Virus record (IMG/VR): IMGVR_UViG_3300020179_001470
Span: 1-64,000 of that record
From: a virus
Reading direction: 5' to 3' (one strand)
DNA: 64,000 nucleotides
Every line of letters begins with the position of its first letter. The first letter of the stretch is position 1. Below are positions 1 through 64,000 of the stretch, in pieces. The notes beneath the pieces are model-generated. The model was given only the letters and a program-made list of their open reading frames with translations, was not told where the DNA came from and made no database searches. A program made the position numbers and the translations under genes.

Positions 1-703
1 CTTTAATTGGTTTTGGTTTTGAAATATTATATTCAATCTTTGGTACGATGTTAATTGGTAAAACATCCTTAAAACGTTCTACATATAATTCTCTATTCTT
101 TTCCCAAGAATCATTGGTCATTCCGATTGATTTATGTGTAATTCGGATATTATAGATTACACCAATCGGTACACCGCTCAAATGATTTTCCGTACAAAAC
201 GTCATATCATAAAAATGGAATCCCGATACCGACTCATTAAATGTGTTTTTAATTCTATTTTTATGTACGGCAATAAATAAACCATCTACTAAACAAACCT
301 CGTGAATTGAATTTGGAATACCGTTAGCATATCTTGACTCCCATTTTTTACCCTCGTTTTCGTGATTAACAATACCAACCATTTTAGTATTATCTGTCCA
401 CCACCTACCACTTTCATGCACATTAGTTGTACCAGCAACCCCAAGAATACCGTAATTAGATTCTTCAAAATGTTTAATTAATTTTCTACCCCAAGAGTTG
501 GTGTCAAAATAAATGTCGTCGTGACAAAGAACAACAATGTCATTTTGAGATTCTTTAATAATCTCATTGTGTGTTTGAGATAAACTTTTTTCACCATTGT
601 TTACCTTTTCAATAATTTGAACTTTTGGGTGTCCACAAGATTTTCTTAAGTATTCCTGAAACTTTGGGTTTGATACCCTTGTGCTGTAACCTATTGTTAT
701 CAT
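1..703 (-). CDS. GT2-like glycosyltransferase, 3' end outside window
   Basis: The frame is open from the ATG at 703 to the window edge (234 codons), so the C-terminus is missing. The protein reads like the family of short glycosyltransferases with a GT-A fold (Glyco_tranf_2_5 type). It has a Rossmann-like start MITIGYSTR, a DxD-like HDDIYF near residue 65, a GVAGT turn, VDGLF, and a GFHFYDMTFC segment. Such enzymes transfer a sugar from a nucleotide donor. In a phage the target may be host surface glycan, virion protein or DNA; which one cannot be told here. The family call is by recognition of motif order. Confidence 0.75.
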   Translation of the reverse strand, partial: MITIGYSTRVSNPKFQEYLRKSCGHPKVQIIEKVNNGEKSLSQTHNEIIKESQNDIVVLCHDDIYFDTNSWGRKLIKHFEESNYGILGVAGTTNVHESGRWWTDNTKMVGIVNHENEGKKWESRYANGIPNSIHEVCLVDGLFIAVHKNRIKNTFNESVSGFHFYDMTFCTENHLSGVPIGVIYNIRITHKSIGMTNDSWEKNRELYVERFKDVLPINIVPKIEYNISKPKPIK

Positions 704-752
704 TTTTTTGTTTTAAACTATTGATGATAATATAAGAAATAAAATCCAAAAC

Positions 753-953
753 TTAAAATTTTGAACCATTTGGAGCTAATCCATTATGATTATCGATTTG
801 TTTTCTGAATTCTTCTCTTGTACTATATAGGTCAAGAGCTCTATTAACTAATTTTTGTAGGTTGATAGAACCATCAATTGATTTTATTTTAAATCTCTTG
901 TACACATCATCAATGACGTTAACACTGGTTAGTTTTGTTTGTTGTTTAGGCAT
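753..953 (-). CDS. Putative ribbon-helix-helix DNA-binding protein
   Basis: A 66-aa protein starting MPKQQTKL; an upstream in-frame ATG at 992 would only add a low-quality AT-rich extension. A short strand (TSVNVIDDVY) followed by two helices (KRFKIKS, INLQKLVNRALDLY) matches the MetJ/Arc/CopG ribbon-helix-helix pattern, so it is probably a small transcriptional regulator. The target is unknown. The call rests on predicted secondary structure only. Confidence 0.5.
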   Translation of the reverse strand: MPKQQTKLTSVNVIDDVYKRFKIKSIDGSINLQKLVNRALDLYSTREEFRKQIDNHNGLAPNGSKF

Positions 954-1029
954 AATATAAGTATATAAATTTGTATATATTACAAAAGACAAAAAATATC
1001 GGACAAGTTATTAGACTGTCCGATATAAT

Positions 1030-1218
1030 TTATTGTCCTTCTGTGTTCTCTTCGTTAGTTTGATTGTTAATCTCCTCAACCTTTTTTATAATTTGGTCAA
1101 GTTGTTGTTCCATAATTGTAATTTCCCGTGGAGGTGTTGAACTACCTTCTGTAAGTTGAATGTTTACTGTTTGATTGTTAACAGGTTGATTTCTTTTTTT
1201 ACATCCGCATCCGGCCAT
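1030..1218 (-). CDS. Small Cys-rich-start hypothetical protein
   Basis: A 62-aa protein with the start MAGCGCKKRNQP, a low-complexity Asn/Thr stretch and a C-terminal amphipathic helix (MEQQLDQIIKKVEEI). The CGC cluster could bind metal or be a modification site. I do not recognise the function. Confidence 0.6.
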   Translation of the reverse strand: MAGCGCKKRNQPVNNQTVNIQLTEGSSTPPREITIMEQQLDQIIKKVEEINNQTNEENTEGQ

Positions 1219-1236
1219 AATTTTGTTAATTTAATT

Positions 1237-1830
1237 TTATTTTATTATTTTGAATTTATGATTATAACAGGTTTTACGTATCGACCCATTGTTGTTTTTA
1301 CCATTATTTACTTTAACACCACGTAATGAATTCGATATTTTCATTCTAACATTTCTTGGGTTACCTTTTGTGAATCCGTTTTTTATCAAGTAATTAGCGC
1401 CATCAACTAATGAATCAAAAATAAACCCCTCATTTGTATTCATATTAGTTAATGAATATTTTTCAATATTCCCATTTTTTTTTAAGTTATGTTTTGATAA
1501 TTTAATTTTCACTTCATCATTATATGTGTTTCTTCTGAATTCGTTTACCGTAGATAAATTAAATCCCTTATTTAAATTATTGGATTCATAAAACTCAATA
1601 TATTCGTTTTCTTTTTTAATCAATTCGTTTAAATCACAGTAATCAATCACTTCAAAAATGAAATTGTCTCTACCATGTTTATTAAATGATTTTTGTAAAT
1701 ACTCATTATCGTGAGAACCTCTTTCTAACATCCAAAAATGTTTATACTCCCGAGATGCGACATCAACACTACTACCAACATACACCTTTTTGTTGACTAA
1801 ATTGGTTATTTTGTAAATCCCGCATCCCAT
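1237..1830 (-). CDS. GIY-YIG endonuclease, homing type
   Basis: The N-terminus MGCGIYKITNLVNKKVYVGSS is a GIY-YIG nuclease core (GIYKI and VYVGSS), followed by the catalytic Glu region (ENEYIEFYESNN). The C-terminal half (YSLTNMNTNEGFIFDSLVDG) resembles a NUMOD-like DNA-recognition region. At 197 aa it fits Seg/I-Bmo-type free-standing homing endonucleases, which cut DNA and spread by repair. No intron is seen around it, so it is probably free-standing. It sits next to a methyltransferase gene. Confidence 0.85.
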   Translation of the reverse strand: MGCGIYKITNLVNKKVYVGSSVDVASREYKHFWMLERGSHDNEYLQKSFNKHGRDNFIFEVIDYCDLNELIKKENEYIEFYESNNLNKGFNLSTVNEFRRNTYNDEVKIKLSKHNLKKNGNIEKYSLTNMNTNEGFIFDSLVDGANYLIKNGFTKGNPRNVRMKISNSLRGVKVNNGKNNNGSIRKTCYNHKFKIIK

Positions 1831-1917
1831 GATTTTAAGTTTTTCTATAAATATTTTGGTTTATTGTTTTTTATTCGTTATCTTTTGTAATGATAATAAA
1901 TAGAAAACAATTTGTCA

Positions 1918-2772
1918 ATGGAAATGAATAAAATTTATCAGGGTGACTGCTTAGAATTGTTTAAGGAGTTAAATGACGGAACTGTAGACCTTTTTGTAAC
2001 CAGTCCACCGTACAATGTTGGTATTGGTTATGATACACACAAGGACGATGCTCCGATGGACGAGTATCTTATGTGGTGTAAAAAATGGTTGTCTGAAGTT
2101 TACCGAACACTAAAAGATGATGGTAGAATTGCTTTGAATATACCATATGAAATAAACGTAAGAGAAAGAGGTGGTAGAATTTTCTTAGTGTCTGAATATT
2201 GGCAGATGATGAAAGAAATTGGTTTTGGATTTTTCGGAGTGGTTGATTTGGAAGAAGATTCGCCTCACCGTTCTAAAACAACTGCTTGGGGTTCGTGGAT
2301 GTCACCATCCTCACCTTATATATATAACCCAAAGGAATGCGTAATCTTAGCGTATAAAAAAGATTACAAAAAGAAAGTAAAGGGTGTTTCTCAATGGTCG
2401 TATAATCAAATAGAAGTTGAGGACGAAGAAGGTAATATCAAAAATAAAAGAGTATATTCCGATAAACATAAAAATGAGTTTATGGAACTCGTTTTTGGTC
2501 AATGGAAATACTTTAATGATACCAAATCATTGACTAAAGCTACATTTTCAATAGACATCCCGATGAAAGCGATTAAGATACTATCTTTCAAAGATGATTT
2601 AGTGGTTGATTGTTTTTCGGGTAGTGGAACCACAGCACTTGCCTCTAAAAAACTTGGTAGAAATTATATTGGTTTTGAACTTTCTGAATCGTATACAAAT
2701 ATCTCGAGACAGAGATTAATTGATTATGATAATCAAAAGAAACAAATGGTAATGTTCGAAGAGGAGGATTAA
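1918..2772 (+). CDS. DNA methyltransferase, beta class (TSPPY)
   Basis: A site-specific DNA amino-methyltransferase. The catalytic motif TSPPYNVG lies near residue 31 and the AdoMet-binding DCFSGSGTTALAS near residue 240, an order typical of the beta class. SPPY is more common in N4-cytosine than N6-adenine enzymes, but this does not settle the base. The ATG at 1918 was chosen over TTG at 1912; ATG at 1924 is also possible. No restriction enzyme is adjacent, so protection of phage DNA from host restriction is the likely role. The 3' end overlaps the convergent DUF192 gene by 4 nt. Confidence 0.85.
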   Translation: MEMNKIYQGDCLELFKELNDGTVDLFVTSPPYNVGIGYDTHKDDAPMDEYLMWCKKWLSEVYRTLKDDGRIALNIPYEINVRERGGRIFLVSEYWQMMKEIGFGFFGVVDLEEDSPHRSKTTAWGSWMSPSSPYIYNPKECVILAYKKDYKKKVKGVSQWSYNQIEVEDEEGNIKNKRVYSDKHKNEFMELVFGQWKYFNDTKSLTKATFSIDIPMKAIKILSFKDDLVVDCFSGSGTTALASKKLGRNYIGFELSESYTNISRQRLIDYDNQKKQMVMFEEED

Positions 2773-3137
2773 CGAATCGGGTTCATAGGTGTACCCAAGT
2801 ACATATTAACTCTATCACCTTCTTTAAAATCATTACACACTCCGGCGGGGAACTCAATAACATGGTCACCTATGCCGGTGTATCTTTTTGGATTCAATTC
2901 ATTTGGTCCGGCTGGTTGACAATCTCTATGTATTTTACTGATTCTATTCTTTAAAACAAAAACAATATCCAAGGGTATTATACAGTTTTTCATCCAAAAA
3001 GAGTGGTGTCCTATTCCGCCCATATTGAAAACCATACAACCCTCTAAATTATCTCTACCCATCATACCCTGACTTATTTCCTCAGGTTCTTTTAAATATT
3101 CCGCGTTAAACTTCGTATTGTTAATAATTACTGACAT
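2769..3137 (-). CDS. DUF192 family protein
   Basis: The 122-aa protein shows the DUF192 (COG1430) signature in order: GMMGRDNLEGCMVF, SFWMKNCIIPLDIVFV, ISKIH, and IGDHVIEFPAG. Family members are small beta-barrel proteins common in bacteria and large phages with no settled function. There is no signal peptide, so this copy should be cytoplasmic. It is convergent with the methyltransferase gene and overlaps it by 4 nt. Confidence 0.85.
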   Translation of the reverse strand: MSVIINNTKFNAEYLKEPEEISQGMMGRDNLEGCMVFNMGGIGHHSFWMKNCIIPLDIVFVLKNRISKIHRDCQPAGPNELNPKRYTGIGDHVIEFPAGVCNDFKEGDRVNMYLGTPMNPIR

Positions 3138-3188
3138 ATTTTTATAAATATTTGACTTTATTGTATTTCTTTATTATATTTTAATATC

Positions 3189-3434
3189 ATGAAAACACTC
3201 TTTAATAATCAATTAAATTTCGACAACAACGATGAATTAGAATTAGTGTTAGATAATTTAAATCCTCAAATGGCGATACAAATTATAGAAATGGGATTAC
3301 AGCACGCTAACTTTATGGGTACTTTTAGTATGGTTGAAACACATAGTTTATATGAATCACTTCAATACTTAAAAAATTATGAATATACGGACAATAATTT
3401 ACGTTCTAATGATTTTGGCGGGAATGATAATTGA
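3189..3434 (+). CDS. Hypothetical protein, 81 aa
   Basis: First gene of a tightly packed plus-strand run leading to glutamine synthetase. It is acidic and Asn-rich, mainly helical by eye (MAIQIIEMGLQHANFM). No family recognised. Its end overlaps the next small gene by 11 nt, which suggests translational coupling. Confidence 0.6.
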   Translation: MKTLFNNQLNFDNNDELELVLDNLNPQMAIQIIEMGLQHANFMGTFSMVETHSLYESLQYLKNYEYTDNNLRSNDFGGNDN

Positions 3435-3552
3435 AAAATACGGAATGGACACTAGCAATCCCGAACTTGAAAAATATTTTGGGTTTGGTTTAATATCACT
3501 TGGTTCCCTCAACATAGTTTTAGACCACTTAAGAAAGAATAAAAATGGATAA
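3424..3552 (+). CDS. Hypothetical peptide, 42 aa
   Basis: A short gene starting MIIEKYGMDTSNPEL. It overlaps its upstream neighbour by 11 nt and its downstream neighbour by 8 nt, a coupling pattern shared with the rest of this run, which is the main support for it. One hydrophobic stretch (FGFGLISLGSLNIVL) might touch membrane. No family recognised. Confidence 0.5.
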   Translation: MIIEKYGMDTSNPELEKYFGFGLISLGSLNIVLDHLRKNKNG

Positions 3553-3754
3553 AAAGGAAAAAAAATACATCACAGATTTTTTTATCATAAAAAAGAAACA
3601 CCATTGGTTTCTATTCCCGACTCCAATTTTCTATTACCGCAAAGATGAATTTTTTGAAACCGGAGTAACCTCACCAAGTTGGGGATTTACTTTGCGTTTT
3701 TTAATTTTTATGATTGGTGTTCAGTTACAAAAAAATGTATATTATAAAAAATGA
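3545..3754 (+). CDS. Hypothetical small protein, aromatic-rich
   Basis: A 69-aa basic, aromatic protein with a hydrophobic C-terminal stretch (GFTLRFLIFMIGVQL) that could be one membrane segment. It ends inside the start of the glutamine synthetase gene (4-nt overlap). No family recognised. Confidence 0.5.
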   Translation: MDKKEKKYITDFFIIKKKHHWFLFPTPIFYYRKDEFFETGVTSPSWGFTLRFLIFMIGVQLQKNVYYKK

Positions 3755-4887
3755 AAACAAAAGTAGAATACGTGTGGTTGGATGGGTATACACCCGAACC
3801 AAACCTAAGAAGTAAAGTAAAAATTGTGGACCTACCGTCACAGTTTGATTTATCAAATATACCAAATTGGGGGTTTGATGGAAGTTCCACTAAACAAGCT
3901 GAGGGTAATTTTTCTGATTGCTACCTTAAACCGATTAAATTGTATCGTTCAGATTCATCAAGGTATTCGAATTTGGATACAATTTATGTTTTGTGTGAGG
4001 TTTTAGATGGCAACAATGAAATTCACCCATCAAACTATCGAGCAAAGGTAGGTGAAGAAGATATGAATTTTTGGGTTGGTTTTGAACAGGAATATTTTAT
4101 TCGTTCTTCACACAATAACCCAATTCTCGGATTTGAAAGAAATGGAATTATTAATGGTCAAGGAATTTATTATTGTGGTGTTGGTGGACACGTTGTTGGT
4201 CGAAACATTTCTGACGAACATTTGAATATGTGTTTAGAATACAATATCAATGTCGAAGGTACCAACGCTGAGGTTGCTTTAGGTCAATGGGAATATCAAA
4301 TTTTTGCCAAGGGTAAAATCGAAGCGTCCGACGATTTATGGATGAGTAGGTACTTCTTACATAAAATAGCCGAGAAATATGGTCGTTCTATTGATTTACA
4401 TCCTAAACCCATGACTTACGGAGAGTGGAACGGTTCAGGTTTACATACGAATTTCTCGAATCAAAAAATGAGAGAAGAAGGTGGTGAACAATATTTCAAC
4501 GCTATTTTTAGGTCTTTTGAAACCAGAACACAAGAACACATTGACTCTTACGGTTCGGATAATTATTTAAGGTTAACAGGTCAATTTGAGACACAATCTA
4601 TTGACAAATTTAGTTGGGGTGTTTCAGACAGAGGTGCATCGATTCGTGTTCCAAAAATTGTTGCGGAAACGTGGAAAGGATATTTGGAAGATAGAAGACC
4701 CGCATCACATGCTGACCCATATAGAATTGTTAAATCAATCAGTGACAGTTTGATATTCGCCGAACATTTAAATAGTATACATAACATGATGAATGTTAAA
4801 ATTGATACTGAAATGATTGTCAATAAATACGGAACATTGTCAGGTGAGGAATTATTAGAAAATTATCGAAAAGATGAAGAAGAATAA
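3751..4887 (+). CDS. Glutamine synthetase, type II (eukaryote-like)
   Basis: Makes glutamine from glutamate, ammonia and ATP. At 378 aa it has the length of GSII rather than bacterial GSI (about 470) or GSIII (about 730). Hallmarks are NWGFDGSST (39-47), the metal-site Glu motif FEQEYF (111-116), NGSGLHTNFS (227-236), DRGASIRVP (293-301) and YLEDRRPASHAD (311-322). All expected active-site segments look intact, so an active enzyme is likely. In a phage it could sustain nucleotide synthesis together with ThyA nearby. It overlaps the preceding small gene by 4 nt. Confidence 0.95.
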   Translation: MKTKVEYVWLDGYTPEPNLRSKVKIVDLPSQFDLSNIPNWGFDGSSTKQAEGNFSDCYLKPIKLYRSDSSRYSNLDTIYVLCEVLDGNNEIHPSNYRAKVGEEDMNFWVGFEQEYFIRSSHNNPILGFERNGIINGQGIYYCGVGGHVVGRNISDEHLNMCLEYNINVEGTNAEVALGQWEYQIFAKGKIEASDDLWMSRYFLHKIAEKYGRSIDLHPKPMTYGEWNGSGLHTNFSNQKMREEGGEQYFNAIFRSFETRTQEHIDSYGSDNYLRLTGQFETQSIDKFSWGVSDRGASIRVPKIVAETWKGYLEDRRPASHADPYRIVKSISDSLIFAEHLNSIHNMMNVKIDTEMIVNKYGTLSGEELLENYRKDEEE

Positions 4888-4898
4888 ATTATCATAAA

Positions 4899-5084
4899 AT
4901 GGGAAAAAGAAAAAAAGAACATAGAAAAAAAGTCCAAGCAAGGAACCAAAGGTTACAAAAAGAGGAAACCGCATTAATGAACATGTTCAAAAAATTACAA
5001 GAAATGGGTGACGTTGATTTAGGTAAGATAGAAGAGTCTCCCAATGACTTTGAAAATAAAGAAGAAAATAAAATCGAACAATGA
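4899..5084 (+). CDS. Small basic coiled-coil protein
   Basis: A 61-aa protein with a highly basic start (MGKRKKEHRKKVQARNQR) and a helical, acidic second half. Possibly nucleic-acid binding. No family recognised. Its stop overlaps the next start (ATGA). Confidence 0.55.
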   Translation: MGKRKKEHRKKVQARNQRLQKEETALMNMFKKLQEMGDVDLGKIEESPNDFENKEENKIEQ

Positions 5085-5251
5085 TACAACAAGAAATTTT
5101 AGAAACATTTATTTATGAGACATTGAATGGTGAGTTTGGTGTTTCTGACCCGATAGAATTTGACCAAACGATTGGAATTTTCCCTACAAAAATTGAGGCG
5201 GAAAATGAGTTAAAAGAATATATTATTAAGCAACAAATAACTTTTGAATGA
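5081..5251 (+). CDS. Hypothetical peptide, 56 aa
   Basis: Begins MIQQEILETFIYETL and overlaps both neighbours by 4 nt (ATGA junctions), which supports it as a real gene despite its size. Acidic. No family recognised. Confidence 0.55.
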   Translation: MIQQEILETFIYETLNGEFGVSDPIEFDQTIGIFPTKIEAENELKEYIIKQQITFE

Positions 5252-5433
5252 TGGAGTTCTTAAATTCCCATCCGATAAAAAAATCAGATTTAGGATTTCA
5301 CGGAAATTTGTTCGGTGGAAAATTATTAGCATGGAAAGATGATGTAATTGATTGTCATTCCATGCAACTTTTTGATTACCCAAGAATGGTTACTGTTTTT
5401 ATAGACAAATATTATATTTGTCCGAATAGATGA
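5248..5433 (+). pseudogene. Acyl-CoA thioesterase (hotdog) N-terminal fragment
   Basis: The 61 residues match only the first half of a hotdog-fold acyl-CoA thioesterase: HPIKKSDLGFHGNLFGGKLL followed by AWKDD resembles the conserved N-terminal Asn/Gly-LFGG-lL-W-D segment. The frame stops at 5433, well short of the usual 120-150 aa. Another frame directly after reads VRIDEKGNTVTIGEKG and ends at about 5492, so a frameshift or a join to another gene fragment is likely. A 19-codon ORF at 5430-5489 is an alternative reading. The family call is tentative. Confidence 0.45.
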
Positions 5434-5516
5434 AAAGGGTAACACGGTTACAATCGGAGAGAAAGGAAGAAACAGAATTCGAAAACTAATTTAGGTGAGA
5501 GAATAAGAAAAAAATA

Positions 5517-5702
5517 ATGTCAACACTTAAAAGACAATATAAAATTTATTTAAAACAAAACCCACACTGTATCTTATCGTTTGAGGAGTGGGAAAAAATG
5601 TTTATAGAAAATTTAAAAATTGGTTTAGAGTTGGGTGATGATTTTTCGGATTGGGACATGACTTTAATAGATAGTATCGAAGATGGGCAAAAAGACACCT
5701 GA
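5517..5702 (+). CDS. Hypothetical protein, 61 aa
   Basis: Starts MSTLKRQYKIYLKQNPH; the C-terminal half is acidic. It overlaps the DUF2452 gene by 20 nt. No family recognised. Confidence 0.55.
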   Translation: MSTLKRQYKIYLKQNPHCILSFEEWEKMFIENLKIGLELGDDFSDWDMTLIDSIEDGQKDT

Positions 5703-6081
5703 TATTCTTGTATGGGATGAAGTAAATGGGTACGATGCTAACAAAAAACATTACCCAACAAATATTGGTTCGCCAAAATTTGATTTACCAAATGTTGGGC
5801 TGATTAAAAAAGAGTCATCAAAAAAAATGATTGATGTTTTTAATCGACAAAGGGAAGAAATAATTCAATCAATAGAAAAACTTCAAAGAGAATATGTGGA
5901 TTCAATAATGGTTTGGGAATCAAAAATTTCTTTTGACCCAATTGTTGGTGAAACATATTATATATATAACTTCAAAGGTGTAAATACGTTATCATTACTA
6001 TCACCTAAAGATTGGAATAGGGATGATGATTTTATTGGTGCGTTTACACTAAATTCAGATAGAAAATGGATACGAAAATGA
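5683..6081 (+). CDS. DUF2452 family protein
   Basis: The C-terminal half matches DUF2452: a helix, then ISFDPIVGETYYIYNF, LSLLSPKDW and a terminal FTLNSDRKWIRK. The family occurs in Bacteroidota and some eukaryotes and has no known function. The 132-aa length is normal for it. It is coupled to thyA through an ATGA overlap at 6078. Confidence 0.7.
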   Translation: MGKKTPDILVWDEVNGYDANKKHYPTNIGSPKFDLPNVGLIKKESSKKMIDVFNRQREEIIQSIEKLQREYVDSIMVWESKISFDPIVGETYYIYNFKGVNTLSLLSPKDWNRDDDFIGAFTLNSDRKWIRK

Positions 6082-7328
6082 ATAACATCGATAAACAATA
6101 TCAAAACTTACTCCAAGACATCTTAGACAATGGAGTTACAAAAAGTGACCGTACAGGGACTGGAACCATTAGTATTTTTGGTCGTCAGATACGCCATAAA
6201 ATGAGTGAAGGGTTTCCATTACTTACAACCAAGAAAATGGCTTGGAAACAAATTGTGACTGAATTACTTTGGTTTTTAAGAGGTGATACAAACATCAAAT
6301 ACCTTGTGGACAATGATTGTCATATTTGGGACGGAGATTGTTTCGCTAACTACATAAAACATAACCCAAATGCGGATGAACAAATGATTAACGATGCTGG
6401 TCGGATGGTAAATATAAAAGAGTGGTTCATCAACAAAATCAAAACTGATGATGAGTTTGCTAAACAGTGGGGTGAATTAGGACCAATTTATGGTAAGCAC
6501 TGGAGAAGTTGGCATACAAGTTGGGATGTGGTTGAAGATAAAAGTAAGGAGGCTGGTGTAAGGCGTATTGAAAATGGTATAGACCAAATTGCAAACCTAA
6601 TCAACGAACTTAAAACAAATCCCGATAGTAGAAGATTGATGGTTTCAGCTTGGAATGTAGGTGAATTAGACCAAATGGTTCTTCCACCTTGTCACTATGG
6701 ATTTCAAGTTTATACAAGAGAGTTGAATTTAGATGAAAGAATTAATTACTATAACTCAACAAAAGACCCATTAAATCAAAGTAGTGATTACCACGATATC
6801 CATATGGATAGTTTGAGGGTACCTAAACGAGCAATCTCTTTAATGTGGAATCAACGTTCAGTAGATACATTCTTAGGTTTACCATTCAACATCGCGTCTT
6901 ATGGTTTACTACTTGAAATCATTGCTAAAGCAGTCAATATGGTCCCTGATGAATTAATTGGTAACTTAGGTGACACTCATTTGTATTTGAATCATATTGA
7001 ACAAGCTAAGGAACAAATTGGTAGAAAATACACACCTGAGGAAAGAGAAGAGATGTTAAAAGAGGCAATGGGACCTAATGGATATAAAAGAGCGTTGAAT
7101 GACTTAGCTCCATTTGGTGGGGGTATGTCTGAATATTATGAGATATATAAAATATCAAGATACACAAAAGAACCTTTTAAATTACCCAAGATAAAACATA
7201 TGAAGACCGACGAGTTCTATAAATCATTGTCTGAGGATTCATCTTTAATAACTCATTTGGATAATAAAGATTTTCAAATCGAAAATTATCAATCACATCC
7301 ACCTATCAAAGCACCACTAAGTAATTAA
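6078..7328 (+). CDS. thyA: Thymidylate synthase
   Basis: Converts dUMP to dTMP using methylene-tetrahydrofolate. It shows DRTGTGT and FPLLTTKK near the N-terminus, ELLWFLRGDTN, the catalytic Cys in LPPCHYGFQVY, the dUMP contact region MWNQRSVDTFLGLPFNIASY and LGDTHLYLNH. It is longer (416 aa) than the usual 264-320 aa because of insertions before the GPIYGKHWR motif and after the catalytic Cys. The start at 6078 makes the usual ATGA overlap; 6066 is the alternative. The tail HPPIKAPLSN is echoed three times downstream, see the remnants listed below. Confidence 0.95.
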   Translation: MNNIDKQYQNLLQDILDNGVTKSDRTGTGTISIFGRQIRHKMSEGFPLLTTKKMAWKQIVTELLWFLRGDTNIKYLVDNDCHIWDGDCFANYIKHNPNADEQMINDAGRMVNIKEWFINKIKTDDEFAKQWGELGPIYGKHWRSWHTSWDVVEDKSKEAGVRRIENGIDQIANLINELKTNPDSRRLMVSAWNVGELDQMVLPPCHYGFQVYTRELNLDERINYYNSTKDPLNQSSDYHDIHMDSLRVPKRAISLMWNQRSVDTFLGLPFNIASYGLLLEIIAKAVNMVPDELIGNLGDTHLYLNHIEQAKEQIGRKYTPEEREEMLKEAMGPNGYKRALNDLAPFGGGMSEYYEIYKISRYTKEPFKLPKIKHMKTDEFYKSLSEDSSLITHLDNKDFQIENYQSHPPIKAPLSN

Positions 7329-7329
7329 T

Positions 7330-7464
7330 ATGGACCATCACACTATTTGGTTTAAACGATGGTTTAACCCAATTTTAAGAAAATTATTTAAGGTTGAGAT
7401 ATGTTCATTGATTGATGGGGAAGTTCTTATTAATTATGGAATTAGAAAATTTAAACCGTTATGA
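7330..7464 (+). CDS. Hypothetical peptide, 44 aa
   Basis: Begins MDHHTIWFKRWFNPIL directly after thyA and overlaps the next gene by 4 nt (ATGA). Basic and aromatic. No family recognised. Confidence 0.5.
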   Translation: MDHHTIWFKRWFNPILRKLFKVEICSLIDGEVLINYGIRKFKPL

Positions 7465-7613
7465 AATTAAGAATTGACATGGTTATGTACCAACTTTACG
7501 TTTTTCCGTATTTGAAAATCACATACGATAAATGGTTGAATGGTAATTATGAAATTATTGTCGGTTGGTTACGTTGGGAGATAGTTATAGAAATAACACC
7601 TAAAACTGAATGA
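7461..7613 (+). CDS. Hypothetical peptide, 50 aa
   Basis: Begins MKLRIDMVMYQLYVF with an ATGA overlap on its upstream side. Probably a small beta-rich protein. No family recognised. Confidence 0.5.
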   Translation: MKLRIDMVMYQLYVFPYLKITYDKWLNGNYEIIVGWLRWEIVIEITPKTE

Positions 7614-7616
7614 GTT

Positions 7617-7823
7617 ATGAAACCACTTAAAGGAATTACATTAATGATATTAGGAATTATCTTTTATCCGTTAATTGTTACAATTATTGCATTGGAAAAT
7701 TTAGGTGTAATTGATAAACTTAGGGAACTTAATTGGACCGCAATCATAACCTATACCACGATTGGTTTTTTTGCCTTTTTGTGGGTTAGATATTGTCTAT
7801 TGCTATTATATAAATTAATTTAA
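7617..7823 (+). CDS. Small two-helix membrane protein
   Basis: 68 aa with two hydrophobic helices (about residues 7-27 and 41-66), expected in the inner membrane. Function unknown. Lies three bases after its upstream neighbour in the same run. Confidence 0.6.
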   Translation: MKPLKGITLMILGIIFYPLIVTIIALENLGVIDKLRELNWTAIITYTTIGFFAFLWVRYCLLLLYKLI

Positions 7824-7826
7824 GAG

Positions 7827-8051
7827 ATGTATTTGATTAGAGTCATTAGAAGTTACTTTACAAGAAAACCAAACAGAAAATTATTGTGGACTGTTGAGGA
7901 TTTTAAAACAGCAAAAAGTTGGGCTAAAACTCAACCACACCCGTTTAATAAATGGAAAACATTATGGGATTATGTTTATATTCCACGTCACGATAGTCTT
8001 GAAGTAATTCACGAAGTAAATAAAAGATTGGGATTTCAGAATACAATTTAG
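7827..8051 (+). CDS. Hypothetical protein, 74 aa
   Basis: Basic, Trp-rich protein (TRKPNRKLLWTVEDFKTAKS). No family recognised. Its end overlaps the thyA-tail remnant that starts at 8048. Confidence 0.55.
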   Translation: MYLIRVIRSYFTRKPNRKLLWTVEDFKTAKSWAKTQPHPFNKWKTLWDYVYIPRHDSLEVIHEVNKRLGFQNTI

Positions 8052-8113
8052 ATGATATTATCTTGGAGAATTACCAAAGTCACTCAACTATTAAAATGCC
8101 CTTATCAAATTAA
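8048..8113 (+). pseudogene. Remnant of the thyA 3' end, copy 2
   Basis: Read in one frame this stretch encodes LDDIILENYQSHSTIKMPLSN and a stop. It closely matches the last residues of ThyA at 7260-7328 (LDNKDFQIENYQSHPPIKAP then LSN). It has no start codon of its own. The match is at protein level with different codons (for example Leu-Ser as TTA TCA instead of CTA AGT), so it is diverged, not a recent duplication. Confidence 0.7.
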
Positions 8114-8119
8114 AAAAAT

Positions 8120-10528
8120 ATGAAATATATTGTTGATTTAAAAAATGTTTCTTTATCCGATATTAATCTAGTGGGTGGTAAAAACGCTTCACTGGGTGAA
8201 ATGATTCAACATCTCGGAATTTTAGGGATAAAAGTTCCTAATGGATTCGCAATAACTGTTAATGGTTATCGTGATTTTATCACTTACAACAAATTAGATA
8301 AATCAATAAAGAAATTAATTTCAAAATTAAATCCTGATGATATCATTGCATTACGTAAAACAGGACTTGAAGTAAGAGAATTGATTCGTAATGGAGTATT
8401 TCCTGAAGATTTGAAAAATGAAATCCAAACAAAATATCGGGAACTATCAGAAACTTATGGACAAACAACAACTGATGTTGCTGTCAGGTCTTCGGCAACG
8501 GCTGAAGATTTACCTGACGCTAGTTTTGCTGGACAGCAAGAAACTTTCTTAAATGTAAGAGGAACGGAATCTATTTTAGAATCTGTAAGAAACTGTTTCG
8601 CTTCATTATTCACTGATAGAGCAATATCATATAGAACATCCTTTGGTTTTAATCACTTTGATGTGGGTTTATCTGTTTGTGTTCAAAAAATGGTTCGTTC
8701 CGATTTATCTTCTTCGGGTGTTGCTTTTTCTTTAGATACCGAAAGTGGATTTAAGGATGTGGTGATGATAAATGGAAGTTATGGTTTAGGTGAAATGATA
8801 GTACAGGGGGCGGTATCACCTGATGAATTTATTGTATTCAAACCACTATTAGAAAAGGGATTTTCACCAATCATAGAAAAAAAATTGGGGAATAAAAATA
8901 AAAAGATGGTCTATGGGGATGGACAAGGTAAATTAACCAAAATTATCAATATAGACGAAGAGCATCAAAGTAATTTTTGTATCAACGATAATCAGGTCTT
9001 ACAAATATCAAAATGGGTTACATCGATTGAAAAATACTATTCAAATCTAAAAGGTTATTGGTGTCCTATGGATGTTGAATGGGCAATAGATGGTTTATCG
9101 AATGAATTGTATATTGTTCAGGCAAGACCAGAAACAATCCATTCAAGAAGAAAAAATGATACATTAATTGAGTATAAAATTAATAGTGAAAATTTAATTC
9201 CTATTCTCAAAGGAAGTGCAATTGGAGATGGAGTTTCTTGTGGTCAAGTTGTTATCATGCACTCTTTGGATGGTAGAGATGGAACGATTGATGTATCAGA
9301 ATTTGTAGAGGGTAGTGTTTTAGTAACCGATATGACCGACCCTGATTGGGAGCCTATTATGAAAAAAGCATCGGCAATCGTTACAAATAAAGGTGGTAGA
9401 ACTTGTCACGCAGCTATAGTTGCTCGAGAAATGGGACTTCCAGCTATTGTTGGAAGTATCAATGCGACAAAATTATTAAAAAATAATCAAAATGTTACGA
9501 TTTCTTGTTGTGAGGGAGATATTGGATTTGTTTATGATGGGTTTATTGATTATGAAAAAAATGAAACCAATCTAAAAGATTTACCACAAATCTCAACTCC
9601 GATAATGTTGAATGTTGGTTCTCCTGAATCGGCATTTAAATTTTCTAATTTACCTAATTCGGGTGTTGGGTTGGCTCGTGAGGAATTTATCATCAATAAT
9701 TACATTAAAGTTCATCCTATGGCTCTTTTAAAACATAAAGAACTTGATGATAATAAACTAACAGATGAAATCAATTCAATCACCAAAGGGTATGAGAATG
9801 AAGAAACCTTTTTTGTAAAAAAATTAAGTTATGGTATAGCAAGAATAGCGGCGGCATTTTACCCACAAAAAGTAATTGTGAGACTTTCTGATTTTAAAAC
9901 AAATGAATATAAAAATTTATTAGGTGGAATTTATTTTGAACCTGATGAGGAAAATCCAATGATTGGGTGGAGGGGTGCTTCAAGATACTACTCTGATAAA
10001 TACAAAGAAGCCTTTGGGATGGAAATCAAAGCAATCAAAAGAGTTAGGGAAAAAATGGGATTAGATAATGTTGTAATTATGATACCATTTTGTAGAACAG
10101 TTGAAGAGTTACTGAATGTTTATAGGGTAATGGAATCTTATGGATTAAAAAGAGGAGAAAGAGGTTTAGAAATATATTTGATGGCCGAATTACCATCAAA
10201 CATTTTTATGGCTGAAGAATTTTCAAAACATATTGATGGTTTTTCAATCGGGTCTAACGATTTAACACAACTGATTTTAGGTTTAGATAGAGATTCTGCT
10301 TTAGTATCTTCAATCTATGATGAAAGAAACATAGCAGTAAAAAGGGCAATATCTCACCTTATTAAAATTAGTAAAAAAACAAATACGAAGGTTGGTATTT
10401 GTGGGCAGGGCCCTTCTGATTTTCCTGATTTCGCGGAGTTTCTTGTAAAAGAGGGAATAGATACAATTTCAGTAACTCCCGATTCATTGTTAAAGACATT
10501 AAAAACACTTAGTAAATTAAAAAATTAA
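8120..10528 (+). CDS. ppsA: Phosphoenolpyruvate synthase
   Basis: Makes PEP from pyruvate, ATP and water (gluconeogenic direction). At 802 aa it is full length (bacterial enzymes about 790-800). The order is an N-terminal ATP-grasp domain (GGKNASLGEM, AVRSSATAEDLPDASFAGQQ), the central phosphohistidine domain (GGRTCHAAIVARE) and the C-terminal TIM barrel (GSNDLTQLILGLDRDS, and GICGQGPSD with the catalytic Cys). All key residues are present. Such a large central-carbon enzyme is unusual in a phage; it could redirect carbon toward cell-surface or nucleotide synthesis. Methylglyoxal synthase at 30.6 kb acts on the same lower-glycolysis pool. Confidence 0.95.
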   Translation: MKYIVDLKNVSLSDINLVGGKNASLGEMIQHLGILGIKVPNGFAITVNGYRDFITYNKLDKSIKKLISKLNPDDIIALRKTGLEVRELIRNGVFPEDLKNEIQTKYRELSETYGQTTTDVAVRSSATAEDLPDASFAGQQETFLNVRGTESILESVRNCFASLFTDRAISYRTSFGFNHFDVGLSVCVQKMVRSDLSSSGVAFSLDTESGFKDVVMINGSYGLGEMIVQGAVSPDEFIVFKPLLEKGFSPIIEKKLGNKNKKMVYGDGQGKLTKIINIDEEHQSNFCINDNQVLQISKWVTSIEKYYSNLKGYWCPMDVEWAIDGLSNELYIVQARPETIHSRRKNDTLIEYKINSENLIPILKGSAIGDGVSCGQVVIMHSLDGRDGTIDVSEFVEGSVLVTDMTDPDWEPIMKKASAIVTNKGGRTCHAAIVAREMGLPAIVGSINATKLLKNNQNVTISCCEGDIGFVYDGFIDYEKNETNLKDLPQISTPIMLNVGSPESAFKFSNLPNSGVGLAREEFIINNYIKVHPMALLKHKELDDNKLTDEINSITKGYENEETFFVKKLSYGIARIAAAFYPQKVIVRLSDFKTNEYKNLLGGIYFEPDEENPMIGWRGASRYYSDKYKEAFGMEIKAIKRVREKMGLDNVVIMIPFCRTVEELLNVYRVMESYGLKRGERGLEIYLMAELPSNIFMAEEFSKHIDGFSIGSNDLTQLILGLDRDSALVSSIYDERNIAVKRAISHLIKISKKTNTKVGICGQGPSDFPDFAEFLVKEGIDTISVTPDSLLKTLKTLSKLKN

Positions 10529-10572
10529 AGCACTATAATAGAGGATGGATTGAGCGATGACAAATAGTAAAA

Positions 10573-10872
10573 ATGATTAAAGAAATTAAAAAATGGGTAT
10601 TGTTTAATATCTTGAAAGGTAAAACACATCTTTTAAGGTTAAAACATTTTTTAAGAACAGGAAGAGACATTAAAACGTTACCACCACCGCAAAAAGATTA
10701 TGTCAGAGCTTATTTTTTTGAAATAGAAAATGGAGATTATGTTTTGAAACATCACGAAATCCCATCATATTTAGGGGAAAAGTTTTATGAGGATTTCAAT
10801 AATAAAAATGGTAAGTTGATGAGTTTAACAAGGGAAGAAGTGGTTAGATGGGTTATTGAAAATCAAAAATAA
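10573..10872 (+). CDS. Hypothetical protein, 99 aa
   Basis: Basic N-terminus (MIKEIKKWVLFNILKGKTHL) and an acidic C-terminal half. No family recognised. It follows ppsA by 44 nt in the same direction. Confidence 0.6.
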   Translation: MIKEIKKWVLFNILKGKTHLLRLKHFLRTGRDIKTLPPPQKDYVRAYFFEIENGDYVLKHHEIPSYLGEKFYEDFNNKNGKLMSLTREEVVRWVIENQK

Positions 10873-10977
10873 TTATTACTTATAAAAACATTATCTTAAA
10901 TTAAATTTGAATATAAAAAAAATATTATTTATATTGGAGTATAGACAATATTAAGAATAATTAAAAAAATATAAGTT

Positions 10978-11151
10978 ATGGAAAATTTACAAATCAAAAT
11001 TACAATCACCGATGGTAAAAAGGAAGCAAAAGCAACAATTAGTGTAAACGAATACCAATCAATAAAAGAAATGCATGGTATAAGTATGCTGGATGAGCAG
11101 GTGGGTATTTTATTAGAAGAGATTGAAAAATCAACCACACCCAACAATTAA
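10978..11151 (+). CDS. Hypothetical protein, 57 aa
   Basis: Starts MENLQIKITITDGKKEAK and ends IEKSTTPNN. It has a promoter-like sequence upstream: TTTG near 10906, a 20-nt spacer and TATATTGG. The 3' end overlaps, in another frame, a remnant of the thyA tail (11129-11170). No family recognised. Confidence 0.6.
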   Translation: MENLQIKITITDGKKEAKATISVNEYQSIKEMHGISMLDEQVGILLEEIEKSTTPNN

Positions 11152-11170
11152 AGCACCATTGAGTAATTAA
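11129..11170 (+). pseudogene. Remnant of the thyA 3' end, copy 3
   Basis: In the +1 frame relative to the 57-aa gene it encodes NQPHPTIKAPLSN and a stop, nearly identical to the ThyA tail SHPPIKAPLSN. A stop codon lies just upstream in that frame, so it cannot be a separate gene. Confidence 0.65.
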
Positions 11171-11174
11171 TAAT

Positions 11175-11372
11175 ATGGGTTTTTTAAAATATACATTATT
11201 GTGGATTAGTCAAAATTTATCTATACCATTTTGGATGGTCGGTCATATCCATCTAACAATGAACGTATATGAAGACTTATATGAGATATTGGCATCTTTA
11301 GGTATGAATATAATTGTAGGTATTGGATTTTGGATTAGTTGGTTGGATTACAAAAAAGAAATTAGTAAATAA
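11175..11372 (+). CDS. Small two-helix membrane protein
   Basis: 65 aa with two hydrophobic segments (residues about 4-22 and 38-56). Function unknown. Starts five bases after the third thyA-tail copy. Confidence 0.55.
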   Translation: MGFLKYTLLWISQNLSIPFWMVGHIHLTMNVYEDLYEILASLGMNIIVGIGFWISWLDYKKEISK

Positions 11373-11382
11373 AATATAAGTT

Positions 11383-11689
11383 ATGAAAAGATTACATGTA
11401 AAATTTATTAAATGGTTATCTAACAAATTTGGATATAAAATTGTGATGTTAAAAGCATCAAACGGAACAACTACAATTGAAGGTGACAAAGAATTACTTC
11501 GCTATGTTAATATATCAGGTTACTTTTTTAAAAAAGAACCTTTATCAAGAGTACAACCAAGTAAAACGCCTACATCAGCTAAGGAAAATTTTTTTAGCTG
11601 AACCTAAACCTGATGTGAGTAATATAACACCAATCACAAAATTGACACCAGAACAATTAAGAGAATTGGTAATCACCCCCAACAATTGA
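11383..11689 (+). pseudogene. Hypothetical protein split by a frameshift at a T run
   Basis: Frame 1 runs from MKRLHVKFIKWLSNKFG to SAKENFFS, stopping at 11601. Skipping one base after the run of seven T at about 11589-11595 continues into AEPKPDVSNITPITKLTPEQ and ends ITPNN at 11689. The two halves read naturally as one 102-aa protein, so this is a one-base indel in the phage, an assembly error at a homopolymer, or a +1 frameshift. The ending TPNN matches the ending of the 57-aa gene at 10978. Confidence 0.5.
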
Positions 11690-11708
11690 ATCACCGCTTT
11701 CAAATTAG
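11673..11708 (+). pseudogene. Remnant of the thyA 3' end, copy 4
   Basis: Encodes SPPTIESPLSN and a stop, again in the +1 frame relative to the gene it overlaps. Compare with ThyA SHPPIKAPLSN. The Leu-Ser codons here are CTT TCA, different from those of the other three copies. Confidence 0.6.
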
Positions 11709-11743
11709 TAAATATTTATAAAAAAAACAAATAAATTAAAAAA

Positions 11744-13120
11744 ATGAAAATTACAAAAACACTATTATTGATTTTAGGATTATTCGCAATCGTCTACTCT
11801 TGTTCTGATACAAGTAAAACAGTTAAACCAGTAAATTTCCCAACTGATTTAGATATCTCAGGTTTTAATTTCCCTGAGGACTCTACAAAAATTTATGAGT
11901 GGTTGGATGAACAAGATACTACGAGTATTGTAAATCATGCATGGGGTATTTGGGCTGGACTTACAGAACCAACCAAGCAAAAATACGATGGTCAAACATT
12001 GTTGGTTTTCGAAACTTGGATGGGTGTACAAGAGTTATCGGCCATGTCCGCACAAGGACAAGTTTCAAGTTCTATGGAAAAATCAAATAGAACTCAGTTA
12101 AACGTTCCAAGACAATTTATTCATGGTAGGTTATTTTCTGGTCAAAAAATTGACACCAACTTCACAGTATTAGAAACGGTATCATATGACCCGTCAGCGG
12201 CACATTTCGCAACATCTAACAAATTATTTAATCAATCTGAGTTGAATAAATATTTGGTCAAGAATGGTATTGGTGCGGTTCCTGAATTTCCTAACACATC
12301 AATAACTACAAAACCAACTTATTATGCTGGTGTACCAAGTAAAAACGGTTTAATTAGAGTGCCTGTATGGGTATCACCTAATCCCGCTAAAGCATATCAA
12401 TATAAAGAATGGCAAGAATGGGTATACGCTGATATTAACAATAAACAAGAACCCAATAAAAAATTGGTGCCTATTACAACACCGAACCCAACTAATGAAC
12501 AAATCAAAGCCGCTACATGTAACGTGGATGATTTTATCAACTATAAAATTGATAGAATTAGTGCGGATTATCTCAACAACCACCAAGATGTTGGAACAAC
12601 ACCAAGTAGACAATTTATTGATGGTGATTATATCTTATTAGTTGCAATGCACGTAACCACAAAAGAATTTAAAAATTGGACGTGGCAAACATATTTTTGG
12701 TGTCCCGACCCTTCAAACCCACCTTCACCAAGTTCAAAATTTGAAGCGGGTTTAAGACCAAAAGAACTAAAAGGAGCTGCCGCCCATTACGCTGTTAGTA
12801 CCGCATATGCAATGGTTTGGCCCAACCAACCCGTAACGGGTGGTTCCGATTTTAACGCGAGACCAATATTATCTTTTAACCCATATTTAGAGGGTGGATT
12901 TGGTCCAAAAGTTTTCAGTTTACCGAACAAGTTTAGACCCGATTTTGTGTATGGAATGCAGACAAACTGTATGTCCTGTCATGCCTTGTCTACCATGTCA
13001 GGTAAAAACGGGTACACCACAAATCAGTATATTGATATGATGGATACTTCGTTGTTTAAGAATGATGTTAAGTTAGATTTTGCTTGGTCAATTCAAGGTA
13101 ATTTGAATTCTGACAAGTAA
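11744..13120 (+). CDS. Lipoprotein with haem-c motif (CMSCH)
   Basis: A 458-aa exported lipoprotein: signal peptide MKITKTLLLILGLFAIVYSC with a lipobox-like VYSC and the lipidated Cys at 20. Near the C-terminus is NCMSCHAL (residues 408-415), a canonical CxxCH haem-c attachment site. The segment DYILLVAMHVTTKEFKNWTW and the WPNQP and FNPYLEGGFG segments resemble a family of large bacterial monohaem cytochrome-like proteins. Maturation would need the host cytochrome-c machinery. Electron-transfer partner unknown. A cytochrome-like lipoprotein is very unusual in a phage. Confidence 0.7.
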   Translation: MKITKTLLLILGLFAIVYSCSDTSKTVKPVNFPTDLDISGFNFPEDSTKIYEWLDEQDTTSIVNHAWGIWAGLTEPTKQKYDGQTLLVFETWMGVQELSAMSAQGQVSSSMEKSNRTQLNVPRQFIHGRLFSGQKIDTNFTVLETVSYDPSAAHFATSNKLFNQSELNKYLVKNGIGAVPEFPNTSITTKPTYYAGVPSKNGLIRVPVWVSPNPAKAYQYKEWQEWVYADINNKQEPNKKLVPITTPNPTNEQIKAATCNVDDFINYKIDRISADYLNNHQDVGTTPSRQFIDGDYILLVAMHVTTKEFKNWTWQTYFWCPDPSNPPSPSSKFEAGLRPKELKGAAAHYAVSTAYAMVWPNQPVTGGSDFNARPILSFNPYLEGGFGPKVFSLPNKFRPDFVYGMQTNCMSCHALSTMSGKNGYTTNQYIDMMDTSLFKNDVKLDFAWSIQGNLNSDK

Positions 13121-13139
13121 TAATTAAAATAAACAATAA

Positions 13140-13454
13140 GTGAAGCTCCGCAAAATTGTAAAAGAATATAAAAATGCTACGACTTTTGAAATTTGGGAAG
13201 GAATTAGAGATAACTTTACTTTCGGTTTCATTGGAGCGACACTTATTGTTTTTATTGCAACAAGAACCGATTTTGCTGTTCTTGTCGGTTACATTGTATA
13301 CTATTATTACATGGGTCGGATTGTAAATCGACCAAAATATGTCACAGATTTGGGTAAATTAATAGTATTCCCAATCCCGTCGGCATTAGGAGCGTTTATA
13401 GGGTATAAATTGTCTTATACTTTAATTAGTTTGTTGGAAAAGGTTTTTATTTAG
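13140..13454 (+). CDS. Membrane protein, GTG start
   Basis: 104 aa with about three hydrophobic segments (GFIGATLIVFIATR, FAVLVGYIVYYYYM, SALGAFIGYKLSYTLISLL). The best start is GTG at 13140, as no ATG precedes the conserved-looking N-terminus. Function unknown. Overlaps the convergent 50-aa gene by 8 nt. Confidence 0.55.
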   Translation: MKLRKIVKEYKNATTFEIWEGIRDNFTFGFIGATLIVFIATRTDFAVLVGYIVYYYYMGRIVNRPKYVTDLGKLIVFPIPSALGAFIGYKLSYTLISLLEKVFI

Positions 13455-13599
13455 TTCTTCTACCTTGTCCTCGGTAGTTTTTTTCTTTTTTGTCGTGTTT
13501 ATTGAAAGATTTCTTAGATTTACCTAATTTTCTTTTACCAAAAGTCACCTTTATCGATGCGTTTGATGATTTACTCTTTGAACTTTTTCCTGCCGCCAT
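13447..13599 (-). CDS. Small highly basic protein, 50 aa
   Basis: Starts MAAGKSSKSKSSNASIKVTF and ends NYRGQGRRTK. It is almost one third Lys/Arg, so RNA or DNA binding is likely. It lies alone on the minus strand between plus-strand genes. No family name assigned. Confidence 0.6.
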   Translation of the reverse strand: MAAGKSSKSKSSNASIKVTFGKRKLGKSKKSFNKHDKKEKNYRGQGRRTK

Positions 13600-13667
13600 T
13601 TTAATAATTTTATAAAAATAAATATGGATATCATTAAAAAAGAAGTATATTTGTAAAAAATAAAGAA

Positions 13668-15509
13668 ATGCAACTCATCAAACAAAGGTTTTCATATTTT
13701 AGGATAGAGTTACTCAGGGACAATTGTATGGTTACCCAAGAGAAACCTGAAATAAGTGTTGCACCTGAAAAAGAGATATTCGATGACCCGTTTATCAATA
13801 AACTGATTGAAAAAAATCAAATCTCGCCCGTGACGAGTATTCATACTCCGTATGAAACGGTTAAGTTAGAACCTAAACCTAAAAAAGGTCCTAAGACAAA
13901 GTATTTCTACAATGATAACGAAAAAGAATATGTCTCTTTTCCAAAATTAACTAAACAACCTTTTTATACAACAAAAGAGAGACATCTTAAAAGACATTAT
14001 GGAAATCCATTTGCATCAATACATATTGTCATATATGAAAGAACAATAGAACTTCGTGATGGTAAATTATACATAAGGTGTTATAAAAACACAAGACATC
14101 GTGATTTTAATTGGAGGTATTTTCGCAAATCTTCTAATGTGATGACCCTTACAATCGATTTACATAAAGGTGATTTTACTATTGGGGATTTAAATTTTGG
14201 TAAAAATAAATCCAAGAGATTTAGAAAAAATTCATTTACTACTTTAGAAATTTTATTGGGTTCAAATAATCTTTTTAATTTAAAAAAAGAGTTTAATAGT
14301 AATTTAAAAATTTCAAGTGAGTTCAATGAAGCGTTCAATGAACAAAAGTTCATGCAAACTATAAAAGATTTCATTCCAAATATACCTAATTCAATTCAAG
14401 ATTTATTTGATAAACACGGATTCTTAACTAGTTTTATTGAATTTTTTGTTGAAAAGAAAAAAATAAAGACCCCAAATGATTTTATTACACTGATAAAACT
14501 ATATTACCCAACTGAAAAATTCCTCAAAAAAAATCAGAGAAAATTAACACAATCCATTTTGGATAGTTACGGTATAAATTCCAAATTCACATTAAAACTT
14601 TTTCATGATAAACCTAAATTGAATTTACAGGAATTTTCATGTTTTTGTGATTTACTTGGAAAAGATTACCCAAAATACCTTGGTTCCTTAAAACCAGAAT
14701 GTTTTGATTTTTTTATAAACAACGAAGGTTCATCTCAGATGGCCACACCTCTTGAATTAAGGGGTGCGGGAAATCACCACCGACATCTTTTTATTGATAA
14801 TATTGATAGAGAAAATATTATTAAGATTCTTAACTCTTTGATTGGTTCATCATCCGAAGTTGTTTACAGACCTCCAATTAGAGGTCTGTATACACTCATA
14901 AAAGACCATTTTGATATGATTGAAAAAGTTAGGGAATTTGACCCTAATTTAAAAATGAGGGCAACTAACTACAATGACTTTCACACAGAACATATAGAAC
15001 TCAGTAAAACATGTTCCGTAATTAGAAAAGGTTGGTCGATTGAATATCAATATGATAATCGAATGGTCAGACTTGTTGAGGAGAGTATAAATACAAATTT
15101 TGAAAACAATAATTACGAATTCAAACCGGTAATTTTAAAAAGGCAAGAGGAATATTCGGAAGAAGGTACATTTATGCACCACTGTGTTGCTAGTTACGCG
15201 AATAAAGAATCGTCAATGATAATTTCATTAAGAATTAATGGTGGGGCCGATAGAGTAACGTGTGAGTTTAATAAAAAAACAGGTGAAAGTATACAAGAAA
15301 GACATTTTTGTAATAAGTTACCACCTGAGTATTTTGGTGAGTCATTAGAAATATTGAAAAAAAGGGTTAGAAAATTTGCTAGTCAGAGACTATTGAATCA
15401 TATTGACATGAAAAAAGTTAAAGTTAAAATAAATGGTAAAGAGGTTGCAGATAGAACGGAACCCGATTTATTTGAACAACTTTTAAATGGTGACAACTTG
15501 GAGTTGTAA
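13668..15509 (+). CDS. PcfJ-like protein, 613 aa
   Basis: The C-terminal region has the PcfJ-like pattern: EEYSEEGTFMHHCVASYANK, then SMIISLRI, TCEFNKKTGESIQERHFCNK and a final helix. PcfJ-like proteins occur on conjugative plasmids and in phages and their function is unknown. A -7 box TATATTTG at 13646-13653 sits just upstream of the ATG at 13668; ATG at 13728 is an alternative start. The next gene is a shorter paralogue. Confidence 0.65.
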   Translation: MQLIKQRFSYFRIELLRDNCMVTQEKPEISVAPEKEIFDDPFINKLIEKNQISPVTSIHTPYETVKLEPKPKKGPKTKYFYNDNEKEYVSFPKLTKQPFYTTKERHLKRHYGNPFASIHIVIYERTIELRDGKLYIRCYKNTRHRDFNWRYFRKSSNVMTLTIDLHKGDFTIGDLNFGKNKSKRFRKNSFTTLEILLGSNNLFNLKKEFNSNLKISSEFNEAFNEQKFMQTIKDFIPNIPNSIQDLFDKHGFLTSFIEFFVEKKKIKTPNDFITLIKLYYPTEKFLKKNQRKLTQSILDSYGINSKFTLKLFHDKPKLNLQEFSCFCDLLGKDYPKYLGSLKPECFDFFINNEGSSQMATPLELRGAGNHHRHLFIDNIDRENIIKILNSLIGSSSEVVYRPPIRGLYTLIKDHFDMIEKVREFDPNLKMRATNYNDFHTEHIELSKTCSVIRKGWSIEYQYDNRMVRLVEESINTNFENNNYEFKPVILKRQEEYSEEGTFMHHCVASYANKESSMIISLRINGGADRVTCEFNKKTGESIQERHFCNKLPPEYFGESLEILKKRVRKFASQRLLNHIDMKKVKVKINGKEVADRTEPDLFEQLLNGDNLEL

Positions 15510-15536
15510 TTTTAATACTACAAAATTAAAATTCAT

Positions 15537-15557
15537 CCACGTATATTTTATACGTGG
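15537..15557 (+). promoter_or_regulatory. Perfect hairpin overlapping a GTG start
   Basis: CCACGTATA-TTT-TATACGTGG is a 9-bp perfect inverted repeat with a 3-nt loop. The GTG start of the next gene (15554) lies in its right arm and no T run follows. It may therefore gate translation rather than terminate transcription. Inference from sequence only. Confidence 0.55.
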
Positions 15558-16948
15558 ACTTATTAATTAGACACTACCAAACAAAAAAATCAAAGGTTGA
15601 CAATTCAACCTCGATTAGTGAAATTCAGTTGTATCAATACGATGATTTAATACACTACATCGCAGATTTTACTTTTGATTATTTAAGATACGGAGTAAGA
15701 AATACCCTAACAATTCATCATGGTTTAACACTTAATTTAAAAAGTGGAGATATACATACTTACTACCAAATAACTAATCGAAGTTTGGACACCAACCAAT
15801 ATGGTAGAAATAATAACAATAAAAAGAAAAATAATTTTGAATCGCTAATTGGTTTGGTGGACAATGGTATGTATAAGGGTGAAAAAAGAAAAGGGTATTG
15901 GGGTAAAAGATATGATACGTCAATTCAAAAAATTACTGACATACTAATTTTAAAAATCAAACCCTATATAGATTTACCATCAGGTGAAAATAAAAGTTAT
16001 ACTGAAAAATATATGGTAAATCCAATATTCGATTTGTTAGTTGATTTTCATTTATCTAAGAAAAAAATAAAATACCACGATGGAATATATGTCACAATAC
16101 AGAAAGAGTATCCAAAACCAAAGTGGTTAAAATTAAATGATAATAAATTTTTACCCGCTGTGTTAGATTCTTACGGGATAAAATCAAAATATCTAATTGC
16201 CGAATTAAATAAATCCAAAAACTTTGATATCGATATTCGATGTTTAAGTTACCTGTGTAAATTATTTGGTCAAGGATATGTTGATTACTTAAGAAAATTA
16301 AACTGGACCGCAATAGTTACAACAACATATCAATTTAGGAAATATCACACCTTAAACAATAAAAATGAAAAATTATCAATGGTTAAGGTAATTAACGATT
16401 GGCAATCCAGTTCAATTTTTAGGGACAATTTTATTAAGATTATTAATAGACTTTTAATTATTCGTGAATTTTTGAAAAGTAAGGGAATTGAATTAAAGTT
16501 TAATGTAAGAGATTCTGATTCTACGGAACTGTTATTGAATAAATATGAAAATATTATAAATCATTTTAAAAAGGGATACAAAATAAGATTTACTTTTCCT
16601 GAAGAATTTCAAAAAGATGTGGAATCAGATATTTTTATCGGAGACAAGGTTTATAAAGTAAGGATACTGAAAACTGAAGAGGATTTTTTTACGGAGGGTT
16701 TTCTAATGAAAAATTGTATAGGTAAACAGTTTAGTAGGGGTGTTGTTTACATTTATATATCGATGAAAAATAACCGTACAAAGATTAATTTGGAATATAA
16801 AAAAGGAAACCTTATAATTTCATTTGGTAAAGCTAATACACCAATTGAATCACATTTCAGTGAGGCGATAAATGAACTAAACATAAAAATGATGAAATAT
16901 TCAGACATGGTTTGGGAAAAAGAAAAGTATGAATACATTTTTAAATAA
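15554..16948 (+). CDS. PcfJ-like protein, shorter paralogue
   Basis: 464 aa; its C-terminal part (TEEDFFTEGFLMKNCIGKQF, VVYIYISMKN, KINLEYKKGNLIISFGKANT) parallels the PcfJ-like region of the preceding gene, including the spaced Cys. The two also share DSYGI(N/K)SK in the middle, so they are tandem duplicates. The start is GTG, buried in a hairpin. Function unknown. Confidence 0.6.
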   Translation: MDLLIRHYQTKKSKVDNSTSISEIQLYQYDDLIHYIADFTFDYLRYGVRNTLTIHHGLTLNLKSGDIHTYYQITNRSLDTNQYGRNNNNKKKNNFESLIGLVDNGMYKGEKRKGYWGKRYDTSIQKITDILILKIKPYIDLPSGENKSYTEKYMVNPIFDLLVDFHLSKKKIKYHDGIYVTIQKEYPKPKWLKLNDNKFLPAVLDSYGIKSKYLIAELNKSKNFDIDIRCLSYLCKLFGQGYVDYLRKLNWTAIVTTTYQFRKYHTLNNKNEKLSMVKVINDWQSSSIFRDNFIKIINRLLIIREFLKSKGIELKFNVRDSDSTELLLNKYENIINHFKKGYKIRFTFPEEFQKDVESDIFIGDKVYKVRILKTEEDFFTEGFLMKNCIGKQFSRGVVYIYISMKNNRTKINLEYKKGNLIISFGKANTPIESHFSEAINELNIKMMKYSDMVWEKEKYEYIFK

Positions 16949-17010
16949 TTTTAAATTTTTTTGTAAATTCAAAATTATTTCATACATTTAGTTACTTAAT
17001 ACAATTTAAA

Positions 17011-17175
17011 ATGGAACCGAAAGAATCTAAATCAAATTCTCACTTTAATATAAGTTTGGTTAAATCCACTTTGAGAATAATCGCTTGTTATTTTTTATTT
17101 TTTACTAATTTTACCCTTGCTGCGGTTTTATTTTTTATTGCCGAAATACTTGGAATTGCTGAAGAAATATTCTAA
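17011..17175 (+). CDS. Small membrane protein, 54 aa
   Basis: Polar N-terminus followed by one long hydrophobic stretch (IIACYFLFFTNFTLAAVLFF). A promoter-like TTTG and TACATTTA pair lies upstream near 16958-16988. Function unknown. Confidence 0.6.
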   Translation: MEPKESKSNSHFNISLVKSTLRIIACYFLFFTNFTLAAVLFFIAEILGIAEEIF

Positions 17176-17266
17176 AACAAAAATACATAGCTAAAGAGTT
17201 TATTATGATTTTATTCAAATAAAACGGAATATTAAAAGTTACACAACAAAAAAAGAAAATAAAAAA

Positions 17267-17584
17267 ATGTTAATAGTTGACCCAACTAACAAAAACGACC
17301 AAGAAGTTGATTTTGGGGGTAATTGGATGAATATAAAAACTTCCACTGTTGTTAAATTAAATGATTTGTTGGTTGTCCAACACGATGGGGTTCCATTGAC
17401 TTTAATGGTTGAAATCAAAGCGGATTTTAATACTATACCTGTAGAATATCACGAAGTTTTTTTTAATGTAATGTCTTCAAGATATATCGGTAAAGTTAAT
17501 TTTGGGAATAATCCATTTTCACAGTGTAAGCCTGTTCAAAAAAGAAAATGGTATCAATTTTGGAAATCTAAATATTTTGTCTGA
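17267..17584 (+). CDS. Hypothetical protein, 105 aa
   Basis: Starts MLIVDPTNKNDQEVDF; beta-rich by eye, with a basic aromatic C-terminus (KRKWYQFWKSKYFV). No family recognised. Confidence 0.6.
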   Translation: MLIVDPTNKNDQEVDFGGNWMNIKTSTVVKLNDLLVVQHDGVPLTLMVEIKADFNTIPVEYHEVFFNVMSSRYIGKVNFGNNPFSQCKPVQKRKWYQFWKSKYFV

Positions 17585-17601
17585 CTCTAATATTTATTTT
17601 C

Positions 17602-17748
17602 GTGAAGAGTCCTAAAGAAATTAATAATCAGATTATTAATGACGAAAACCCAATAGTTAACGATGAAGTAATTTATAATTATTACAATTCAGAGGATGAT
17701 TATACTTGGGATGACAACAAACAACATACCGAACAGAGTTTTTTCTAA
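17602..17748 (+). CDS. Acidic hypothetical peptide, 48 aa
   Basis: GTG-started open frame, very acidic and Asn/Tyr-rich (NDEVIYNYYNSEDDYTWDD). It overlaps the convergent gene by 4 nt, the junction style seen elsewhere here. Support is limited to length, composition and position. Confidence 0.4.
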   Translation: MKSPKEINNQIINDENPIVNDEVIYNYYNSEDDYTWDDNKQHTEQSFF

Positions 17749-18212
17749 AACCAAAATGGTTGTTGTCTATTTTTCCAAGTAGTAAATCTTGACTTTGCGC
17801 CTCGGTAATAATTACGATACGATTCGATTACACAATCGGTTTTATATTGTATTGGCATTGCCTTAGGTGGGTCAGTTAATCCTTTGTCAGGTATGTTTAA
17901 TTTATTTGTGACACACCATTCAATCACATCTTGAGATTTATGTCGTTTACCATATCGGTAAGTGTATTCCTTACACAATTCCAAACCTAATTCACACAAT
18001 AAAAGATAATTTGTTAACGATTCCCTAACCCAAATAGAACACGGATGATTTTTCTGTGATAACTTATAGGGGGCCTCACTATCATTTTGATTAGTCACAT
18101 GATGAGCACCACATAGTAATTGTGCGGTTTCCAATATCATTTTTACTACGTGTTTGTCACAGTGATATTCAGCACATTTCTTGATATCTTTATCTAAAAA
18201 GAAAATATTCAC
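17745..18212 (-). CDS. Conserved phage protein with DKHVVKMILETAQ motif
   Basis: 155 aa beginning MNIFFLDKDIKKCAEYHCDK. The N-terminal CDKHVVKMILETAQLL block and a central HPCSIWVRES block are typical of a protein family I associate with large phages and some bacteria; function unknown. Four Cys/His clusters suggest possible metal binding. The only minus-strand gene for several kb around. Confidence 0.6.
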   Translation of the reverse strand: MNIFFLDKDIKKCAEYHCDKHVVKMILETAQLLCGAHHVTNQNDSEAPYKLSQKNHPCSIWVRESLTNYLLLCELGLELCKEYTYRYGKRHKSQDVIEWCVTNKLNIPDKGLTDPPKAMPIQYKTDCVIESYRNYYRGAKSRFTTWKNRQQPFWF

Positions 18213-18270
18213 AGGTCAAATATAGTGACAATTTATAAAAAAATATTTATTTTTACAAAAACATATTAAA

Positions 18271-18960
18271 ATGCGTATATCTAATTTTTTAGTTAAGGGA
18301 GAAGTCAGGGAAATTAAACCTTTCATATTTGCAATCATAATAAAAAATCAATATGATAGGTCAAGTTTATTCTGTAGATATCAAGAGTTCTACGAATCAC
18401 CTTATCCACAAATTAGAGGTAACCATTTTACAATTGAAGAGTATATGAAACTATACACTTACACAAATAAAAAACCACATTTTACGTATCCAAGTGATTG
18501 GACCGGATACAACATCCCCTCGAATATTTTATTAAGAGCAAGAACAACATTTGGTTCTCCAAGAAGTCAGTACGACCAAACCATGAGTGATATTATCGAT
18601 TATTGTGAAAGAGAATCAAGAATTCAAAATAAGGGCGAACAACATTCATGGTACTTAATTGGTGTGGACAAACTAAAGAGTAGTATAATGAATCATGAAA
18701 TTGCTCATGGTTTTTATTACACTAATCCAGAATATAAAGTTGAGATGGACTATTTGATTGATGATTTAAATAAAAAAGATTATGAATGCTTTAAAAAAGT
18801 TTTAGTTAAAAGTGGATATTTAGATGACAAGATTATTATCGATGATGAAATTCAAGCTTACATGTCAACCGGTAAACACAATAAGTGGAGTGAAACTCCA
18901 TATAAAAAATATTCACCTTATTTTATAAAGGTTTTTAAAAAATTTATTAAGAACAAATAG
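18271..18960 (+). CDS. Putative zinc metalloprotease-like protein
   Basis: 229 aa with MNHEIAHGFYY near residue 150, an HExxH zinc-protease motif. A downstream acidic stretch (IIDDEIQAYMSTG) could hold a third ligand. Family otherwise unrecognised. No signal peptide, so any substrate would be cytoplasmic or virion-linked. HExxH can occur by chance, but the surrounding helix fits a gluzincin-like site. Confidence 0.5.
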   Translation: MRISNFLVKGEVREIKPFIFAIIIKNQYDRSSLFCRYQEFYESPYPQIRGNHFTIEEYMKLYTYTNKKPHFTYPSDWTGYNIPSNILLRARTTFGSPRSQYDQTMSDIIDYCERESRIQNKGEQHSWYLIGVDKLKSSIMNHEIAHGFYYTNPEYKVEMDYLIDDLNKKDYECFKKVLVKSGYLDDKIIIDDEIQAYMSTGKHNKWSETPYKKYSPYFIKVFKKFIKNK

Positions 18961-18961
18961 G

Positions 18962-19306
18962 ATGAAATTTATTATAGCCGGTGGACGAGATTTTTCAAAC
19001 TATGATTTATTAAAAGAATCTTGCAATTTATTATTACTACAAAAAGTAAAAGAGATTGTCTCGGGTGACGCTCGTGGGGCGGACAGTATGGGAGAAAAAT
19101 GGGCTTTGGAAAATAGAATAAGAATAACAGTTTTTCCCGCAAATTGGAACAAGTATGGTAAATCCGCGGGGTACAAAAGAAATATTCAAATGTCAGAATA
19201 TGCCGATGGACTGATTGCATTTTGGGACGGTAAAAGTAAAGGAACAAAACATATGATTGATATTGCAAAAGAAAAGGGGTTGGAAGTTCATGTAATTAAT
19301 TATTAA
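18962..19306 (+). CDS. SLOG-fold protein (DUF2493, YspA-like)
   Basis: The N-terminus MKFIIAGGRDFSNYDLL and the central IVSGDARGADSMGEKWA with FPANWNKYGKSAGYKRN are the signature of the DUF2493/YspA branch of SLOG Rossmann-like nucleotide-binding proteins. These are thought to bind nucleotide-derived ligands. Length (114 aa) is typical. Starts two bases after the preceding gene. Confidence 0.85.
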   Translation: MKFIIAGGRDFSNYDLLKESCNLLLLQKVKEIVSGDARGADSMGEKWALENRIRITVFPANWNKYGKSAGYKRNIQMSEYADGLIAFWDGKSKGTKHMIDIAKEKGLEVHVINY

Positions 19307-19308
19307 AA

Positions 19309-19881
19309 ATGAAAGTAATATTTTTAGACCACGATGGTGTAATTTGTTTATCTTCAGAGTGGGGTGGTCGATTTAAAAAACAAAAAGAGTGGGGTGGTCG
19401 TAAATTATCTATGACTACTTTAGAAATGCCACTAGAATACCGATTTGATAATTTCAATCAAAAAGCAGTTAAGGTATTAAACCAAATCATCGAAAAAACA
19501 GGTGCGGAAATTGTAACGTCATCTGATTGGAAGAGATGGGCAAATCTCGAAGAAATGGGTGAATACTACGAATCAAAAGGTATCTCTAAAAAACCAATCG
19601 CTCTCACACCTAATTTAGGCCAGTGTAATTGGTATAATGATAAAGTATGGGTTTGGTCACCGAGATGGGATTTGGAGATGACTCGTGTTATCGAGATTAA
19701 ACAATTTTTACACGACCACCCTGAAGTTACTCATTGGGTTTCTGTTGATGATTTGGATATGGGTAAAAATGGAGAGGACTGGAAAGATTGGGGCTTAGAT
19801 AATTTTGTATTAACTCCATCATCTACTTTAGGTATTAAACAATCTGGTATAAAACAAAAGATTATCAATTACCTTACTTAA
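19309..19881 (+). CDS. HAD-superfamily phosphatase-like protein
   Basis: HAD motifs are visible: VIFLDHDGVI (motif I, nucleophile Asp), IVTSSDWKR (motif II), and WVSVDDLDM (motif IV). It resembles the short HAD domains found fused in RNA-repair proteins and free-standing in phages. Substrate unknown; an RNA or nucleotide end is plausible. Follows the SLOG gene by 2 nt. Confidence 0.75.
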   Translation: MKVIFLDHDGVICLSSEWGGRFKKQKEWGGRKLSMTTLEMPLEYRFDNFNQKAVKVLNQIIEKTGAEIVTSSDWKRWANLEEMGEYYESKGISKKPIALTPNLGQCNWYNDKVWVWSPRWDLEMTRVIEIKQFLHDHPEVTHWVSVDDLDMGKNGEDWKDWGLDNFVLTPSSTLGIKQSGIKQKIINYLT

Positions 19882-19932
19882 TTACACCGTTTCTAAACGT
19901 AGGGATATTTATTTAAATATAGAATTGTTTTA

Positions 19933-21507
19933 ATGAAAAAACCCACACTACAAGAAGAATTACAACGAATCCATGAAATTACCTACGGTAAATCAATGGT
20001 AAATGAAAATTTTATCGATGATTTATTAAGTAAAATTGGGTTAGGTAAAAAAGATGAAAAAAAAGTAGACGACCCCAAAAAGGCGGACTTAGTATCTGAC
20101 GATGTTAAACAGTTCTTCTCAACATTGGAGAATATAAAAACTGAATTAACACAACAGACAGCTGGTAATTACAAATATCAAAAAGATGTTGAGAGTGTTC
20201 AAATAGGTTTACTTTTGTTAGGTTACGAACTACCTAAACACGGGGTAGATGGTAAATACGGTCCCGAAACCGCTAATGCAATATCCGAATTCAAAAAAGA
20301 CAATAATTTAGATAAAGATTCCCAACCAATATCTGAGTCAATTCTTCTTTCAATACTTGAAGACTTTGAATTGATTAAAGAAAAAGTTGAGTTGGTTCAA
20401 TTGGATGACACGTCATATCCAAATGTAAAATTTGATAAGGACGGAACACAATACGATGAAGTTAATAAAGCGTTGTTAGATGACCTACAAAAAGCTGCAG
20501 CTTCGGTTGGTGTTATCGCAACAATAACCACCGCAAAAACTGGTCACGGTTTTCTAACAAAGTCAGGGAACCAAAGTAGACATATGACCCAAACGGCGGT
20601 TGATATTTCAATATTGGACGGTGAGGGTTCTGCTAAGGCAACAAATTCAACGAATGGTAGTCCATCATTCAGAGATAAAGGTAATTTACTTAAAGATGCT
20701 TTAGTTCAATTGGGTTATGTTTGGAATACTGAGAGTGGAAACGACAAGGCGGTTTTATGGCAAACAAATACAGGTGGTAACCACTTCAACCACTTACACG
20801 TATCAAATAATTCAGGAGCATCTACCGCAGAATTGAGTTCATTAGCACAAGGTACTGGTTCTGTGATGACGGTTGATGACGTAAAAGTCATGGTCGATAA
20901 ATTGAAAAGTAGAGGTGTATCATCTGAAGACCTTAAAAAACATATCGACTCAATCACAACCGGTGGTGGACCTGAGTTTACAGATATAGATATAATGACT
21001 AATGAAGGATATCAAGCATATTCTGAAATATGTCAGAAATTTATCGATAGTAACTCACCAAATCCACTTGGAATTACTGGTGAAATGATGGCGAGAGGTG
21101 CTAGGGGTGCATACGAGAAATATCAAAGATACGTACCACCCGAATTAGCATTAGCACAATTAGTTTTAGAAGGTGGTATTAGAAACGGTAAAATGGACAG
21201 TAGACCTATTAGAACTAAGAACCCTTTCAATGTTGGTAACACCGACAGTGGTTCAAACGTATCTCATAATGATGTTCAAAGTGGTATTGACACATACTAT
21301 AATTTAGTTGCTAGCAATTATTTAGGTAAGGGTAAAACCGCGAAAGACCTGATAAGTAATTTCGTAAATCAAAACGGAAACAGATATGCGAGTTCCATGG
21401 GTTATGAAAAATTACTTGGTAGTATCGCTCAACAAGCAAATAAAACCGCACAACCAATTATGGATAGATTGGCGGGTTCAAAGACCTCTAGTTCTGATGT
21501 GGGGTAA
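19933..21507 (+). CDS. Three-domain peptidoglycan hydrolase
   Basis: 524 aa. Residues about 70-125 form a peptidoglycan-binding domain (LLLLGYELPKHGVDGKYGPE). Residues about 170-300 look like an M15-type peptidase with zinc ligands in SRHMTQTAVDIS and HFNHLHVS. Residues about 345-510 form a lysozyme-like/glucosaminidase region (PPELALAQLVLEGGIRNGKM, NPFNVGNT). No signal peptide. Cutting both peptide and glycan bonds suggests a virion-associated entry lysin, but endolysin is possible. The N-terminus MKKPTLQEELQRIHEITYGK resembles short leader motifs in neighbours. Confidence 0.75.
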   Translation: MKKPTLQEELQRIHEITYGKSMVNENFIDDLLSKIGLGKKDEKKVDDPKKADLVSDDVKQFFSTLENIKTELTQQTAGNYKYQKDVESVQIGLLLLGYELPKHGVDGKYGPETANAISEFKKDNNLDKDSQPISESILLSILEDFELIKEKVELVQLDDTSYPNVKFDKDGTQYDEVNKALLDDLQKAAASVGVIATITTAKTGHGFLTKSGNQSRHMTQTAVDISILDGEGSAKATNSTNGSPSFRDKGNLLKDALVQLGYVWNTESGNDKAVLWQTNTGGNHFNHLHVSNNSGASTAELSSLAQGTGSVMTVDDVKVMVDKLKSRGVSSEDLKKHIDSITTGGGPEFTDIDIMTNEGYQAYSEICQKFIDSNSPNPLGITGEMMARGARGAYEKYQRYVPPELALAQLVLEGGIRNGKMDSRPIRTKNPFNVGNTDSGSNVSHNDVQSGIDTYYNLVASNYLGKGKTAKDLISNFVNQNGNRYASSMGYEKLLGSIAQQANKTAQPIMDRLAGSKTSSSDVG

Positions 21508-21560
21508 ATTTTATTTATAATTTAATATTTTTTACATATCTTTTCATAAAACAAAAAGTT

Positions 21561-21785
21561 ATGGCAAAAGATACCTGTGTAATGTGTGGTGTTGAAACAC
21601 CATATGAGTTTAATACTCACATTGACTTGAGAAATGGATATGTTGAAGGTTTAGGACAGTTATGTGTGAAATGTTATGAACGAGACGAAACAGAAACAAT
21701 ATTAGTTCCCATCAGTTTAATAAAGAGTACACCAAACAATATGGAGTTGGGTGAAAAAGTCAGAAGATTGTCTGATAAGTATTAA
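21561..21785 (+). CDS. Small zinc-ribbon protein
   Basis: 74 aa with two CxxC knuckles, CVMC near residue 6 and CVKC near residue 36, spaced as in a zinc ribbon. Likely DNA, RNA or protein binding. No specific family recognised. Confidence 0.6.
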   Translation: MAKDTCVMCGVETPYEFNTHIDLRNGYVEGLGQLCVKCYERDETETILVPISLIKSTPNNMELGEKVRRLSDKY

Positions 21786-21828
21786 TAATTCCATTTTTGG
21801 TTGTATTTATATGTAAAGAATTATTTCT

Positions 21829-23019
21829 ATGGATAAATTAACCGAAAAATATTTAAGACGTATTATTTCCGAATCGTACATCTCCGATGTGGAGGAAATG
21901 GCGTACAAACAAAAAGGGGTTCGAGATGATAAAGGTAAATTAGTAAAATACAAACCTTTTTTTAAAGAAGATAATGATACGGATATTCCCGATTATTGGA
22001 TTGCTAACCCCACTTTACAAGAAGGCGCGGAAATATTAGTAGTACCATTGGATTGTCAGGAACTTGAGGAATTTAAAAACGCAAACCAAGAGTTCTTAGA
22101 AAAAATCAAAGAACTTCACAATTTAGAGCCACAATTAGCCGCTTGTAAAAGAGGAAAATATCATAGACCTATTGAAAAATATGTAGAAGGTGGTTACAAA
22201 CCAACAGGGGCTAGTTATAGTGAATCCGAAAAAATTAAAAGAAGATTTTTTGACGTAATTGCTCGTAATTTAGAGGATGAGTCTTTCGCTCAGGAATTAA
22301 ATAAGAGAAGTATTCCGGCGGTTATTGCGAGAGACAGGTCAAATGTTAACCAATACGGTAAGTTTACAAATCAAAAAATAGAATACAAGACTCACAATAA
22401 TAACGCATATCAATCAGCAAAAGACTTTTTAATGGCTGCTGTTGCTCGTGTTCAGGGTAAAGAAACACCAGAAATGAAAACATTCTATATGGCACGTCAA
22501 TACAATACAAACTATAATAATTGGCGAGCCGATAAAAAAATGTTAAAACAATATTCGGGTAAAACTGACAAATACATGTTGGATGCATATGGTTTAGAAC
22601 AAGATAACTTGGATGTAACTATTAGAATGGATTTTGAAATAACTGGTGAACCATTGGGTGACAATAGTTATACATGGAATGTCAGAATGGTGACTAAATT
22701 AGGTAAAAAACTTGAGGATGAAAGTGGATTGAAGGGTGGATTCTTAGATGATAAGTTAATTCAATCTTCATCAACCGCACAACTTAGACCTGGTACTGAG
22801 TTCAACGATAATTACACAGTTATGGACAACAAAGAAGTTGTTGATGCGTTAATTCAAGCTATCGATGACTTGAAATCACAGGTCATGACCTTAGACCCGA
22901 AAGAAACATTAAAAGCTGCGACCGTTAAAAGATACCAAATTGGAAATCCACCAAATCAAGTTAACGAATCAGTTAAGAAAAAACTGATAAACAGGATAGT
23001 CCAAAAAGTGGTTAAATAA
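21829..23019 (+). CDS. Hypothetical, possibly structural, protein
   Basis: 396 aa, no family recognised. It begins MDKLTEKYLRRIISESYISD and ends VNESVKKKLINRIVQKVVK; both ends carry amphipathic basic helices of a type seen at the N-termini of the genes at 19933 and 24330. The middle is mixed alpha/beta. Followed directly by a strong terminator, so it ends a transcription unit. Confidence 0.6.
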   Translation: MDKLTEKYLRRIISESYISDVEEMAYKQKGVRDDKGKLVKYKPFFKEDNDTDIPDYWIANPTLQEGAEILVVPLDCQELEEFKNANQEFLEKIKELHNLEPQLAACKRGKYHRPIEKYVEGGYKPTGASYSESEKIKRRFFDVIARNLEDESFAQELNKRSIPAVIARDRSNVNQYGKFTNQKIEYKTHNNNAYQSAKDFLMAAVARVQGKETPEMKTFYMARQYNTNYNNWRADKKMLKQYSGKTDKYMLDAYGLEQDNLDVTIRMDFEITGEPLGDNSYTWNVRMVTKLGKKLEDESGLKGGFLDDKLIQSSSTAQLRPGTEFNDNYTVMDNKEVVDALIQAIDDLKSQVMTLDPKETLKAATVKRYQIGNPPNQVNESVKKKLINRIVQKVVK

Positions 23020-23033
23020 ATTAAAACCAAATT

Positions 23034-23062
23034 AAATCCCGAGAAATCGGGATTTTTTTTTT
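23034..23062 (+). terminator. Rho-independent terminator
   Basis: AAATCCCGA-GAAA-TCGGGATTT stem-loop followed by a T run, ending the unit of the 396-aa gene. Confidence 0.9.
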
Positions 23063-23070
23063 GAGATTTT

Positions 23071-23101
23071 TTTGAATATCTGAAAATTTTCGCTATATTT
23101 G
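23071..23101 (+). promoter_or_regulatory. Bacteroidota-type promoter
   Basis: TTTG at 23071-23074, a 19-nt spacer and TATATTTG at 23094-23101, only 4 nt before the ATG at 23106. A textbook match to the Bacteroidota sigma-ABfr consensus. Confidence 0.85.
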
Positions 23102-23105
23102 TGCT

Positions 23106-23240
23106 ATGGAAACCCAAAGAAAATTAGCGTCAATTAGGATTATTAATCAGATTCAACCCATTGAAGGGGCTGACATGATTGAACTGGCAACCGTTGGTGG
23201 TTGGAATGTCGTTGTTGCTAAGTACGTCAACAGATTTTAG
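23106..23240 (+). pseudogene. RNA ligase N-terminal fragment
   Basis: 44 codons (METQRKLASIRIINQIQPIE then GADMIELATVGGWNVVVAK) match the N-terminal part of a family of ATP-dependent RNA ligases, where GWxVVVxK is followed by the ligase body. Here the frame ends at once with YVNRF and a stop. The catalytic KxDG region is absent. The start and a perfect promoter remain, so this is a recent truncation or a retained leader ORF. Confidence 0.7.
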
Positions 23241-23245
23241 TTAAT

Positions 23246-23902
23246 ATGTTAAAAATAAAAGAGAACAGAAAAGTTTGGATTACATCCGACACACACTTTG
23301 GTCACACTAATATTTGTAGAGGTATAACTAATTGGAGAATGCTTGATGGTTCGATTCCTGTGAAACAAACAAGGGATTTTGAAACTATTGAAAAAATGAA
23401 CTCAGCAATTGTAAACAACATAAATTCAGTTGTTGGTCAAGACGATATTTTAATTCACTTGGGTGATTGGTCATTCGGTGGATTTGAGAATATCGAAATA
23501 TTCAGAAACAGAATAGTTTGTCAAGAGATTCACCTTGTATTAGGTAACCATGACCACCATATTGAAAGGAACAAACAGAACTGTCAAAGTCTGTTTGCTT
23601 CGGTTCAAGATTTCTTAAGAATGGAATACTTGGGTCACACCTATGAGATGATGCACTACCCTATAACCTCTTGGAATAATCTGAGAAAGGGTAGAATCCA
23701 TTTACATGGACATTGTCACTTACCTCATTACGCCAAAATTAGTGGTGGACGTAGGATGGATGTGGGTATGGATGGAAGTCCTGAGTTCAGACCATATGAT
23801 TTCGAACACGAAATTCTAAAACCAATGTTGAAAGTTGCAATTGGTTCTGAGATGGGCTCATTAGACCACCACTTCTATGAAATGCAAAATGTTGTGGGTT
23901 AA
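23246..23902 (+). CDS. Calcineurin-like metallophosphoesterase
   Basis: 218 aa with the metallophosphoesterase motifs in order: SDTHFGH, HLGDWSFGG, LGNHDHH, MHYPITSW and HLHGHCHLP. Two-metal phosphodiesterase/phosphatase; substrate unknown. Similar stand-alone enzymes are common in large phages. It starts 5 nt after the RNA ligase fragment and probably shares its promoter. Confidence 0.85.
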   Translation: MLKIKENRKVWITSDTHFGHTNICRGITNWRMLDGSIPVKQTRDFETIEKMNSAIVNNINSVVGQDDILIHLGDWSFGGFENIEIFRNRIVCQEIHLVLGNHDHHIERNKQNCQSLFASVQDFLRMEYLGHTYEMMHYPITSWNNLRKGRIHLHGHCHLPHYAKISGGRRMDVGMDGSPEFRPYDFEHEILKPMLKVAIGSEMGSLDHHFYEMQNVVG

Positions 23903-23940
23903 ATTTGAAATTACAGAAAAAAAAATTTATATTTTATATT

Positions 23941-24264
23941 ATGTTTCGTAAAATCTTTACCAACATCATCAAATCCAAAACGACGATTACTTTTTTAGTA
24001 TTCTTCTTTATTGGTATGAGTTATCAATTTTTAATCTTTCCCGGATTAACTGTGGCCAACACAATAATCAACATTATCTCGGTAATTTTTTTGGTGGGTA
24101 CGATAATGTTTGTACTATTTTATGTGAGATTCATGTATTTCAATGATAAACCATTTGAATTATTCACACCTGACCCAAACAAAACACCCGAGACAGAACT
24201 TGATTATAATCCTAAAAAAGTTAACAAGAAAAAAACTAAAACAAAAACTAAAAAAACAATTTAA
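23941..24264 (+). CDS. Two-helix membrane protein with basic tail
   Basis: 107 aa starting MFRKIFTNIIKSKTTITF; two hydrophobic helices (about 14-34, 40-66) and a Lys/Thr-rich C-terminal tail. ATG at 23941 is preferred over an in-frame TTG at 23905, because promoter-like TTTG and TATATTTT boxes lie between them. Function unknown. Confidence 0.6.
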   Translation: MFRKIFTNIIKSKTTITFLVFFFIGMSYQFLIFPGLTVANTIINIISVIFLVGTIMFVLFYVRFMYFNDKPFELFTPDPNKTPETELDYNPKKVNKKKTKTKTKKTI

Positions 24265-24271
24265 AACAAAG

Positions 24272-24295
24272 AACCCCTCGAAAGAGGGGTTTTTT
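24272..24295 (+). terminator. Rho-independent terminator
   Basis: AACCCCTC-GAAA-GAGGGGTT followed by T residues. Confidence 0.9.
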
Positions 24296-24329
24296 GTTTA
24301 CATACGATATTTATATATAAAAGAAAAAA

Positions 24330-24563
24330 ATGAAAAAAGTAGTTAAATTATCAATCAAAGACATAGAAGGTATCGTTAAAAGAACGTTAAGTGAAGCAGA
24401 AATAGATGATTTCACCATGAAACAACAACCCGAAGAATTACCGGGGGCACAAGATTACGATGATGAACAAGAATTAAAAAGAACTGTGGCTATTGGTAAG
24501 GGTGACGATGGAAAAATATACGTGACAGATGTTGAGACTGGTGAAATAATTGCGACGAAGTAA
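24330..24563 (+). CDS. Small acidic protein with leader-like helix
   Basis: 77 aa. The N-terminus MKKVVKLSIKDIEGIVKRTL continues into SEAE, a basic amphipathic helix like those at the ends of the 396-aa protein; the rest is acidic and ends DVETGEIIATK. Possibly a virion-associated or scaffold-like protein. No family recognised. Confidence 0.6.
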   Translation: MKKVVKLSIKDIEGIVKRTLSEAEIDDFTMKQQPEELPGAQDYDDEQELKRTVAIGKGDDGKIYVTDVETGEIIATK

Positions 24564-24564
24564 A

Positions 24565-25068
24565 CTACTGATGACTAACTTTTTTCTTCAGATTCTTAAT
24601 CATCCCAATTAATTTCTCATCTCTTTTATTATTAATAATTGTAGTGGTATTAGATGATTCGGGAATCATCACCATAACTCTGACAGAACTATCTTCATCA
24701 TTAATATTATAAGTTTTACGAGACATTAAGTTCACTACTCTTGTCTCGTTTTTCATTTTATTAGTGTAGTTCTCAATGTCACTTATCATGCTTAATATCT
24801 CATTTTCCCTTTTAACCATTTCATTGGTACACTCTCTTTGATTTTCTATTACCTGATTGTTTAATTCATTAATTCTATTATTTAGTTGTACAATCTGACT
24901 ATTTTGAGATTCAATTCTGATTTTTAATTCTTTGTCATTATATGTTATGGATTCGGTGATTTTGGGTCCAACCGAGATAATTATAGTTGAAAATAACAAA
25001 ATAGACAGAGCAACAATTCTTTGTCTTTGTGTGAATTTTAGTAATATTTCAGATATGTACTTAAACAT
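24565..25068 (-). CDS. Membrane-anchored coiled-coil protein (spanin-like?)
   Basis: 167 aa: one N-terminal transmembrane helix (about residues 17-36, IVALSILLFSTIIISVG), then a long coiled coil (IESQNSQIVQLNNRINELNN). This topology resembles inner-membrane spanins, which help rupture the outer membrane at lysis, but no outer spanin partner is recognised. Alone on the minus strand and convergent with its neighbour. Confidence 0.5.
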   Translation of the reverse strand: MFKYISEILLKFTQRQRIVALSILLFSTIIISVGPKITESITYNDKELKIRIESQNSQIVQLNNRINELNNQVIENQRECTNEMVKRENEILSMISDIENYTNKMKNETRVVNLMSRKTYNINDEDSSVRVMVMIPESSNTTTIINNKRDEKLIGMIKNLKKKVSHQ

Positions 25069-25095
25069 ATAATAATAAATATTTAAAAATAAGTT

Positions 25096-25440
25096 ATGGT
25101 AAAGAAAAGGGGTCTAATCACAAAAGTAATCACGGTCTACAATTCACGGACCGATGATGAAATTGATTTGTTTGTCACATATGAAATAGTTGATTCTGAG
25201 AATTTAGAAGACGATGAGACATATTTTAATTCAAACTATGAAATCGATATAAAATCATTCGAACCTAATAACGAATCCGAAGAATTATTAGAATGGGTTA
25301 CTGAAGATTTAGTTTATGATTATTTGTACGATGAGATAGAAATAGACATGTCAGAAGATGAACTGACTGAAGAGGAAAGTGATGACGAGTTTTATGAAGA
25401 TTATGAAAACGATTACTTAGAAGGCGACGAGGATTATTAA
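25096..25440 (+). CDS. Very acidic hypothetical protein
   Basis: 114 aa; the C-terminal half is mostly Glu/Asp (SEDELTEEESDDEFYEDYEN). Such polyacidic proteins can mimic DNA, but that is speculation. No family recognised. Confidence 0.6.
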   Translation: MVKKRGLITKVITVYNSRTDDEIDLFVTYEIVDSENLEDDETYFNSNYEIDIKSFEPNNESEELLEWVTEDLVYDYLYDEIEIDMSEDELTEEESDDEFYEDYENDYLEGDEDY

Positions 25441-25499
25441 TTTTAACGATACGATTTGTTTTTTACTAAAAATTTTCTTATCTTTTTAAAAAAAATTAT

Positions 25500-26201
25500 A
25501 TGTCCTATTTAAATACACCAATTCCAGTAGTGGAAGCTTTTATACGTGGTAATTTCCTCAGAAATCAAGAAGATTCACATGAAAAAAAATTTCCTTGTTA
25601 TATTTTTGGGATGTCCTCAATTCCTGCACAAGCACCCTTATTTCATTTTATAATGGAGGACGGTGCTTTGTGGTGGAGAATGCCAATCCACGCTTTCTGT
25701 TGGAAAGAAGATGCGCCAGAACAAGAACTTGACGAACTGGTATTGTGGGATTCTTTCTCTTACCATGTGGGTGCAATATCATTCCCAATGTTAAAAAATA
25801 AAACTTGTAAATTCACATCACGAAGAAGAATTCAATACAGTGGTAGGTATCTATTTACATTAGATTGGGGTTCGTCATCAGACATGAGTGATACCGATTT
25901 TGGTCTCAGTGAGTTTCCATCACAACACAAGTGCGGTCACTTTATTGCAATGGATAATGGAAACTTTGCAATTCAACCAAATAATAGGTTACTCATTCAC
26001 GACCCATCTTTTACCGTTAAAGAAGAGTTGGTTATCCATAGAAAATATAACACAACTCTGTGGACGGCAGAGAGAAATATGAGGTGGGTTACACCGGATA
26101 CTGACATTATGAACTACGACCATACAGATTTAGAAATGGGTGAAAGTAACAAGTTAAGGTCGGACGAATACAACAAACCTGATAATGAGGGTACAGTATA
26201 A
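25500..26201 (+). CDS. Hypothetical protein, 233 aa
   Basis: Trp- and His-rich, soluble; starts MSYLNTPIPVVEAFIRG. No family recognised. Its last 17 nt overlap the next gene, which encodes an aminoacyl-tRNA-protein transferase homologue, so the two are probably translated together. Confidence 0.65.
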   Translation: MSYLNTPIPVVEAFIRGNFLRNQEDSHEKKFPCYIFGMSSIPAQAPLFHFIMEDGALWWRMPIHAFCWKEDAPEQELDELVLWDSFSYHVGAISFPMLKNKTCKFTSRRRIQYSGRYLFTLDWGSSSDMSDTDFGLSEFPSQHKCGHFIAMDNGNFAIQPNNRLLIHDPSFTVKEELVIHRKYNTTLWTAERNMRWVTPDTDIMNYDHTDLEMGESNKLRSDEYNKPDNEGTV

Positions 26202-26802
26202 ACATGAAAATGGTTTTTTCTTTAACGAGAGAGTTTTTTGTGAAGTTTATTGTACGCCTGAAAACGAATCAAACGATGATTTATTAAATCAAGGGTGGCT
26301 ACCTTCGATGGAAGAAATGGGTATATGGTACCAATCTCGAAGTTGTAGGATAAATCTGAATCATTTCACGATATCAAAGAAAAGAAGGTATATAATAAAA
26401 AAATTAGACGTTTCATTTTCAAATGAAAATGACAATCATATGATTGACAAGTTTTTTGAGGATTATTACAAAGTTATGGGGTACGATATAATGGATATTT
26501 ACCATAATTGCTCAAAATTTTTTAATCCTAAAATGTTAATTATACACCACGATAATAATATAGTTGGTGTTGCTAAGTATGTTGAAAATGAAGACTCTAA
26601 CCTTTTCCTGAATTTATCTTACAAACACGATTACGATAAGTTATCATTGGGCACCAACTTGTTTTATATACTTTCTGATATTACAAAAAAACAAAACAAA
26701 AACTATTTGTACGTTTACGAAACTTACAAAGATACTTTTTCGTATAAACAAAAGTTACCAAATCTTGAAATTTGGAATGGTAGGGAGTGGTGTTCTGAGT
26801 AA
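26185..26802 (+). CDS. Aminoacyl-tRNA-protein transferase (ATE/Bpt) homologue
   Basis: The family joins Arg or Leu from aminoacyl-tRNA to protein N-termini, marking them for ClpS/ClpAP decay. The N-terminal half has LLNQGWLPS, WYQSRSCRINLNHFTIS and RRYIIKKL, matching the family's LLanGFrrs and Cys-rich, S..qkR segment. The C-terminal half has DKLSLGTNLFYILSDI, NYLYVYETYKDTFSYKQKL and a final EIWNGREW, matching the GNAT-like ATE_C domain (SLGt...YLYLGY...M.YK..F). The N-terminal CxxC cluster is reduced to one Cys. Length 205 aa versus about 230-250. Activity is uncertain. Confidence 0.65.
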   Translation: MRVQYKHENGFFFNERVFCEVYCTPENESNDDLLNQGWLPSMEEMGIWYQSRSCRINLNHFTISKKRRYIIKKLDVSFSNENDNHMIDKFFEDYYKVMGYDIMDIYHNCSKFFNPKMLIIHHDNNIVGVAKYVENEDSNLFLNLSYKHDYDKLSLGTNLFYILSDITKKQNKNYLYVYETYKDTFSYKQKLPNLEIWNGREWCSE

Positions 26803-26833
26803 TATTTTAACTTTTTCTATATTTATATAGAAT

Positions 26834-27547
26834 ATGAGACAGGGAGATTTCAACACGTTAAAAGAAACTATAGGTACATTAAATAACTTCAACAAAGTTC
26901 TTTTACTTACTTGTTCAAACAGAGGTGAAGAAGTTTCAAAAACGCAGATTCCAAAATCTAGTATAATTGCAAAACTAATTCATAAGAATTTACCTAGTTC
27001 TACTTTAATAGATGTTACCAAACTAAAAATTTATCCATGTGAGGGTAACGTTTCTAGAATGGAAGGAAATGTTTGTGGTGTAAAAGATGCTTTACTAAAA
27101 GATTCTTTTAAAAATCCGAGTGGGTTTCATAGGTGTTGGGCATCAATTAATAACCCCGATGATGAATTATGGATGGTTAGTAAATCTCTTTTTGAATCAG
27201 ATTGTGTTATTTTTTTCTCTTCGGTAAGATGGGGGGCAGCAAATATGTTTTATCAAAAATTAATTGAGAGACTTAATTGGATAAATAACAGATTTATACC
27301 TTACGGTGAGGATAACATAATAAAAGACATTTCATCAGGGTTTATTATTGTTGGACAACACCAATCTGCATTTGAAATTACTCAAACGCAATTCGAGAAT
27401 CATGACTATTATGGTTTTAAAGCGGACCCAAATTTATATTGGTATTGGAATGCTGAAAACATTCATTTTGACGAAGAAACTTTAGAGGGTTACATTGAGA
27501 GTTATCCTGAATTTTTCATAGATTTTCACATTAGAATAGAAAATTAA
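26834..27547 (+). CDS. Flavodoxin-fold NAD(P)H-FMN reductase-like protein
   Basis: 237 aa. A first strand with phosphate loop (KVLLLTCSNRGEEVSKTQIP), then CVIFFSSVRWGAANMFYQKL typical of FMN-dependent reductases where the flavin ring sits, and IIVGQHQSAFE later. Likely binds FMN and reduces a quinone or other small molecule; the substrate is not evident. Confidence 0.65.
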   Translation: MRQGDFNTLKETIGTLNNFNKVLLLTCSNRGEEVSKTQIPKSSIIAKLIHKNLPSSTLIDVTKLKIYPCEGNVSRMEGNVCGVKDALLKDSFKNPSGFHRCWASINNPDDELWMVSKSLFESDCVIFFSSVRWGAANMFYQKLIERLNWINNRFIPYGEDNIIKDISSGFIIVGQHQSAFEITQTQFENHDYYGFKADPNLYWYWNAENIHFDEETLEGYIESYPEFFIDFHIRIEN

Positions 27548-27604
27548 ATCAAAATTTTTTATTTAAAAAATTTATTCTTATACTTGTCATAGATAGAATT
27601 TCTA

Positions 27605-28084
27605 ATGATAAAATATCGTATTTTTTGTGATTTAGATGGTGTGTTAATTGATTTCAACCAAGGTTATAAAGACCTAACGGGTATTGATTTGAGTAAATAC
27701 GAAAATCTGAATGATTCAAAATTTTGGGAACCGATAGAAAACGCCGGTTATGATTTTTGGGTCAACCTTAAATGGATTGAACCCGATGGACACATCCTTT
27801 GGGGACACATTTCAAAATACAACCCAACTCTATTATCCGCTCCGTCAAGGCAAGTTGAATCTCGCATAGGAAAAATGGATTGGGTAAGTAGGGAATTACC
27901 TGGTGTACCTTTAATATTGAGAAGTGCTAAACACAAAAAAGATTTTGCGGGGCCGTACACGATATTAATCGATGACAGAAAAGACACCATAAACGGTTGG
28001 AACGAAAACGGTGGCGAGGGTATCCTTCACACATCTGCCGAAGAAACAATCAAAACACTAAAAGAAAAATATAATTTACACTAA
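27605..28084 (+). CDS. HAD 5'(3')-deoxyribonucleotidase-like
   Basis: 159 aa. Motif I FCDLDGVLIDF, the SAKHKKDF segment, and motif IV ILIDDRKDTINGWNENGGEG are typical of NT5C-like nucleotidases found in phages. It would dephosphorylate (deoxy)nucleoside monophosphates. Overlaps the next start by one base. Confidence 0.7.
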   Translation: MIKYRIFCDLDGVLIDFNQGYKDLTGIDLSKYENLNDSKFWEPIENAGYDFWVNLKWIEPDGHILWGHISKYNPTLLSAPSRQVESRIGKMDWVSRELPGVPLILRSAKHKKDFAGPYTILIDDRKDTINGWNENGGEGILHTSAEETIKTLKEKYNLH

Positions 28085-28275
28085 TGGCAGAAAATGGTTC
28101 ATCATCAGGAGGAATTGGATTCTTCGGTCTGATGTTTTTAATTTTTATGACACTAAAACTGACTGGTGTTATTGATTGGTCGTGGTGGTGGGTAACCGCA
28201 CCTTTATGGGGTGGATTTGCTCTTATTTTTATAGTCATTATGATTGTTGTACTTGTAAAAACTATTGACAGATGA
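28084..28275 (+). CDS. Small membrane protein, Fragile-X-F-like
   Basis: 63 aa with two membrane helices and the signature LKLTGVIDWSWWWVTAPLWG, as in the phage family named transmembrane Fragile-X-F. Function unknown. Coupled to both neighbours by 1-4 nt overlaps. Confidence 0.75.
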   Translation: MAENGSSSGGIGFFGLMFLIFMTLKLTGVIDWSWWWVTAPLWGGFALIFIVIMIVVLVKTIDR

Positions 28276-28964
28276 TATACGTATCAATAGATATTGAAAC
28301 TTCGGGTCTCGAACCGTTAAACCACAGTGTGTTATCTTTTGGTGCCATTATCGAGGACACCACCAATAAATTACCATATGAGCAATTGCCAAAGTTTAAT
28401 GCTATCGTACTTCAAAATCAAATTACAGGTTCACCGAGAGCGATTTCTATGAACAAAGAAATCATATCCTTAATTGGTGAATATAAGGAGGGTAACGACG
28501 AGGATAGAGCAAACTTAGAACACCATAGTGATTATGTATTTTTAGAAGAGAGTGAACTCTCACAAAAATTCTATGATTTTTTATTCTTAAATGGAGTTTA
28601 TCCAAATTCATGGTTTCAAAAGAATTACCCTAAAACAACATCTTGGGGTTCGTTTAGAAATGTTAATGGAACAATGATACCCGCATTTAACAATCATACA
28701 CCATCTTTGACCATTAATGTCGCTGGTAAAAATTTTGGAACTTTTGATAAACTATTTTTAGACGAACTTCCATGGTGGAGAAAACTAATAAAAATCAGAC
28801 AAAGAATTATTGACCCTTCCGTTTTGTATTGTAAATGGGATGAGGATGAATCAATTCCAAGTCTTAAGAAATGTAAAGAACGTGCCGGTATCGATGGAGA
28901 AGTTACACACACCGCTATTGAGGACGCTTGGGATGTAGTTCAAATGTTACGTAAATTTTATTAA
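28272..28964 (+). CDS. DEDDh 3'-5' exonuclease, oligoribonuclease-like
   Basis: 230 aa. Exo I is VSIDIETSGL, Exo II lies around NFGTFDKLFLDEL, and Exo III is HTAIEDAWDVV with the general-base His, so all four acidic residues are present. Likely digests short RNA or DNA from the 3' end. There is an insertion between Exo I and Exo II relative to oligoribonuclease. Confidence 0.75.
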   Translation: MIYVSIDIETSGLEPLNHSVLSFGAIIEDTTNKLPYEQLPKFNAIVLQNQITGSPRAISMNKEIISLIGEYKEGNDEDRANLEHHSDYVFLEESELSQKFYDFLFLNGVYPNSWFQKNYPKTTSWGSFRNVNGTMIPAFNNHTPSLTINVAGKNFGTFDKLFLDELPWWRKLIKIRQRIIDPSVLYCKWDEDESIPSLKKCKERAGIDGEVTHTAIEDAWDVVQMLRKFY

Positions 28965-28988
28965 TCAACAAATGTAAATTAAATCAAT

Positions 28989-30050
28989 ATGTCTAAAATA
29001 AAAGAATTAAAACAACACCCCGACAACAACATAAGTATGGTTGATGTCTTTAAAATATTTTGTCCTGAAGGTAAAACTAAGTACATTGAATTTTTACTTC
29101 AACTTATAAAGAATACTAATCATTTGGATGCTTACATTAATCAGTTAAAAGAAAATTTAGAGGCGGAGTTTGGAATTAACCCCGATAAATTAACGGAGTT
29201 AACACCGTTTCAACTTTTCGTATCTTTTAGATTTGTGGAAACGAGCTTAAATTCCACTGACTTGAAAACCTTTCAAAAATTTTGTGATTACAATGAAAGA
29301 GGTTTAATTCACAATAATGATTTGACGAGATATAAAAGTTTTGAGGACGTGATGGGGGCAACAAGTGTTGCAGAAATTAAAGCTTTTGAAAAAGACTTGG
29401 AGAAACAAATTAAAACTCTTTATACCTCTGATGAGTGGATTGTATTGAGACCTCTAACATTCCATGCGTCTAAAAAATACGGTTCATCAACTAAATGGTG
29501 TACGTCATCAGAGAATAATCCTGATTATTTCTTGAGATACTCTAAAAGAGGTATTCTTGTATATTTTATTAACAAGTTTACAGGATTGAAGGTCGGAGCG
29601 TTCAAATCTTTAGATGGTGAACCAGAATATTCTTTTTGGAATCAAGTGGATTCAAGAATTGATTCTATGGAAAGTGGATTACCTGATTTCATTTTGGATG
29701 TACTCAAAAAAGAAGTTAGTGAGAATCCGGTAACCAACAATTCCTTGTTGTCTGAAGAAGATAGAATCAAAGAGGATATGTTATTGAATGAGGGTCTCAA
29801 AAAAATGGGGGTACGGGAAGAACCAACGGATATGGAAGCCCCAACGGATGAAGCTGTGATGAGTGAAGCGGCGCCTATGGATTATAGAAATGTTGATATT
29901 AGAGAAGAGAGAGAATGGGCGATTGAAAGTGGTAATGAATCTCCCATGGAAGAAAGGTCATATGAGGAAAGTGGAATGATGTCGGGAGAACCGAGAGAAG
30001 TCCTACGAGGAAGTTATGACAATGAAAACGCAGCAATGAGGAGAATTTAA
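28989..30050 (+). CDS. Hypothetical protein with YGSSTKWCT motif
   Basis: 353 aa. The central KKYGSSTKWCTSSENNPDYF and following RGILVYFINK form a compact block I associate with phage proteins of unknown role. The C-terminal 90 residues are Met/Glu-rich low complexity (MGVREEPTDMEAPTDEA), perhaps disordered. Ends at a strong terminator. Confidence 0.6.
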   Translation: MSKIKELKQHPDNNISMVDVFKIFCPEGKTKYIEFLLQLIKNTNHLDAYINQLKENLEAEFGINPDKLTELTPFQLFVSFRFVETSLNSTDLKTFQKFCDYNERGLIHNNDLTRYKSFEDVMGATSVAEIKAFEKDLEKQIKTLYTSDEWIVLRPLTFHASKKYGSSTKWCTSSENNPDYFLRYSKRGILVYFINKFTGLKVGAFKSLDGEPEYSFWNQVDSRIDSMESGLPDFILDVLKKEVSENPVTNNSLLSEEDRIKEDMLLNEGLKKMGVREEPTDMEAPTDEAVMSEAAPMDYRNVDIREEREWAIESGNESPMEERSYEESGMMSGEPREVLRGSYDNENAAMRRI

Positions 30051-30073
30051 TCATAATCAAATCTAAAATTGTA

Positions 30074-30101
30074 AAGAGGGACTTCGGTCCCTCTTTTTTT
30101 T
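30074..30101 (+). terminator. Rho-independent terminator
   Basis: AAGAGGGAC-TTCG-GTCCCTCTT with a UUCG tetraloop, followed by T residues. Confidence 0.92.
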
Positions 30102-30109
30102 AAAAAAAA

Positions 30110-30141
30110 TTTGTATATCTCAAATACTAGTTGTATATTTG
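30110..30141 (+). promoter_or_regulatory. Bacteroidota-type promoter
   Basis: TTTG 30110-30113, a 20-nt spacer and TATATTTG 30134-30141; drives the outer-membrane-type protein and mgsA. Confidence 0.85.
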
Positions 30142-30159
30142 TTTGTAAATCATAAAAAA

Positions 30160-30627
30160 ATGAAAAAATTATTAATGATATTATGTGTATCGATGGTCGG
30201 TAACACATGGGCTCAGGGACTTAGACTACCTGAGAGAGTATTCAATTACGCATTATCATATGGACCAAGAGGTAACCATTCTTATTATTCCGTAGGTTAT
30301 GAGTTTTCTGCGGAAAAAACCAATGCGAGTATTGGTGTCGGATATAGTAAAATTATGGCCGAATTAAATCTCTTTAATCCACACACACTTACCATAAATG
30401 GTAAACCCGAAGAGATTTATGTTGGATTAAATTATGTATACACCAATAAAGATTTTAGGTGGTTAATCTTAACAGGGGGTGTCGGTTACTCAACCAATGG
30501 TAACAATCAAATTTTGTTAAAAACCGCAGCAAATTTGAGAGTATCATATCCTTTTTATATAACTTTAACTTTTTACCAAACCAACAAACCACAGTTTATG
30601 GTAGGGGGTAAACTATTCATTTTTTAA
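30160..30627 (+). CDS. Exported beta-barrel-like protein
   Basis: 155 aa: signal peptide MKKLLMILCVSMVGNTWAQG, then alternating amphipathic strands ending in a terminal aromatic (GGKLFIF), as in small outer-membrane barrels. Start chosen at 30160, downstream of the promoter. A phage outer-membrane protein could block superinfection or change the surface; this is inference. Ends 2 nt before mgsA. Confidence 0.65.
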   Translation: MKKLLMILCVSMVGNTWAQGLRLPERVFNYALSYGPRGNHSYYSVGYEFSAEKTNASIGVGYSKIMAELNLFNPHTLTINGKPEEIYVGLNYVYTNKDFRWLILTGGVGYSTNGNNQILLKTAANLRVSYPFYITLTFYQTNKPQFMVGGKLFIF

Positions 30628-30629
30628 AT

Positions 30630-31004
30630 ATGAAAATAGCGCTGATAGCTCACGACGGTAAGAAAGCAGACATGGTTGCTTTTGTTATGAAACGATTAGA
30701 TTTCTTTAATCGAAAAGATGTGGAGATTGTTGCCACTGGAACCACGGGTAAAAGAATTATGTTTGCCGGCGTTACAAAAGTTGAACAAGTAAATTCTGGT
30801 CCAATGGGTGGAGACGCCCAAATAGCCGCCATGGTTTCGAGAAAAGAAATTGATGCAGTAATATTTTTCAGGGACCCATTGGATAAACATCCACATGAAC
30901 CTGATGTTCAAATGTTAATGAGAGTATGTGATGTACATGAAGTTGCATTATCCACAAACTACTCAAGCGCGAGAATGGTCGTAGACCATTTCACCAAAAT
31001 TTAA
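30630..31004 (+). CDS. mgsA: Methylglyoxal synthase
   Basis: Converts dihydroxyacetone phosphate to methylglyoxal and phosphate. Conserved features: IALIAHDGKK (His8), ATGTTGKRI (phosphate loop), SGPMGGDAQ with the catalytic Asp62, and FFRDPLDKHPHEPDV (His89, Asp92). 124 aa is slightly short of E. coli (152) but covers the core domain. Shares a promoter with an exported protein. A small fragment of a second copy sits beside the CRISPR locus at 48511. Methylglyoxal is toxic and mutagenic, so its phage role is intriguing. Confidence 0.93.
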   Translation: MKIALIAHDGKKADMVAFVMKRLDFFNRKDVEIVATGTTGKRIMFAGVTKVEQVNSGPMGGDAQIAAMVSRKEIDAVIFFRDPLDKHPHEPDVQMLMRVCDVHEVALSTNYSSARMVVDHFTKI

Positions 31005-31045
31005 ATTTTGGAACAATAGTTGTCTAACACTAAAGCACAAAAATT

Positions 31046-31612
31046 ATGTTTTACAAATATGATAAAACCCATCTCCTTTGGAGGAAAGATTGGAAAAAAG
31101 TAAAGATTACATTATCGGTAGTAATCGTTTTAGTTATTTCTTCATTTATTTTTGGGAGGTTTATAAGATTTAAAAATTTGGATGACTATGAAAAAGAATT
31201 GATTGTTGTTTCATTGGAGAAAGAAAAAAACAAGTTTTCAGAAGATAAATTTGTCTCTGAATTAAAACGACTAAATGTTAAGTTTCCATATATAGTGATG
31301 GCACAAGCAATTGCAGAAACGGGTCATTATAAGAGTCAGGTGTTTAAAGAAAATAATAATCTCTTTGGAATGAAACAGGCGACTGTTAGAATCAACACCG
31401 CTAAGGGAACACAAAATGGTCATGCGTATTATGATAATTGGTATCAGTCTGTATATGATTACGCGTTTTATCAGTGTCGTTATCTTGGACAAATTAACTC
31501 AGAAAACGAATACTATTTGTATTTATCAAGTACTTATGCCGAAGCTGGTGATAGATATATAAATTTATTAAAAGAAATAATTAATACAGAAAATTTAAAA
31601 GAAAAATTTTAA
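31046..31612 (+). CDS. Membrane-anchored glucosaminidase (GH73-like)
   Basis: 188 aa: an N-terminal signal-anchor helix (about residues 20-38, ITLSVVIVLVISSFIFG), then a glucosaminidase domain (IVMAQAIAETGHYKSQVFKE, NNLFGMK, YQSVYDYAFYQ). This family cuts peptidoglycan glycan strands; the conserved Glu is in AETG. The anchor suggests export by the Sec system, as in SAR-type endolysins. Lysis candidate. Confidence 0.8.
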   Translation: MFYKYDKTHLLWRKDWKKVKITLSVVIVLVISSFIFGRFIRFKNLDDYEKELIVVSLEKEKNKFSEDKFVSELKRLNVKFPYIVMAQAIAETGHYKSQVFKENNNLFGMKQATVRINTAKGTQNGHAYYDNWYQSVYDYAFYQCRYLGQINSENEYYLYLSSTYAEAGDRYINLLKEIINTENLKEKF

Positions 31613-31662
31613 ATATGAATGTAAAACAAGTTACAATTATTTTTCAAAAACCATATTAGAAG

Positions 31663-31686
31663 TTCCCATAAACGGGAATTTTTTTT
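31663..31686 (+). terminator. Rho-independent terminator
   Basis: TTCCC-ATAAAC-GGGAA followed by eight T; weaker stem than the other terminators here. Confidence 0.75.
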
Positions 31687-31744
31687 GCATTTATTTGGAA
31701 ATATCAAAAATATTAAATATTATTTAGATGTTAAACACAAAAAT

Positions 31745-31963
31745 ATGCAAACATTACTTTTCAACACAACAACAAAAGAAGTCAAACTTTACGAAGGTGA
31801 AAAACAATCCTCTAAATTATTAGATTTAGTAACTCAGGTTCCAACCGTCAGAATTGTAGAAAGTGGTTACTATGAGGTTATGAAAAAAATTGACGGCGGA
31901 GAAAAAAATATACCCGTTCTTAGAGTACCTATTTCTAATACCAACATGTTCATTGAAAAATAA
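31745..31963 (+). CDS. Hypothetical protein, 72 aa
   Basis: Starts MQTLLFNTTTKEVKLYEGEK; an upstream in-frame ATG would run into the terminator region. Beta-rich, soluble. It lies 2 nt before the helicase gene, so it may be a small partner of it, though no function is recognised. Confidence 0.6.
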   Translation: MQTLLFNTTTKEVKLYEGEKQSSKLLDLVTQVPTVRIVESGYYEVMKKIDGGEKNIPVLRVPISNTNMFIEK

Positions 31964-31965
31964 AA

Positions 31966-33873
31966 ATGATAAATTTTACTCCAAGTACATTTCAAAAAGA
32001 TATTTTTGATTTTGTACTAAAAGACAATCGAAACTTAGTTGTATCGGCTGTTGCTGGTAGTGGTAAAACAACTACATTATTAAAATCATTAGATTTAATA
32101 CCATTTGAATATTCTGTATTATTTCTTGCATTTAATAAAAGTATTGTTGATGAACTAATAGAGAGAGTACCCAAAAAAAGTAACATACATTTAAAAACTT
32201 TACATAAGTTTGGATACGGCACTATTAGAAAAAATTTCGATTCAAATCTCGACCCTTTAAAATACAGAAGTATTGTTTGGAATGTGATTGATTTTCTAAG
32301 TGGTAAAAAAGAAAACTCAATAGATAAATATAAGTTTGATGAAGAGCATTTAAATTATTGTAATCAATTATCTGAGTACTTTAAAAGTAATGAAATTGAT
32401 TATTCTAAATTTGTCACCGACATTGTCAACCTTTGTAATTTATCTAGATTGCATCTTGTTAATTTTGATATTAAACCGATAGGTGTTGGTGAAATAAATC
32501 GTTTATCCGAGATTCACTCAATTAGTAATCAGGACGGAGAATCGACATGTGCATGGTATCTTTCTAAATTGGGTATTTTCTACAAGAGTGAGGTTGACCA
32601 CACAGACCAAATTTATTTACCTAACATTTTAAATCTACCAACCGAAACATATGATTTTGTTTTCATTGATGAGTGTCAAGATTTGAATTCTTGTCAACGA
32701 ATGTTGATGCAAAAAGCATTAAAACCAAATACAGGTAGATTCATTGCGGTTGGTGACCCCAAACAAGCAATATATGCATTTGCAGGCGCTGACCATGAAT
32801 CATATGAGAAATTGAAAAGTATTCCGAACACACTTGAATTACCCTTATCTTACACCTATAGGTGTGCACCACAAATTTTGAATTTAGTACGTCACTTAAA
32901 TCCAGCAATAATCGCCCACCCAAAAAATAAAAAGGGAAAAGTTTTAGAAACATTTTCTTATAAAGACCTACAAGACGGTGACATGGTTTTATGTAGAAAC
33001 ACTTTTCCAATTGTGTCTCTCTGTATAAAACTTTTAAGTGAAGAAAAGAAATCCTATATCATAGGTTCAGATATTGGAAAATCACTCATCACATTGATTG
33101 AGTCTTCTCGAAATAAAACCCAAGAGTTTACTATGGAAAACGTTTTGTGTTCTTTACTTAAACAGAAGGAAAAAATGATTGAAAAGATAATGTCTTCACA
33201 AACAATGAAAAAAAGTGAGGCATCTGAAGACAGCCAAGTTGTTATCTTTTCTGAAAAAATTCAAGTTATCGAAGCGTTGAGTAATAATATAGAGGACCCA
33301 AATGTGGTAATAGAAAAAATACAAAAGATTTTTGCTGACGATAAAAAAAACGGGATTTGTTTAAGTACAATTCACAAATCTAAGGGTTTGGAAGCTGAAA
33401 GGGTTTTTATTATTCACCCCGAACTTATTCCGTCAAAGTTCGCAACATTACCTTGGCAAGTAGAACAAGAAAGGAATTTAGAATATGTTGCATACACAAG
33501 AGCGAAAACTACTTTAGGATTCATTAACGACTTTGACGCTTTCACCACTCACAAAACAAGAGACATAAATGAATCAAAATTGAAAATTAGTAAACACGTT
33601 GGTAGTCCAGGTATGAAAATGTATTTTGAATTAACCGTAATTGACGTAAGAACAATAAATGGTATGTATGGGGAAACCACTGTGTACGATTTGGTTGATA
33701 AAAATGGTAACATGTTTTGTAAGTTTGGTAACATTAGTGATGAATATCTTACAAATAACTTACAAAACAGAGTTGCAATAAATTCAAAAGTTTCTTTTTA
33801 TGGAATAATAAAAGAACATTCTGATTTTAGGGGTAACAAAGTAACCAAATTAGGTAAAATATCACAATACTGA
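31966..33873 (+). CDS. SF1A (UvrD/Rep-type) DNA helicase
   Basis: 635 aa, ATP-driven 3'-5' type DNA helicase. Motifs: Q-motif region (FTPSTFQKDIF), Walker A (VAGSGKTTT), motif II (FIDECQDLN), motif III (AVGDPKQAIYAFAGA), motif IV (LSYTYRC), motif V (LSTIHKSKGLEAERV) and motif VI (VAYTRAKTTL). The last 100 residues form an extra domain that looks like an OB-fold (TVIDVRTINGMYGETTVYDL). Probable role in phage DNA replication or recombination. Confidence 0.92.
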   Translation: MINFTPSTFQKDIFDFVLKDNRNLVVSAVAGSGKTTTLLKSLDLIPFEYSVLFLAFNKSIVDELIERVPKKSNIHLKTLHKFGYGTIRKNFDSNLDPLKYRSIVWNVIDFLSGKKENSIDKYKFDEEHLNYCNQLSEYFKSNEIDYSKFVTDIVNLCNLSRLHLVNFDIKPIGVGEINRLSEIHSISNQDGESTCAWYLSKLGIFYKSEVDHTDQIYLPNILNLPTETYDFVFIDECQDLNSCQRMLMQKALKPNTGRFIAVGDPKQAIYAFAGADHESYEKLKSIPNTLELPLSYTYRCAPQILNLVRHLNPAIIAHPKNKKGKVLETFSYKDLQDGDMVLCRNTFPIVSLCIKLLSEEKKSYIIGSDIGKSLITLIESSRNKTQEFTMENVLCSLLKQKEKMIEKIMSSQTMKKSEASEDSQVVIFSEKIQVIEALSNNIEDPNVVIEKIQKIFADDKKNGICLSTIHKSKGLEAERVFIIHPELIPSKFATLPWQVEQERNLEYVAYTRAKTTLGFINDFDAFTTHKTRDINESKLKISKHVGSPGMKMYFELTVIDVRTINGMYGETTVYDLVDKNGNMFCKFGNISDEYLTNNLQNRVAINSKVSFYGIIKEHSDFRGNKVTKLGKISQY

Positions 33874-33905
33874 TTTGACAATTTGAAATATTTTAACTAT
33901 ATTTG
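33874..33905 (+). promoter_or_regulatory. Bacteroidota-type promoter
   Basis: TTTG 33874-33877, a 20-nt spacer and TATATTTG 33898-33905, with the start codon 5 nt downstream at 33910; the transcript should have almost no leader. Confidence 0.85.
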
Positions 33906-33909
33906 AAAC

Positions 33910-34395
33910 ATGGGATGCGATATTCATGTTTATTTAGAAAAATACACCTCAGTAAATGGTGAGAACAAGTGGGTCAACGTTGACCATTGGCAAGTAAATC
34001 CAAATTTCGGCATTTTTGAAAACGAACCTGAGTACGACCAAGTTTCTTTTTATTGGGGTAGGAATTACGATTTGTTTTCAATTCTTGCTGAGATTAGGGG
34101 TTCCATGGACTCAATTGACAGTCCAAGAGGATTACCTGAGGATGTGAGTTCAGTCACTAAAAAACAATACGATATACACCGAGAAATCCATACCCCTTCT
34201 TACTACACACTAAAAGAACTGAAGGATTATCTATATAACAATTCCGACAATGAAGAAATAGTTGAGAACTTGAAAGGTTTTGTTGAGCGTATGGACAACA
34301 GATTTAAAGAAGAGTTTTGGATAACAAACGACGACGAAAAGAGATACACAGTTAAAGAGAATGGATTCAGGGTTGTCTTTTGGTTTGACAATTAA
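33910..34395 (+). CDS. Conserved MGCDIHVYLEKY phage protein
   Basis: 161 aa beginning MGCDIHVYLEKYTSVNGENK and containing NYDLFSILAEIRG. The same start occurs in proteins I associate with phage genomes; function unknown. Soluble. The nearly leaderless transcript suggests strong early expression. Confidence 0.7.
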   Translation: MGCDIHVYLEKYTSVNGENKWVNVDHWQVNPNFGIFENEPEYDQVSFYWGRNYDLFSILAEIRGSMDSIDSPRGLPEDVSSVTKKQYDIHREIHTPSYYTLKELKDYLYNNSDNEEIVENLKGFVERMDNRFKEEFWITNDDEKRYTVKENGFRVVFWFDN

Positions 34396-34403
34396 TTTTA
34401 TCA

Positions 34404-34661
34404 ATGTTAGACGATAAATTATATAATGCAGCAAGAGAGTTCGTTAAAAAATACGAACAAGAAAATGTTAGTGAACACATCATTAACATTATAGTTTCAA
34501 TTATGAGAACGAGAGATAGCATTGGACCTGTTGGTGGTGGTTTTGTTCAGTGCGTAGTAAACAATGATTTGTATGGTGCTTTGGTTAGGGCGGATAATGA
34601 ATGTTTGAAGCATATTAAATTAATTGCGTTATCTAAAAATAATTGTTTTTGTGAAATTTAA
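34404..34661 (+). CDS. Conserved phage protein with GPVGGGFVQ motif
   Basis: 85 aa. The segment GPVGGGFVQCVVNNDL followed by RADNECLKHI is characteristic of a small protein widespread in phages of several groups; no function known to me. Follows the previous gene by 8 nt. Confidence 0.65.
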   Translation: MLDDKLYNAAREFVKKYEQENVSEHIINIIVSIMRTRDSIGPVGGGFVQCVVNNDLYGALVRADNECLKHIKLIALSKNNCFCEI

Positions 34662-34696
34662 TTTATTTTTTTACTATAAAATTTTATATTTAGAAC

Positions 34697-34951
34697 ATGA
34701 AAAAACTTACATTAATATTAACACTTAGTTTGGTTTTTATGTCTTGTAAATACAAAACTACTTACATCGACAAAAAAGTAAAATGCGTCATTGATTCTGT
34801 GGAATACCATGGCGTTAGTCAAGACAATACTATGCAAACAACACCGTATTGGAAATTATATTTAAGAGAACCTAAAATAAAAATAACTTCACATAGGTGC
34901 TACGAAAAAGGTGACACTATTGAGGTTATAGAAAGACAAATAAAAAAATAA
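34697..34951 (+). CDS. Small lipoprotein
   Basis: 84 aa with a lipoprotein signal (MKKLTLILTLSLVFMSC, lipid Cys17) followed by a beta-rich domain. A -7-like TATATTTAG lies just upstream. Phage lipoproteins often block superinfection or act as outer spanins; not decidable here. Confidence 0.7.
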   Translation: MKKLTLILTLSLVFMSCKYKTTYIDKKVKCVIDSVEYHGVSQDNTMQTTPYWKLYLREPKIKITSHRCYEKGDTIEVIERQIKK

Positions 34952-34955
34952 AAAT

Positions 34956-35828
34956 ATGATTAATAGAACTTTTACTCCCGAGTGGAAACTATGGATTTGG
35001 TCGAACATTGTTAAGGGATACGATAAAGAATCCATATTTAATGTATTATTGAATAACGGATTCGATTATAATTTAATAAAAAAAGAATTAGAAATCGAAC
35101 CGACGAATGCTCTAATTTGGCAAAGACAATATTCACAGGAAAATCTCAACCAATCTTACGAAATTGAATTATACCCATTTAATAAATCTATTTGTGATGA
35201 CCCAAAAGCTTATAGAATTGAAAACAATTTCGTTGAAATATATCATTATCCTGAATTATTAACGTTGTCCGAATGTGATGATTTGATAATCATCACGGAT
35301 AAAAAATTAAATTCACAGAAAAAATCTAAAGACGTACAATCACCTTTGATTCATAAATTAGATAAGAAGTCAAAACTTTACAAAAAAGTAAATGAGAGAA
35401 TTAATTCTGTGGTGGGACTTTTAGACTCTTTTGGTGAAGATATTTTTATTCAAAAAATAAGACCTGAATTTGACTACAAAGAAAAATACGATTTCCTACT
35501 GCCCAATCAAATATTGGAGGATAAATTATTTACAAACATGGGCATGAGGATATGGAGCGTTCAAATATCATTAAATAACATCACTGAGGGGGGTCATTTA
35601 ACTTTCCAATCTATTGATAGAAGTGTAAAACCCATTAAAGGAGATGGTGTAATTTGGAAAAATTTATATCACGACTTTAAACCAAATCCGTACACTAAAC
35701 ATACACATTTTAAAACAACCGAAGGTGACAAATATGTGTTGTTCAAATATTATAGAATGGAGGATGGTAGTCAGGTTAAAAAAGAAGGTCAACAAGAGAT
35801 TGAAATCCAACTCGATGAAGTTAAGTAG
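34956..35828 (+). CDS. Prolyl-4-hydroxylase-like 2OG oxygenase, metal site altered
   Basis: 290 aa. The C-terminal half follows the 2-oxoglutarate/Fe(II) prolyl-hydroxylase pattern: IQKIRPEFDYKEKYDFLLP, SLNNITEGGHLTFQSIDRSV, KGDGVIWKN, and KHTHFKTTEGDKYVLFKYYR with the distal His and the 2OG-binding Lys. At the place of the usual HxD metal motif it reads K-Y-D, so the first His appears to be Lys. Residues 1-45 add a small helical domain. It may be inactive or use other chemistry. Confidence 0.65.
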   Translation: MINRTFTPEWKLWIWSNIVKGYDKESIFNVLLNNGFDYNLIKKELEIEPTNALIWQRQYSQENLNQSYEIELYPFNKSICDDPKAYRIENNFVEIYHYPELLTLSECDDLIIITDKKLNSQKKSKDVQSPLIHKLDKKSKLYKKVNERINSVVGLLDSFGEDIFIQKIRPEFDYKEKYDFLLPNQILEDKLFTNMGMRIWSVQISLNNITEGGHLTFQSIDRSVKPIKGDGVIWKNLYHDFKPNPYTKHTHFKTTEGDKYVLFKYYRMEDGSQVKKEGQQEIEIQLDEVK

Positions 35829-35919
35829 TCTTATTTTATTTCTTGTATTGGTTAGTTCATACTCTCAACCTAATACAAAACAAGTTTTGAATGAATCCAA
35901 CAACCCCCCAAAATATTAA
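35815..35919 (+). CDS. Small exported peptide, 34 aa
   Basis: MKLSSLILFLVLVSSYSQ is a signal peptide, followed by only 16 residues rich in Asn and Pro. Overlaps the oxygenase-like gene by 14 nt. Real translation is likely from the signal-peptide quality; function unknown. Confidence 0.5.
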   Translation: MKLSSLILFLVLVSSYSQPNTKQVLNESNNPPKY

Positions 35920-36043
35920 ATTAACTAATCAAAGTGAGTTCAGAGTTTTTGAATGGAAACATAAAGGACATACATACCTAATAATTGATATCCCCCATGG
36001 TTCAGGAATCACACACGCAGGACATTGTCCCTGTGGAAAATAA
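35891..36043 (+). CDS. Hypothetical protein, 50 aa
   Basis: Starts MNPTTPQNIKLTNQSEF and ends GITHAGHCPCGK, a His/Cys-rich tail that may bind metal. Overlaps both neighbours in different frames. Confidence 0.45.
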   Translation: MNPTTPQNIKLTNQSEFRVFEWKHKGHTYLIIDIPHGSGITHAGHCPCGK

Positions 36044-36134
36044 ATTAACAACAGAACAGGAAGATATTTTGTGGTGGGAACACTATGAAAAAATGTATTT
36101 AACCAACAAAGATGGGGAATCTGAATTTTTATGA
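35997..36134 (+). CDS. Hypothetical protein, 45 aa
   Basis: Acidic peptide starting MVQESHTQDIVPVENKL. It overlaps the previous frame by 47 nt and the next gene by 23 nt, so its reality rests on the coupled arrangement only. Confidence 0.35.
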   Translation: MVQESHTQDIVPVENKLTTEQEDILWWEHYEKMYLTNKDGESEFL

Positions 36135-36651
36135 GGATATAAAAATTGGTCAAACCAATGAGCAAGTCGTTATTGAAGTATTTGAAAAAGAATATAACGC
36201 CATTTGTGTTGGGAAGAGTGAAAAGGAAAATGGTGATTTAAAAGAGTTTGATTTAATATTCAATTTCCCAACCAAAACTCACGTGGTTGCTGAGGTTAAG
36301 ACTGAAGATAAGTGGGTACAACCTGGTAGATGGTTACCAAATGGTGCATACTTTCCCGGAATAGACACAGGAAACATTTGTATCGAATTTAGGATGCACG
36401 GTAAAGACAGTGGAATCATGGTAACCAAATCTGATTTGTGGGTGATAGTGTTTATGAATATCAAAGAGATTTGGGTCGTGAGAACCGAAAAATTAAAGAA
36501 GTTATTATCTCAAAATAACTTCAATATTAAGATTGGTGGTGACGAAGTTTATGCTGGTACAAATACGGCAATACCCGAGGAAAAAAGGTCACACATGTAT
36601 CTTATTCCAAGAAAAGAATACGAAAATCATTTTACAATTTTAAAATACTAA
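36112..36651 (+). CDS. PD-(D/E)XK nuclease-like protein
   Basis: 179 aa. FDLIFNFPTKTHVVAEVKTE shows the D..(x)..ExK core of PD-(D/E)XK enzymes, preceded by a helix with a conserved Glu (NEQVVIEVFEKEY). Later DSGIMVTKSDLWVIVF resembles the usual fourth strand. Possibly a Holliday-junction resolvase or a repair nuclease. Confidence 0.55.
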   Translation: MGNLNFYEDIKIGQTNEQVVIEVFEKEYNAICVGKSEKENGDLKEFDLIFNFPTKTHVVAEVKTEDKWVQPGRWLPNGAYFPGIDTGNICIEFRMHGKDSGIMVTKSDLWVIVFMNIKEIWVVRTEKLKKLLSQNNFNIKIGGDEVYAGTNTAIPEEKRSHMYLIPRKEYENHFTILKY

Positions 36652-37064
36652 GAAGACTTTTCTCTAATAAAATCTCTTATTATTTTACCCATTACATTTG
36701 CGAAATTCAATTCAATTAATTCTTCTTGGTTTACAAATCTAAGGTATTGACCTTCATTTAATGGGATTTCATTAATTGGTTTGTTTATTACACCTTGAAA
36801 TATGTATTTCATATTAGGTGTCACGTCACCTTCTATACAAACATACTTCTTCCAAAAAGAAAAGTTTCTCAGATTATTTGAATCAAATTCAATTTCCTCT
36901 ATCATCTCCCTTTTCAAAGCTTCTAATGGTGTCTCCCTTTTCTCCACATGACCACCAATTAAATCCCAATGGTTAGGAAAGGGTATTTCGGGATTATTAT
37001 CTCTTAGGTAAACCAAATATTCACCCTGAAGATTCTGAAGTATTATTTGAGATATTCGTATCAT
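36648..37064 (-). CDS. Nudix hydrolase
   Basis: 138 aa. The Nudix box is GGHVEKRETPLEALKREMIE followed by EIEF, matching Gx5Ex7REUxEExGU apart from the last Gly. Substrates of the family are nucleoside diphosphates linked to other groups, including capped or oxidised nucleotides. Convergent with the nuclease-like gene, overlapping by 4 nt. Confidence 0.85.
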   Translation of the reverse strand: MIRISQIILQNLQGEYLVYLRDNNPEIPFPNHWDLIGGHVEKRETPLEALKREMIEEIEFDSNNLRNFSFWKKYVCIEGDVTPNMKYIFQGVINKPINEIPLNEGQYLRFVNQEELIELNFANVMGKIIRDFIREKSS

Positions 37065-37102
37065 AATTTTGAATTATAAAGATAAATATTTATATTTTAC
37101 AT

Positions 37103-37282
37103 ATGAAAATATTATTATTAACATTTGGTGTACTATTTTTAATTGTTATGTACTTCTTAACAACCGAAATAACAATAAACGGGGAACATAATCGGACAGC
37201 GTTTAAAATAAAATCAATATTTTATTGGTTTGCTGTTACTTCATCTTTTTGTTTGAGGTACATTGTTGCTTTAAAATTTTAA
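37103..37282 (+). CDS. Small membrane protein, 59 aa
   Basis: Two hydrophobic segments (MKILLLTFGVLFLIVMYFL and SIFYWFAVTSSFCL). Function unknown. Confidence 0.5.
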   Translation: MKILLLTFGVLFLIVMYFLTTEITINGEHNRTAFKIKSIFYWFAVTSSFCLRYIVALKF

Positions 37283-37293
37283 AAAAATATGAA

Positions 37294-37488
37294 ATGACTA
37301 ATGCAGAAGTACACGAATATTATGGTTGGTTGGCGTTCAGTGAGGGTTTCTTTCAACAATGGCAAGACGAGGTTTCGAGAAGAATTTTGACTTTAAATCC
37401 ACATGAAAGTAAAAGAGAGTCTGTGAGGGCTGATATATCTATGCAAGTTTACAAGGAAATGTTAAAACGTAAATCTAATTTAGATTAA
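37294..37488 (+). CDS. Hypothetical protein, 64 aa
   Basis: Starts MTNAEVHEYYGWLAFSEG; a longer frame upstream is ignored because it overlaps the membrane gene. Helical and soluble. Ends 2 nt before the ParB-like gene. Confidence 0.55.
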   Translation: MTNAEVHEYYGWLAFSEGFFQQWQDEVSRRILTLNPHESKRESVRADISMQVYKEMLKRKSNLD

Positions 37489-37490
37489 CG

Positions 37491-37949
37491 ATGACATTTT
37501 TGGAAAAAATTAAATTATTAGTGGACAAAAGATATGTGTCCGAGTTTTTAAAAAAACATAAAGATGAATACTTCTGTAATAAATGGTGGTGCCATAAAAT
37601 TCAAATCTCAACACTACATCTTTCTGAAATTAAAAGTAGTTTAAAAAACATAGACCTTATTGACCCATTATATAAACAAATAGAAAAAGAAATACTTGAG
37701 AAGGGTTTTGATTATAATAAAAGTTACATTTATGTTTCTAATAAAAAATATATTATAGATGGTCATCACCGATATTTTATTTTAAAAAAACATTTCGAAG
37801 GTACATTTCTAATTACGGTTTTCGTACTTACAGATATGAATAGTAGGTATTTGTATATTTTGAAAATGTCAATTGTTCATTTGTTTGTTTGGTTGATTAG
37901 ATTTTTATTTAAAAGAAATAAAGGTCAAATTATAGAGTTGAATCTTTAA
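37491..37949 (+). CDS. ParB-like domain protein
   Basis: 152 aa. KKYIIDGHHRYFILKKHFEG is the ParB/Srx-type catalytic or nucleotide-binding box (xxDGHHR). No helix-turn-helix follows; instead the C-terminus is hydrophobic and basic (HLFVWLIRFLFKRNKG). Role unknown; related domains act as nucleases or CTP-binding switches. Confidence 0.6.
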   Translation: MTFLEKIKLLVDKRYVSEFLKKHKDEYFCNKWWCHKIQISTLHLSEIKSSLKNIDLIDPLYKQIEKEILEKGFDYNKSYIYVSNKKYIIDGHHRYFILKKHFEGTFLITVFVLTDMNSRYLYILKMSIVHLFVWLIRFLFKRNKGQIIELNL

Positions 37950-37966
37950 AAGAGATAATTATAGAT

Positions 37967-38662
37967 ATGAAAATAGATGCACTTTTTATTTCAGATGTTC
38001 ACCTTGGTACGAAAGGTAGTAATTCTGAAATGGTTTTAGAGGTGTTAAAATCTTACGAACCGAATTATCTATTTTTAGTGGGTGACATCATAGATGGTTG
38101 GATGTTACAAAGAAAGTTCAGATGGAAACAATCTGACACAAATGTTATTAGAAAAATATTATCACACTCTAAACGAGGTTGTCATGTAGTCTATATCACA
38201 GGTAATCACGACGAATTTTTGAGACAGTATAATGATTTATCTTTTGGTAATATTGAAATATGTAACGAGTATAAGTATGGTAATGTTTTTATAACACACG
38301 GAGATTTATACGATGGTGTTGTAAAATTGAAATGGTTAGGTGTTTTAGGTTCAATTGGGTATGATATTGCAATATCAGTCGATAGAACCCTCAAAAAATT
38401 TGGACACAAAAGGTCTTTATCAAAATTTTTAAAAGACAGTGTAAAAGAAGCCGTAAAATTCATAACAAGTTTTGAATTAGAGTTGGTTAGACAAGCAAAA
38501 AAAAGAGAATGTGACACGGTAATTTGTGGTCACATACACAATCCTGAAGATAAAATTATTGAAGGTGTGAGATATTTGAATTGTGGGGATTGGGTTGAGA
38601 ATAATACTTATATAATACACCATAATGGTAAATTTGAACTTCAGAAATATGACACTCTATAG
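37967..38662 (+). CDS. LpxH-like metallophosphoesterase
   Basis: 231 aa. Motifs ISDVHLGTKG, LVGDIIDGW, ITGNHDEFL, ITHGDLYDG and ICGHIHNPE place it in the COG2908 branch, which includes UDP-2,3-diacylglucosamine diphosphatase LpxH of lipid A synthesis. The adjacent glycosyltransferase (overlap 14 nt) fits a lipid or surface-glycan role. Exact substrate uncertain. Confidence 0.75.
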   Translation: MKIDALFISDVHLGTKGSNSEMVLEVLKSYEPNYLFLVGDIIDGWMLQRKFRWKQSDTNVIRKILSHSKRGCHVVYITGNHDEFLRQYNDLSFGNIEICNEYKYGNVFITHGDLYDGVVKLKWLGVLGSIGYDIAISVDRTLKKFGHKRSLSKFLKDSVKEAVKFITSFELELVRQAKKRECDTVICGHIHNPEDKIIEGVRYLNCGDWVENNTYIIHHNGKFELQKYDTL

Positions 38663-39386
38663 ACCTAAAAAAATAAAAGATAAAATCACAATTGTAATCC
38701 CATGTTACAATGAGGAGAGGTATATAAAAAAAACAATTGATTCAATATACAATCAAGTATTAATCGAGGGAACGCGTGTAATCGTATCCGACAACTATTC
38801 AACCGATAGAACTAGAGCAATCATAAACAATCTTTCACATATGTATTCAGATAGATTGAATATAGAAATGATTAATGGTGGTAGGGTTGGTGTTGCCAGA
38901 AATTTAGGTAGTGATTTAGTCAGGACAGAATACATACTTTTTTTAGACGCGGATATCCGGTTGTTTAACAATGTAACGATACATGATTGTCTTGAAGATA
39001 TGGTTGAGGACAAATTGGACTTGATGACTTGTAAAGTTAAATCGGTATCGTCGGGTTGGAGGTCTAAACTAGCATTTGTTAGTTTTAATATAGTCAATCA
39101 AATAGTCAGTCACTTTACACCTTTCGCGGTCGGAACGTTTTTTCTAACGAGAACCGATAGATTCTTCGAAATGGGAAAGTTTAGTGAGGATTACCCACAC
39201 AGTGAAGATTATGGTCTAAGTAGAAAATACAACCCAAAAAAGTTTAGAATATCAGAACATTATGTCGGTCAAGATGACCGTAGGTTCAAAAAAATGGGGT
39301 ATTTTGGTATGATTAAACTACTTGTTAGGTCATTTTTCAATAGAAAAAACGAAGAATATTTCAAGAAAGACATAGGTTATTGGTGA
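38649..39386 (+). CDS. Family 2 glycosyltransferase
   Basis: 245 aa. GT-A motifs: ITIVIPCYNEERYIKKTIDS, VSDNYSTDRT, GVARNLG, and the DxD motif FLDADIRLF. SEDYPHSEDYGLSRKY may provide the catalytic ED. The start at 38649 is preferred (overlap with the phosphoesterase end); 38625 is possible. Probably modifies surface polysaccharide, lipid or a phage component. Confidence 0.85.
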   Translation: MTLYRPKKIKDKITIVIPCYNEERYIKKTIDSIYNQVLIEGTRVIVSDNYSTDRTRAIINNLSHMYSDRLNIEMINGGRVGVARNLGSDLVRTEYILFLDADIRLFNNVTIHDCLEDMVEDKLDLMTCKVKSVSSGWRSKLAFVSFNIVNQIVSHFTPFAVGTFFLTRTDRFFEMGKFSEDYPHSEDYGLSRKYNPKKFRISEHYVGQDDRRFKKMGYFGMIKLLVRSFFNRKNEEYFKKDIGYW

Positions 39387-39434
39387 TTTCAAAAAAAATT
39401 TTGAAATAGTTAAATTTATTCATAATATTGACAA

Positions 39435-39506
39435 ATGATTGTACTTTTATTATTCATCATTTGCATATTATTGTATGCAATTAATGAAAACATCCGAAAA
39501 AAATGA
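39435..39506 (+). CDS. Single-helix membrane micropeptide, 23 aa
   Basis: MIVLLLFIICILLYAINENI plus RKK: one membrane helix with a basic end. Sits between two genes with normal spacing. Support is composition and position only. Confidence 0.4.
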   Translation: MIVLLLFIICILLYAINENIRKK

Positions 39507-39509
39507 CCT

Positions 39510-39818
39510 ATGATACATTCCAACCTTCAGGTATACGATTACCTACAACCTCATTACAAATGGAATTTAGTATCAATAGCATTCTGTGATAGAATATTGA
39601 TGGTTATGGTTTCCAATGGGTGTAGTGAGAAAGAATTTTTAGATTTGAAAGAATATCTAACAAAAAACATGTTTCACAGACATGATGAAACTAACGTCTA
39701 TTATCGACTTAAAAGTAGGGGAGGGGAATTTGTTAATCCAATTGTTTTTGACAAAGAAAACGGAAATAGCAGGGTCGAAATGACTAAAAGGTTTATTGGT
39801 AGAAATTTACTGATTTAA
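39510..39818 (+). CDS. Hypothetical protein, 102 aa
   Basis: Starts MIHSNLQVYDYLQPHYKWNL. Soluble; no family recognised. Confidence 0.6.
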   Translation: MIHSNLQVYDYLQPHYKWNLVSIAFCDRILMVMVSNGCSEKEFLDLKEYLTKNMFHRHDETNVYYRLKSRGGEFVNPIVFDKENGNSRVEMTKRFIGRNLLI

Positions 39819-39830
39819 TATTACTTTTGT

Positions 39831-40127
39831 ATGGTGATACACAAAAAAGTCAAAGAAGCATACCAAGAATATATCGAGTGGTATGATAATTTAGGTATAA
39901 ATAAGGAATACCTTAAAGAGGTAAAAATCAAGAGTCTAACTGAATTTGCGCAAAGTATGATTAATGATTATGAACTTTGGTACATGTTTGGTGAGGATTG
40001 TACCTTACCACTGTCACTTTTAGAAAGACAAGAAATATACAAGGAAAGATACCCAATTTCATGGGATATTTTATCTCATAAGCATTATGATGATTTTTTA
40101 ATACCGACAGTTAAACTAATTGAGTAA
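39831..40127 (+). CDS. Hypothetical protein, 98 aa
   Basis: Starts MVIHKKVKEAYQEYIEW; helical, acidic. No family recognised. Followed 2 nt later by the next gene. Confidence 0.6.
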   Translation: MVIHKKVKEAYQEYIEWYDNLGINKEYLKEVKIKSLTEFAQSMINDYELWYMFGEDCTLPLSLLERQEIYKERYPISWDILSHKHYDDFLIPTVKLIE

Positions 40128-40129
40128 AA

Positions 40130-40714
40130 ATGAAGTACATATTAAAAACTTATGGGTGGAGCGCCGAGTTTATCGGTAAGAAACTTACAGACGAACAAGT
40201 CCAAAAAATTGAACTTTTAAAAGAAGAAAAAAAGTACGATGAACTTTGGGAAGTTAGATTTGACTTGGAAAGTTTAGATATTGACATTTACGATGGTGAC
40301 ATCTTTCACGTAAACAAAGCATTGGATAACCAAACAATGACTTTTGAACTTGAAGATGAAAACGGTAACAACGTATTATCTTTTGGTATTGAAGATATTC
40401 AGACAATCTCTTCAGTGAATGAGGATTGGGATGATTATATTTCACATCGAGCATTCCCAATGGAAAGGGGCGAGAACATCTATGTGAGTGTTGATGAAAA
40501 CAAAGGTGGTATTTGGGAATATGAAATTGAATCTGAAACGGTTCCAACCATTGAAGATTTCACCTACTGTCATGGCTCTGTCGACTTTCCTGATGGGGAC
40601 TGGGATTACATCGATAGAATATTTTTTAAGGGTGAATCCATCGAACCCTCTGATTTTTTGGACAACTGGGGTAAATCCTCTCAGGTAGACATTTTTAAAT
40701 TTGAAGAAAACTAG
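40130..40714 (+). CDS. Hypothetical acidic protein, 194 aa
   Basis: Starts MKYILKTYGWSAEFIGKKL; rich in Asp/Glu and Trp with beta-strand character. No family recognised. Overlaps the DUF6283-like gene by 14 nt. Confidence 0.6.
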   Translation: MKYILKTYGWSAEFIGKKLTDEQVQKIELLKEEKKYDELWEVRFDLESLDIDIYDGDIFHVNKALDNQTMTFELEDENGNNVLSFGIEDIQTISSVNEDWDDYISHRAFPMERGENIYVSVDENKGGIWEYEIESETVPTIEDFTYCHGSVDFPDGDWDYIDRIFFKGESIEPSDFLDNWGKSSQVDIFKFEEN

Positions 40715-40898
40715 TTCACCTTGTAAAGAATGTCCTTGGGTTGTCAGGAATAATAACAATGACGCAATTATTCATTTTTCCAAAAGAATGAGTAGACCAC
40801 ACGCATGTCACATGATTCAAAAAGATATATGGGGCGTTTCCAAAGATAATATTTGTAAGGGTAGTAAAATACACTTTAAAAAAATTAAATTTATTTAA
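40701..40898 (+). CDS. DUF6283-like Cys/His protein, TTG start
   Basis: 65 aa. SSPCKECPWVVRN and RPHACHM give the CxxCPW...CH pattern of DUF6283, a small probable metal-binding family found in phages and actinobacteria. TTG at 40701 is the only start that keeps the Cys motif. Confidence 0.6.
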   Translation: MKKTSSPCKECPWVVRNNNNDAIIHFSKRMSRPHACHMIQKDIWGVSKDNICKGSKIHFKKIKFI

Positions 40899-40928
40899 TA
40901 CATTTAAAAATTAGTTTTTTGTGATTTT

Positions 40929-40959
40929 TTTGTATTTCACGAAAATTTATTTATATTTG
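40929..40959 (+). promoter_or_regulatory. Bacteroidota-type promoter
   Basis: TTTG 40929-40932, a 19-nt spacer and TATATTTG 40952-40959, 14 nt before the next ATG. Confidence 0.85.
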
Positions 40960-40973
40960 AAGAAAAAACGACC

Positions 40974-41060
40974 ATGGAAAAACTTCCTTTTTGGTTAAAC
41001 AACTTGGTATACTTCTTATCGGGGGTTGGATTTGGATTTTTAATATTTTTATATCTATGA
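40974..41060 (+). CDS. Single-helix membrane peptide, 28 aa
   Basis: MEKLPFWLNNLVYFLSGVGF then GFLIFLYL, directly behind a good promoter and coupled to the next gene by an ATGA overlap. One membrane helix; function unknown. Confidence 0.55.
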   Translation: MEKLPFWLNNLVYFLSGVGFGFLIFLYL

Positions 41061-41257
41061 ACACATTTAGTATTGGTCAACGGGTGTTATACAATCGAAT
41101 GGAATGTATTGTAACCAATGCATCCATCGCTAGTGGAAAAAAGTATGAAGTTTCACCCGTTGGTCGTAATCAATATTTTGTTGTGGGATATTGGGAACTT
41201 GAAACACCTAAAATTACATACAATGGACAACCAAGGAAAGAGAAAAGAACAAATTGA
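41057..41257 (+). CDS. Hypothetical protein, SH3-like?
   Basis: 66 aa starting MNTFSIGQRVLYNRMECIVT, a strand-turn-strand pattern like small SH3/KOW barrels, ending in a basic tail. Start set by the ATGA overlap. Confidence 0.5.
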   Translation: MNTFSIGQRVLYNRMECIVTNASIASGKKYEVSPVGRNQYFVVGYWELETPKITYNGQPRKEKRTN

Positions 41258-41336
41258 ATTCAGTGAAAAAATGACTTTTTGGTCATTAGTAAGTATTATC
41301 GCGATTATTGTTAGTTTGATAATACTTAATAGGTGA
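41223..41336 (+). CDS. Small membrane peptide, 37 aa
   Basis: MDNQGKRKEQIEFSEKM followed by one membrane helix (FWSLVSIIAIIVSLIIL). Overlaps the previous gene by 35 nt in another frame. Confidence 0.45.
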   Translation: MDNQGKRKEQIEFSEKMTFWSLVSIIAIIVSLIILNR

Positions 41337-41341
41337 AGACA

Positions 41342-41611
41342 ATGAATATGAGAATATATAAAGCATCAGGTTACACAGAAAATCACACTATGTGCGCAGG
41401 AACAGTTTACAAATTTGAGGACCGATGGTTCTTTCGTTATATTTTAATGCTCGACGATGAATACACCGAAATACCGGTTAATGAGGAATCTATCCCAAAA
41501 TCAAAATGGATGTATGATTTTTTTTCCTCGGGTGTTAGGGTAAACGCTCGAATTGTAACCAAACAAAGAGAAGACGGTACCAAATACGATGAAGCAATTA
41601 TTACCGAGTAA
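41342..41611 (+). CDS. Hypothetical protein, 89 aa
   Basis: Starts MNMRIYKASGYTENHTMCAG; beta-rich. GTG at 41333 and ATG at 41348 are alternative starts. No family recognised. Confidence 0.55.
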   Translation: MNMRIYKASGYTENHTMCAGTVYKFEDRWFFRYILMLDDEYTEIPVNEESIPKSKWMYDFFSSGVRVNARIVTKQREDGTKYDEAIITE

Positions 41612-41613
41612 AA

Positions 41614-41883
41614 ATGAAAACATTTAAAGATTTAGAATTCGAACAAATCGATGGAGCGCCATATATGGTGGGTAAAAAAGTTCGTGTACAATTTGATAAT
41701 GGATACGGGGTGTCTGTTGTTTCTCACACATTTTCCTACGGAGGTAAAGATGGTTTGTACGAACTTGCGGTCTTAGATAAAAATGGTGACCTCACCTACG
41801 AAACACCAATAACCAACGATGTCCTAGGTTATTTGGAACCTGAAGAAGTTACAGAGATTATGACAAAAGTACAGTCTCTGTAA
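41614..41883 (+). CDS. Hypothetical protein, 89 aa
   Basis: Starts MKTFKDLEFEQIDGAPYMVG; beta-rich, soluble. The stop and the next start share a base (TAATG). No family recognised. Confidence 0.6.
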   Translation: MKTFKDLEFEQIDGAPYMVGKKVRVQFDNGYGVSVVSHTFSYGGKDGLYELAVLDKNGDLTYETPITNDVLGYLEPEEVTEIMTKVQSL

Positions 41884-42011
41884 TGATAGATAATATAGAA
41901 TTAATTAAGTCATTACTCAACTTCGAAGATAAGGGTGATTTCTATATGCTCTATATCTTCAAACGAAAGAAAGACCCAACACTACTTTATTTACCAAACT
42001 CTTTAAGTTAA
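41883..42011 (+). CDS. Short protein resembling the start of a longer phage protein
   Basis: 42 aa (MIDNIELIKSLLNFEDKGDF then YMLYIFKRKKD). The segment LIKxLLxFExxGDFYxLxIxKRKKD is, to my recollection, the N-terminus of longer proteins of unknown function in marine and Bacteroidota phages, so this is probably a truncated copy. Kept as a CDS because start and junction are intact. Confidence 0.45.
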   Translation: MIDNIELIKSLLNFEDKGDFYMLYIFKRKKDPTLLYLPNSLS

Positions 42012-42018
42012 AAGATTA

Positions 42019-42861
42019 ATGCGTGAGATTTACAAAATAGTAAAAAAATACAAGAGGTCTTTATTATTAATATACTTCTACATCTTTATTGCTCAAATCA
42101 TTTTCTTGGTTGAACCCTTTGTCTTGGGTAAATCAATAGATGGTTTATTGAATAAGGAGTATTATTGGATTGGTGTGTTTTTGTTCATTGAGACGCTATC
42201 AAATTTTACAATATACAAGAGAATGATATTCGACACCAAGATTTACACATCCATATATAATGATATTGTGTTTAACTATTTAGATAATTCAGAAAACTCT
42301 GACGCATCAACACGATTAGGTAGAACCGATTTGGCTCACAATATTGTCGACTTCTTGGAACACCATATTCATTATTACATAATGTCCATACTGACAATTA
42401 TTGGAACCTTGTTTTTCATATTCATGTCCCATGTGATTACTGGTTTCATTGTGTTATTGTGCGCCCCATTCATTTGTTTTATTGTATGGAAGTTCTATGG
42501 TAAGATTGCACAATCTACCAAAGTTAGTCACAACCAACATGAAAAGAAAATGGATGTACTTGGTGGGAATGACCGAGGTATAATCGATACCTTTTTCAAA
42601 AGAAGAAGGAAGATTTGGATTTCAGCATCAACCATACAAGGAAAGAATTGGACATCCTTGAATATGGTAAAGACAATCTTCTTGGTCTTAGCATTAATCA
42701 TCTTCACTCACGAAAATGTAAAACTAACCCAAGGTGAAGCGATTGCCATGTATTCTTATATAAATCAATTTTTGGTTTCTCTTTTGTCCATTCCTGTGGG
42801 TATGGAAATGTTAACGAGAATGACCGATGTAATAAACAGATTAAAAACAACAAATGAGTAA
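42019..42861 (+). CDS. Orphan ABC-transporter-type membrane domain
   Basis: 280 aa with about five to six membrane helices laid out like a type I exporter domain: PFVLGKSIDGLL early, LGRTDLAHNIVDFLEHH (coupling region) and GEAIAMYSYINQFL late. No nucleotide-binding domain is fused or adjacent, so it cannot pump alone. It might poison or partner a host ABC protein. Overlaps the next gene by 8 nt. Confidence 0.65.
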   Translation: MREIYKIVKKYKRSLLLIYFYIFIAQIIFLVEPFVLGKSIDGLLNKEYYWIGVFLFIETLSNFTIYKRMIFDTKIYTSIYNDIVFNYLDNSENSDASTRLGRTDLAHNIVDFLEHHIHYYIMSILTIIGTLFFIFMSHVITGFIVLLCAPFICFIVWKFYGKIAQSTKVSHNQHEKKMDVLGGNDRGIIDTFFKRRRKIWISASTIQGKNWTSLNMVKTIFLVLALIIFTHENVKLTQGEAIAMYSYINQFLVSLLSIPVGMEMLTRMTDVINRLKTTNE

Positions 42862-43042
42862 TAACGAATTATCACCAGTCAATTGGTTAATAAAAAAACT
42901 TCAGTTGGATACAAGGTATAGTGGGATTTATGATGATATCCTCAACCAAGCAAGACAAATGGAAGATGACCAATACGAAAAACTAAAGGACTTTGACAAT
43001 TGGAAAGATTGGAAGAACAATATTGAAACTAAATCAGAATAA
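42854..43042 (+). CDS. Hypothetical protein, 62 aa
   Basis: Starts MSNNELSPVNWLIKKLQLDT and ends ETKSE. The LNQARQMEDDQYEKLKDF helix parallels the chimeric fragment at 48563 (LLEQAKEMEKEQIIEF, also ending KSE), so they belong to one family of small phage proteins. Function unknown. Confidence 0.6.
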   Translation: MSNNELSPVNWLIKKLQLDTRYSGIYDDILNQARQMEDDQYEKLKDFDNWKDWKNNIETKSE

Positions 43043-43043
43043 G

Positions 43044-43256
43044 ATGACACCACAAGAACAAGCATTAAAAGACACAACTAACAGATACACTAACCTACTT
43101 GATGGTTGTGTAAAATCTGGTGTAAGTGTATCAGAAATCATTCGTTACTACGAATCGAGATTGAACAATCAACCAGCACCTGAAACCAAAAGGTCATCGG
43201 GAATCGTTGATAATTTTATTGAGGAATATCTTAACTATATGTCAAATGAAGATTAA
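43044..43256 (+). CDS. Hypothetical protein, 70 aa
   Basis: Starts MTPQEQALKDTTNRYTNLLD just after the repeated TAAATCAGAATAAGATG junction. Helical and acidic. No family recognised. Confidence 0.6.
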   Translation: MTPQEQALKDTTNRYTNLLDGCVKSGVSVSEIIRYYESRLNNQPAPETKRSSGIVDNFIEEYLNYMSNED

Positions 43257-43323
43257 TGTTTATCTAAATATTTTTTGGGATATTCAAATTAATCACTTAT
43301 AATTGTATTAAAATAAATCGGTC

Positions 43324-43524
43324 ATGAGTACTTGGGAAATTGTATTGTTAATTTTATTCGGAATTTGTCTCATGGGTGCTTTGGTTCAAAAAAAGTGGAA
43401 TGACTTTTTTTATTATTTGTGTACTGGGTTGGTAGTCATTTCGGAGTTACCCGTTTTTACATCTTTTATCGCTTTAATATTTCTTTTAATCTTACACGTT
43501 AACATTAGAAATATGGAAAATTAA
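43324..43524 (+). CDS. Small membrane protein, 66 aa
   Basis: Two membrane helices (WEIVLLILFGICLMGALV, VFTSFIALIFLLILHV). Upstream has TTTG and TATAATTG boxes with a 20-nt gap. Function unknown. Confidence 0.6.
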   Translation: MSTWEIVLLILFGICLMGALVQKKWNDFFYYLCTGLVVISELPVFTSFIALIFLLILHVNIRNMEN

Positions 43525-43564
43525 GTATATGAAAAGTCTATATCTAAAATAGATATTTATTAAT

Positions 43565-43984
43565 ATGGGATACTCAGATTTAGTAATTGACCACTACACC
43601 AATCCCCGTAATGTAGGAACATTGGATAAATCCAAATCGAATGTTGGTACGGGATTAGTTGGAGCTCCTGAGTGTGGTGATGTAATGCGTCTACAAATTG
43701 AGGTAGACGAAGATACGGGTATTATAAAAGAAGCAAAATTTAAAACATTTGGATGTGGTTCTGCAATTGCTTCATCATCATTAGTAACTGAATGGTTAAA
43801 GGGTAAATCAATAGATAAAGCACTTACTATTGATAATATGGATATAGTTGAAGAACTTAATCTACCGCCAGTCAAAATACATTGTTCAGTTTTAGCTGAA
43901 GACGCTATCGTTGCGGCTATAGATGATTACAGAAAAAAACAAGGTCTCAAAGAATTGATTAATAATAAAACAATTTTATCATAA
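43565..43984 (+). CDS. iscU: IscU-type iron-sulfur cluster scaffold
   Basis: 139 aa, NifU N-terminal type. The cluster ligands are present: Cys37 in GAPECGDVM (with Asp39), Cys64 in KTFGCGSAIASSS, and His106-Cys107 in LPPVKIHCSVLAEDA. The LPPVK loop recognised by the HscA chaperone is present, indicating IscU rather than SufU. Followed 7 nt later by iscA. The desulfurase would be the host's. Confidence 0.93.
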   Translation: MGYSDLVIDHYTNPRNVGTLDKSKSNVGTGLVGAPECGDVMRLQIEVDEDTGIIKEAKFKTFGCGSAIASSSLVTEWLKGKSIDKALTIDNMDIVEELNLPPVKIHCSVLAEDAIVAAIDDYRKKQGLKELINNKTILS

Positions 43985-43991
43985 ATTTTAG

Positions 43992-44315
43992 ATGATTACA
44001 GTATCAGAATCTGCATCAAAGAAATTAAATTTACTAATAGAAGAAAGTGGATGTGTAACACCATTTGTGAGGGTTGCGGTAAAAGGGGGTGGATGTAGTG
44101 GTTTATCTTATGACCTATCATTTGATACAGAACAAAATATAAACGACACATTAGCGGAAGATAAGGGAATAAAAATTTTGGTGGACAATAAATCTTTATT
44201 ATACCTTTGTGGCACCGAATTAGAATTTTCTGATGGGTTAAACGGAAAAGGTTTTCAATTTATTAATCCCAACGCTAGTCGAACCTGTGGATGTGGGGAA
44301 TCATTTTCAATATAA
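43992..44315 (+). CDS. iscA: A-type Fe-S carrier (IscA/SufA/ErpA)
   Basis: 107 aa HesB-like protein. Conserved cysteines: Cys35 in GGGCSGLSY, and Cys99 and Cys101 in SRTCGCGESF. It would receive clusters from IscU and deliver them to targets. Forms a two-gene unit with iscU. IscA, SufA and ErpA cannot be told apart by eye. Confidence 0.9.
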   Translation: MITVSESASKKLNLLIEESGCVTPFVRVAVKGGGCSGLSYDLSFDTEQNINDTLAEDKGIKILVDNKSLLYLCGTELEFSDGLNGKGFQFINPNASRTCGCGESFSI

Positions 44316-44495
44316 AACAGTGTTTGTTTAACCAAATCTCATTATACAATACCCTAAAAACTAAATTTTTGGAGAGGTTATTTAAAAAAATCATCATATA
44401 ATTTGGTTCTTATCAAACTTTTTATTAATTTTAAATGTTATTGATATGGTATTGACCATTTTGATACATTATTAACTTAACTAAATAACATAAAA

Positions 44496-44669
44496 ATGAA
44501 TAAATTATCTATCCTCGAAATCGGAATTGTCGTTTTATCCGTGATTTGTATTTTTGTATCTGAGTACCTTTACTTATTTCAGGGCGACCAAATGAAAGCG
44601 ATTTTTATTGGTCTTTGGCCGCCAACAATGCTTGGACTTTTGAATTACATCAATTCAAAAAGAAAATGA
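44496..44669 (+). CDS. Small membrane protein, 57 aa
   Basis: Two membrane helices separated by FQGDQMKAIF; starts MNKLSILEIGIVVLSVICIF. The 180 nt between iscA and this gene hold no gene that I see. Function unknown. Confidence 0.6.
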   Translation: MNKLSILEIGIVVLSVICIFVSEYLYLFQGDQMKAIFIGLWPPTMLGLLNYINSKRK

Positions 44670-44670
44670 A

Positions 44671-44853
44671 ATGGAAAATTTGGATATTATCATATTGACT
44701 ATCGTTATTGTTTTTCTTTTCGCGGGATTTATATTTATACCATTGTTATATGCGCACAAGATAGAAAAAAAATACATAACGAAAAATCACTTAAATCGTA
44801 GTTGTTCAGATAAAATTAAATTTGTTAATTCTTATAACAATATTGAAAATTAA
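44671..44853 (+). CDS. Small membrane protein, tandem paralogue 1
   Basis: 60 aa: MENLDIIILTIVIVFLFAGF then a cytoplasmic basic tail. The start is near-identical to the next gene, so the two are tandem duplicates. Confidence 0.6.
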   Translation: MENLDIIILTIVIVFLFAGFIFIPLLYAHKIEKKYITKNHLNRSCSDKIKFVNSYNNIEN

Positions 44854-45087
44854 ATGGAAAATATAGAAGTTATCATATTATCTGTAATCGTTACCATCCT
44901 TTTTTCACTATTTTTAGGTTTAACCATAAGGGAACTTAATAATCCACAGGAAACATTAAGACCCTCAGATGAGTCGGGACCAAGAGCTAATCTTGTCAAA
45001 TTTTTGGGTCGTTGTTTTGATTCTCCAACTCCAACAAAAGTGGAAGAAAATAAAACAACCAGTGAGGAGGAAAAATTTATTTTATAA
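44854..45087 (+). CDS. Small membrane protein, tandem paralogue 2
   Basis: 77 aa: MENIEVIILSVIVTILFSLF then a longer polar tail. Begins immediately after the stop of paralogue 1. Confidence 0.6.
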   Translation: MENIEVIILSVIVTILFSLFLGLTIRELNNPQETLRPSDESGPRANLVKFLGRCFDSPTPTKVEENKTTSEEEKFIL

Positions 45088-45160
45088 ATGTCTTCATAAT
45101 GAAAAAAATTCCCGGTTCCGGCGCCCGAGGTTCATTTTAATGGAAAAAAAATAACACAGT

Positions 45161-45304
45161 ATGGGACAAATAGTTTATACATACGAAAAATGTAGGGAAG
45201 AGGCGTTAAAATACAAAACAAGGTTTGAGTTAAAAAAAAATAACCGTAATGTTTTAATGCCATTTATCGTAATAAATGGAATCACACTATTTTCTCACAT
45301 ATAA
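45161..45304 (+). pseudogene. Fragment with nuclease-associated YEKCREEALKY motif
   Basis: 47 aa (MGQIVYTYEKCREEALKYKT then RFELKKNNRN). The pattern YxxExCxxEAxKYxxRxExxKxN is a repeat found next to homing or Vsr-like nuclease domains in phages, where the run normally continues. Here the protein is only this piece. The rest of 45088-45462 shows no convincing gene. Confidence 0.4.
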
Positions 45305-45462
45305 CTATTGTCGGTCAATCCCCGAAAATCCGACCATCAAGATTAACCATACTTAGGTTACATAATTTGGTGACACCAGCTCAAAAGAAACTTGAGTATA
45401 AAAGTTCAGAGTACAAACAGTATATGGAAAGAGTAAACAATTCACTGAACAAATATTAAAGT

Positions 45463-45879
45463 ATGGTCACAGTTGGGGTGATAGCGGGAAATTTTGACAT
45501 TATCCATCCGGGGTATATTCATATGTTCAACGAATGTAAAAAACATTGTGACTATTTGGTTGTATGTTTACACGAGGACCCGTCTATTGAAAGACCCGAG
45601 AAACTAAAACCGGTGTTATCCTTAGATGAAAGGACCCAAATACTGGAATCATTAAGACAAGTTGATGAGGTGATTCCATATAGTTTTGAAATAAATCTAT
45701 ATGAGATTTTAAAGAATAGAAATTTTCATGTTAGGTTCTTGGGTGATGATTATAAAAACAAATCGTACACTGGTGATAACCTACCAATCCCCATACATTA
45801 TTTAGATAGGTCTCACGGTTGGTCAACCACAAAATACAAAACGTTAATATCGAACACCATTAACTTAAACAAATTTTAA
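45463..45879 (+). CDS. Cytidylyltransferase-like (TagD type)
   Basis: 138 aa nucleotidyltransferase: GVIAGNFDIIHPGYIHMF has the HxGH-type nucleotide-binding motif and SHGWSTTKYK matches the C-terminal (R)TxGISTT(x)IK motif. LSLDERTQILESLRQVDEV is the usual middle block. Relatives couple glycerol-3-phosphate or ethanolamine phosphate to CMP. Probable role in surface or lipid chemistry. Confidence 0.8.
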   Translation: MVTVGVIAGNFDIIHPGYIHMFNECKKHCDYLVVCLHEDPSIERPEKLKPVLSLDERTQILESLRQVDEVIPYSFEINLYEILKNRNFHVRFLGDDYKNKSYTGDNLPIPIHYLDRSHGWSTTKYKTLISNTINLNKF

Positions 45880-45895
45880 AAAATATAAATATTTT

Positions 45896-45926
45896 TTTGG
45901 AAATCTCAAAAAATACATTACATTTG
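45896..45926 (+). promoter_or_regulatory. Promoter of the RNA leader, CRISPR array and nuclease
   Basis: TTTG 45896-45899, a 19-nt spacer and TACATTTG 45919-45926. Transcription would begin about 45933 and run through the structured leader, the array and probably the nuclease gene, all on the plus strand. No other promoter this good is seen before the nuclease. Confidence 0.8.
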
Positions 45927-45990
45927 TATTGTAATTGTTCTTTGAAATATTGGAAACTTCAATATATTATTTCATCAGAGGTAAAACTTT

Positions 45991-46097
45991 GGTGGGGGTG
46001 GTTGTACACCCCATAGTGAATCCTGAATAAACAGGGTGGAATTTATCTGGAGATTAACTTCTCACTCACTAAATACCTTTTATTTTTAAATAAGGGA
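45991..46097 (+). ncRNA. tracrRNA-like structured leader (scaffold copy U)
   Basis: This stretch is a diverged duplicate of the sequence across the 3' end of the nuclease gene (48341-48430). Shared features are a hairpin GGGGUG-GUUGUA-CACCCC (45995-46012), a CCUG...CAGG hairpin, a GAGA...UCUC hairpin (46050-46063) and the invariant tail CTCACTCACTAA. It then continues into TAAATACCTTTTATTT, almost the 5' half of the CRISPR repeat, and AAATAAGGG (46088-46096), which can pair with CCTCTTATTT of the repeat over 9 bp (one G-U). It therefore looks like a tracrRNA with an anti-repeat. It also still reads CTPHSES in the nuclease C-terminal frame, which suggests descent from a duplicated gene end. 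Confidence 0.7.
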
Positions 46098-46140
46098 ATC
46101 ATTCACAATATGTTGATTCGTAATAAGATGGGTTAACCAT

Positions 46141-46894
46141 GTTGTAAATACCTCTTATTTGAAAGGTGTATACAACTGGTTTGAACTGTTTGCACCTCCC
46201 TGAAGAGTTGTAAATACCTCTTATTTGAAAGGTGTATACAACTATGACCAACAGAACTTGATGTTAAATCAAGTTGTAGATACCTCTTATTTGAAAGGTG
46301 TATACAACTGAAATTCCACCTAATGACTGGAATCCAGGTTGTGGATACCTCTTATTTGAAAGGTATATACAACGTTAATCCTCTTTGATTGTGAGGTTAT
46401 GTGTTGTGGATACCTCTTATTTGAAAGGTACATACAACCGATGAACCGGGTCCTTATCAAATTGAGAGCGTTGTAAATACCTCTTATTTGAAAGGTGTAT
46501 ACAACGCAATAACCCAATTCCATAATTACGGTATAGTTGTGGATACCTCTTATTTGAAAGGTGTATACAACAGAGAATGATTCAACGGCCATTCCAATAA
46601 GTTGTAGATACCACTTATTTGAAAGGTGTATACAACGTCACTTGTGGCCACTAAATCTGTTGTAGATACCACTTATTTGAAAGGTGTATACAACATTTGT
46701 TCTTTATGTTGATGTGGAGGACGCACTGTAACGCTAAGGTTACTGGTTGTAGATACCTCTTATTTGAAAGGTATATACAACTAGTCGTATTAGTACCGAT
46801 ACTACAAAAACGGAAAGGTATATACAACATGTAGACTCTTGGGTGTTGTGTTAACCACGTTGTAGATACCACTTGTTTGAAAGGTATATACAAC
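46141..46894 (+). CRISPR. CRISPR array, 36-nt repeats, 11 full and 1 truncated
   Basis: Repeat consensus: GTTGTAAATACCTCTTATTT plus GAAAGGTGTATACAAC. Repeats start at 46141, 46207, 46273, 46338, 46403, 46470, 46536, 46601, 46659, 46746 and 46859. A 3' half-repeat lies at 46813-46828. Spacers are 29-31 nt except one of 22 nt (46637-46658) and one of 51 nt (46695-46745). Repeats fold into a long hairpin (GTTGTA/TACAAC outer stem, ATACC/GGTGT inner stem). Early repeats match best; later ones carry GTTGTAGATACCAC and GGTATATAC changes, so the leader end is at 46141 and the distal end is ageing. Confidence 0.95.
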
Positions 46895-46974
46895 TTTAGT
46901 CCAGTCATCCAAAGGAAAATTTGGTTACCACTTGAAGTTTTTAATATGACAATGAACATAAACCCGAACATGAC

Positions 46975-48405
46975 ATGCCAATAATCACAAGAAAAATCAA
47001 ATTGATTGCGGTTGGTGAAACCAGCAAGGACAAAACCGCATCGTACAACTATGTTAAAAGGATTGCATCCGATTTAACTCAGGTGGGTAATGAAGTTATT
47101 CGTCTTCACGTTTGTAATCAATATGAATTGGATAGATTAAAATCATCCATGAACATATCCAAGGGTGATGCAATCAAGATTTTTCAAGAACAGATTGGTA
47201 CATCAGTTCAGAACAGTGGTTATCAAATGTTAACCAAGTTTCCATATATTGCTTCAGATATTAGAACAAACTTCAATCAGAAGATATTCAAAACCATTAA
47301 GGAAAACTTTCACGACATCATGAACAGCAAGATGTCGGTACCATCATTTAGGAAGACATCCATATCCATTCCGTTCAGTGGTGTAAAGGCGGGTGAATGT
47401 GTATTATTTGTTGATGATGATGATGAACATATGTTTAACTTTCCTTTATCATCATCGGAAAAAAGTATTCATAAGGAAATTAAATTCAGATTACATTATG
47501 GTAGGGACCCCAGTAACAATCGTGTCATTGTAAATAGGATTTTGGATGGGACTTATAAGATGAACGGGAGTTCCATTCAGATTGACGATAACGATTTGTA
47601 CTTGTTGTTGACCTGTGATATTCCTGTAAATGTATCCAATAATATGGACCCCAATAAGGTAATGGGAATTGATTTGGGTATTAACCGACCGGTATCAATT
47701 TATATTGATGGGGAGAAACGTCAACCATCACAAATTCAATTGGGTGAGAAGATTCAATCTGAAAGGATGAGGTTCTACAAACAACGTAGAGCACTTCAAC
47801 AATCCATGAAGTTTGCCAAGGGTGGACACGGAAGAAAGAGAAAGATGTTGGGGATGGAAAAACTAAGGGAAAAGGAATCCAATTGGGCTACTCTTATGAA
47901 TCACAACATCAGTAGGGAGGTTATTAATATTGCGCAACAATATAATGTGGGCATTATTAAGATGGAGGATTTAACCGGTATAACCACGAACAAGAATGAT
48001 TATTTTTTAAAATCGTGGGCATACTACCAACTTCAGACCGACATTGAATATAAAGCGAAGATGGTTGGAATTCAAATTCTGTGGGTAAATCCAAAAGACA
48101 CATCCATTACATGTCCAACTTGTAAGAATGTGAATAAGGAGAACAGAAATGATAAGGATAAAACCAAGTTCTCTTGTGTTAATATAGAATGTGATGATTT
48201 TGGTAAACTAAAGGATGCTGATATCACCGCAGCACACAATATTACTTATTCTGAAGGTTCTGATGTGAAAGGTAAGAGTAAGAAAGGTAGATTATTAAAA
48301 GGTATTCAAAAGAAACAAGACATTTTCATCACCACAAGTGATGGGGTTGGTTGTACAACCCATAGTGATTCCTTGTATAAACAGGAGGAGGTAATCTCGG
48401 AGTAA
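46975..48405 (+). CDS. Compact Cas12/TnpB-like RuvC nuclease
   Basis: 476 aa, predicted RNA-guided DNA endonuclease. RuvC-I is MGIDLGINRP (Asp233), RuvC-II is IIKMEDLTGI (Glu331), and RuvC-III is DADITAAHNI (Asp416). A zinc ribbon lies between II and III (Cys380, Cys383, Cys401, Cys406). WAYYQLQTDIEYKAKMVGIQ and VNPKDTSITCPTC are hallmarks of the TnpB/Cas12 family. Residues 1-220 should form the REC/wedge lobe. Size lies in the TnpB/Cas12f/Cas12n range, far below Cas12a or phage Cas-phi. It lies 80 nt after the array. Its last 65 nt also form part of a scaffold RNA. No cas1, cas2 or tnpA is seen. Confidence 0.9.
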   Translation: MPIITRKIKLIAVGETSKDKTASYNYVKRIASDLTQVGNEVIRLHVCNQYELDRLKSSMNISKGDAIKIFQEQIGTSVQNSGYQMLTKFPYIASDIRTNFNQKIFKTIKENFHDIMNSKMSVPSFRKTSISIPFSGVKAGECVLFVDDDDEHMFNFPLSSSEKSIHKEIKFRLHYGRDPSNNRVIVNRILDGTYKMNGSSIQIDDNDLYLLLTCDIPVNVSNNMDPNKVMGIDLGINRPVSIYIDGEKRQPSQIQLGEKIQSERMRFYKQRRALQQSMKFAKGGHGRKRKMLGMEKLREKESNWATLMNHNISREVINIAQQYNVGIIKMEDLTGITTNKNDYFLKSWAYYQLQTDIEYKAKMVGIQILWVNPKDTSITCPTCKNVNKENRNDKDKTKFSCVNIECDDFGKLKDADITAAHNITYSEGSDVKGKSKKGRLLKGIQKKQDIFITTSDGVGCTTHSDSLYKQEEVISE

Positions 48406-48475
48406 TGGACTCACTCACTAAGTACTTTTCAAAGGTGTATACAACTAGTAGAATGTCAAATGATGATAACGGAAG
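48341..48475 (+). ncRNA. omegaRNA/reRNA-like scaffold fused to short repeat and guide (copy D)
   Basis: Overlaps the nuclease 3' end. Hairpin 1 is GGGUUG-GUUGUA-CAACCC (48344-48361), hairpin 2 CCUUG...CAGG, hairpin 3 GAGU-AAUGG-ACUC (48400-48412) containing the stop codon, then CTCACTCACTAA. It runs straight into TAAGTACTTTTCAAAGGTGT followed by ATACAAC (ending 48445), a shortened CRISPR repeat. After that comes a guide-like tail beginning TAGTAGAATGTCAAATGATG. This scaffold-repeat-guide order in one RNA is that of a TnpB omegaRNA or a natural single guide. The 3' end is set arbitrarily at about 30 nt of guide. Confidence 0.7.
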
Positions 48476-48510
48476 AAAATTTAATTAATTTGGGGTAACA
48501 AGTGGATAGG

Positions 48511-48582
48511 ATGAAGATTGCGGTAATTGCTCATGATGGAAAGAAGGTGGACATGGTGGCGTTTTGGATTTATTTCAAATGA
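48511..48582 (+). pseudogene. Methylglyoxal synthase 5' fragment
   Basis: MKIAVIAHDGKKVDMVAF is the N-terminus of MgsA (compare MKIALIAHDGKKADMVAF at 30630), then the frame runs into WIYFK and a stop. The nucleotide sequence differs from the intact mgsA at many third positions, so it is not a recent copy of it. It is joined to a fragment of another gene and lies 65 nt past the guide end of the nuclease locus. Confidence 0.75.
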
Positions 48583-48742
48583 AAAGTTCAATGAACTTCT
48601 TGAACAAGCCAAAGAAATGGAGAAAGAGCAGATAATTGAGTTTGCTAAACATTGTTTAGACAAGAGCATAGACTTGGACATTTTAATGGCATATAATCAA
48701 GTAGAAATTGAGTATACCAATAGAACCTTTAAATCAGAATAA
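48563..48742 (+). pseudogene. 3' fragment of a small phage gene
   Basis: The frame FISNEKFNELLEQAKEMEKE continues to a normal end (...TNRTFKSE) but its 5' end is replaced by the mgsA fragment in another frame. It is related to the 62-aa protein at 42854. Translation could only start inside the mgsA piece (ATG at 48527) and give an unnatural N-terminus. Confidence 0.55.
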
Positions 48743-48743
48743 G

Positions 48744-49529
48744 ATGAGCGCAAAAATAGAAATAAACAAAATTTACAACGAAGATTGTTTGATAACTATG
48801 AGTAAAATGCCAGATAATTTCTGCGATTTAATTGTAACATCTCCCCCATACGATAATATGAGAGATTACAATGGATATAAACTTGACTTGCACAAAGTAG
48901 GAGAAGAACTATATAGAATAACAAAAGATGGAGGAATGGTTTGTTTTGTGATGCAAGACCAGACAAAGAATTTTGGAAAATCATTAACCACATTCAAAAC
49001 TGCTATTGACTTTTACAATATCGGGTTCAAATTGTTTGAATGTTGCATATATCGCAAATACGGACAAGAAGGAGCTTGGTGGAATAAAAGATTTAGAATT
49101 GACCACGAATATATTTTAATGTTTCTCAAGGGAGATAAGCCAAAATCATTTAACAAAGAGCCGTTGAAAATTCCATCAAAGCACGGTGGTAAAACAATTA
49201 CAGGATGTGCTACGAGGCAAACCGATGGCACTACTCAAAAATCAAGAGCAATTAAAATTAACTTGATGAAATGTAGGGGTAGTGTTTGGGAATATCTAAA
49301 TGGTGGAGATAAGAATAAAATTAAACGAAAGCATCCTGCTACATTTCCTGATTCTCTTGCAAATGATTTAATAGTTTGTTTTAGCAAAGAAAAAGATATA
49401 GTTTACGATTGTTTTGGCGGTAGTGGAACTACAAGTAAGATGTCTGCAAAAAATAATAGAAGTTGGATTATTTCAGAAATAAGTAGTGAATACTGTAAAA
49501 TCATAAGTGAAAGAATGTCTGAAATATAA
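48744..49529 (+). CDS. DNA methyltransferase, beta class, second copy
   Basis: 261 aa. TSPPYDNMRDYNGY is the catalytic motif near residue 34 and YDCFGGSGTTSKMS the AdoMet motif near residue 225; WWNKRFRIDHEYILMFLKG is typical of this class. Only distantly like the enzyme at 1918. No nuclease partner. Bounded on both sides by an exact 17-bp repeat (TAAATCAGAATAAGATG), which overlaps its own start codon, suggesting a moved cassette. Start 48744 chosen by that junction. Confidence 0.85.
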   Translation: MSAKIEINKIYNEDCLITMSKMPDNFCDLIVTSPPYDNMRDYNGYKLDLHKVGEELYRITKDGGMVCFVMQDQTKNFGKSLTTFKTAIDFYNIGFKLFECCIYRKYGQEGAWWNKRFRIDHEYILMFLKGDKPKSFNKEPLKIPSKHGGKTITGCATRQTDGTTQKSRAIKINLMKCRGSVWEYLNGGDKNKIKRKHPATFPDSLANDLIVCFSKEKDIVYDCFGGSGTTSKMSAKNNRSWIISEISSEYCKIISERMSEI

Positions 49530-49548
49530 TCAGTTAAATCAGAATAAG

Positions 49549-49797
49549 ATGGAGAAGATGAAGAATAAATTAATCAATGATTTGAAGTACTGTGCAGATT
49601 CGATAAAGATATATGGAGATACAGAAGGATATCTGGATGACCATCATATGAAGTTGATTCTAATGAAGTTGAATGAGATGTCGTATTATTATTCCAAGGA
49701 ACTAAACCGCAGGGAGATTCTCAAGAACAAGAAGGGATATGAATATAGATTGCTCAAGCATCTATCTGAAAAGTACCCAGATGAGGATGTAAAGTAA
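49549..49797 (+). CDS. Hypothetical protein, 82 aa
   Basis: Starts MEKMKNKLINDLKYCADSIK at the third copy of the 17-bp junction repeat. Helical, Lys- and Tyr-rich. No family recognised. Confidence 0.6.
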   Translation: MEKMKNKLINDLKYCADSIKIYGDTEGYLDDHHMKLILMKLNEMSYYYSKELNRREILKNKKGYEYRLLKHLSEKYPDEDVK

Positions 49798-49819
49798 AAC
49801 CGGGGGATAAACTCATAAT

Positions 49820-50323
49820 ATGAATATAGAACAATATAGTATAGAAGAACTTATAGAACTAAGGAATACTATCAATGGTATAATAGATACCTATGAAGAT
49901 GGATATACCTATATCTGTAATATAAGAAGTTATGGAAAGAATTGGGTAGATAAGAATATAAAGAATGTACATATACTACAAGAACTATGTCATCAATATT
50001 ATGGATATGATGGTATAGTAGATGTATATTCAACCAACCCCAATCTAAATGAATTGGATAACTATGGAAAAACAATGTACATAGTATCAGTAGAGGAATA
50101 TGATAAATGGAAAGGATATGATTCCCTAAAGAATATTATAGAACAACTCGAAATGGAAATAAAGGAATGGAACGAAAGACATACTTTACCATTTAGAGAT
50201 AGACCTGTATTCGGACCTTTATATAGTGAAGAAGAATTGGAAGGTTTTAAAAAAGAACTATCCGAATATGATATGAACTTTATTGCTCCTGTAGAATATC
50301 ATCCCATAGATACAGATTCATGA
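49820..50323 (+). CDS. Hypothetical protein with atypical codon use
   Basis: 167 aa, starts MNIEQYSIEELIELRNTING; acidic and Tyr-rich. Isoleucine is coded mostly by ATA and leucine often by CTA, unlike surrounding genes that favour ATT and TTA, so the gene probably arrived from elsewhere. No family recognised. Confidence 0.6.
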   Translation: MNIEQYSIEELIELRNTINGIIDTYEDGYTYICNIRSYGKNWVDKNIKNVHILQELCHQYYGYDGIVDVYSTNPNLNELDNYGKTMYIVSVEEYDKWKGYDSLKNIIEQLEMEIKEWNERHTLPFRDRPVFGPLYSEEELEGFKKELSEYDMNFIAPVEYHPIDTDS

Positions 50324-50363
50324 CATATGGATTTGGGAGGTTTACCTCCCCATAGGTTATGTC
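50322..50363 (+). other. Long imperfect hairpin after the foreign gene
   Basis: GACATA pairs with TATGTC outside and GGGAGG with CCTCCC (loop TTTA) inside, beginning at the gene's stop codon. No T run follows, so it is a weak terminator candidate or an mRNA-stabilising or structured RNA end. Confidence 0.5.
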
Positions 50364-50406
50364 AAACTTCTAGGTATCTAAAACAATATACCCATCAGTT
50401 TGTTAT

Positions 50407-50622
50407 ATGATTATGAAAAAGTACATGTTACATCGTCCCCTTTCCGATATGGAATCTGATGGGGTTTATTTTGACGAATCGGTTAAGAAGAAACTGTTAG
50501 AAGAAAGAGAAAAAGAGATATGCCATTATAGTGGTTTACCATCGGTTATAATGTATAGTACTAATAGGGTTTTACCCCACAATACACACAATGTAATACA
50601 GAAAGAGTCAAAAAATACTTGA
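50407..50622 (+). CDS. Hypothetical protein, 71 aa
   Basis: Starts MIMKKYMLHRPLSDMESDGV (or at the second Met). Last plus-strand gene before the orientation switch. No family recognised. Confidence 0.55.
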   Translation: MIMKKYMLHRPLSDMESDGVYFDESVKKKLLEEREKEICHYSGLPSVIMYSTNRVLPHNTHNVIQKESKNT

Positions 50623-50877
50623 TTTTAATCCCTTAATTTAAATATTTTTTGTCGTAACAAATTTTTTTAAAATATAAAGGGATGTATGACAAAAAATACC
50701 GCTGGTCGTATTACAATCAGTAAAAGTGTATAAAAATGGGAAAAAGTGGGACAAAGTGTAGGATTGACTCTTGCGTGAAATAAGAGTTATATTTTTATAT
50801 TTTCAGAAATGTCATACAATAAAAAACCCCCAAGTGTTTTACAAGGGGGTTGATGTAATACGTATATATGTCATACA
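50623..50877 (+). other. Convergent intergenic region
   Basis: No gene seen. It holds three copies of the 9-bp TGTATGACA/TGTCATACA word (near 50683, 50811 and 50869) and the terminator of the minus-strand arm. Function of the word unknown. Confidence 0.4.
50820..50851 (-). terminator. Terminator of the minus-strand arm
   Basis: AACCCCC...GGGGGTT stem with an A run on its left side (U run for the minus strand), 27 nt past the stop of the 247-aa gene. Confidence 0.85.
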
Positions 50878-51621
50878 TCAGTTCCTGAGGAAGATGATTG
50901 ACACACCGAATTTATGAAATCTAAGTTTAAGTTCGTTCTTTAAAGAATCGTTTTGAAATTGATTTGAGTCTTTGAACGACGTGTAAATAACCGTAGATAA
51001 ATCTTTTTTGTTTTCCAAAGTTTTCTTTGTGGGTTCTATTCTAATGTCAGGGGTGTCGGTCAATTCGTATGGTATACCATAAATGTTTCCGACTTTAAGG
51101 ACATTGTAATACGTGGTAGCTATCTTACCCAAAATTTTAACCCACTCGTCCATCCCTTCAAATGGTTTTGGGATTATATTTGGAGGTAATACATACGAAT
51201 ATTCGCCAGACAAAATGTATTGTATTGTGGGGAGGTCGTACTTCAGGCGGTTATACACTTCTCTTGAAACATTATCAGCGTCAATGGTGAAATGAAATAA
51301 ACCATCTTTATATTCTATGTTACCGATTCCAAGTTTAAAAGGGTACTCACCAAAACCCATTTCCTGAATTTTCTTGCCAACCAAATTGTATACGTCGTTA
51401 ACCAGCTGAGGGTAAACTTTCGTTGTGTCCACCCATAGTACCAAAACACATTCACTAATAAATGCCACACCATCTATGGTTCCTTGTGTTGGGTTTTTTG
51501 CGAGAACATCATCAATTTTAATCACCCCATTAGTTAGACCTCTTAGTTTCTCAACTATCATTGGTAATGACTGGTTGAACTTCTCAACGTCATCACCCTT
51601 AATTATTTCAGTTAGTTTCAT
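50878..51621 (-). CDS. Hypothetical protein, 247 aa
   Basis: Starts MKLTEIIKGDDVEKFNQSLP; mixed alpha/beta with an internal pattern of SECVLVLWVDTTKVYPQLV and LFHFTIDADNVSREVYNRL. No family recognised. Largest unknown gene of the right arm. Confidence 0.65.
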   Translation of the reverse strand: MKLTEIIKGDDVEKFNQSLPMIVEKLRGLTNGVIKIDDVLAKNPTQGTIDGVAFISECVLVLWVDTTKVYPQLVNDVYNLVGKKIQEMGFGEYPFKLGIGNIEYKDGLFHFTIDADNVSREVYNRLKYDLPTIQYILSGEYSYVLPPNIIPKPFEGMDEWVKILGKIATTYYNVLKVGNIYGIPYELTDTPDIRIEPTKKTLENKKDLSTVIYTSFKDSNQFQNDSLKNELKLRFHKFGVSIIFLRN

Positions 51622-51656
51622 ATTAGTTGAACTTTACTTATAAATACCATTACCCC

Positions 51657-51773
51657 GCCAAACTAAATCGACCATCTCAGTTCCCTGTACTAACTAATGT
51701 TAGTTAGTTTTGTGCCAAACTAAATCGACCCGTCGGATGGTCCCTGAGGATTCTGATTCCGCCAAACTAAATC
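51657..51773 (-). repeat. Three GCCAAACTAAATC boxes
   Basis: Boxes at 51657-51669, 51714-51726 and 51761-51773, each followed by a GC-richer variable stretch that shares GGTCCCT or GTTCCCT. A TAACTAA...TTAGTTA palindrome lies between the first two. See the finding on the box family; in the minus-strand sense the box reads GATTTNGTTTGGC. Confidence 0.8.
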
Positions 51774-51805
51774 CGGAGTCACAGGTCCCTCTTCAGAATT
51801 TTCTT

Positions 51806-51841
51806 ATAAAAAAAAATCCTGTGGGATTAATCACAGGATTT
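51806..51841 (-). terminator. Rho-independent terminator
   Basis: AAATCCTGTG...CACAGGATTT stem with a long A run on the left; terminates the AP2-like protein gene on the minus strand. Confidence 0.9.
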
Positions 51842-51864
51842 GGTTAAGAGGTCTTGAGTTAATA

Positions 51865-52137
51865 TCACATGTTGCTCAAGATACTCTTACGGAACTCGAA
51901 CGCTTTCTTCTTTGAAGAGAAGTTCTGAGAGTAACGGGTTCCGTTCACACTAGCGCGTACACGGTAAGAGAAACCATCGTAGTAGATGTGGTGAGAAACC
52001 GGTACGTAAGTACTTACGGTTGCTTTAACCACTGGTGCGGCTACGGCTTTTTTACCTCCACCCTTCTTAGGGGCTGGAGCTGGTTTGCTTGCGGGCTTGC
52101 TAGCTGTTTTTTTTGTAGTGGACTTTTTTGTTGCCAT
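51865..52137 (-). CDS. Histone-H1-like tail with AP2-like DNA-binding domain
   Basis: 90 aa. Residues 1-40 are a Lys/Ala/Pro/Thr-rich tail (MATKKSTTKKTASKPASKPA), like bacterial histone H1-type proteins. Residues 50-90 (IYYDGFSYRVRASVNGTRYS then QNFSSKKKAFEF) look like the three-stranded AP2/integrase-arm DNA-binding fold. Probable DNA-packing or regulatory protein. The gene is visibly less AT-rich than its neighbours, as expected for high expression. Confidence 0.7.
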   Translation of the reverse strand: MATKKSTTKKTASKPASKPAPAPKKGGGKKAVAAPVVKATVSTYVPVSHHIYYDGFSYRVRASVNGTRYSQNFSSKKKAFEFRKSILSNM

Positions 52138-52272
52138 AATATATTGATTTTAATATATAAAATATAAACAATAAAATCCTAAAAACCAAATCCTATAAAA
52201 AAAAAATTTCAAAGAACTAATGCCAATCTAAATCCAGATTCCGGGGTCACCTGTCGTCTGTACGTCGCCAAA

Positions 52273-52593
52273 CTAAATCCACAGTGTAACACCCTCCTCA
52301 GGATTCTCGGGGTACCTTGTCTTATTGAGACAGTCTTTACATGAACTGGGTAGTAGATTATACTTACCCCTCAACCCGTCTACCTGAAAATAAGATAGAG
52401 GTGTTGGTATCATGTCTCCACACTCATGACAGTGTATCCTGTATACTCCTAACTTACCTGAATTATAATAATCAGTTAAGTCATATGATTTACCTGTCAC
52501 AACGTTGTCATCCACGTGTGTGACTGTGTCTTCTATTATTTCACCTGTAGTAGGGTTGGTAAAGTATACCTTATCCCTGATGAAGAGTTTCAC
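52273..52593 (-). CDS. Zinc-finger-like hypothetical protein
   Basis: 106 aa. CHECGD and CKDCLN pairs spaced about 30 residues form a likely zinc site. The stop codon TAG lies inside a GATTTAGTTTGGC box (52267-52279). Coupled to the upstream 52-aa gene by a 4-nt overlap. Confidence 0.65.
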   Translation of the reverse strand: MKLFIRDKVYFTNPTTGEIIEDTVTHVDDNVVTGKSYDLTDYYNSGKLGVYRIHCHECGDMIPTPLSYFQVDGLRGKYNLLPSSCKDCLNKTRYPENPEEGVTLWI

Positions 52594-52748
52594 TGAAGTT
52601 TCCCCCTTTCTTCTATACGTCGTAAGTATTGGGTAAACATTTTTGCCGCAATAGCCAACTTCTGTGGTCTAAAACAATATTTGTTACCAAGTCTAGCCAT
52701 TGCTATCCTCATGAACTGTTCCTGAATCTGTGGTTCTACTCGTATCAT
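52590..52748 (-). CDS. Hypothetical protein, 52 aa
   Basis: MIRVEPQIQEQFMRIAMARL then a basic helix (RPQKLAIAAKMFTQYLRRIE). Possibly DNA binding. ATGA overlap with the zinc-finger-like gene. Confidence 0.55.
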   Translation of the reverse strand: MIRVEPQIQEQFMRIAMARLGNKYCFRPQKLAIAAKMFTQYLRRIEERGKLQ

Positions 52749-52762
52749 GACTTTAAATATTA

Positions 52763-53224
52763 CTAAAGGTGAGTATTGAACACATCGAAATCTCTAATCC
52801 CCATATTCTGTCTCTCCACTTTTGCGTTGTGCTGTAAAAATGATTGGATACTTTCACCCTGTTCCACAGCTTGGAACACCAATTCCTGTTTAAATTGTTC
52901 TGAAGTTATAACTCTAACAACGGATAGTCCAAGTAACCTCATCCAAAATGGTTCGTCGACCATCACAGATTTAATTCTGAAATAGTTCACAGATTCTCGA
53001 GTCACACTAAAAACCCCTTTTCGTTCAATCACACAGTCATCATAGAATTCATACCTCCAACAGTCTACTTCGAAGTATTTGTAGATGTATATGACCACAG
53101 CCAATGCACATGCATATGGGTGTACGAAATAAGTTGCTGGTACCATGGCCAGCCAACCAAAATTCAACCACTGAGATGGTCTTAGTATGTGAGTCGGATT
53201 CTCTTTTTGTTGTGTATTAAACAT
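52763..53224 (-). CDS. Membrane protein with bacterial PH-like domain
   Basis: 153 aa. Two adjoining membrane helices (FGWLAMVPATYFVHPYACAL region) are followed by WRYEFYDDCVIERKGVFSVT and YFRIKSVMVDEPFWMRLLGL, the usual start of a bPH2/YdbS-type PH domain. Function unknown. Confidence 0.65.
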   Translation of the reverse strand: MFNTQQKENPTHILRPSQWLNFGWLAMVPATYFVHPYACALAVVIYIYKYFEVDCWRYEFYDDCVIERKGVFSVTRESVNYFRIKSVMVDEPFWMRLLGLSVVRVITSEQFKQELVFQAVEQGESIQSFLQHNAKVERQNMGIRDFDVFNTHL

Positions 53225-53228
53225 AATA

Positions 53229-53522
53229 CTAATTTTTAGTTATATTCTTGGTTGTTGCGCCTGAACTACAATTACATGGAACTGACTTTTTCCTTACTTT
53301 TTTCCATTCAATAGAATGAGGTGGTAATAAATGTGGTGTAGTTGAATCACCATAACAATGATTAACCCAACAATTATAAATCAATGGACCATGTAGAGTA
53401 TCTGCGATGTAAATGTGTTTCAAATTACTCGATACGATTGCCACATCTGAGCATTGGATGTATGTTTGGTTGGACCTGCAACCAAATAATCCGAGTGTCG
53501 ATATAAATAATATTTTTTTCAT
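53229..53522 (-). CDS. Small lipoprotein
   Basis: 97 aa with signal MKKILFISTLGLFGC (lipid Cys15) and several later Cys. The start at 53522 is chosen because it gives a proper lipoprotein signal; 53540 would add six residues. Ends 5 nt before the PH-domain gene. Confidence 0.65.
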   Translation of the reverse strand: MKKILFISTLGLFGCRSNQTYIQCSDVAIVSSNLKHIYIADTLHGPLIYNCWVNHCYGDSTTPHLLPPHSIEWKKVRKKSVPCNCSSGATTKNITKN

Positions 53523-53546
53523 AACCCCAAATCTAAACAAAATTTA

Positions 53547-54149
53547 TTATTTTTCCATATGGATATCACGAAAAAATTCAAAATCGATTACCTCGTCTTC
53601 TTCAACCGCGAAGTCAACACACATTGCAATAATCTTTCCTCTTTTCTTTGTAACATATAATGTGTAAGAACCATCACCAAAACCAGATGAAGAAACTACT
53701 CCCTCGTCATACACACCGTATCTGTTATCACCCAAGGTTCTTGAACACATACTGATGTACCATTTTTCACCTTGTTCCTCCTCACGGGCCTCAGTCATTT
53801 CTTTCCAAGGAGTTTCACCAAAGAATGAAATATCACCATCCCCCAAACCGATTCGTTCTGTAATAGAGTCGTCACGATAAGATTCTTTGGAGAAGATTCC
53901 ACACTGACCTGAGTCAACACCGATGGTTGCTGGATATTCTTTCCATACCAAATCATCTCCCTGATGGTCCTCGTGTATGACAAGTACCATTGAACTTCGG
54001 ATACCCCAATCACCACAGTCGTGACGCTTGACATAGGTGTCATACATACCAGGTTTAACACCACTAACAATTCCCTGACACCAGGTTGGGATTGTGTAAC
54101 AAGGGTCGGATACTACGACCTCATTTCCTAATTTGATTTTGTTTGTCAT
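53547..54149 (-). CDS. DUF4241-like protein
   Basis: 200 aa. VVVSDPCYTIPTWCQGIVSG at the start and SGFGDGSYTLYVTKKRGKII then AMCVDFAVEEDE at the end match the DUF4241 layout. Function unknown; the family is found in bacteria and phages. Confidence 0.65.
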   Translation of the reverse strand: MTNKIKLGNEVVVSDPCYTIPTWCQGIVSGVKPGMYDTYVKRHDCGDWGIRSSMVLVIHEDHQGDDLVWKEYPATIGVDSGQCGIFSKESYRDDSITERIGLGDGDISFFGETPWKEMTEAREEEQGEKWYISMCSRTLGDNRYGVYDEGVVSSSGFGDGSYTLYVTKKRGKIIAMCVDFAVEEDEVIDFEFFRDIHMEK

Positions 54150-54235
54150 ACACTATATGTTATTAAATGGTTTCTATTTCAAAATTAGTTCATTTACTAG
54201 AATATTCCAAATTTTTCTAGAATATTTTTGCCAGA

Positions 54236-54460
54236 CTAATTTGCCGGATTCTCCTCCTTCTTGTTTTTCTTTTTGAAATAGATGTAGAACGGAACCCAAC
54301 CAGTAAGAACAATTGTCATACACAATAAGGACTCCAATACTGATATGTCTTCAGGGTTCGCTGAAGGGTTGATTGCTCTTGCAATGTTTGCGGTGATAAT
54401 TACAACACCTAACCATCCTAAAATGGTGATACCAACTTGTTTTAATTTTTGATTTTTCAT
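54236..54460 (-). CDS. Small membrane protein, 74 aa
   Basis: Two membrane helices and a Lys-rich C-terminal tail (FKKKNKKEENPAN). The stop lies inside a GCCAGACTAATTT box (54230-54242). Confidence 0.6.
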   Translation of the reverse strand: MKNQKLKQVGITILGWLGVVIITANIARAINPSANPEDISVLESLLCMTIVLTGWVPFYIYFKKKNKKEENPAN

Positions 54461-54477
54461 CTTTTTGATTTTAAAGT

Positions 54478-54777
54478 TTAATACAATTGTTGCTTTAATT
54501 CTTTTGCTTTCTCAAAGTGTTTCTTGATTTGGTTTGCAAAACTTACCAAACGAGCTTTGGTCTTGGCGTATGCGAAAAACTGACAATACTCACTGTCGAA
54601 ATCAATTCCACTACAGTTGATGTTTCTTTTTACACAGTCCTCAAAGTCATATGCCGACTCGTAGTCGTGACCTATCACCTCTTTATTGGGGTAACCAGTA
54701 AGAGTCCATTGGGCTCCATCCCAATCACCTTTGTAGATTGATAATCCAATACCTGTTGAAATTGTTTCTGTCTTCAT
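54478..54777 (-). CDS. Hypothetical protein, 99 aa
   Basis: Starts MKTETISTGIGLSIYKGDWD; a compact alpha/beta protein with a helical basic C-terminus. An 18-residue upstream extension is possible but overlaps the previous gene. No family recognised. Confidence 0.6.
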   Translation of the reverse strand: MKTETISTGIGLSIYKGDWDGAQWTLTGYPNKEVIGHDYESAYDFEDCVKRNINCSGIDFDSEYCQFFAYAKTKARLVSFANQIKKHFEKAKELKQQLY

Positions 54778-54781
54778 GTTG

Positions 54782-55261
54782 CTACTTTTTAAATGTTGAT
54801 TTAAATACTCGAATGTTTTCCTCAATCTCAAGGTCCATTGCTTGAGCTAACTTCATTTTAGCCTTAATCATGAACTCTTTGTCGCCAGACAAAATTTCCA
54901 AATCCTCCTCAGGGTGAAACTCAATCTTGTCGACAATGACGCGAACATCCTTTGATTTCTTACTCTGACGGTAGAATGGTGTACGTGCGTAGATGTACTC
55001 ACGAACCTGAGTCAACTTAATATCACTGAGGTCCTCACGAATTCTCATTTGGATGATAATCTCCTCAAGTGATGCAAGTTTTTCGAATGTTAACTTACTC
55101 TCAATAACCATGGTCTTATATAAACTAATTAACTCTACTAGCTCCTTAGAATATTTCTTACCATCACCATGGTTGATGAATTGGTCATATGAACTCAGTT
55201 CACTCTTTGACCCTACGATGTCAATGAAGACACCTTCGATTGTTTTATTTACTCGTCCCAT
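54782..55261 (-). CDS. Hypothetical protein, 159 aa
   Basis: Starts MGRVNKTIEGVFIDIVGSKS; mostly helical, charged. No family recognised. Confidence 0.6.
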   Translation of the reverse strand: MGRVNKTIEGVFIDIVGSKSELSSYDQFINHGDGKKYSKELVELISLYKTMVIESKLTFEKLASLEEIIIQMRIREDLSDIKLTQVREYIYARTPFYRQSKKSKDVRVIVDKIEFHPEEDLEILSGDKEFMIKAKMKLAQAMDLEIEENIRVFKSTFKK

Positions 55262-55266
55262 AATTT

Positions 55267-55530
55267 TTAAAAAAAGTTATTTAATAATGTTTTTAACATG
55301 CCAAACAAAATCCGGGGTTCAGCTGTCCCGTCGGAATTTTTTTCTTCAGAGTTTTCCATTTCTTTTTTCATTTGAATTGCTTCGTCTACTCTAATCCTTT
55401 GCTCGATGGTTCTTGCATGGTATTTAGATGAAACAATAACATTTTCTTTAGTCCTCAACTCATCCACCCACTCTTGATATGTGAATTGATTCGTTGGTTC
55501 TGTACTCGACATTATTTTCAAATCTTCCAT
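55267..55530 (-). CDS. Hypothetical protein, 87 aa
   Basis: Starts MEDLKIMSSTEPTNQFTYQE. The C-terminal segment EPRILFGM is encoded by a copy of the intergenic box (55300-55312), so the box has been read into coding sequence here. No family recognised. Confidence 0.55.
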   Translation of the reverse strand: MEDLKIMSSTEPTNQFTYQEWVDELRTKENVIVSSKYHARTIEQRIRVDEAIQMKKEMENSEEKNSDGTAEPRILFGMLKTLLNNFF

Positions 55531-55536
55531 ATGAAT

Positions 55537-56151
55537 TTATTTTACTTTTTCCTTTAATTCTTCTTCGTATATTCTACGGATTTCTTTTTCGTCTTCCTTA
55601 TCAACATAAGGGAATTGTGCAACGAAGTCATCAACACTAGTTTCGTTATCAATTGCGTATTCCATCTCATTTTGGAAAAGGGATTCCCAAAAGTATTCTT
55701 CGTCAAAACGATAGTTACCTTCTAAAAAACCATAATCCTCCTCAACCAAACCATTTTCGTTGATGAACGCTTTACCGCAGAAATCGTTTCCACCCTCCGA
55801 ATAAGACATCTCCACATTCACACCATACATCTTGTGTAATACAACTCCAAAGTTGATTGGTGGTGACCACGCGGTATCGGGATACAAATAGATACAATCT
55901 TTTTCAAAGGTGAAGTTGCAGTCGGCGTATGACACATCCCATTTGGTACCATACCAACCTGTGTTTGCGTTATACCATCCACCTTGTTCATATTGTTCTT
56001 TACCCATTTCAGGGAAACGACCGATTAAGGACTCGAATATGATACATTTTTCAGGTTCCGATTTTGGAACATCATTAAGGACACGAGTAAGCAATCCTAT
56101 TTGCTCTTCAGTACCTGTTATTGTTATTGAGTTTTGACACCAGTTCGGCAT
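55537..56151 (-). CDS. YubB-like ferredoxin-fold protein (DUF1281)
   Basis: 204 aa. MPNWCQNSITITGTEEQI at the start, NTGWYGTKWDVSYADCNFTF and FxTAWSPP-like YLYPDTAWSPPINF in the middle are diagnostic for the YubB/DUF1281 group, common on plasmids and in phages. Function unknown. Confidence 0.8.
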   Translation of the reverse strand: MPNWCQNSITITGTEEQIGLLTRVLNDVPKSEPEKCIIFESLIGRFPEMGKEQYEQGGWYNANTGWYGTKWDVSYADCNFTFEKDCIYLYPDTAWSPPINFGVVLHKMYGVNVEMSYSEGGNDFCGKAFINENGLVEEDYGFLEGNYRFDEEYFWESLFQNEMEYAIDNETSVDDFVAQFPYVDKEDEKEIRRIYEEELKEKVK

Positions 56152-56234
56152 AAACTATCTATTTTAAGTTGTTCATTAATACAAAGGTATAAAGAGGATA
56201 CCATTTTACCAAATAATATCCCCTTTTTATTTTT

Positions 56235-56780
56235 TTACCAGGATGCTTGATAGTAGAAATCTCCTTCTTCTTCCTTTAATAAGGGGGTGATTTGTTTAAT
56301 GGTATTTTCTAAACCTTTTAGATACCACTCGTCATATTCAGTTCCCCCGAAAAAGAACCCCGATTGGGTTGGTAGTAGTTCTTCCGCAAGTTCGGTGTCG
56401 GTGTAGACATCGATATCATCGTACAACTCCTTACCACCTTGCCAACCAACTTTCACCTGAACCTTCTTCGTCGGAGAGTTTATCAAACTATCCAAAACTT
56501 TCTCACAGGTATCCACCAACTCCTTGAGTTGTTCACGGGATACAGAATACTCTCGACAATCGTCCTCACCATCCTGTACATTGTTTACGAACCATGCGTG
56601 GATGTGGTTCTCTTTTCTCCAATATGCGACACTTTCTTCGATACTCGAAACTCTGTCGGGTTGGATTTCCTTAACTACTTTTCCACCTTTCTTAACTGTC
56701 ACCTTGTGAAGTTGTTCAGGTGTCATATGTGACCAATTTTTCACATAGGTTTTCTTGTGGAGATACATATCTAATCCCAT
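56235..56780 (-). CDS. Conserved MGLDMYL phage protein
   Basis: 181 aa starting MGLDMYLHKKTYVKNWSHMT with SVAYWRKENHIHAWFVNNVQ in the middle, a combination I associate with phage and plasmid proteins of unknown function. Confidence 0.7.
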   Translation of the reverse strand: MGLDMYLHKKTYVKNWSHMTPEQLHKVTVKKGGKVVKEIQPDRVSSIEESVAYWRKENHIHAWFVNNVQDGEDDCREYSVSREQLKELVDTCEKVLDSLINSPTKKVQVKVGWQGGKELYDDIDVYTDTELAEELLPTQSGFFFGGTEYDEWYLKGLENTIKQITPLLKEEEGDFYYQASW

Positions 56781-56784
56781 TGTA

Positions 56785-57087
56785 TTATTGATTTAAGATG
56801 TTAAACAATTTTGTACCAAGACCAAATAACTTTTCCGCCTTATCCTCTCTTTTTCCTTCACTACACACGTAGATTGATTTATCAGGTAGAACACCCAAAT
56901 CCAACATTCCAAATGTGTGTTCCCATTTACCATTGATGAATTGTTCACCTGTGAACCTTTCTTGTGCGTTGTACGCTTCGTAGGTCATTTTCAATTTGAC
57001 ATTATTCTCATTTTGAATAATTCTCATCTCATATGACTTATCTCTCAAGTGAGATGATACCGAGTGGATTACTTTTTCTTTTTTCAT
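56785..57087 (-). CDS. Hypothetical protein, nearly leaderless
   Basis: 100 aa starting MKKEKVIHSVSSHLRDKSYE. The -7 box ends only 5 nt before the ATG, so the mRNA should start at or next to the start codon. No family recognised. Confidence 0.6.
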   Translation of the reverse strand: MKKEKVIHSVSSHLRDKSYEMRIIQNENNVKLKMTYEAYNAQERFTGEQFINGKWEHTFGMLDLGVLPDKSIYVCSEGKREDKAEKLFGLGTKLFNILNQ

Positions 57088-57091
57088 AATA

Positions 57092-57154
57092 CAAAGATAT
57101 AATGATTTTTCTTTTATACCAAATTTATTTTCAACTTTGTTGCCAACCTAAATC
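57092..57154 (-). promoter_or_regulatory. Promoter with upstream box, copy 1
   Basis: Minus strand: box GATTTAGGTTGGC (57142-57154), then TTTG (57120-57123), a 20-nt spacer and TATCTTTG (57092-57099). Nearly the whole 63-bp unit is repeated at 57842-57904. Confidence 0.85.
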
Positions 57155-57184
57155 AATGTCCATCCTATGTGTACGAGGTTTTTA

Positions 57185-57212
57185 ATAAAAAACCCCACAT
57201 TTCTGTGGGGTT
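57185..57212 (-). terminator. Rho-independent terminator
   Basis: AACCCCACA-GAAA-TGTGGGGTT in the minus sense, with a U run after it. Confidence 0.9.
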
Positions 57213-57227
57213 CTCCCCTTAAACCAA

Positions 57228-57818
57228 TCAATCATAAGTAATCCTCGCGTATTTTACTGTGACCCAGTTGTCCTTTACAACAATCTTACCCATGTCCTCA
57301 CCATCCTCGCCTTTCCAATAAACCTCACCATTTAATTTCACACCCCACTTCTCAAAGAAATGATTGATAAGATACTTCAACCACTCAACGTAGTTGTAAA
57401 ACTTCTCACCACCATCCCACATTAGATGAATTCCATTTTCATCCGTAGTCCATTGACACCATAAACCAGGTTGACATTTACCCTCTCGCGTTCTCAAATC
57501 ATTTTGTGTCCACCTTTCGTTGTAGTTAGTTGTTAGAAAATCAAGTTGACCTGGAGGTGTGTTGTAATCAACAATACTATCATCCTTGTCTTGACCCGCG
57601 AACCCATTACCACCAACAAAGTATTCACCATCGTTTCCGTAGGTTTCTTCTTTTGGTAGAAAAGGGTTTCCGTGTTCACCCTTAAATAACTCATAGAGTT
57701 TCTCAACATTTCGTTTCATTCTACGAGTGTTGTTGAACTTGGTGATGTAATTTTTTTCATCACTAGTGAGTGGACGACTGAATTCAAATCCACCTTCGAA
57801 ATCGGTTGTGTATCCCAT
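57228..57818 (-). CDS. Conserved phage protein, 196 aa
   Basis: Starts MGYTTDFEGGFEFSRPLTSD; GKCQPGLWCQWTTDENGIHL and WDGGEKFYNYVEWLKYLINH are distinctive blocks I associate with phage proteins of unknown function. Confidence 0.65.
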   Translation of the reverse strand: MGYTTDFEGGFEFSRPLTSDEKNYITKFNNTRRMKRNVEKLYELFKGEHGNPFLPKEETYGNDGEYFVGGNGFAGQDKDDSIVDYNTPPGQLDFLTTNYNERWTQNDLRTREGKCQPGLWCQWTTDENGIHLMWDGGEKFYNYVEWLKYLINHFFEKWGVKLNGEVYWKGEDGEDMGKIVVKDNWVTVKYARITYD

Positions 57819-57841
57819 ACTTTTTTGATTTAATTGTAATA

Positions 57842-57904
57842 CAAAGATATAACAATTTTTCTTTTATACCAAATTTATTTTGAACTTTGTTGCCAACCTA
57901 AATC
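57842..57904 (-). promoter_or_regulatory. Promoter with upstream box, copy 2
   Basis: Minus strand: box GATTTAGGTTGGC (57892-57904), TTTG (57870-57873), 20-nt spacer, TATCTTTG (57842-57849). Differs from copy 1 at only a few positions. Confidence 0.85.
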
Positions 57905-58374
57905 CCCCCCGTGAATCTGGGGTTCAACCTGAACTCCAATTTGTATTTAGGGTTGTAACTACCACCTGAACAATTACTACACGAATAAGACCTTCTTCTT
58001 AAACGATGCGCTTTGGATACTTTACCACAACCAACACATGTTGCAACATATTTTGTTTCGGATGTTTCAACTACTTTACTACTATAACAACGATGTCCGT
58101 CACAACCTATTTCAATTGCCTTCGCTCTCCATACATGGTTATGTTTTTGACCAGGACAAAGTGCGTGTGCAATTTCATGTAGAATAGTATTCTTTACATG
58201 ACTTTCATCATTAAGTAATGTCAATACTTTGGATAGTGTAATTTGTTTAGGTCTGTATTTACAACACCCAAACCTAAGTTTTGCGTTGTCATACACAAAT
58301 GTCCATCCATTAACATCTAACTTGTGTTTACGAATTAACTTATCTGCGAGTTGTTGTGCTTTAATTAAGTCCAT
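57898..58374 (-). CDS. SprT-like zinc metalloprotease
   Basis: 158 aa. The active-site helix ILHEIAHALCPGQKHNHVW (HExxH at 66-70) is SprT/Spartan-like, preceded by ITLSKVLTLLNDESHVKNT. Four Cys in CVGCGKV and CSNCSGG form a C-terminal zinc ribbon, as in SprT. Family members cut DNA-bound proteins. The stop codon lies in an intergenic box. Confidence 0.88.
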   Translation of the reverse strand: MDLIKAQQLADKLIRKHKLDVNGWTFVYDNAKLRFGCCKYRPKQITLSKVLTLLNDESHVKNTILHEIAHALCPGQKHNHVWRAKAIEIGCDGHRCYSSKVVETSETKYVATCVGCGKVSKAHRLRRRSYSCSNCSGGSYNPKYKLEFRLNPRFTGGI

Positions 58375-58396
58375 GTTGTTTTATTTTGTGGCCAAA

Positions 58397-58786
58397 CTAA
58401 ATTTCACCTTCACCTGTTGTGATGTACACTCCGTAATCGATGGTATGTAATTGTGGTACCCCATCATTATCCATGATGTGACCATCAAATAACCAGTTAG
58501 GTTGAACTCGTGGATTGTATCGAACCCTACGACTTTCATCCTTGTATGGTTGACCTGTGTAAATCTTAATGTCCTTACAAAGTATCCACGCGCACACTAC
58601 TTTATTACCACCATCAAAAATCTTTTGTGCGGTTTTCCTGTGGTTCTTAAATGTGCAACCCGTCATCACTAATTGATTATCGGTTGGACTGTAATACAAT
58701 ACACTACCGTCTGGGTGTTGTACTTTCCATTTCAGGTAGTTCTTACCTCTACCGAGATTGAACCTAACTTTAATACTCTTACTCAT
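58397..58786 (-). CDS. Hypothetical protein, 129 aa
   Basis: Starts MSKSIKVRFNLGRGKNYLKW; beta-rich (VQHPDGSVLYYSPTDNQLVM). The start at 58786 is preferred over 58849, which would sit in the promoter. The stop TAG lies inside a box (58391-58403). No family recognised. Confidence 0.6.
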   Translation of the reverse strand: MSKSIKVRFNLGRGKNYLKWKVQHPDGSVLYYSPTDNQLVMTGCTFKNHRKTAQKIFDGGNKVVCAWILCKDIKIYTGQPYKDESRRVRYNPRVQPNWLFDGHIMDNDGVPQLHTIDYGVYITTGEGEI

Positions 58787-58849
58787 CTTGATTGGTTTAT
58801 GATACAAATATAATATTAATTCTTTTATATTCCAAATGTTTTTTGCCAA

Positions 58850-58876
58850 ACAAAAATCCCCCTGTGACGGGGGACC
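58850..58876 (-). terminator. Terminator merged with an intergenic box
   Basis: Minus sense: CCCCC-GTCACA-GGGGG followed by ATTTTTGTTTGGC. The T run of the terminator is the start of the box (58845-58857), so box and terminator are one unit here. Confidence 0.75.
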
Positions 58877-58879
58877 TTT

Positions 58880-59482
58880 TTATTCTTTCAAATCAAAAAT
58901 CAATTCGGCGTAATCCATTGTGCCGTTGGTAACAAGTGGACTATCTTTTTCTATTGAGATGACATCTCTCGACCACGAACCAATAATCTCATTTTCATCA
59001 TCACCTCTAAAATCTCCACCACCTTGTCCGTTACCCTCACTAGTTAATAGTGGTAAAGGGTGAATTTTTGCACCATCCCATCCTTGAATTTCGGGAACTT
59101 TGTTTTTGTCCACGAACATTTTTTTGCTGTGGTTTACAATGTAGGGGTATTCGTCAGTTGATGAAACCTTTGGTTTGATTTGGTTTTCATCATTACAAAG
59201 TGAATACAAATTTGCGTCGTACTCCTTCCCTTCCGAAATGACTTTTACTCCTGGTTCTTCTTCTGCGTAATCACCCGCCCACACTACACGACTTTTGTAA
59301 TGTTCACCTCTACGGGTTAATTGTTTTTCAAAAGTTGAAACGAAGTTGTTCCCTTGATAGGAATGCTCCATCAGTTTGAGTCCGTTGTCGTACTCGTGTG
59401 AATACATCCACGCTTTAACTGTTTCGTGTTCACCCTCTTTTGGGGTGATACCTAAAATGATTGGTTTATAATACTGTCCCAT
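58880..59482 (-). CDS. Conserved MGQYYKPIIL phage protein
   Basis: 200 aa starting MGQYYKPIILGITPKEGEHE; KAWMYSHEYDNGLKLMEHSY and SRVVWAGDYAEEE are typical blocks of a protein I associate with phages; function unknown. Its promoter is TTTG near 59529 and TATATTTG near 59506 on the minus strand. Confidence 0.7.
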   Translation of the reverse strand: MGQYYKPIILGITPKEGEHETVKAWMYSHEYDNGLKLMEHSYQGNNFVSTFEKQLTRRGEHYKSRVVWAGDYAEEEPGVKVISEGKEYDANLYSLCNDENQIKPKVSSTDEYPYIVNHSKKMFVDKNKVPEIQGWDGAKIHPLPLLTSEGNGQGGGDFRGDDENEIIGSWSRDVISIEKDSPLVTNGTMDYAELIFDLKE

Positions 59483-59552
59483 AACTATGTTGTTTTATGA
59501 TACAAATATACATCTATTTTTAATATAATCAAATTTTTTTTATATTTTTTTT

Positions 59553-59696
59553 GCCAAACAATTTTTGGATTAACCGGGGTCACCAGCAAAATAGCCAGAA
59601 AAACTGGTAGCAATAGCCGCGCAAACCAGATGTGATTTTGGTTGGCATTCTGTAAATGTAATAAAATCAACACTTTGAGTTACGCCAAACAAAATC
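59553..59696 (-). repeat. Long intergenic repeat element with inverted arms, copy 1
   Basis: Begins with box GCCAAACAATTTTTGG, continues with GC-richer sequence shared with 63720-63838 (AGAAAAAC, GCAAT, CAACCAG-like words), then arm GATTTTGGTTGGC (59634-59646), a 37-bp interior, and arm GCCAAACAAAATC (59684-59696). The interior matches the reverse complement of the interior of the second copy. Confidence 0.7.
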
Positions 59697-59734
59697 CTGA
59701 AGACCGGCGCAAAAGCGCAGCAAATGTTTTAGCA

Positions 59735-59760
59735 ATAAAAAACCCCTCATTGTGAGGGGT
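59735..59760 (-). terminator. Rho-independent terminator
   Basis: ACCCCTCA-CAA-TGAGGGGT in the minus sense with a U run; ends the gp88-like gene. Confidence 0.9.
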
Positions 59761-60517
59761 CTACTATAAACTTGCTATCTTTTTGAGGTCGTTTTCGTGT
59801 GACTTTATATTTTAATCCCACAATAATGTCGTTCTCATCTCGATATCTCATATCATATAAGTCACCATCGATAACTTTTCTACCCCAAAACTTTTTGGGT
59901 ATTTCTTTTTTGAAAACAACGGCAACTCGTATACCATTGTTCAACATACTAATACAATCTGAAAAGTTTGTACCACTAAATGAAAATGTTAAGTCGTAGT
60001 TCTTATACTTCTTAACTAACTCCATTCGTTTACCTACTTTGCTATAGTCGTAAAACATAATATCAGGAAACAATTGCAAAATGTTTTTTCTTTTACCATC
60101 TACAACCATATGAAAAGATTCGGGCGAAATGTCTGAAGTGTTATTTAAACGAACACTAAAGTGATAACCCTGTTTTTCAGCTTTCTTTTTTGCTGCCTCA
60201 ATTTCTGCAACCATCCATTGCATAAAATACTGACGGTGTTCAAAAAACAATTTTGTTTTTTTAATTCTACTCTGAGTAATCATGTCATCTCTCATGTTCA
60301 TTCGATTCATACCAGATTCGTTTAAACATAGTGCAGTACATTCTTCATTCCTCATCGGACAAACTTCGTAACCACTTAAGTCCGCGGGTGCTAGATAAAG
60401 ACTGTAGGTTAATTCATCATACTTGTACGCTTTAGCGTGTTTTGATGTGAGGTTGACTGAACCTAAATAATTGATACCAGTCTCCTTTCTTGCTTGGGTT
60501 TTATTTCTATACTCCAT
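59747..60517 (-). CDS. Phage gp88-like protein
   Basis: 256 aa. LAPADLSGYEVCPMRNEECT followed by ALCLNESG, IKKTKLFFEHRQYFMQWMVA, FSVRLNNTSDISPESF and LFPDIMFYDYSKVGKR fit the layout I associate with the gp88 family of phages and plasmids. Four Cys near the N-terminus may bind metal. Function unknown. The start at 60517 follows a 13-bp tandem repeat containing a second, dead-end ATG at 60530. Confidence 0.7.
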   Translation of the reverse strand: MEYRNKTQARKETGINYLGSVNLTSKHAKAYKYDELTYSLYLAPADLSGYEVCPMRNEECTALCLNESGMNRMNMRDDMITQSRIKKTKLFFEHRQYFMQWMVAEIEAAKKKAEKQGYHFSVRLNNTSDISPESFHMVVDGKRKNILQLFPDIMFYDYSKVGKRMELVKKYKNYDLTFSFSGTNFSDCISMLNNGIRVAVVFKKEIPKKFWGRKVIDGDLYDMRYRDENDIIVGLKYKVTRKRPQKDSKFIVDPSQ

Positions 60518-60620
60518 TTCTATACTCCATTGGTTTAACAATACAAATATAAAACAAATTTTTTTATATTCCAAATTTATTTTTATTTTTTTCTTCAGGG
60601 GTACCCAGTCTTCCCAGTGC

Positions 60621-60650
60621 AATATTGGTTGGCACACGCCAAACAAAATC
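60621..60650 (-). repeat. Inverted box pair with interior lost
   Basis: AATATTGGTTGGC-ACAC-GCCAAACAAAATC: both arms of the long element with only four bases between them. Looks like the deleted or minimal form of the elements at 59.6 and 63.8 kb. Confidence 0.65.
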
Positions 60651-60688
60651 CCGAGATGTAACTGTGCAGCTCTGTTGCACACATCCGA

Positions 60689-60724
60689 GCATAAAAAACC
60701 CCCACATTTCTGTGAGGGCTTTTC
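60689..60724 (-). terminator. Rho-independent terminator, possibly bidirectional
   Basis: CCCTCACA-GAAA-TGTGGGGG in the minus sense with a U run. A short TGTGCA...TGCACA hairpin lies just to the left (60663-60681). Confidence 0.85.
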
Positions 60725-60752
60725 GAACCGAACATTAAATCAATATACTAAA

Positions 60753-61130
60753 TCACAGAACCCCTTCTATCGAGTGTCCTTTTTTGGTGAGGTTTTTACC
60801 TTTACGCTCATAGTTGTTGTATCCAACCAAAAACAAATCGTCTTTGGTTCCAAACACCATTGAACCTTCAAGTTTCATTCCACCATAATTTACTTTCAGC
60901 TTACGCATAAAGTCATTAAAAGAACGTTCAAGCTGTACACCAATTTTATCGGTAGGAGGAACTGGTGCGTTTTCAATGTGGTAACGAGTACCAACTCGAG
61001 AAAACTTAATACCTACCATTTCTTTTTTCTCAAAATTTGGTAAACTCTCATTTAGGCATTCACGAATTTCGTGCAAAGACTTCTTCAATGAATTAGCCGT
61101 AGTCTTTCTTGGTTTTTTTATCATAATCAA
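60753..61130 (-). CDS. Hypothetical protein, 125 aa
   Basis: Starts MIMIKKPRKTTANSLKKSLH (or at the second Met); ends with VFGTKDDLFLVGYNNYERKG. Soluble, beta-rich C-terminus. Its minus-strand promoter has TATTTTTG just upstream. No family recognised. Confidence 0.6.
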   Translation of the reverse strand: MIMIKKPRKTTANSLKKSLHEIRECLNESLPNFEKKEMVGIKFSRVGTRYHIENAPVPPTDKIGVQLERSFNDFMRKLKVNYGGMKLEGSMVFGTKDDLFLVGYNNYERKGKNLTKKGHSIEGVL

Positions 61131-61328
61131 TTTTTTGAATTACAGTACAAAAATAATAAGAATATTTTCTATTTCCAACAAATATTTTTAATTTGTTCAA
61201 CTTTTTTTACAAAACACTGAACAAATAGTGTATTTTTTATTGGAATATGAACATTTAAGTGTTGAAAACTAAGCCAAACAAAATTTGGAGTCGTCTTCAG
61301 GACAAAACATCTTGTGAAATTTTGAGCG

Positions 61329-61357
61329 TAAAAAAGGGGTAACTTTTCAGTCACCCC
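61329..61357 (-). terminator. Rho-independent terminator
   Basis: GGGGTGAC...GTTACCCC-type stem in the minus sense followed by a U run; ends the ParB-like gene. Confidence 0.85.
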
Positions 61358-61381
61358 AATTACTAACCCCTAAACTAAAAG

Positions 61382-62134
61382 TTAGAAACGAAGATTTAAC
61401 TTATCCCCTGTTTTACGTTTGTAGTTATAGATATCCTCAATCATCTCCGCGTATGACTTTTTATCGCCACACATAAAGATTGAACTTGGACGAAGTTTTA
61501 CCTTGTGAAGAAACTCCTGAAATTTAAAATCGGTTTTTTTCTCCATAATTGTAAGAATGGTACGAACAAATACTGATTTGTTGTAACCTTTTTCAAAGTA
61601 GGGTTTTAATTGAAGTAGGTTATTCGCCCACTCTTTAGCGGTGGTCATATCCCCTACAATAAATTTTCCGTCTGCAAAATCTTGTTTATCACAATGACGA
61701 GTACCCGAATTTTGAAGTAACATAATTCTTTCGGTAAGGGAGAACATTGGAAACTCTTTTGAAAATTCCTCCAATGTTTTGTAGGATTTGTTTCCTTGTT
61801 CAGAGAAACCATGAATGTAATCTTTCTTACCCCACTCTTTCATGTTTTGATTGAACTTACGTGCGGCATCAAAGATACCTTTCGTGGTGTTAGGAATTGA
61901 GTTGTCTACAATAAAGTAGATACCTTTTCCGGCTTCTTTTGCTGCGGTTAGTCGGTGTTGTCCGTCTACAACCACGTACTGCGAATTAACAATGATTGGA
62001 ACGAGTTTCAACCCGTCTTTCTTCATTGAATCTGTAATACGCTTGACGCGTGGAGTGTCTACCTCACGATTTACATTGTGAAGTTTGAACATACCCAAAT
62101 TTTGGGTAAATTTTACTTGAACATTTTTTGTCAT
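61382..62134 (-). CDS. ParB-like domain protein, 250 aa
   Basis: Residues 25-75 (REVDTPRVKRITDSMKKDGL, VPIIVNSQYVVVDGQHRLTA, AKEAGKG) are a ParB N-terminal domain with the conserved DGQHR box. The remainder is helical with no clear DNA-binding domain. Phage relatives are annotated as ParB-like nucleases or regulators. Distinct from the 152-aa ParB-like protein at 37491. Confidence 0.8.
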   Translation of the reverse strand: MTKNVQVKFTQNLGMFKLHNVNREVDTPRVKRITDSMKKDGLKLVPIIVNSQYVVVDGQHRLTAAKEAGKGIYFIVDNSIPNTTKGIFDAARKFNQNMKEWGKKDYIHGFSEQGNKSYKTLEEFSKEFPMFSLTERIMLLQNSGTRHCDKQDFADGKFIVGDMTTAKEWANNLLQLKPYFEKGYNKSVFVRTILTIMEKKTDFKFQEFLHKVKLRPSSIFMCGDKKSYAEMIEDIYNYKRKTGDKLNLRF

Positions 62135-62498
62135 TTCGTTTCTAATTTAAGTTTATGAATTAATGTTGGGTACAAAGGTATAATGGTTTTTCTTTTTTTC
62201 CAAATTTTATTTCATTTTTTTTAAAAAAAGTTTTCCACAAACATTTTTTTGACTTTATGTATGACAAACATACCGAAGATTTTTATGATATTATCAAAAA
62301 TACTAGTGTTTATTTTGCCAAACAAATTCGCCCAGCGGACCGACTGGACGATTTAATTTATTGATTTTCAGTGGTTTATAAATAAAAAAAGGGATTCCAA
62401 AGAACCCCTTTAGTGTGTCAAACCAAACACAAAATTACAACTATGAAATGTAATCTGAATAAAACATAAACATCTTATTTCATAATGTCAAGTGTTTT
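62135..62498 (-). other. Regulatory intergenic region
   Basis: No gene seen in 364 bp. From right to left it holds the terminator of the 83-aa gene (62383-62411), a box (62317-62329) with a CCAG...CTGG hairpin beside it, a TGTATGACA word near 62259 shared with 50.6-50.9 kb, and the promoter of the ParB-like gene (TATACCTTTG, minus strand, about 62174-62183). Confidence 0.6.
62383..62411 (-). terminator. Rho-independent terminator
   Basis: AAAGGGGTTC-TTTG-GAATCCCTTT in the minus sense followed by T residues. Confidence 0.85.
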
Positions 62499-62750
62499 TT
62501 AGATTACAGGTAATACATCAAGTTCTTTACCTTTTTCTTGGTAGAACAAACTTCCACCATCATTTCCCTCATCGTCCATAGAAGGAATACATAGTGTTCC
62601 ATTGTCCAACTCAAAACAAATAGGTCTCTTGTACCAACCCATAAGTTCCATTTCCTCATCGGTAAGATAACGAACTGATTTAATAACTCGTCCTTTTAGG
62701 ACTTTCTCACTTTGGTTTACCCAATGGGTAGTTAATTCTTGATTTGTCAT
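62499..62750 (-). CDS. Hypothetical protein, 83 aa
   Basis: Starts MTNQELTTHWVNQSEKVLKG; ICFELDNGTLCIPSMDDEGN DGGS-type segment is beta-rich. I associate the layout with small phage proteins of unknown function. Minus-strand promoter TATACCTTTG lies 10-20 nt upstream. Confidence 0.6.
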   Translation of the reverse strand: MTNQELTTHWVNQSEKVLKGRVIKSVRYLTDEEMELMGWYKRPICFELDNGTLCIPSMDDEGNDGGSLFYQEKGKELDVLPVI

Positions 62751-62796
62751 ACGAATGATTTTTTACAAAGGTATAAAGATTATTTAATTTTACAAG

Positions 62797-62898
62797 TTAT
62801 TCTTGCCAATCAATATTCAACCTTTCACCTTCCACTGAGAAATTCGTTCTCATCCAAGTTGTTACCTTTTGGTCAAGGTAGAAATTAAACTTTTCCAT
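62797..62898 (-). CDS. Hypothetical peptide, possibly truncated
   Basis: 33 aa: MEKFNFYLDQKVTTWMRTNF then SVEGERLNIDWQE. It resembles the beginning of a longer phage protein. The end (IDWQ) is encoded by a box-like sequence GATTGGC, so truncation at a box is plausible. Confidence 0.45.
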   Translation of the reverse strand: MEKFNFYLDQKVTTWMRTNFSVEGERLNIDWQE

Positions 62899-62900
62899 AG

Positions 62901-63221
62901 TTACCAAGTTTTAGGGTATCTTTCCAAAACATCTTCAGGATAGAGAACACCATCGCCATTAAGTAATACATCCTCCCACCAACGAATACCAATTCGTAAA
63001 CGAGGTACGGCAAACTTTGGGATATCGTTTTCGTGGACTCTGAAAAAAACATCATTTCTTCCACCAGTATCTGGTTCACCAGGTGTAGGTAATGTTTCCA
63101 CTTCTTCACAATACTTTACACGAACACTGAATTCTTCTTTCGCCCACTTTTCGAAATCTTTAATGTTGGACTTACCGATGATAGTTGCGGGCCAAACACA
63201 AACTTGACTGAACTTTTTCAT
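62901..63221 (-). CDS. Hypothetical protein, 106 aa
   Basis: Starts MKKFSQVCVWPATIIGKSNI; FEKWAKEEFSVRVKYCEEV and GRNDVFFRVHENDIPKFAVP suggest a conserved soluble phage protein. Function unknown. Ends 2 nt before the 33-aa peptide. Confidence 0.6.
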   Translation of the reverse strand: MKKFSQVCVWPATIIGKSNIKDFEKWAKEEFSVRVKYCEEVETLPTPGEPDTGGRNDVFFRVHENDIPKFAVPRLRIGIRWWEDVLLNGDGVLYPEDVLERYPKTW

Positions 63222-63222
63222 G

Positions 63223-63426
63223 TTACAAATAATTTAATTGACAATAATCCTCAAGGTCTACTAATGGTATACGACCATATTTTACGGAAGAATAATACCC
63301 TTGAGTTTCGTATCTTTTCTTCCATTCTTCGAACGCCTTGGCGGCCGCTTTGTGCGACTTGTAGTAGGGTACATCCCTTTCGAGTGTGAACCCATCAGGG
63401 GATAGGATTTGAATTTTGTGTGTCAT
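63223..63426 (-). CDS. Hypothetical protein, 67 aa
   Basis: Starts MTHKIQILSPDGFTLERDVP; a strand pair followed by a helix (SHKAAAKAFEEWKKRY). No family recognised; one base separates it from the next gene. Confidence 0.6.
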   Translation of the reverse strand: MTHKIQILSPDGFTLERDVPYYKSHKAAAKAFEEWKKRYETQGYYSSVKYGRIPLVDLEDYCQLNYL

Positions 63427-63430
63427 ATGA

Positions 63431-63649
63431 TTAACGATAAAGAGTTACATAGTCACCAAAATACTTTTCAATCACGCCAATCAAATTCTCATAATCCCCA
63501 CTCATCATCTCCTCTTGAATTTTCTTGGAGTCCAAACCGAGTTGTTTCGCCCATTTTGAGGCGAGACCAATAAGAACGAATGCGTTCCCATCAGGTCCTG
63601 TGAGGTCAATCTCGATACCCCCTTGTTTTTCATTAATTGATTTTATCAT
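63431..63649 (-). CDS. Hypothetical protein, 72 aa
   Basis: Starts MIKSINEKQGGIEIDLTGPD. Leads a four-gene unit with the promoter TATATTTG near 63672 (minus strand) just upstream. No family recognised. Confidence 0.6.
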   Translation of the reverse strand: MIKSINEKQGGIEIDLTGPDGNAFVLIGLASKWAKQLGLDSKKIQEEMMSGDYENLIGVIEKYFGDYVTLYR

Positions 63650-63719
63650 TGTCTTATCGTTTTATAATACAAATATAAATCAGTAATTAATATAATCCAA
63701 ATATTTTTTTATTTTTCTT

Positions 63720-63884
63720 GCCAAACAAGTTATTGGATTTCAGGTCCCTGCAGCAGGAAACTAGTTAAACCTAGAAGCAATGGCTAGAAAAACCAGAAGC
63801 TGCAACCAGCGCAACCAGGTTCGATTTTGGTTGGCACACAGAAAGTATTGATTTTATTGGGTTTACAGAATGCCAAACAAAATC
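63720..63884 (-). repeat. Long intergenic repeat element with inverted arms, copy 2
   Basis: Box GCCAAACAAGTTATTGG, then GC-richer sequence parallel to copy 1, arm GATTTTGGTTGGC (63823-63835), a 36-bp interior and arm GCCAAACAAAATC (63872-63884). To its right are tandem AGCAGCGCAACC-type repeats (63889-63922). No gene is visible from 63650 to the window end. Confidence 0.7.
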
Positions 63885-63933
63885 ACGAACAGCAGCGCAA
63901 CCAGCAGCGCAACCAGCAGCAACTTTGGAGCAA

Positions 63934-63965
63934 TAAAAAACCCCCACCTTTTGAGTGAGGGTTTT
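63934..63965 (-). terminator. Terminator of a minus-strand gene beyond the window
   Basis: CCCTCAC...GTGGGGG-type stem in the minus sense with a U run on the left. The gene it ends would lie at or past the right edge. Confidence 0.85.
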
Positions 63966-64000
63966 AACCAATAAAAATGAAACAACTAACTCTCTGCGAC

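What the first reader, a model, noticed from the sequence alone, without database searches (positions are those of the whole stretch)
45991..48446. The same scaffold RNA exists twice: before the array and across the end of the nuclease gene
Sequence 45991-46080 and 48341-48427 share blocks such as GGTTGTACA, ATAGTGA, ATAAACAGG and CTCACTCACTAA in the same order and spacing. The downstream copy spans the stop codon of the nuclease, exactly where TnpB omegaRNA lies. The upstream copy lies where a tracrRNA would. Read as protein, the upstream copy still gives CTPHSES against CTTHSDS in the nuclease C-terminus, so it is probably a duplicated gene end. This is the arrangement predicted if a transposon guide RNA was split into tracrRNA and crRNA.
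Basis: partly seen in the sequence, partly recalled or inferred. Interest (0 to 1): 0.95.

Follow-up and report, generated by a model that had tools for sequence, protein, structure and literature searches.

The report
Phage Cas12f with two guide-RNA scaffolds
A bacterial virus carries a small CRISPR nuclease whose guide-RNA scaffold is encoded twice, once as a separate helper RNA before the spacer array and once as a one-piece guide across the end of the nuclease gene, so both stages of a proposed evolutionary step survive in one locus.

Summary
The two copies (45988-46084 and 48337-48433) align far above chance, and a covariance model finds both and only both in the 72.9-kb record. Both fold alike: hairpin 1, a closed three-hairpin stem, then an anti-repeat. 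Across 11 scaffolds 95% of pair cells hold and 19 pairs show changes on both sides (0/500 shuffles). The hairpin-1 loop can pair with the repeat's 3' end. The nuclease is a Cas12f (best structure Al3Cas12f) with intact RuvC residues.
Related loci form a graded series. Nuclease-dead Bacteroidota Cas12f and phages L011 and L208 have the scaffold only after the nuclease. L189 has it on both sides, each copy with its own array. The window and L001 have a split, tracrRNA-type copy upstream and a fused single-guide copy across the stop codon. L005 and L069 keep only the upstream copy. This supports a one-piece guide being duplicated and split.
The "duplicated gene end" idea is wrong: the odd C-terminus is translated scaffold.
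Caveats: no transcript, cleavage or target data. Splitting of transposon guide RNAs was already proposed (TranC, recalled). What is new is a phage Cas12f locus holding both forms.

The parts
45896..45926 (+). putative Bacteroidota-type promoter (TTTG-19 nt-TACATTTG) of the upstream scaffold and array
   Evidence: sequence; similar TAnnTTTG boxes precede the scaffold in L005, L069, L007 and L208 by eye; consensus from general knowledge, not tested
45936..45962 (+). conserved leader GTTCTTTGAAATATTGG..; one arm of an inverted repeat flanking scaffold plus array
   Evidence: similar leader in L001, L005, L069, L011, L007, L208, L189 by eye
45988..46084 (+). upstream scaffold = putative tracrRNA (hairpin 1, closed stem with three hairpins, anti-repeat AAATACCTT at 46071-46079)
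   Evidence: CM R1 109.5 bits; covariation
46141..46894 (+). CRISPR array: 11 full repeats (GTTGTAAATACCTCTTATTTGAAAGGTGTATACAAC and variants) and one truncated repeat, mostly 29-31-nt spacers
   Evidence: no protospacer found
46932..46958 (+). second arm of the inverted repeat, between array and nuclease
   Evidence: 27 nt, 81% complementary to 45936-45962; analogues in L001, L005, L069
46975..48405 (+). Cas12f-type nuclease, 476 aa; RuvC D233, E331, D416 and zinc-finger C380/C383/C401/C406 present
48337..48433 (+). downstream scaffold overlapping the nuclease 3' end and stop codon (TAA 48403-48405 lies in hairpin 4)
   Evidence: CM R1 86.8 bits; third codon positions identical to L001 in 22/22 same-residue codons against 224/337 elsewhere
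48431..48445 (+). repeat-derived handle AAAGGTGTATACAAC fused to the downstream scaffold
48446..48475 (+). putative fixed guide of the downstream single-guide RNA (TAGTAGAATGTCAAATGATG...)
   Evidence: position after the handle; target unknown

Best explanation
A phage-encoded compact type V (Cas12f) CRISPR system in which the nuclease has two sources of guide. The upstream copy is transcribed as a tracrRNA; its anti-repeat pairs with the repeat in array-derived crRNAs, and the hairpin-1 loop (GUUGUA) pairs with the repeat's 3' end (UACAAC) next to the spacer. The downstream copy, made from the 3' end of the nuclease transcript like a TnpB omegaRNA, carries scaffold, handle and one guide in a single molecule. 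Both arose from an ancestral one-piece guide RNA behind the nuclease. That unit gained repeats, was duplicated upstream, and there lost its own handle, so that it now works in trans. Shown: sequence homology, conserved structure, phylogenetic order, intact catalytic residues. Inferred: transcription, loading of both RNAs, DNA cleavage, and use against competing phages or host DNA.
For: Homology of the copies. Covariation over 11 scaffolds: 95.3% of cells paired, 19 pairs with two-sided changes, 0/500 shuffles and far above every slid version. Loop and handle covary (GTTGTA/TACAAC in window, GTTGTG/CACAAC in L189), and anti-repeat and repeat covary (AUACC/GGUAU against CAACC/GGUUG). The downstream copy is constrained as RNA: all 22 same-residue codons identical at the third position to L001 against 66% elsewhere, Fisher p 1.8e-4; an A-U to G-C compensatory change spans the stop codon (48401/48411). 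Series: downstream only in nuclease-dead Cas12f L090-L093 and L095, L011 and L208; both sides in L189, L001 and window; upstream only in L005 and L069. Tree order L011, L208, L189, then window/L001 plus L005/L069. L001's second downstream repeat matches the L011 repeat at 33/36 but its own array at 27/36. Cas12f identity. No Cas1 in the record.
Against: No RNA data. Spacers have no known target. The array repeat folds on itself, which would compete with the tracrRNA. The downstream copy folds no better than its shuffles when folded alone (z -0.67) and has no promoter-like sequence of its own that I recognise. Only two genomes share the exact window arrangement, and L005/L069 do without the downstream copy. 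All phage records are metagenomic and may be fragments. For the split copies the covariation alignment joined tracrRNA and repeat artificially.
Confidence: 0.75

Rival explanations
1. Only the upstream tracrRNA and array work; the downstream copy is a decaying leftover of the ancestral downstream unit, kept because it now encodes the protein C-terminus.
For: L005 and L069 lost it; it lacks its own leader; the second repeat behind it in L001 has drifted; weak fold alone.
Against: Third codon positions are frozen (22/22), pairing is kept by compensatory change, the handle ATACAAC is intact in both genomes, and the encoded peptide is predicted disordered.
Confidence: 0.25
2. The upstream copy is a duplicated nuclease gene end that became a tracrRNA.
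For: In-frame CTPHSES against CTTHSDS.
Against: Orthologues lack this peptide; the upstream scaffold is as similar to the non-coding scaffolds of L069 (77%) and L011 (71%) as to the downstream copy (71%); in L189 both copies are non-coding with the same leader.
Confidence: 0.04
3. The upstream-only state is ancestral, and window/L001 and L189 each gained a downstream copy later.
For: Window upstream and downstream scaffolds share CACTCACTAA against CACTCACTCAA in L005/L069; the two copies of each genome resemble each other somewhat.
Against: Outgroups L011, L208 and five nuclease-dead Cas12f loci have downstream-only scaffolds.
Confidence: 0.12
4. A recently inserted IS200/IS605 TnpB element with an ordinary omegaRNA beside an unrelated CRISPR array.
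For: Pfam and PHROGs call it a transposase; the RNA overlaps the gene end as in TnpB.
Against: Cas12f/Cas12u3 profiles score far better (282 bits) than guided TnpB (151.5 bits); the scaffold handle equals the array repeat; the layout is conserved in relatives at 52-76% identity.
Confidence: 0.03

Closest known systems
Cas12f (type V-F; PADLOC Cas12u3/Cas12f), especially Al3Cas12f (PDB 9nzo/9nzr, PMC13186708)
   Same: Protein family and fold, array, tracrRNA next to the gene
   Different: To my knowledge these systems are described with one tracrRNA; here the scaffold occurs twice, once fused to a handle and guide across the stop codon
Nuclease-dead Cas12f of Bacteroidota (PDB 9n9c family; L090-L095)
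   Same: Nearest cellular clade in the tree; related scaffold with a similar hairpin-1 loop and ATACAAC-like handle directly behind the gene
   Different: Single one-piece guide, no array seen, RuvC motifs degraded
TranC transposon-CRISPR intermediates (LaTranC, PDB 9jfq; Jin et al. Cell 2025, recalled, not held)
   Same: Guide RNA functionally split into tracrRNA and crRNA, with the one-piece form usable too (recalled)
   Different: Different protein lineage (9jfq only rank 38, E 5.6e-8); here a phage Cas12f with both forms as separate copies
TnpB omegaRNA/reRNA (for example ISDra2, PMC8612924)
   Same: Guide RNA overlaps the 3' end of the nuclease gene
   Different: No transposon context identified; scaffold continues into a CRISPR-repeat handle
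Phage-encoded type V-U/V-F systems (Al-Shayeb 2020, PMC7162821)
   Same: Compact nucleases and short arrays, mostly without Cas1/Cas2, in large phages
   Different: The word tracrRNA does not occur in that paper's main text, and no doubled scaffold was seen in the passages read

Membership tests
Cas12f (type V-F) | Full-length match to Cas12f/Cas12u3 profiles and Cas12f fold | tested here: met
Cas12f (type V-F) | RuvC catalytic residues and zinc-finger cysteines | tested here: met
   D233, E331, D416 and C380/C383/C401/C406 conserved
Cas12f (type V-F) | Adjacent CRISPR array and tracrRNA with anti-repeat | tested here: met
   (at sequence level; transcription not shown)
Cas12f (type V-F) | Acts as a dimer, cuts DNA at a T-rich PAM | not testable with these tools
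   no targets, no biochemistry
TnpB with omegaRNA (IS200/IS605) | Guide scaffold overlapping the 3' end of the gene | tested here: met
   stop codon inside hairpin 4
TnpB with omegaRNA (IS200/IS605) | Nuclease within a transposon with recognisable ends | not tested
   neighbours are phage genes; element ends and TnpA were not searched for systematically
TranC (split-guide intermediates) | Belongs to a TranC protein lineage | tested here: not met
   Cas12f structures rank 1-20; LaTranC rank 38
TranC (split-guide intermediates) | Uses both one-piece and split guides | not testable with these tools
   both forms are encoded; use not shown

The most novel reading that the evidence does not exclude
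One nuclease runs two guide programmes: array crRNAs with the tracrRNA for defence or competition, and a dedicated one-piece RNA across the stop codon with a fixed guide for a separate, possibly regulatory, target, so that nuclease and fixed guide are always made from one transcript.
Probability: 0.2. Interest if true: 0.78.

Novelty: new variant of a known kind. Interest (0 to 1): 0.62.

Why it matters
How one-piece transposon guides became tracrRNA plus crRNA is a central step in the origin of type V CRISPR systems. Here related phages show, around one nuclease clade, fused-downstream, doubled and split-upstream states, and the window holds fused and split forms together. The step can be tested by swapping natural parts instead of engineered ones. 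The fused copies are also natural single-guide RNAs for a compact Cas12f.

Tried and rejected
Repeat hits L006, L008, L010 and most pattern hits L050-L075 and L156-L194 were chance matches. The scaffold model over 395 Bacteroidota genomes found nothing at 1e-4 (strict filters; one search then showed weak matches beside nuclease-dead Cas12f, so that empty result shows little). Spacers and the downstream guide gave no protospacer in nine phage records or INPHARED. Rfam: nothing above gathering score. Cas1 absent (one sub-threshold scrap in L189's record). 'Duplicated gene end' rejected. The TranC paper is not in the library, nor the 2023 PNAS survey of TnpB and Cas12.

Full report
Observation. 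The window holds, on the + strand, a scaffold-like sequence at 45988-46084, a CRISPR array at 46141-46894, a 476-aa nuclease at 46975-48405 and a second scaffold at 48337-48433. The two copies align with score 80; 2000 shuffles reached at most 27 and no other place in the window exceeds 26. A covariance model finds both and only both in the whole 72,946-base record.

The RNA. All copies fold as hairpin 1 (6 pairs, loop GUUGUA or a variant), a closing stem GUGA/UCAC that holds hairpin 2, a variable hairpin 3 and hairpin 4, then an anti-repeat. On 11 scaffolds, joined where necessary to the array's repeat half, 95.3% of cells pair, 19 of 33 pairs have changes on both sides, and no shuffle of 500 reaches this; slid controls fall to 33-49%. 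Two parts of the evidence link scaffold and repeat. The hairpin-1 loop is complementary to the repeat's last six bases, and both change together in L189 (GTTGTG/CACAAC). The anti-repeat and repeat also change together. Joining split copies was an analytical device; it leans towards the structure for those rows.

Two kinds of copy. The downstream copy runs directly into AAAGGTGTATACAAC (48431-48445), the 3' half of the repeat, and then a putative guide: a natural single-guide RNA. The upstream copy has the anti-repeat but no working handle, is preceded by a leader and a promoter-like sequence, and is followed by the array: a tracrRNA. The downstream copy overlaps coding sequence. In the last 25 codons, which overlap it, all 22 same-residue codons are identical to L001 at the third position, against 224 of 337 elsewhere (Fisher p 1.8e-4), and an A-U pair became G-C across the stop codon. 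This argues for selection on the RNA, not only the protein.

The nuclease. PADLOC Cas12u3/Cas12f (282 and 276 bits), PDB Al3Cas12f (265 bits by profile) and Foldseek rank 1 Al3Cas12f (E 1.2e-26; model pLDDT 79, pTM 0.52) make it a Cas12f. Catalytic residues and zinc-finger cysteines are present. NCBIfam also scores it above its TnpB cut-off (151.5 bits against 100), as expected for relatives. No Cas1 was found.

Relatives and order. L001 (310 kb record, 76% identity) has both copies; its downstream copy is followed by a spacer and a second repeat that matches L011's array repeat (33/36) better than its own array (27/36). L189 (246 kb, 52%) has both, each with nearly the same leader and each with its own array of different repeats. 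L005/L003 (63%) and L069 (58%) have only the upstream copy and shorter proteins. L011 (40%) and L208/L176 (43%) have one copy behind the gene, then an array. L007 has scaffold plus array without a nuclease in its 91.5-kb fragment. In the tree the phage clade's nearest cellular relatives are nuclease-dead Cas12f proteins of Bacteroidota. In the clade L011 and L208 branch first, then L189, then window/L001 with L005/L069 (the root there is a midpoint and L011's place is unresolved in that run, but basal). L090-L093 and L095 carry a short scaffold of the same plan directly after the stop codon (weak model matches). The simplest history is: one-piece RNA behind the gene; repeats added behind it; the unit duplicated upstream and split; the downstream unit then kept (L189), reduced and overlapped by the gene (window, L001) or lost (L005, L069).

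The shared CTPHSES/CTTHSDS is not a duplicated gene end: four orthologues end before it, and the peptide is predicted disordered. The gene ran into the RNA.

Function. No protospacer was found, so the target is unknown. Phage-encoded compact type V systems, mostly without Cas1/Cas2, are known and thought to serve competition with other phages or host takeover (PMC7162821). Direct use of both guides is inferred.

Novelty. About 50 independent origins of type V systems from TnpB are inferred (PMC12669027). Guide splitting with dual use was, from my memory, reported for TranC; the library lacks that paper, but the LaTranC structure is in the PDB. The window therefore shows a known kind of transition in a new setting: a phage Cas12f clade with fused and split forms side by side and relatives on both sides of the change.

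Noticed in passing
window 45936-45962 and 46932-46958; L001 5423-5458/5958-5993; L005 4463-4491/4970-4998; L069 3963-3979/4566-4582: Inverted repeats flank the whole scaffold-plus-array unit in four genomes; the arm is the leader motif and its inverted copy lies just before the nuclease. Could be a processing stem or a mobile-unit border.
   Followed up: partly
L040 6045-6235: Flectobacillus Cas12f relative with degraded RuvC is followed by two tandem copies of a guide-like scaffold (GGGCGGTTCTACGTCCATAAGCTGAGGCG...).
   Followed up: no
L092, L093, L095, just downstream of the nuclease-dead Cas12f gene: The one-piece guides begin almost alike (GGCGTGGG.. or GCGTGGG..), suggesting a conserved target.
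   Followed up: no
L007 3696-4008: Scaffold fused to a handle plus a three-repeat array with no nuclease in its 91.5-kb record; the nuclease may be supplied in trans or lie beyond the contig end.
   Followed up: partly
window 46637-46828: Array irregularities: a 22-nt spacer, a 51-nt spacer and a truncated repeat; L069's array is largely decayed.
   Followed up: no
window 43565-44315: The phage carries adjacent NifU/IscU-like and (by eye) IscA-like iron-sulphur assembly genes.
   Followed up: partly
L189 7763-7858 and 9553-9652: The two scaffolds share leader and hairpin 1 almost exactly, but hairpin 2 is completely replaced while still paired.
   Followed up: partly
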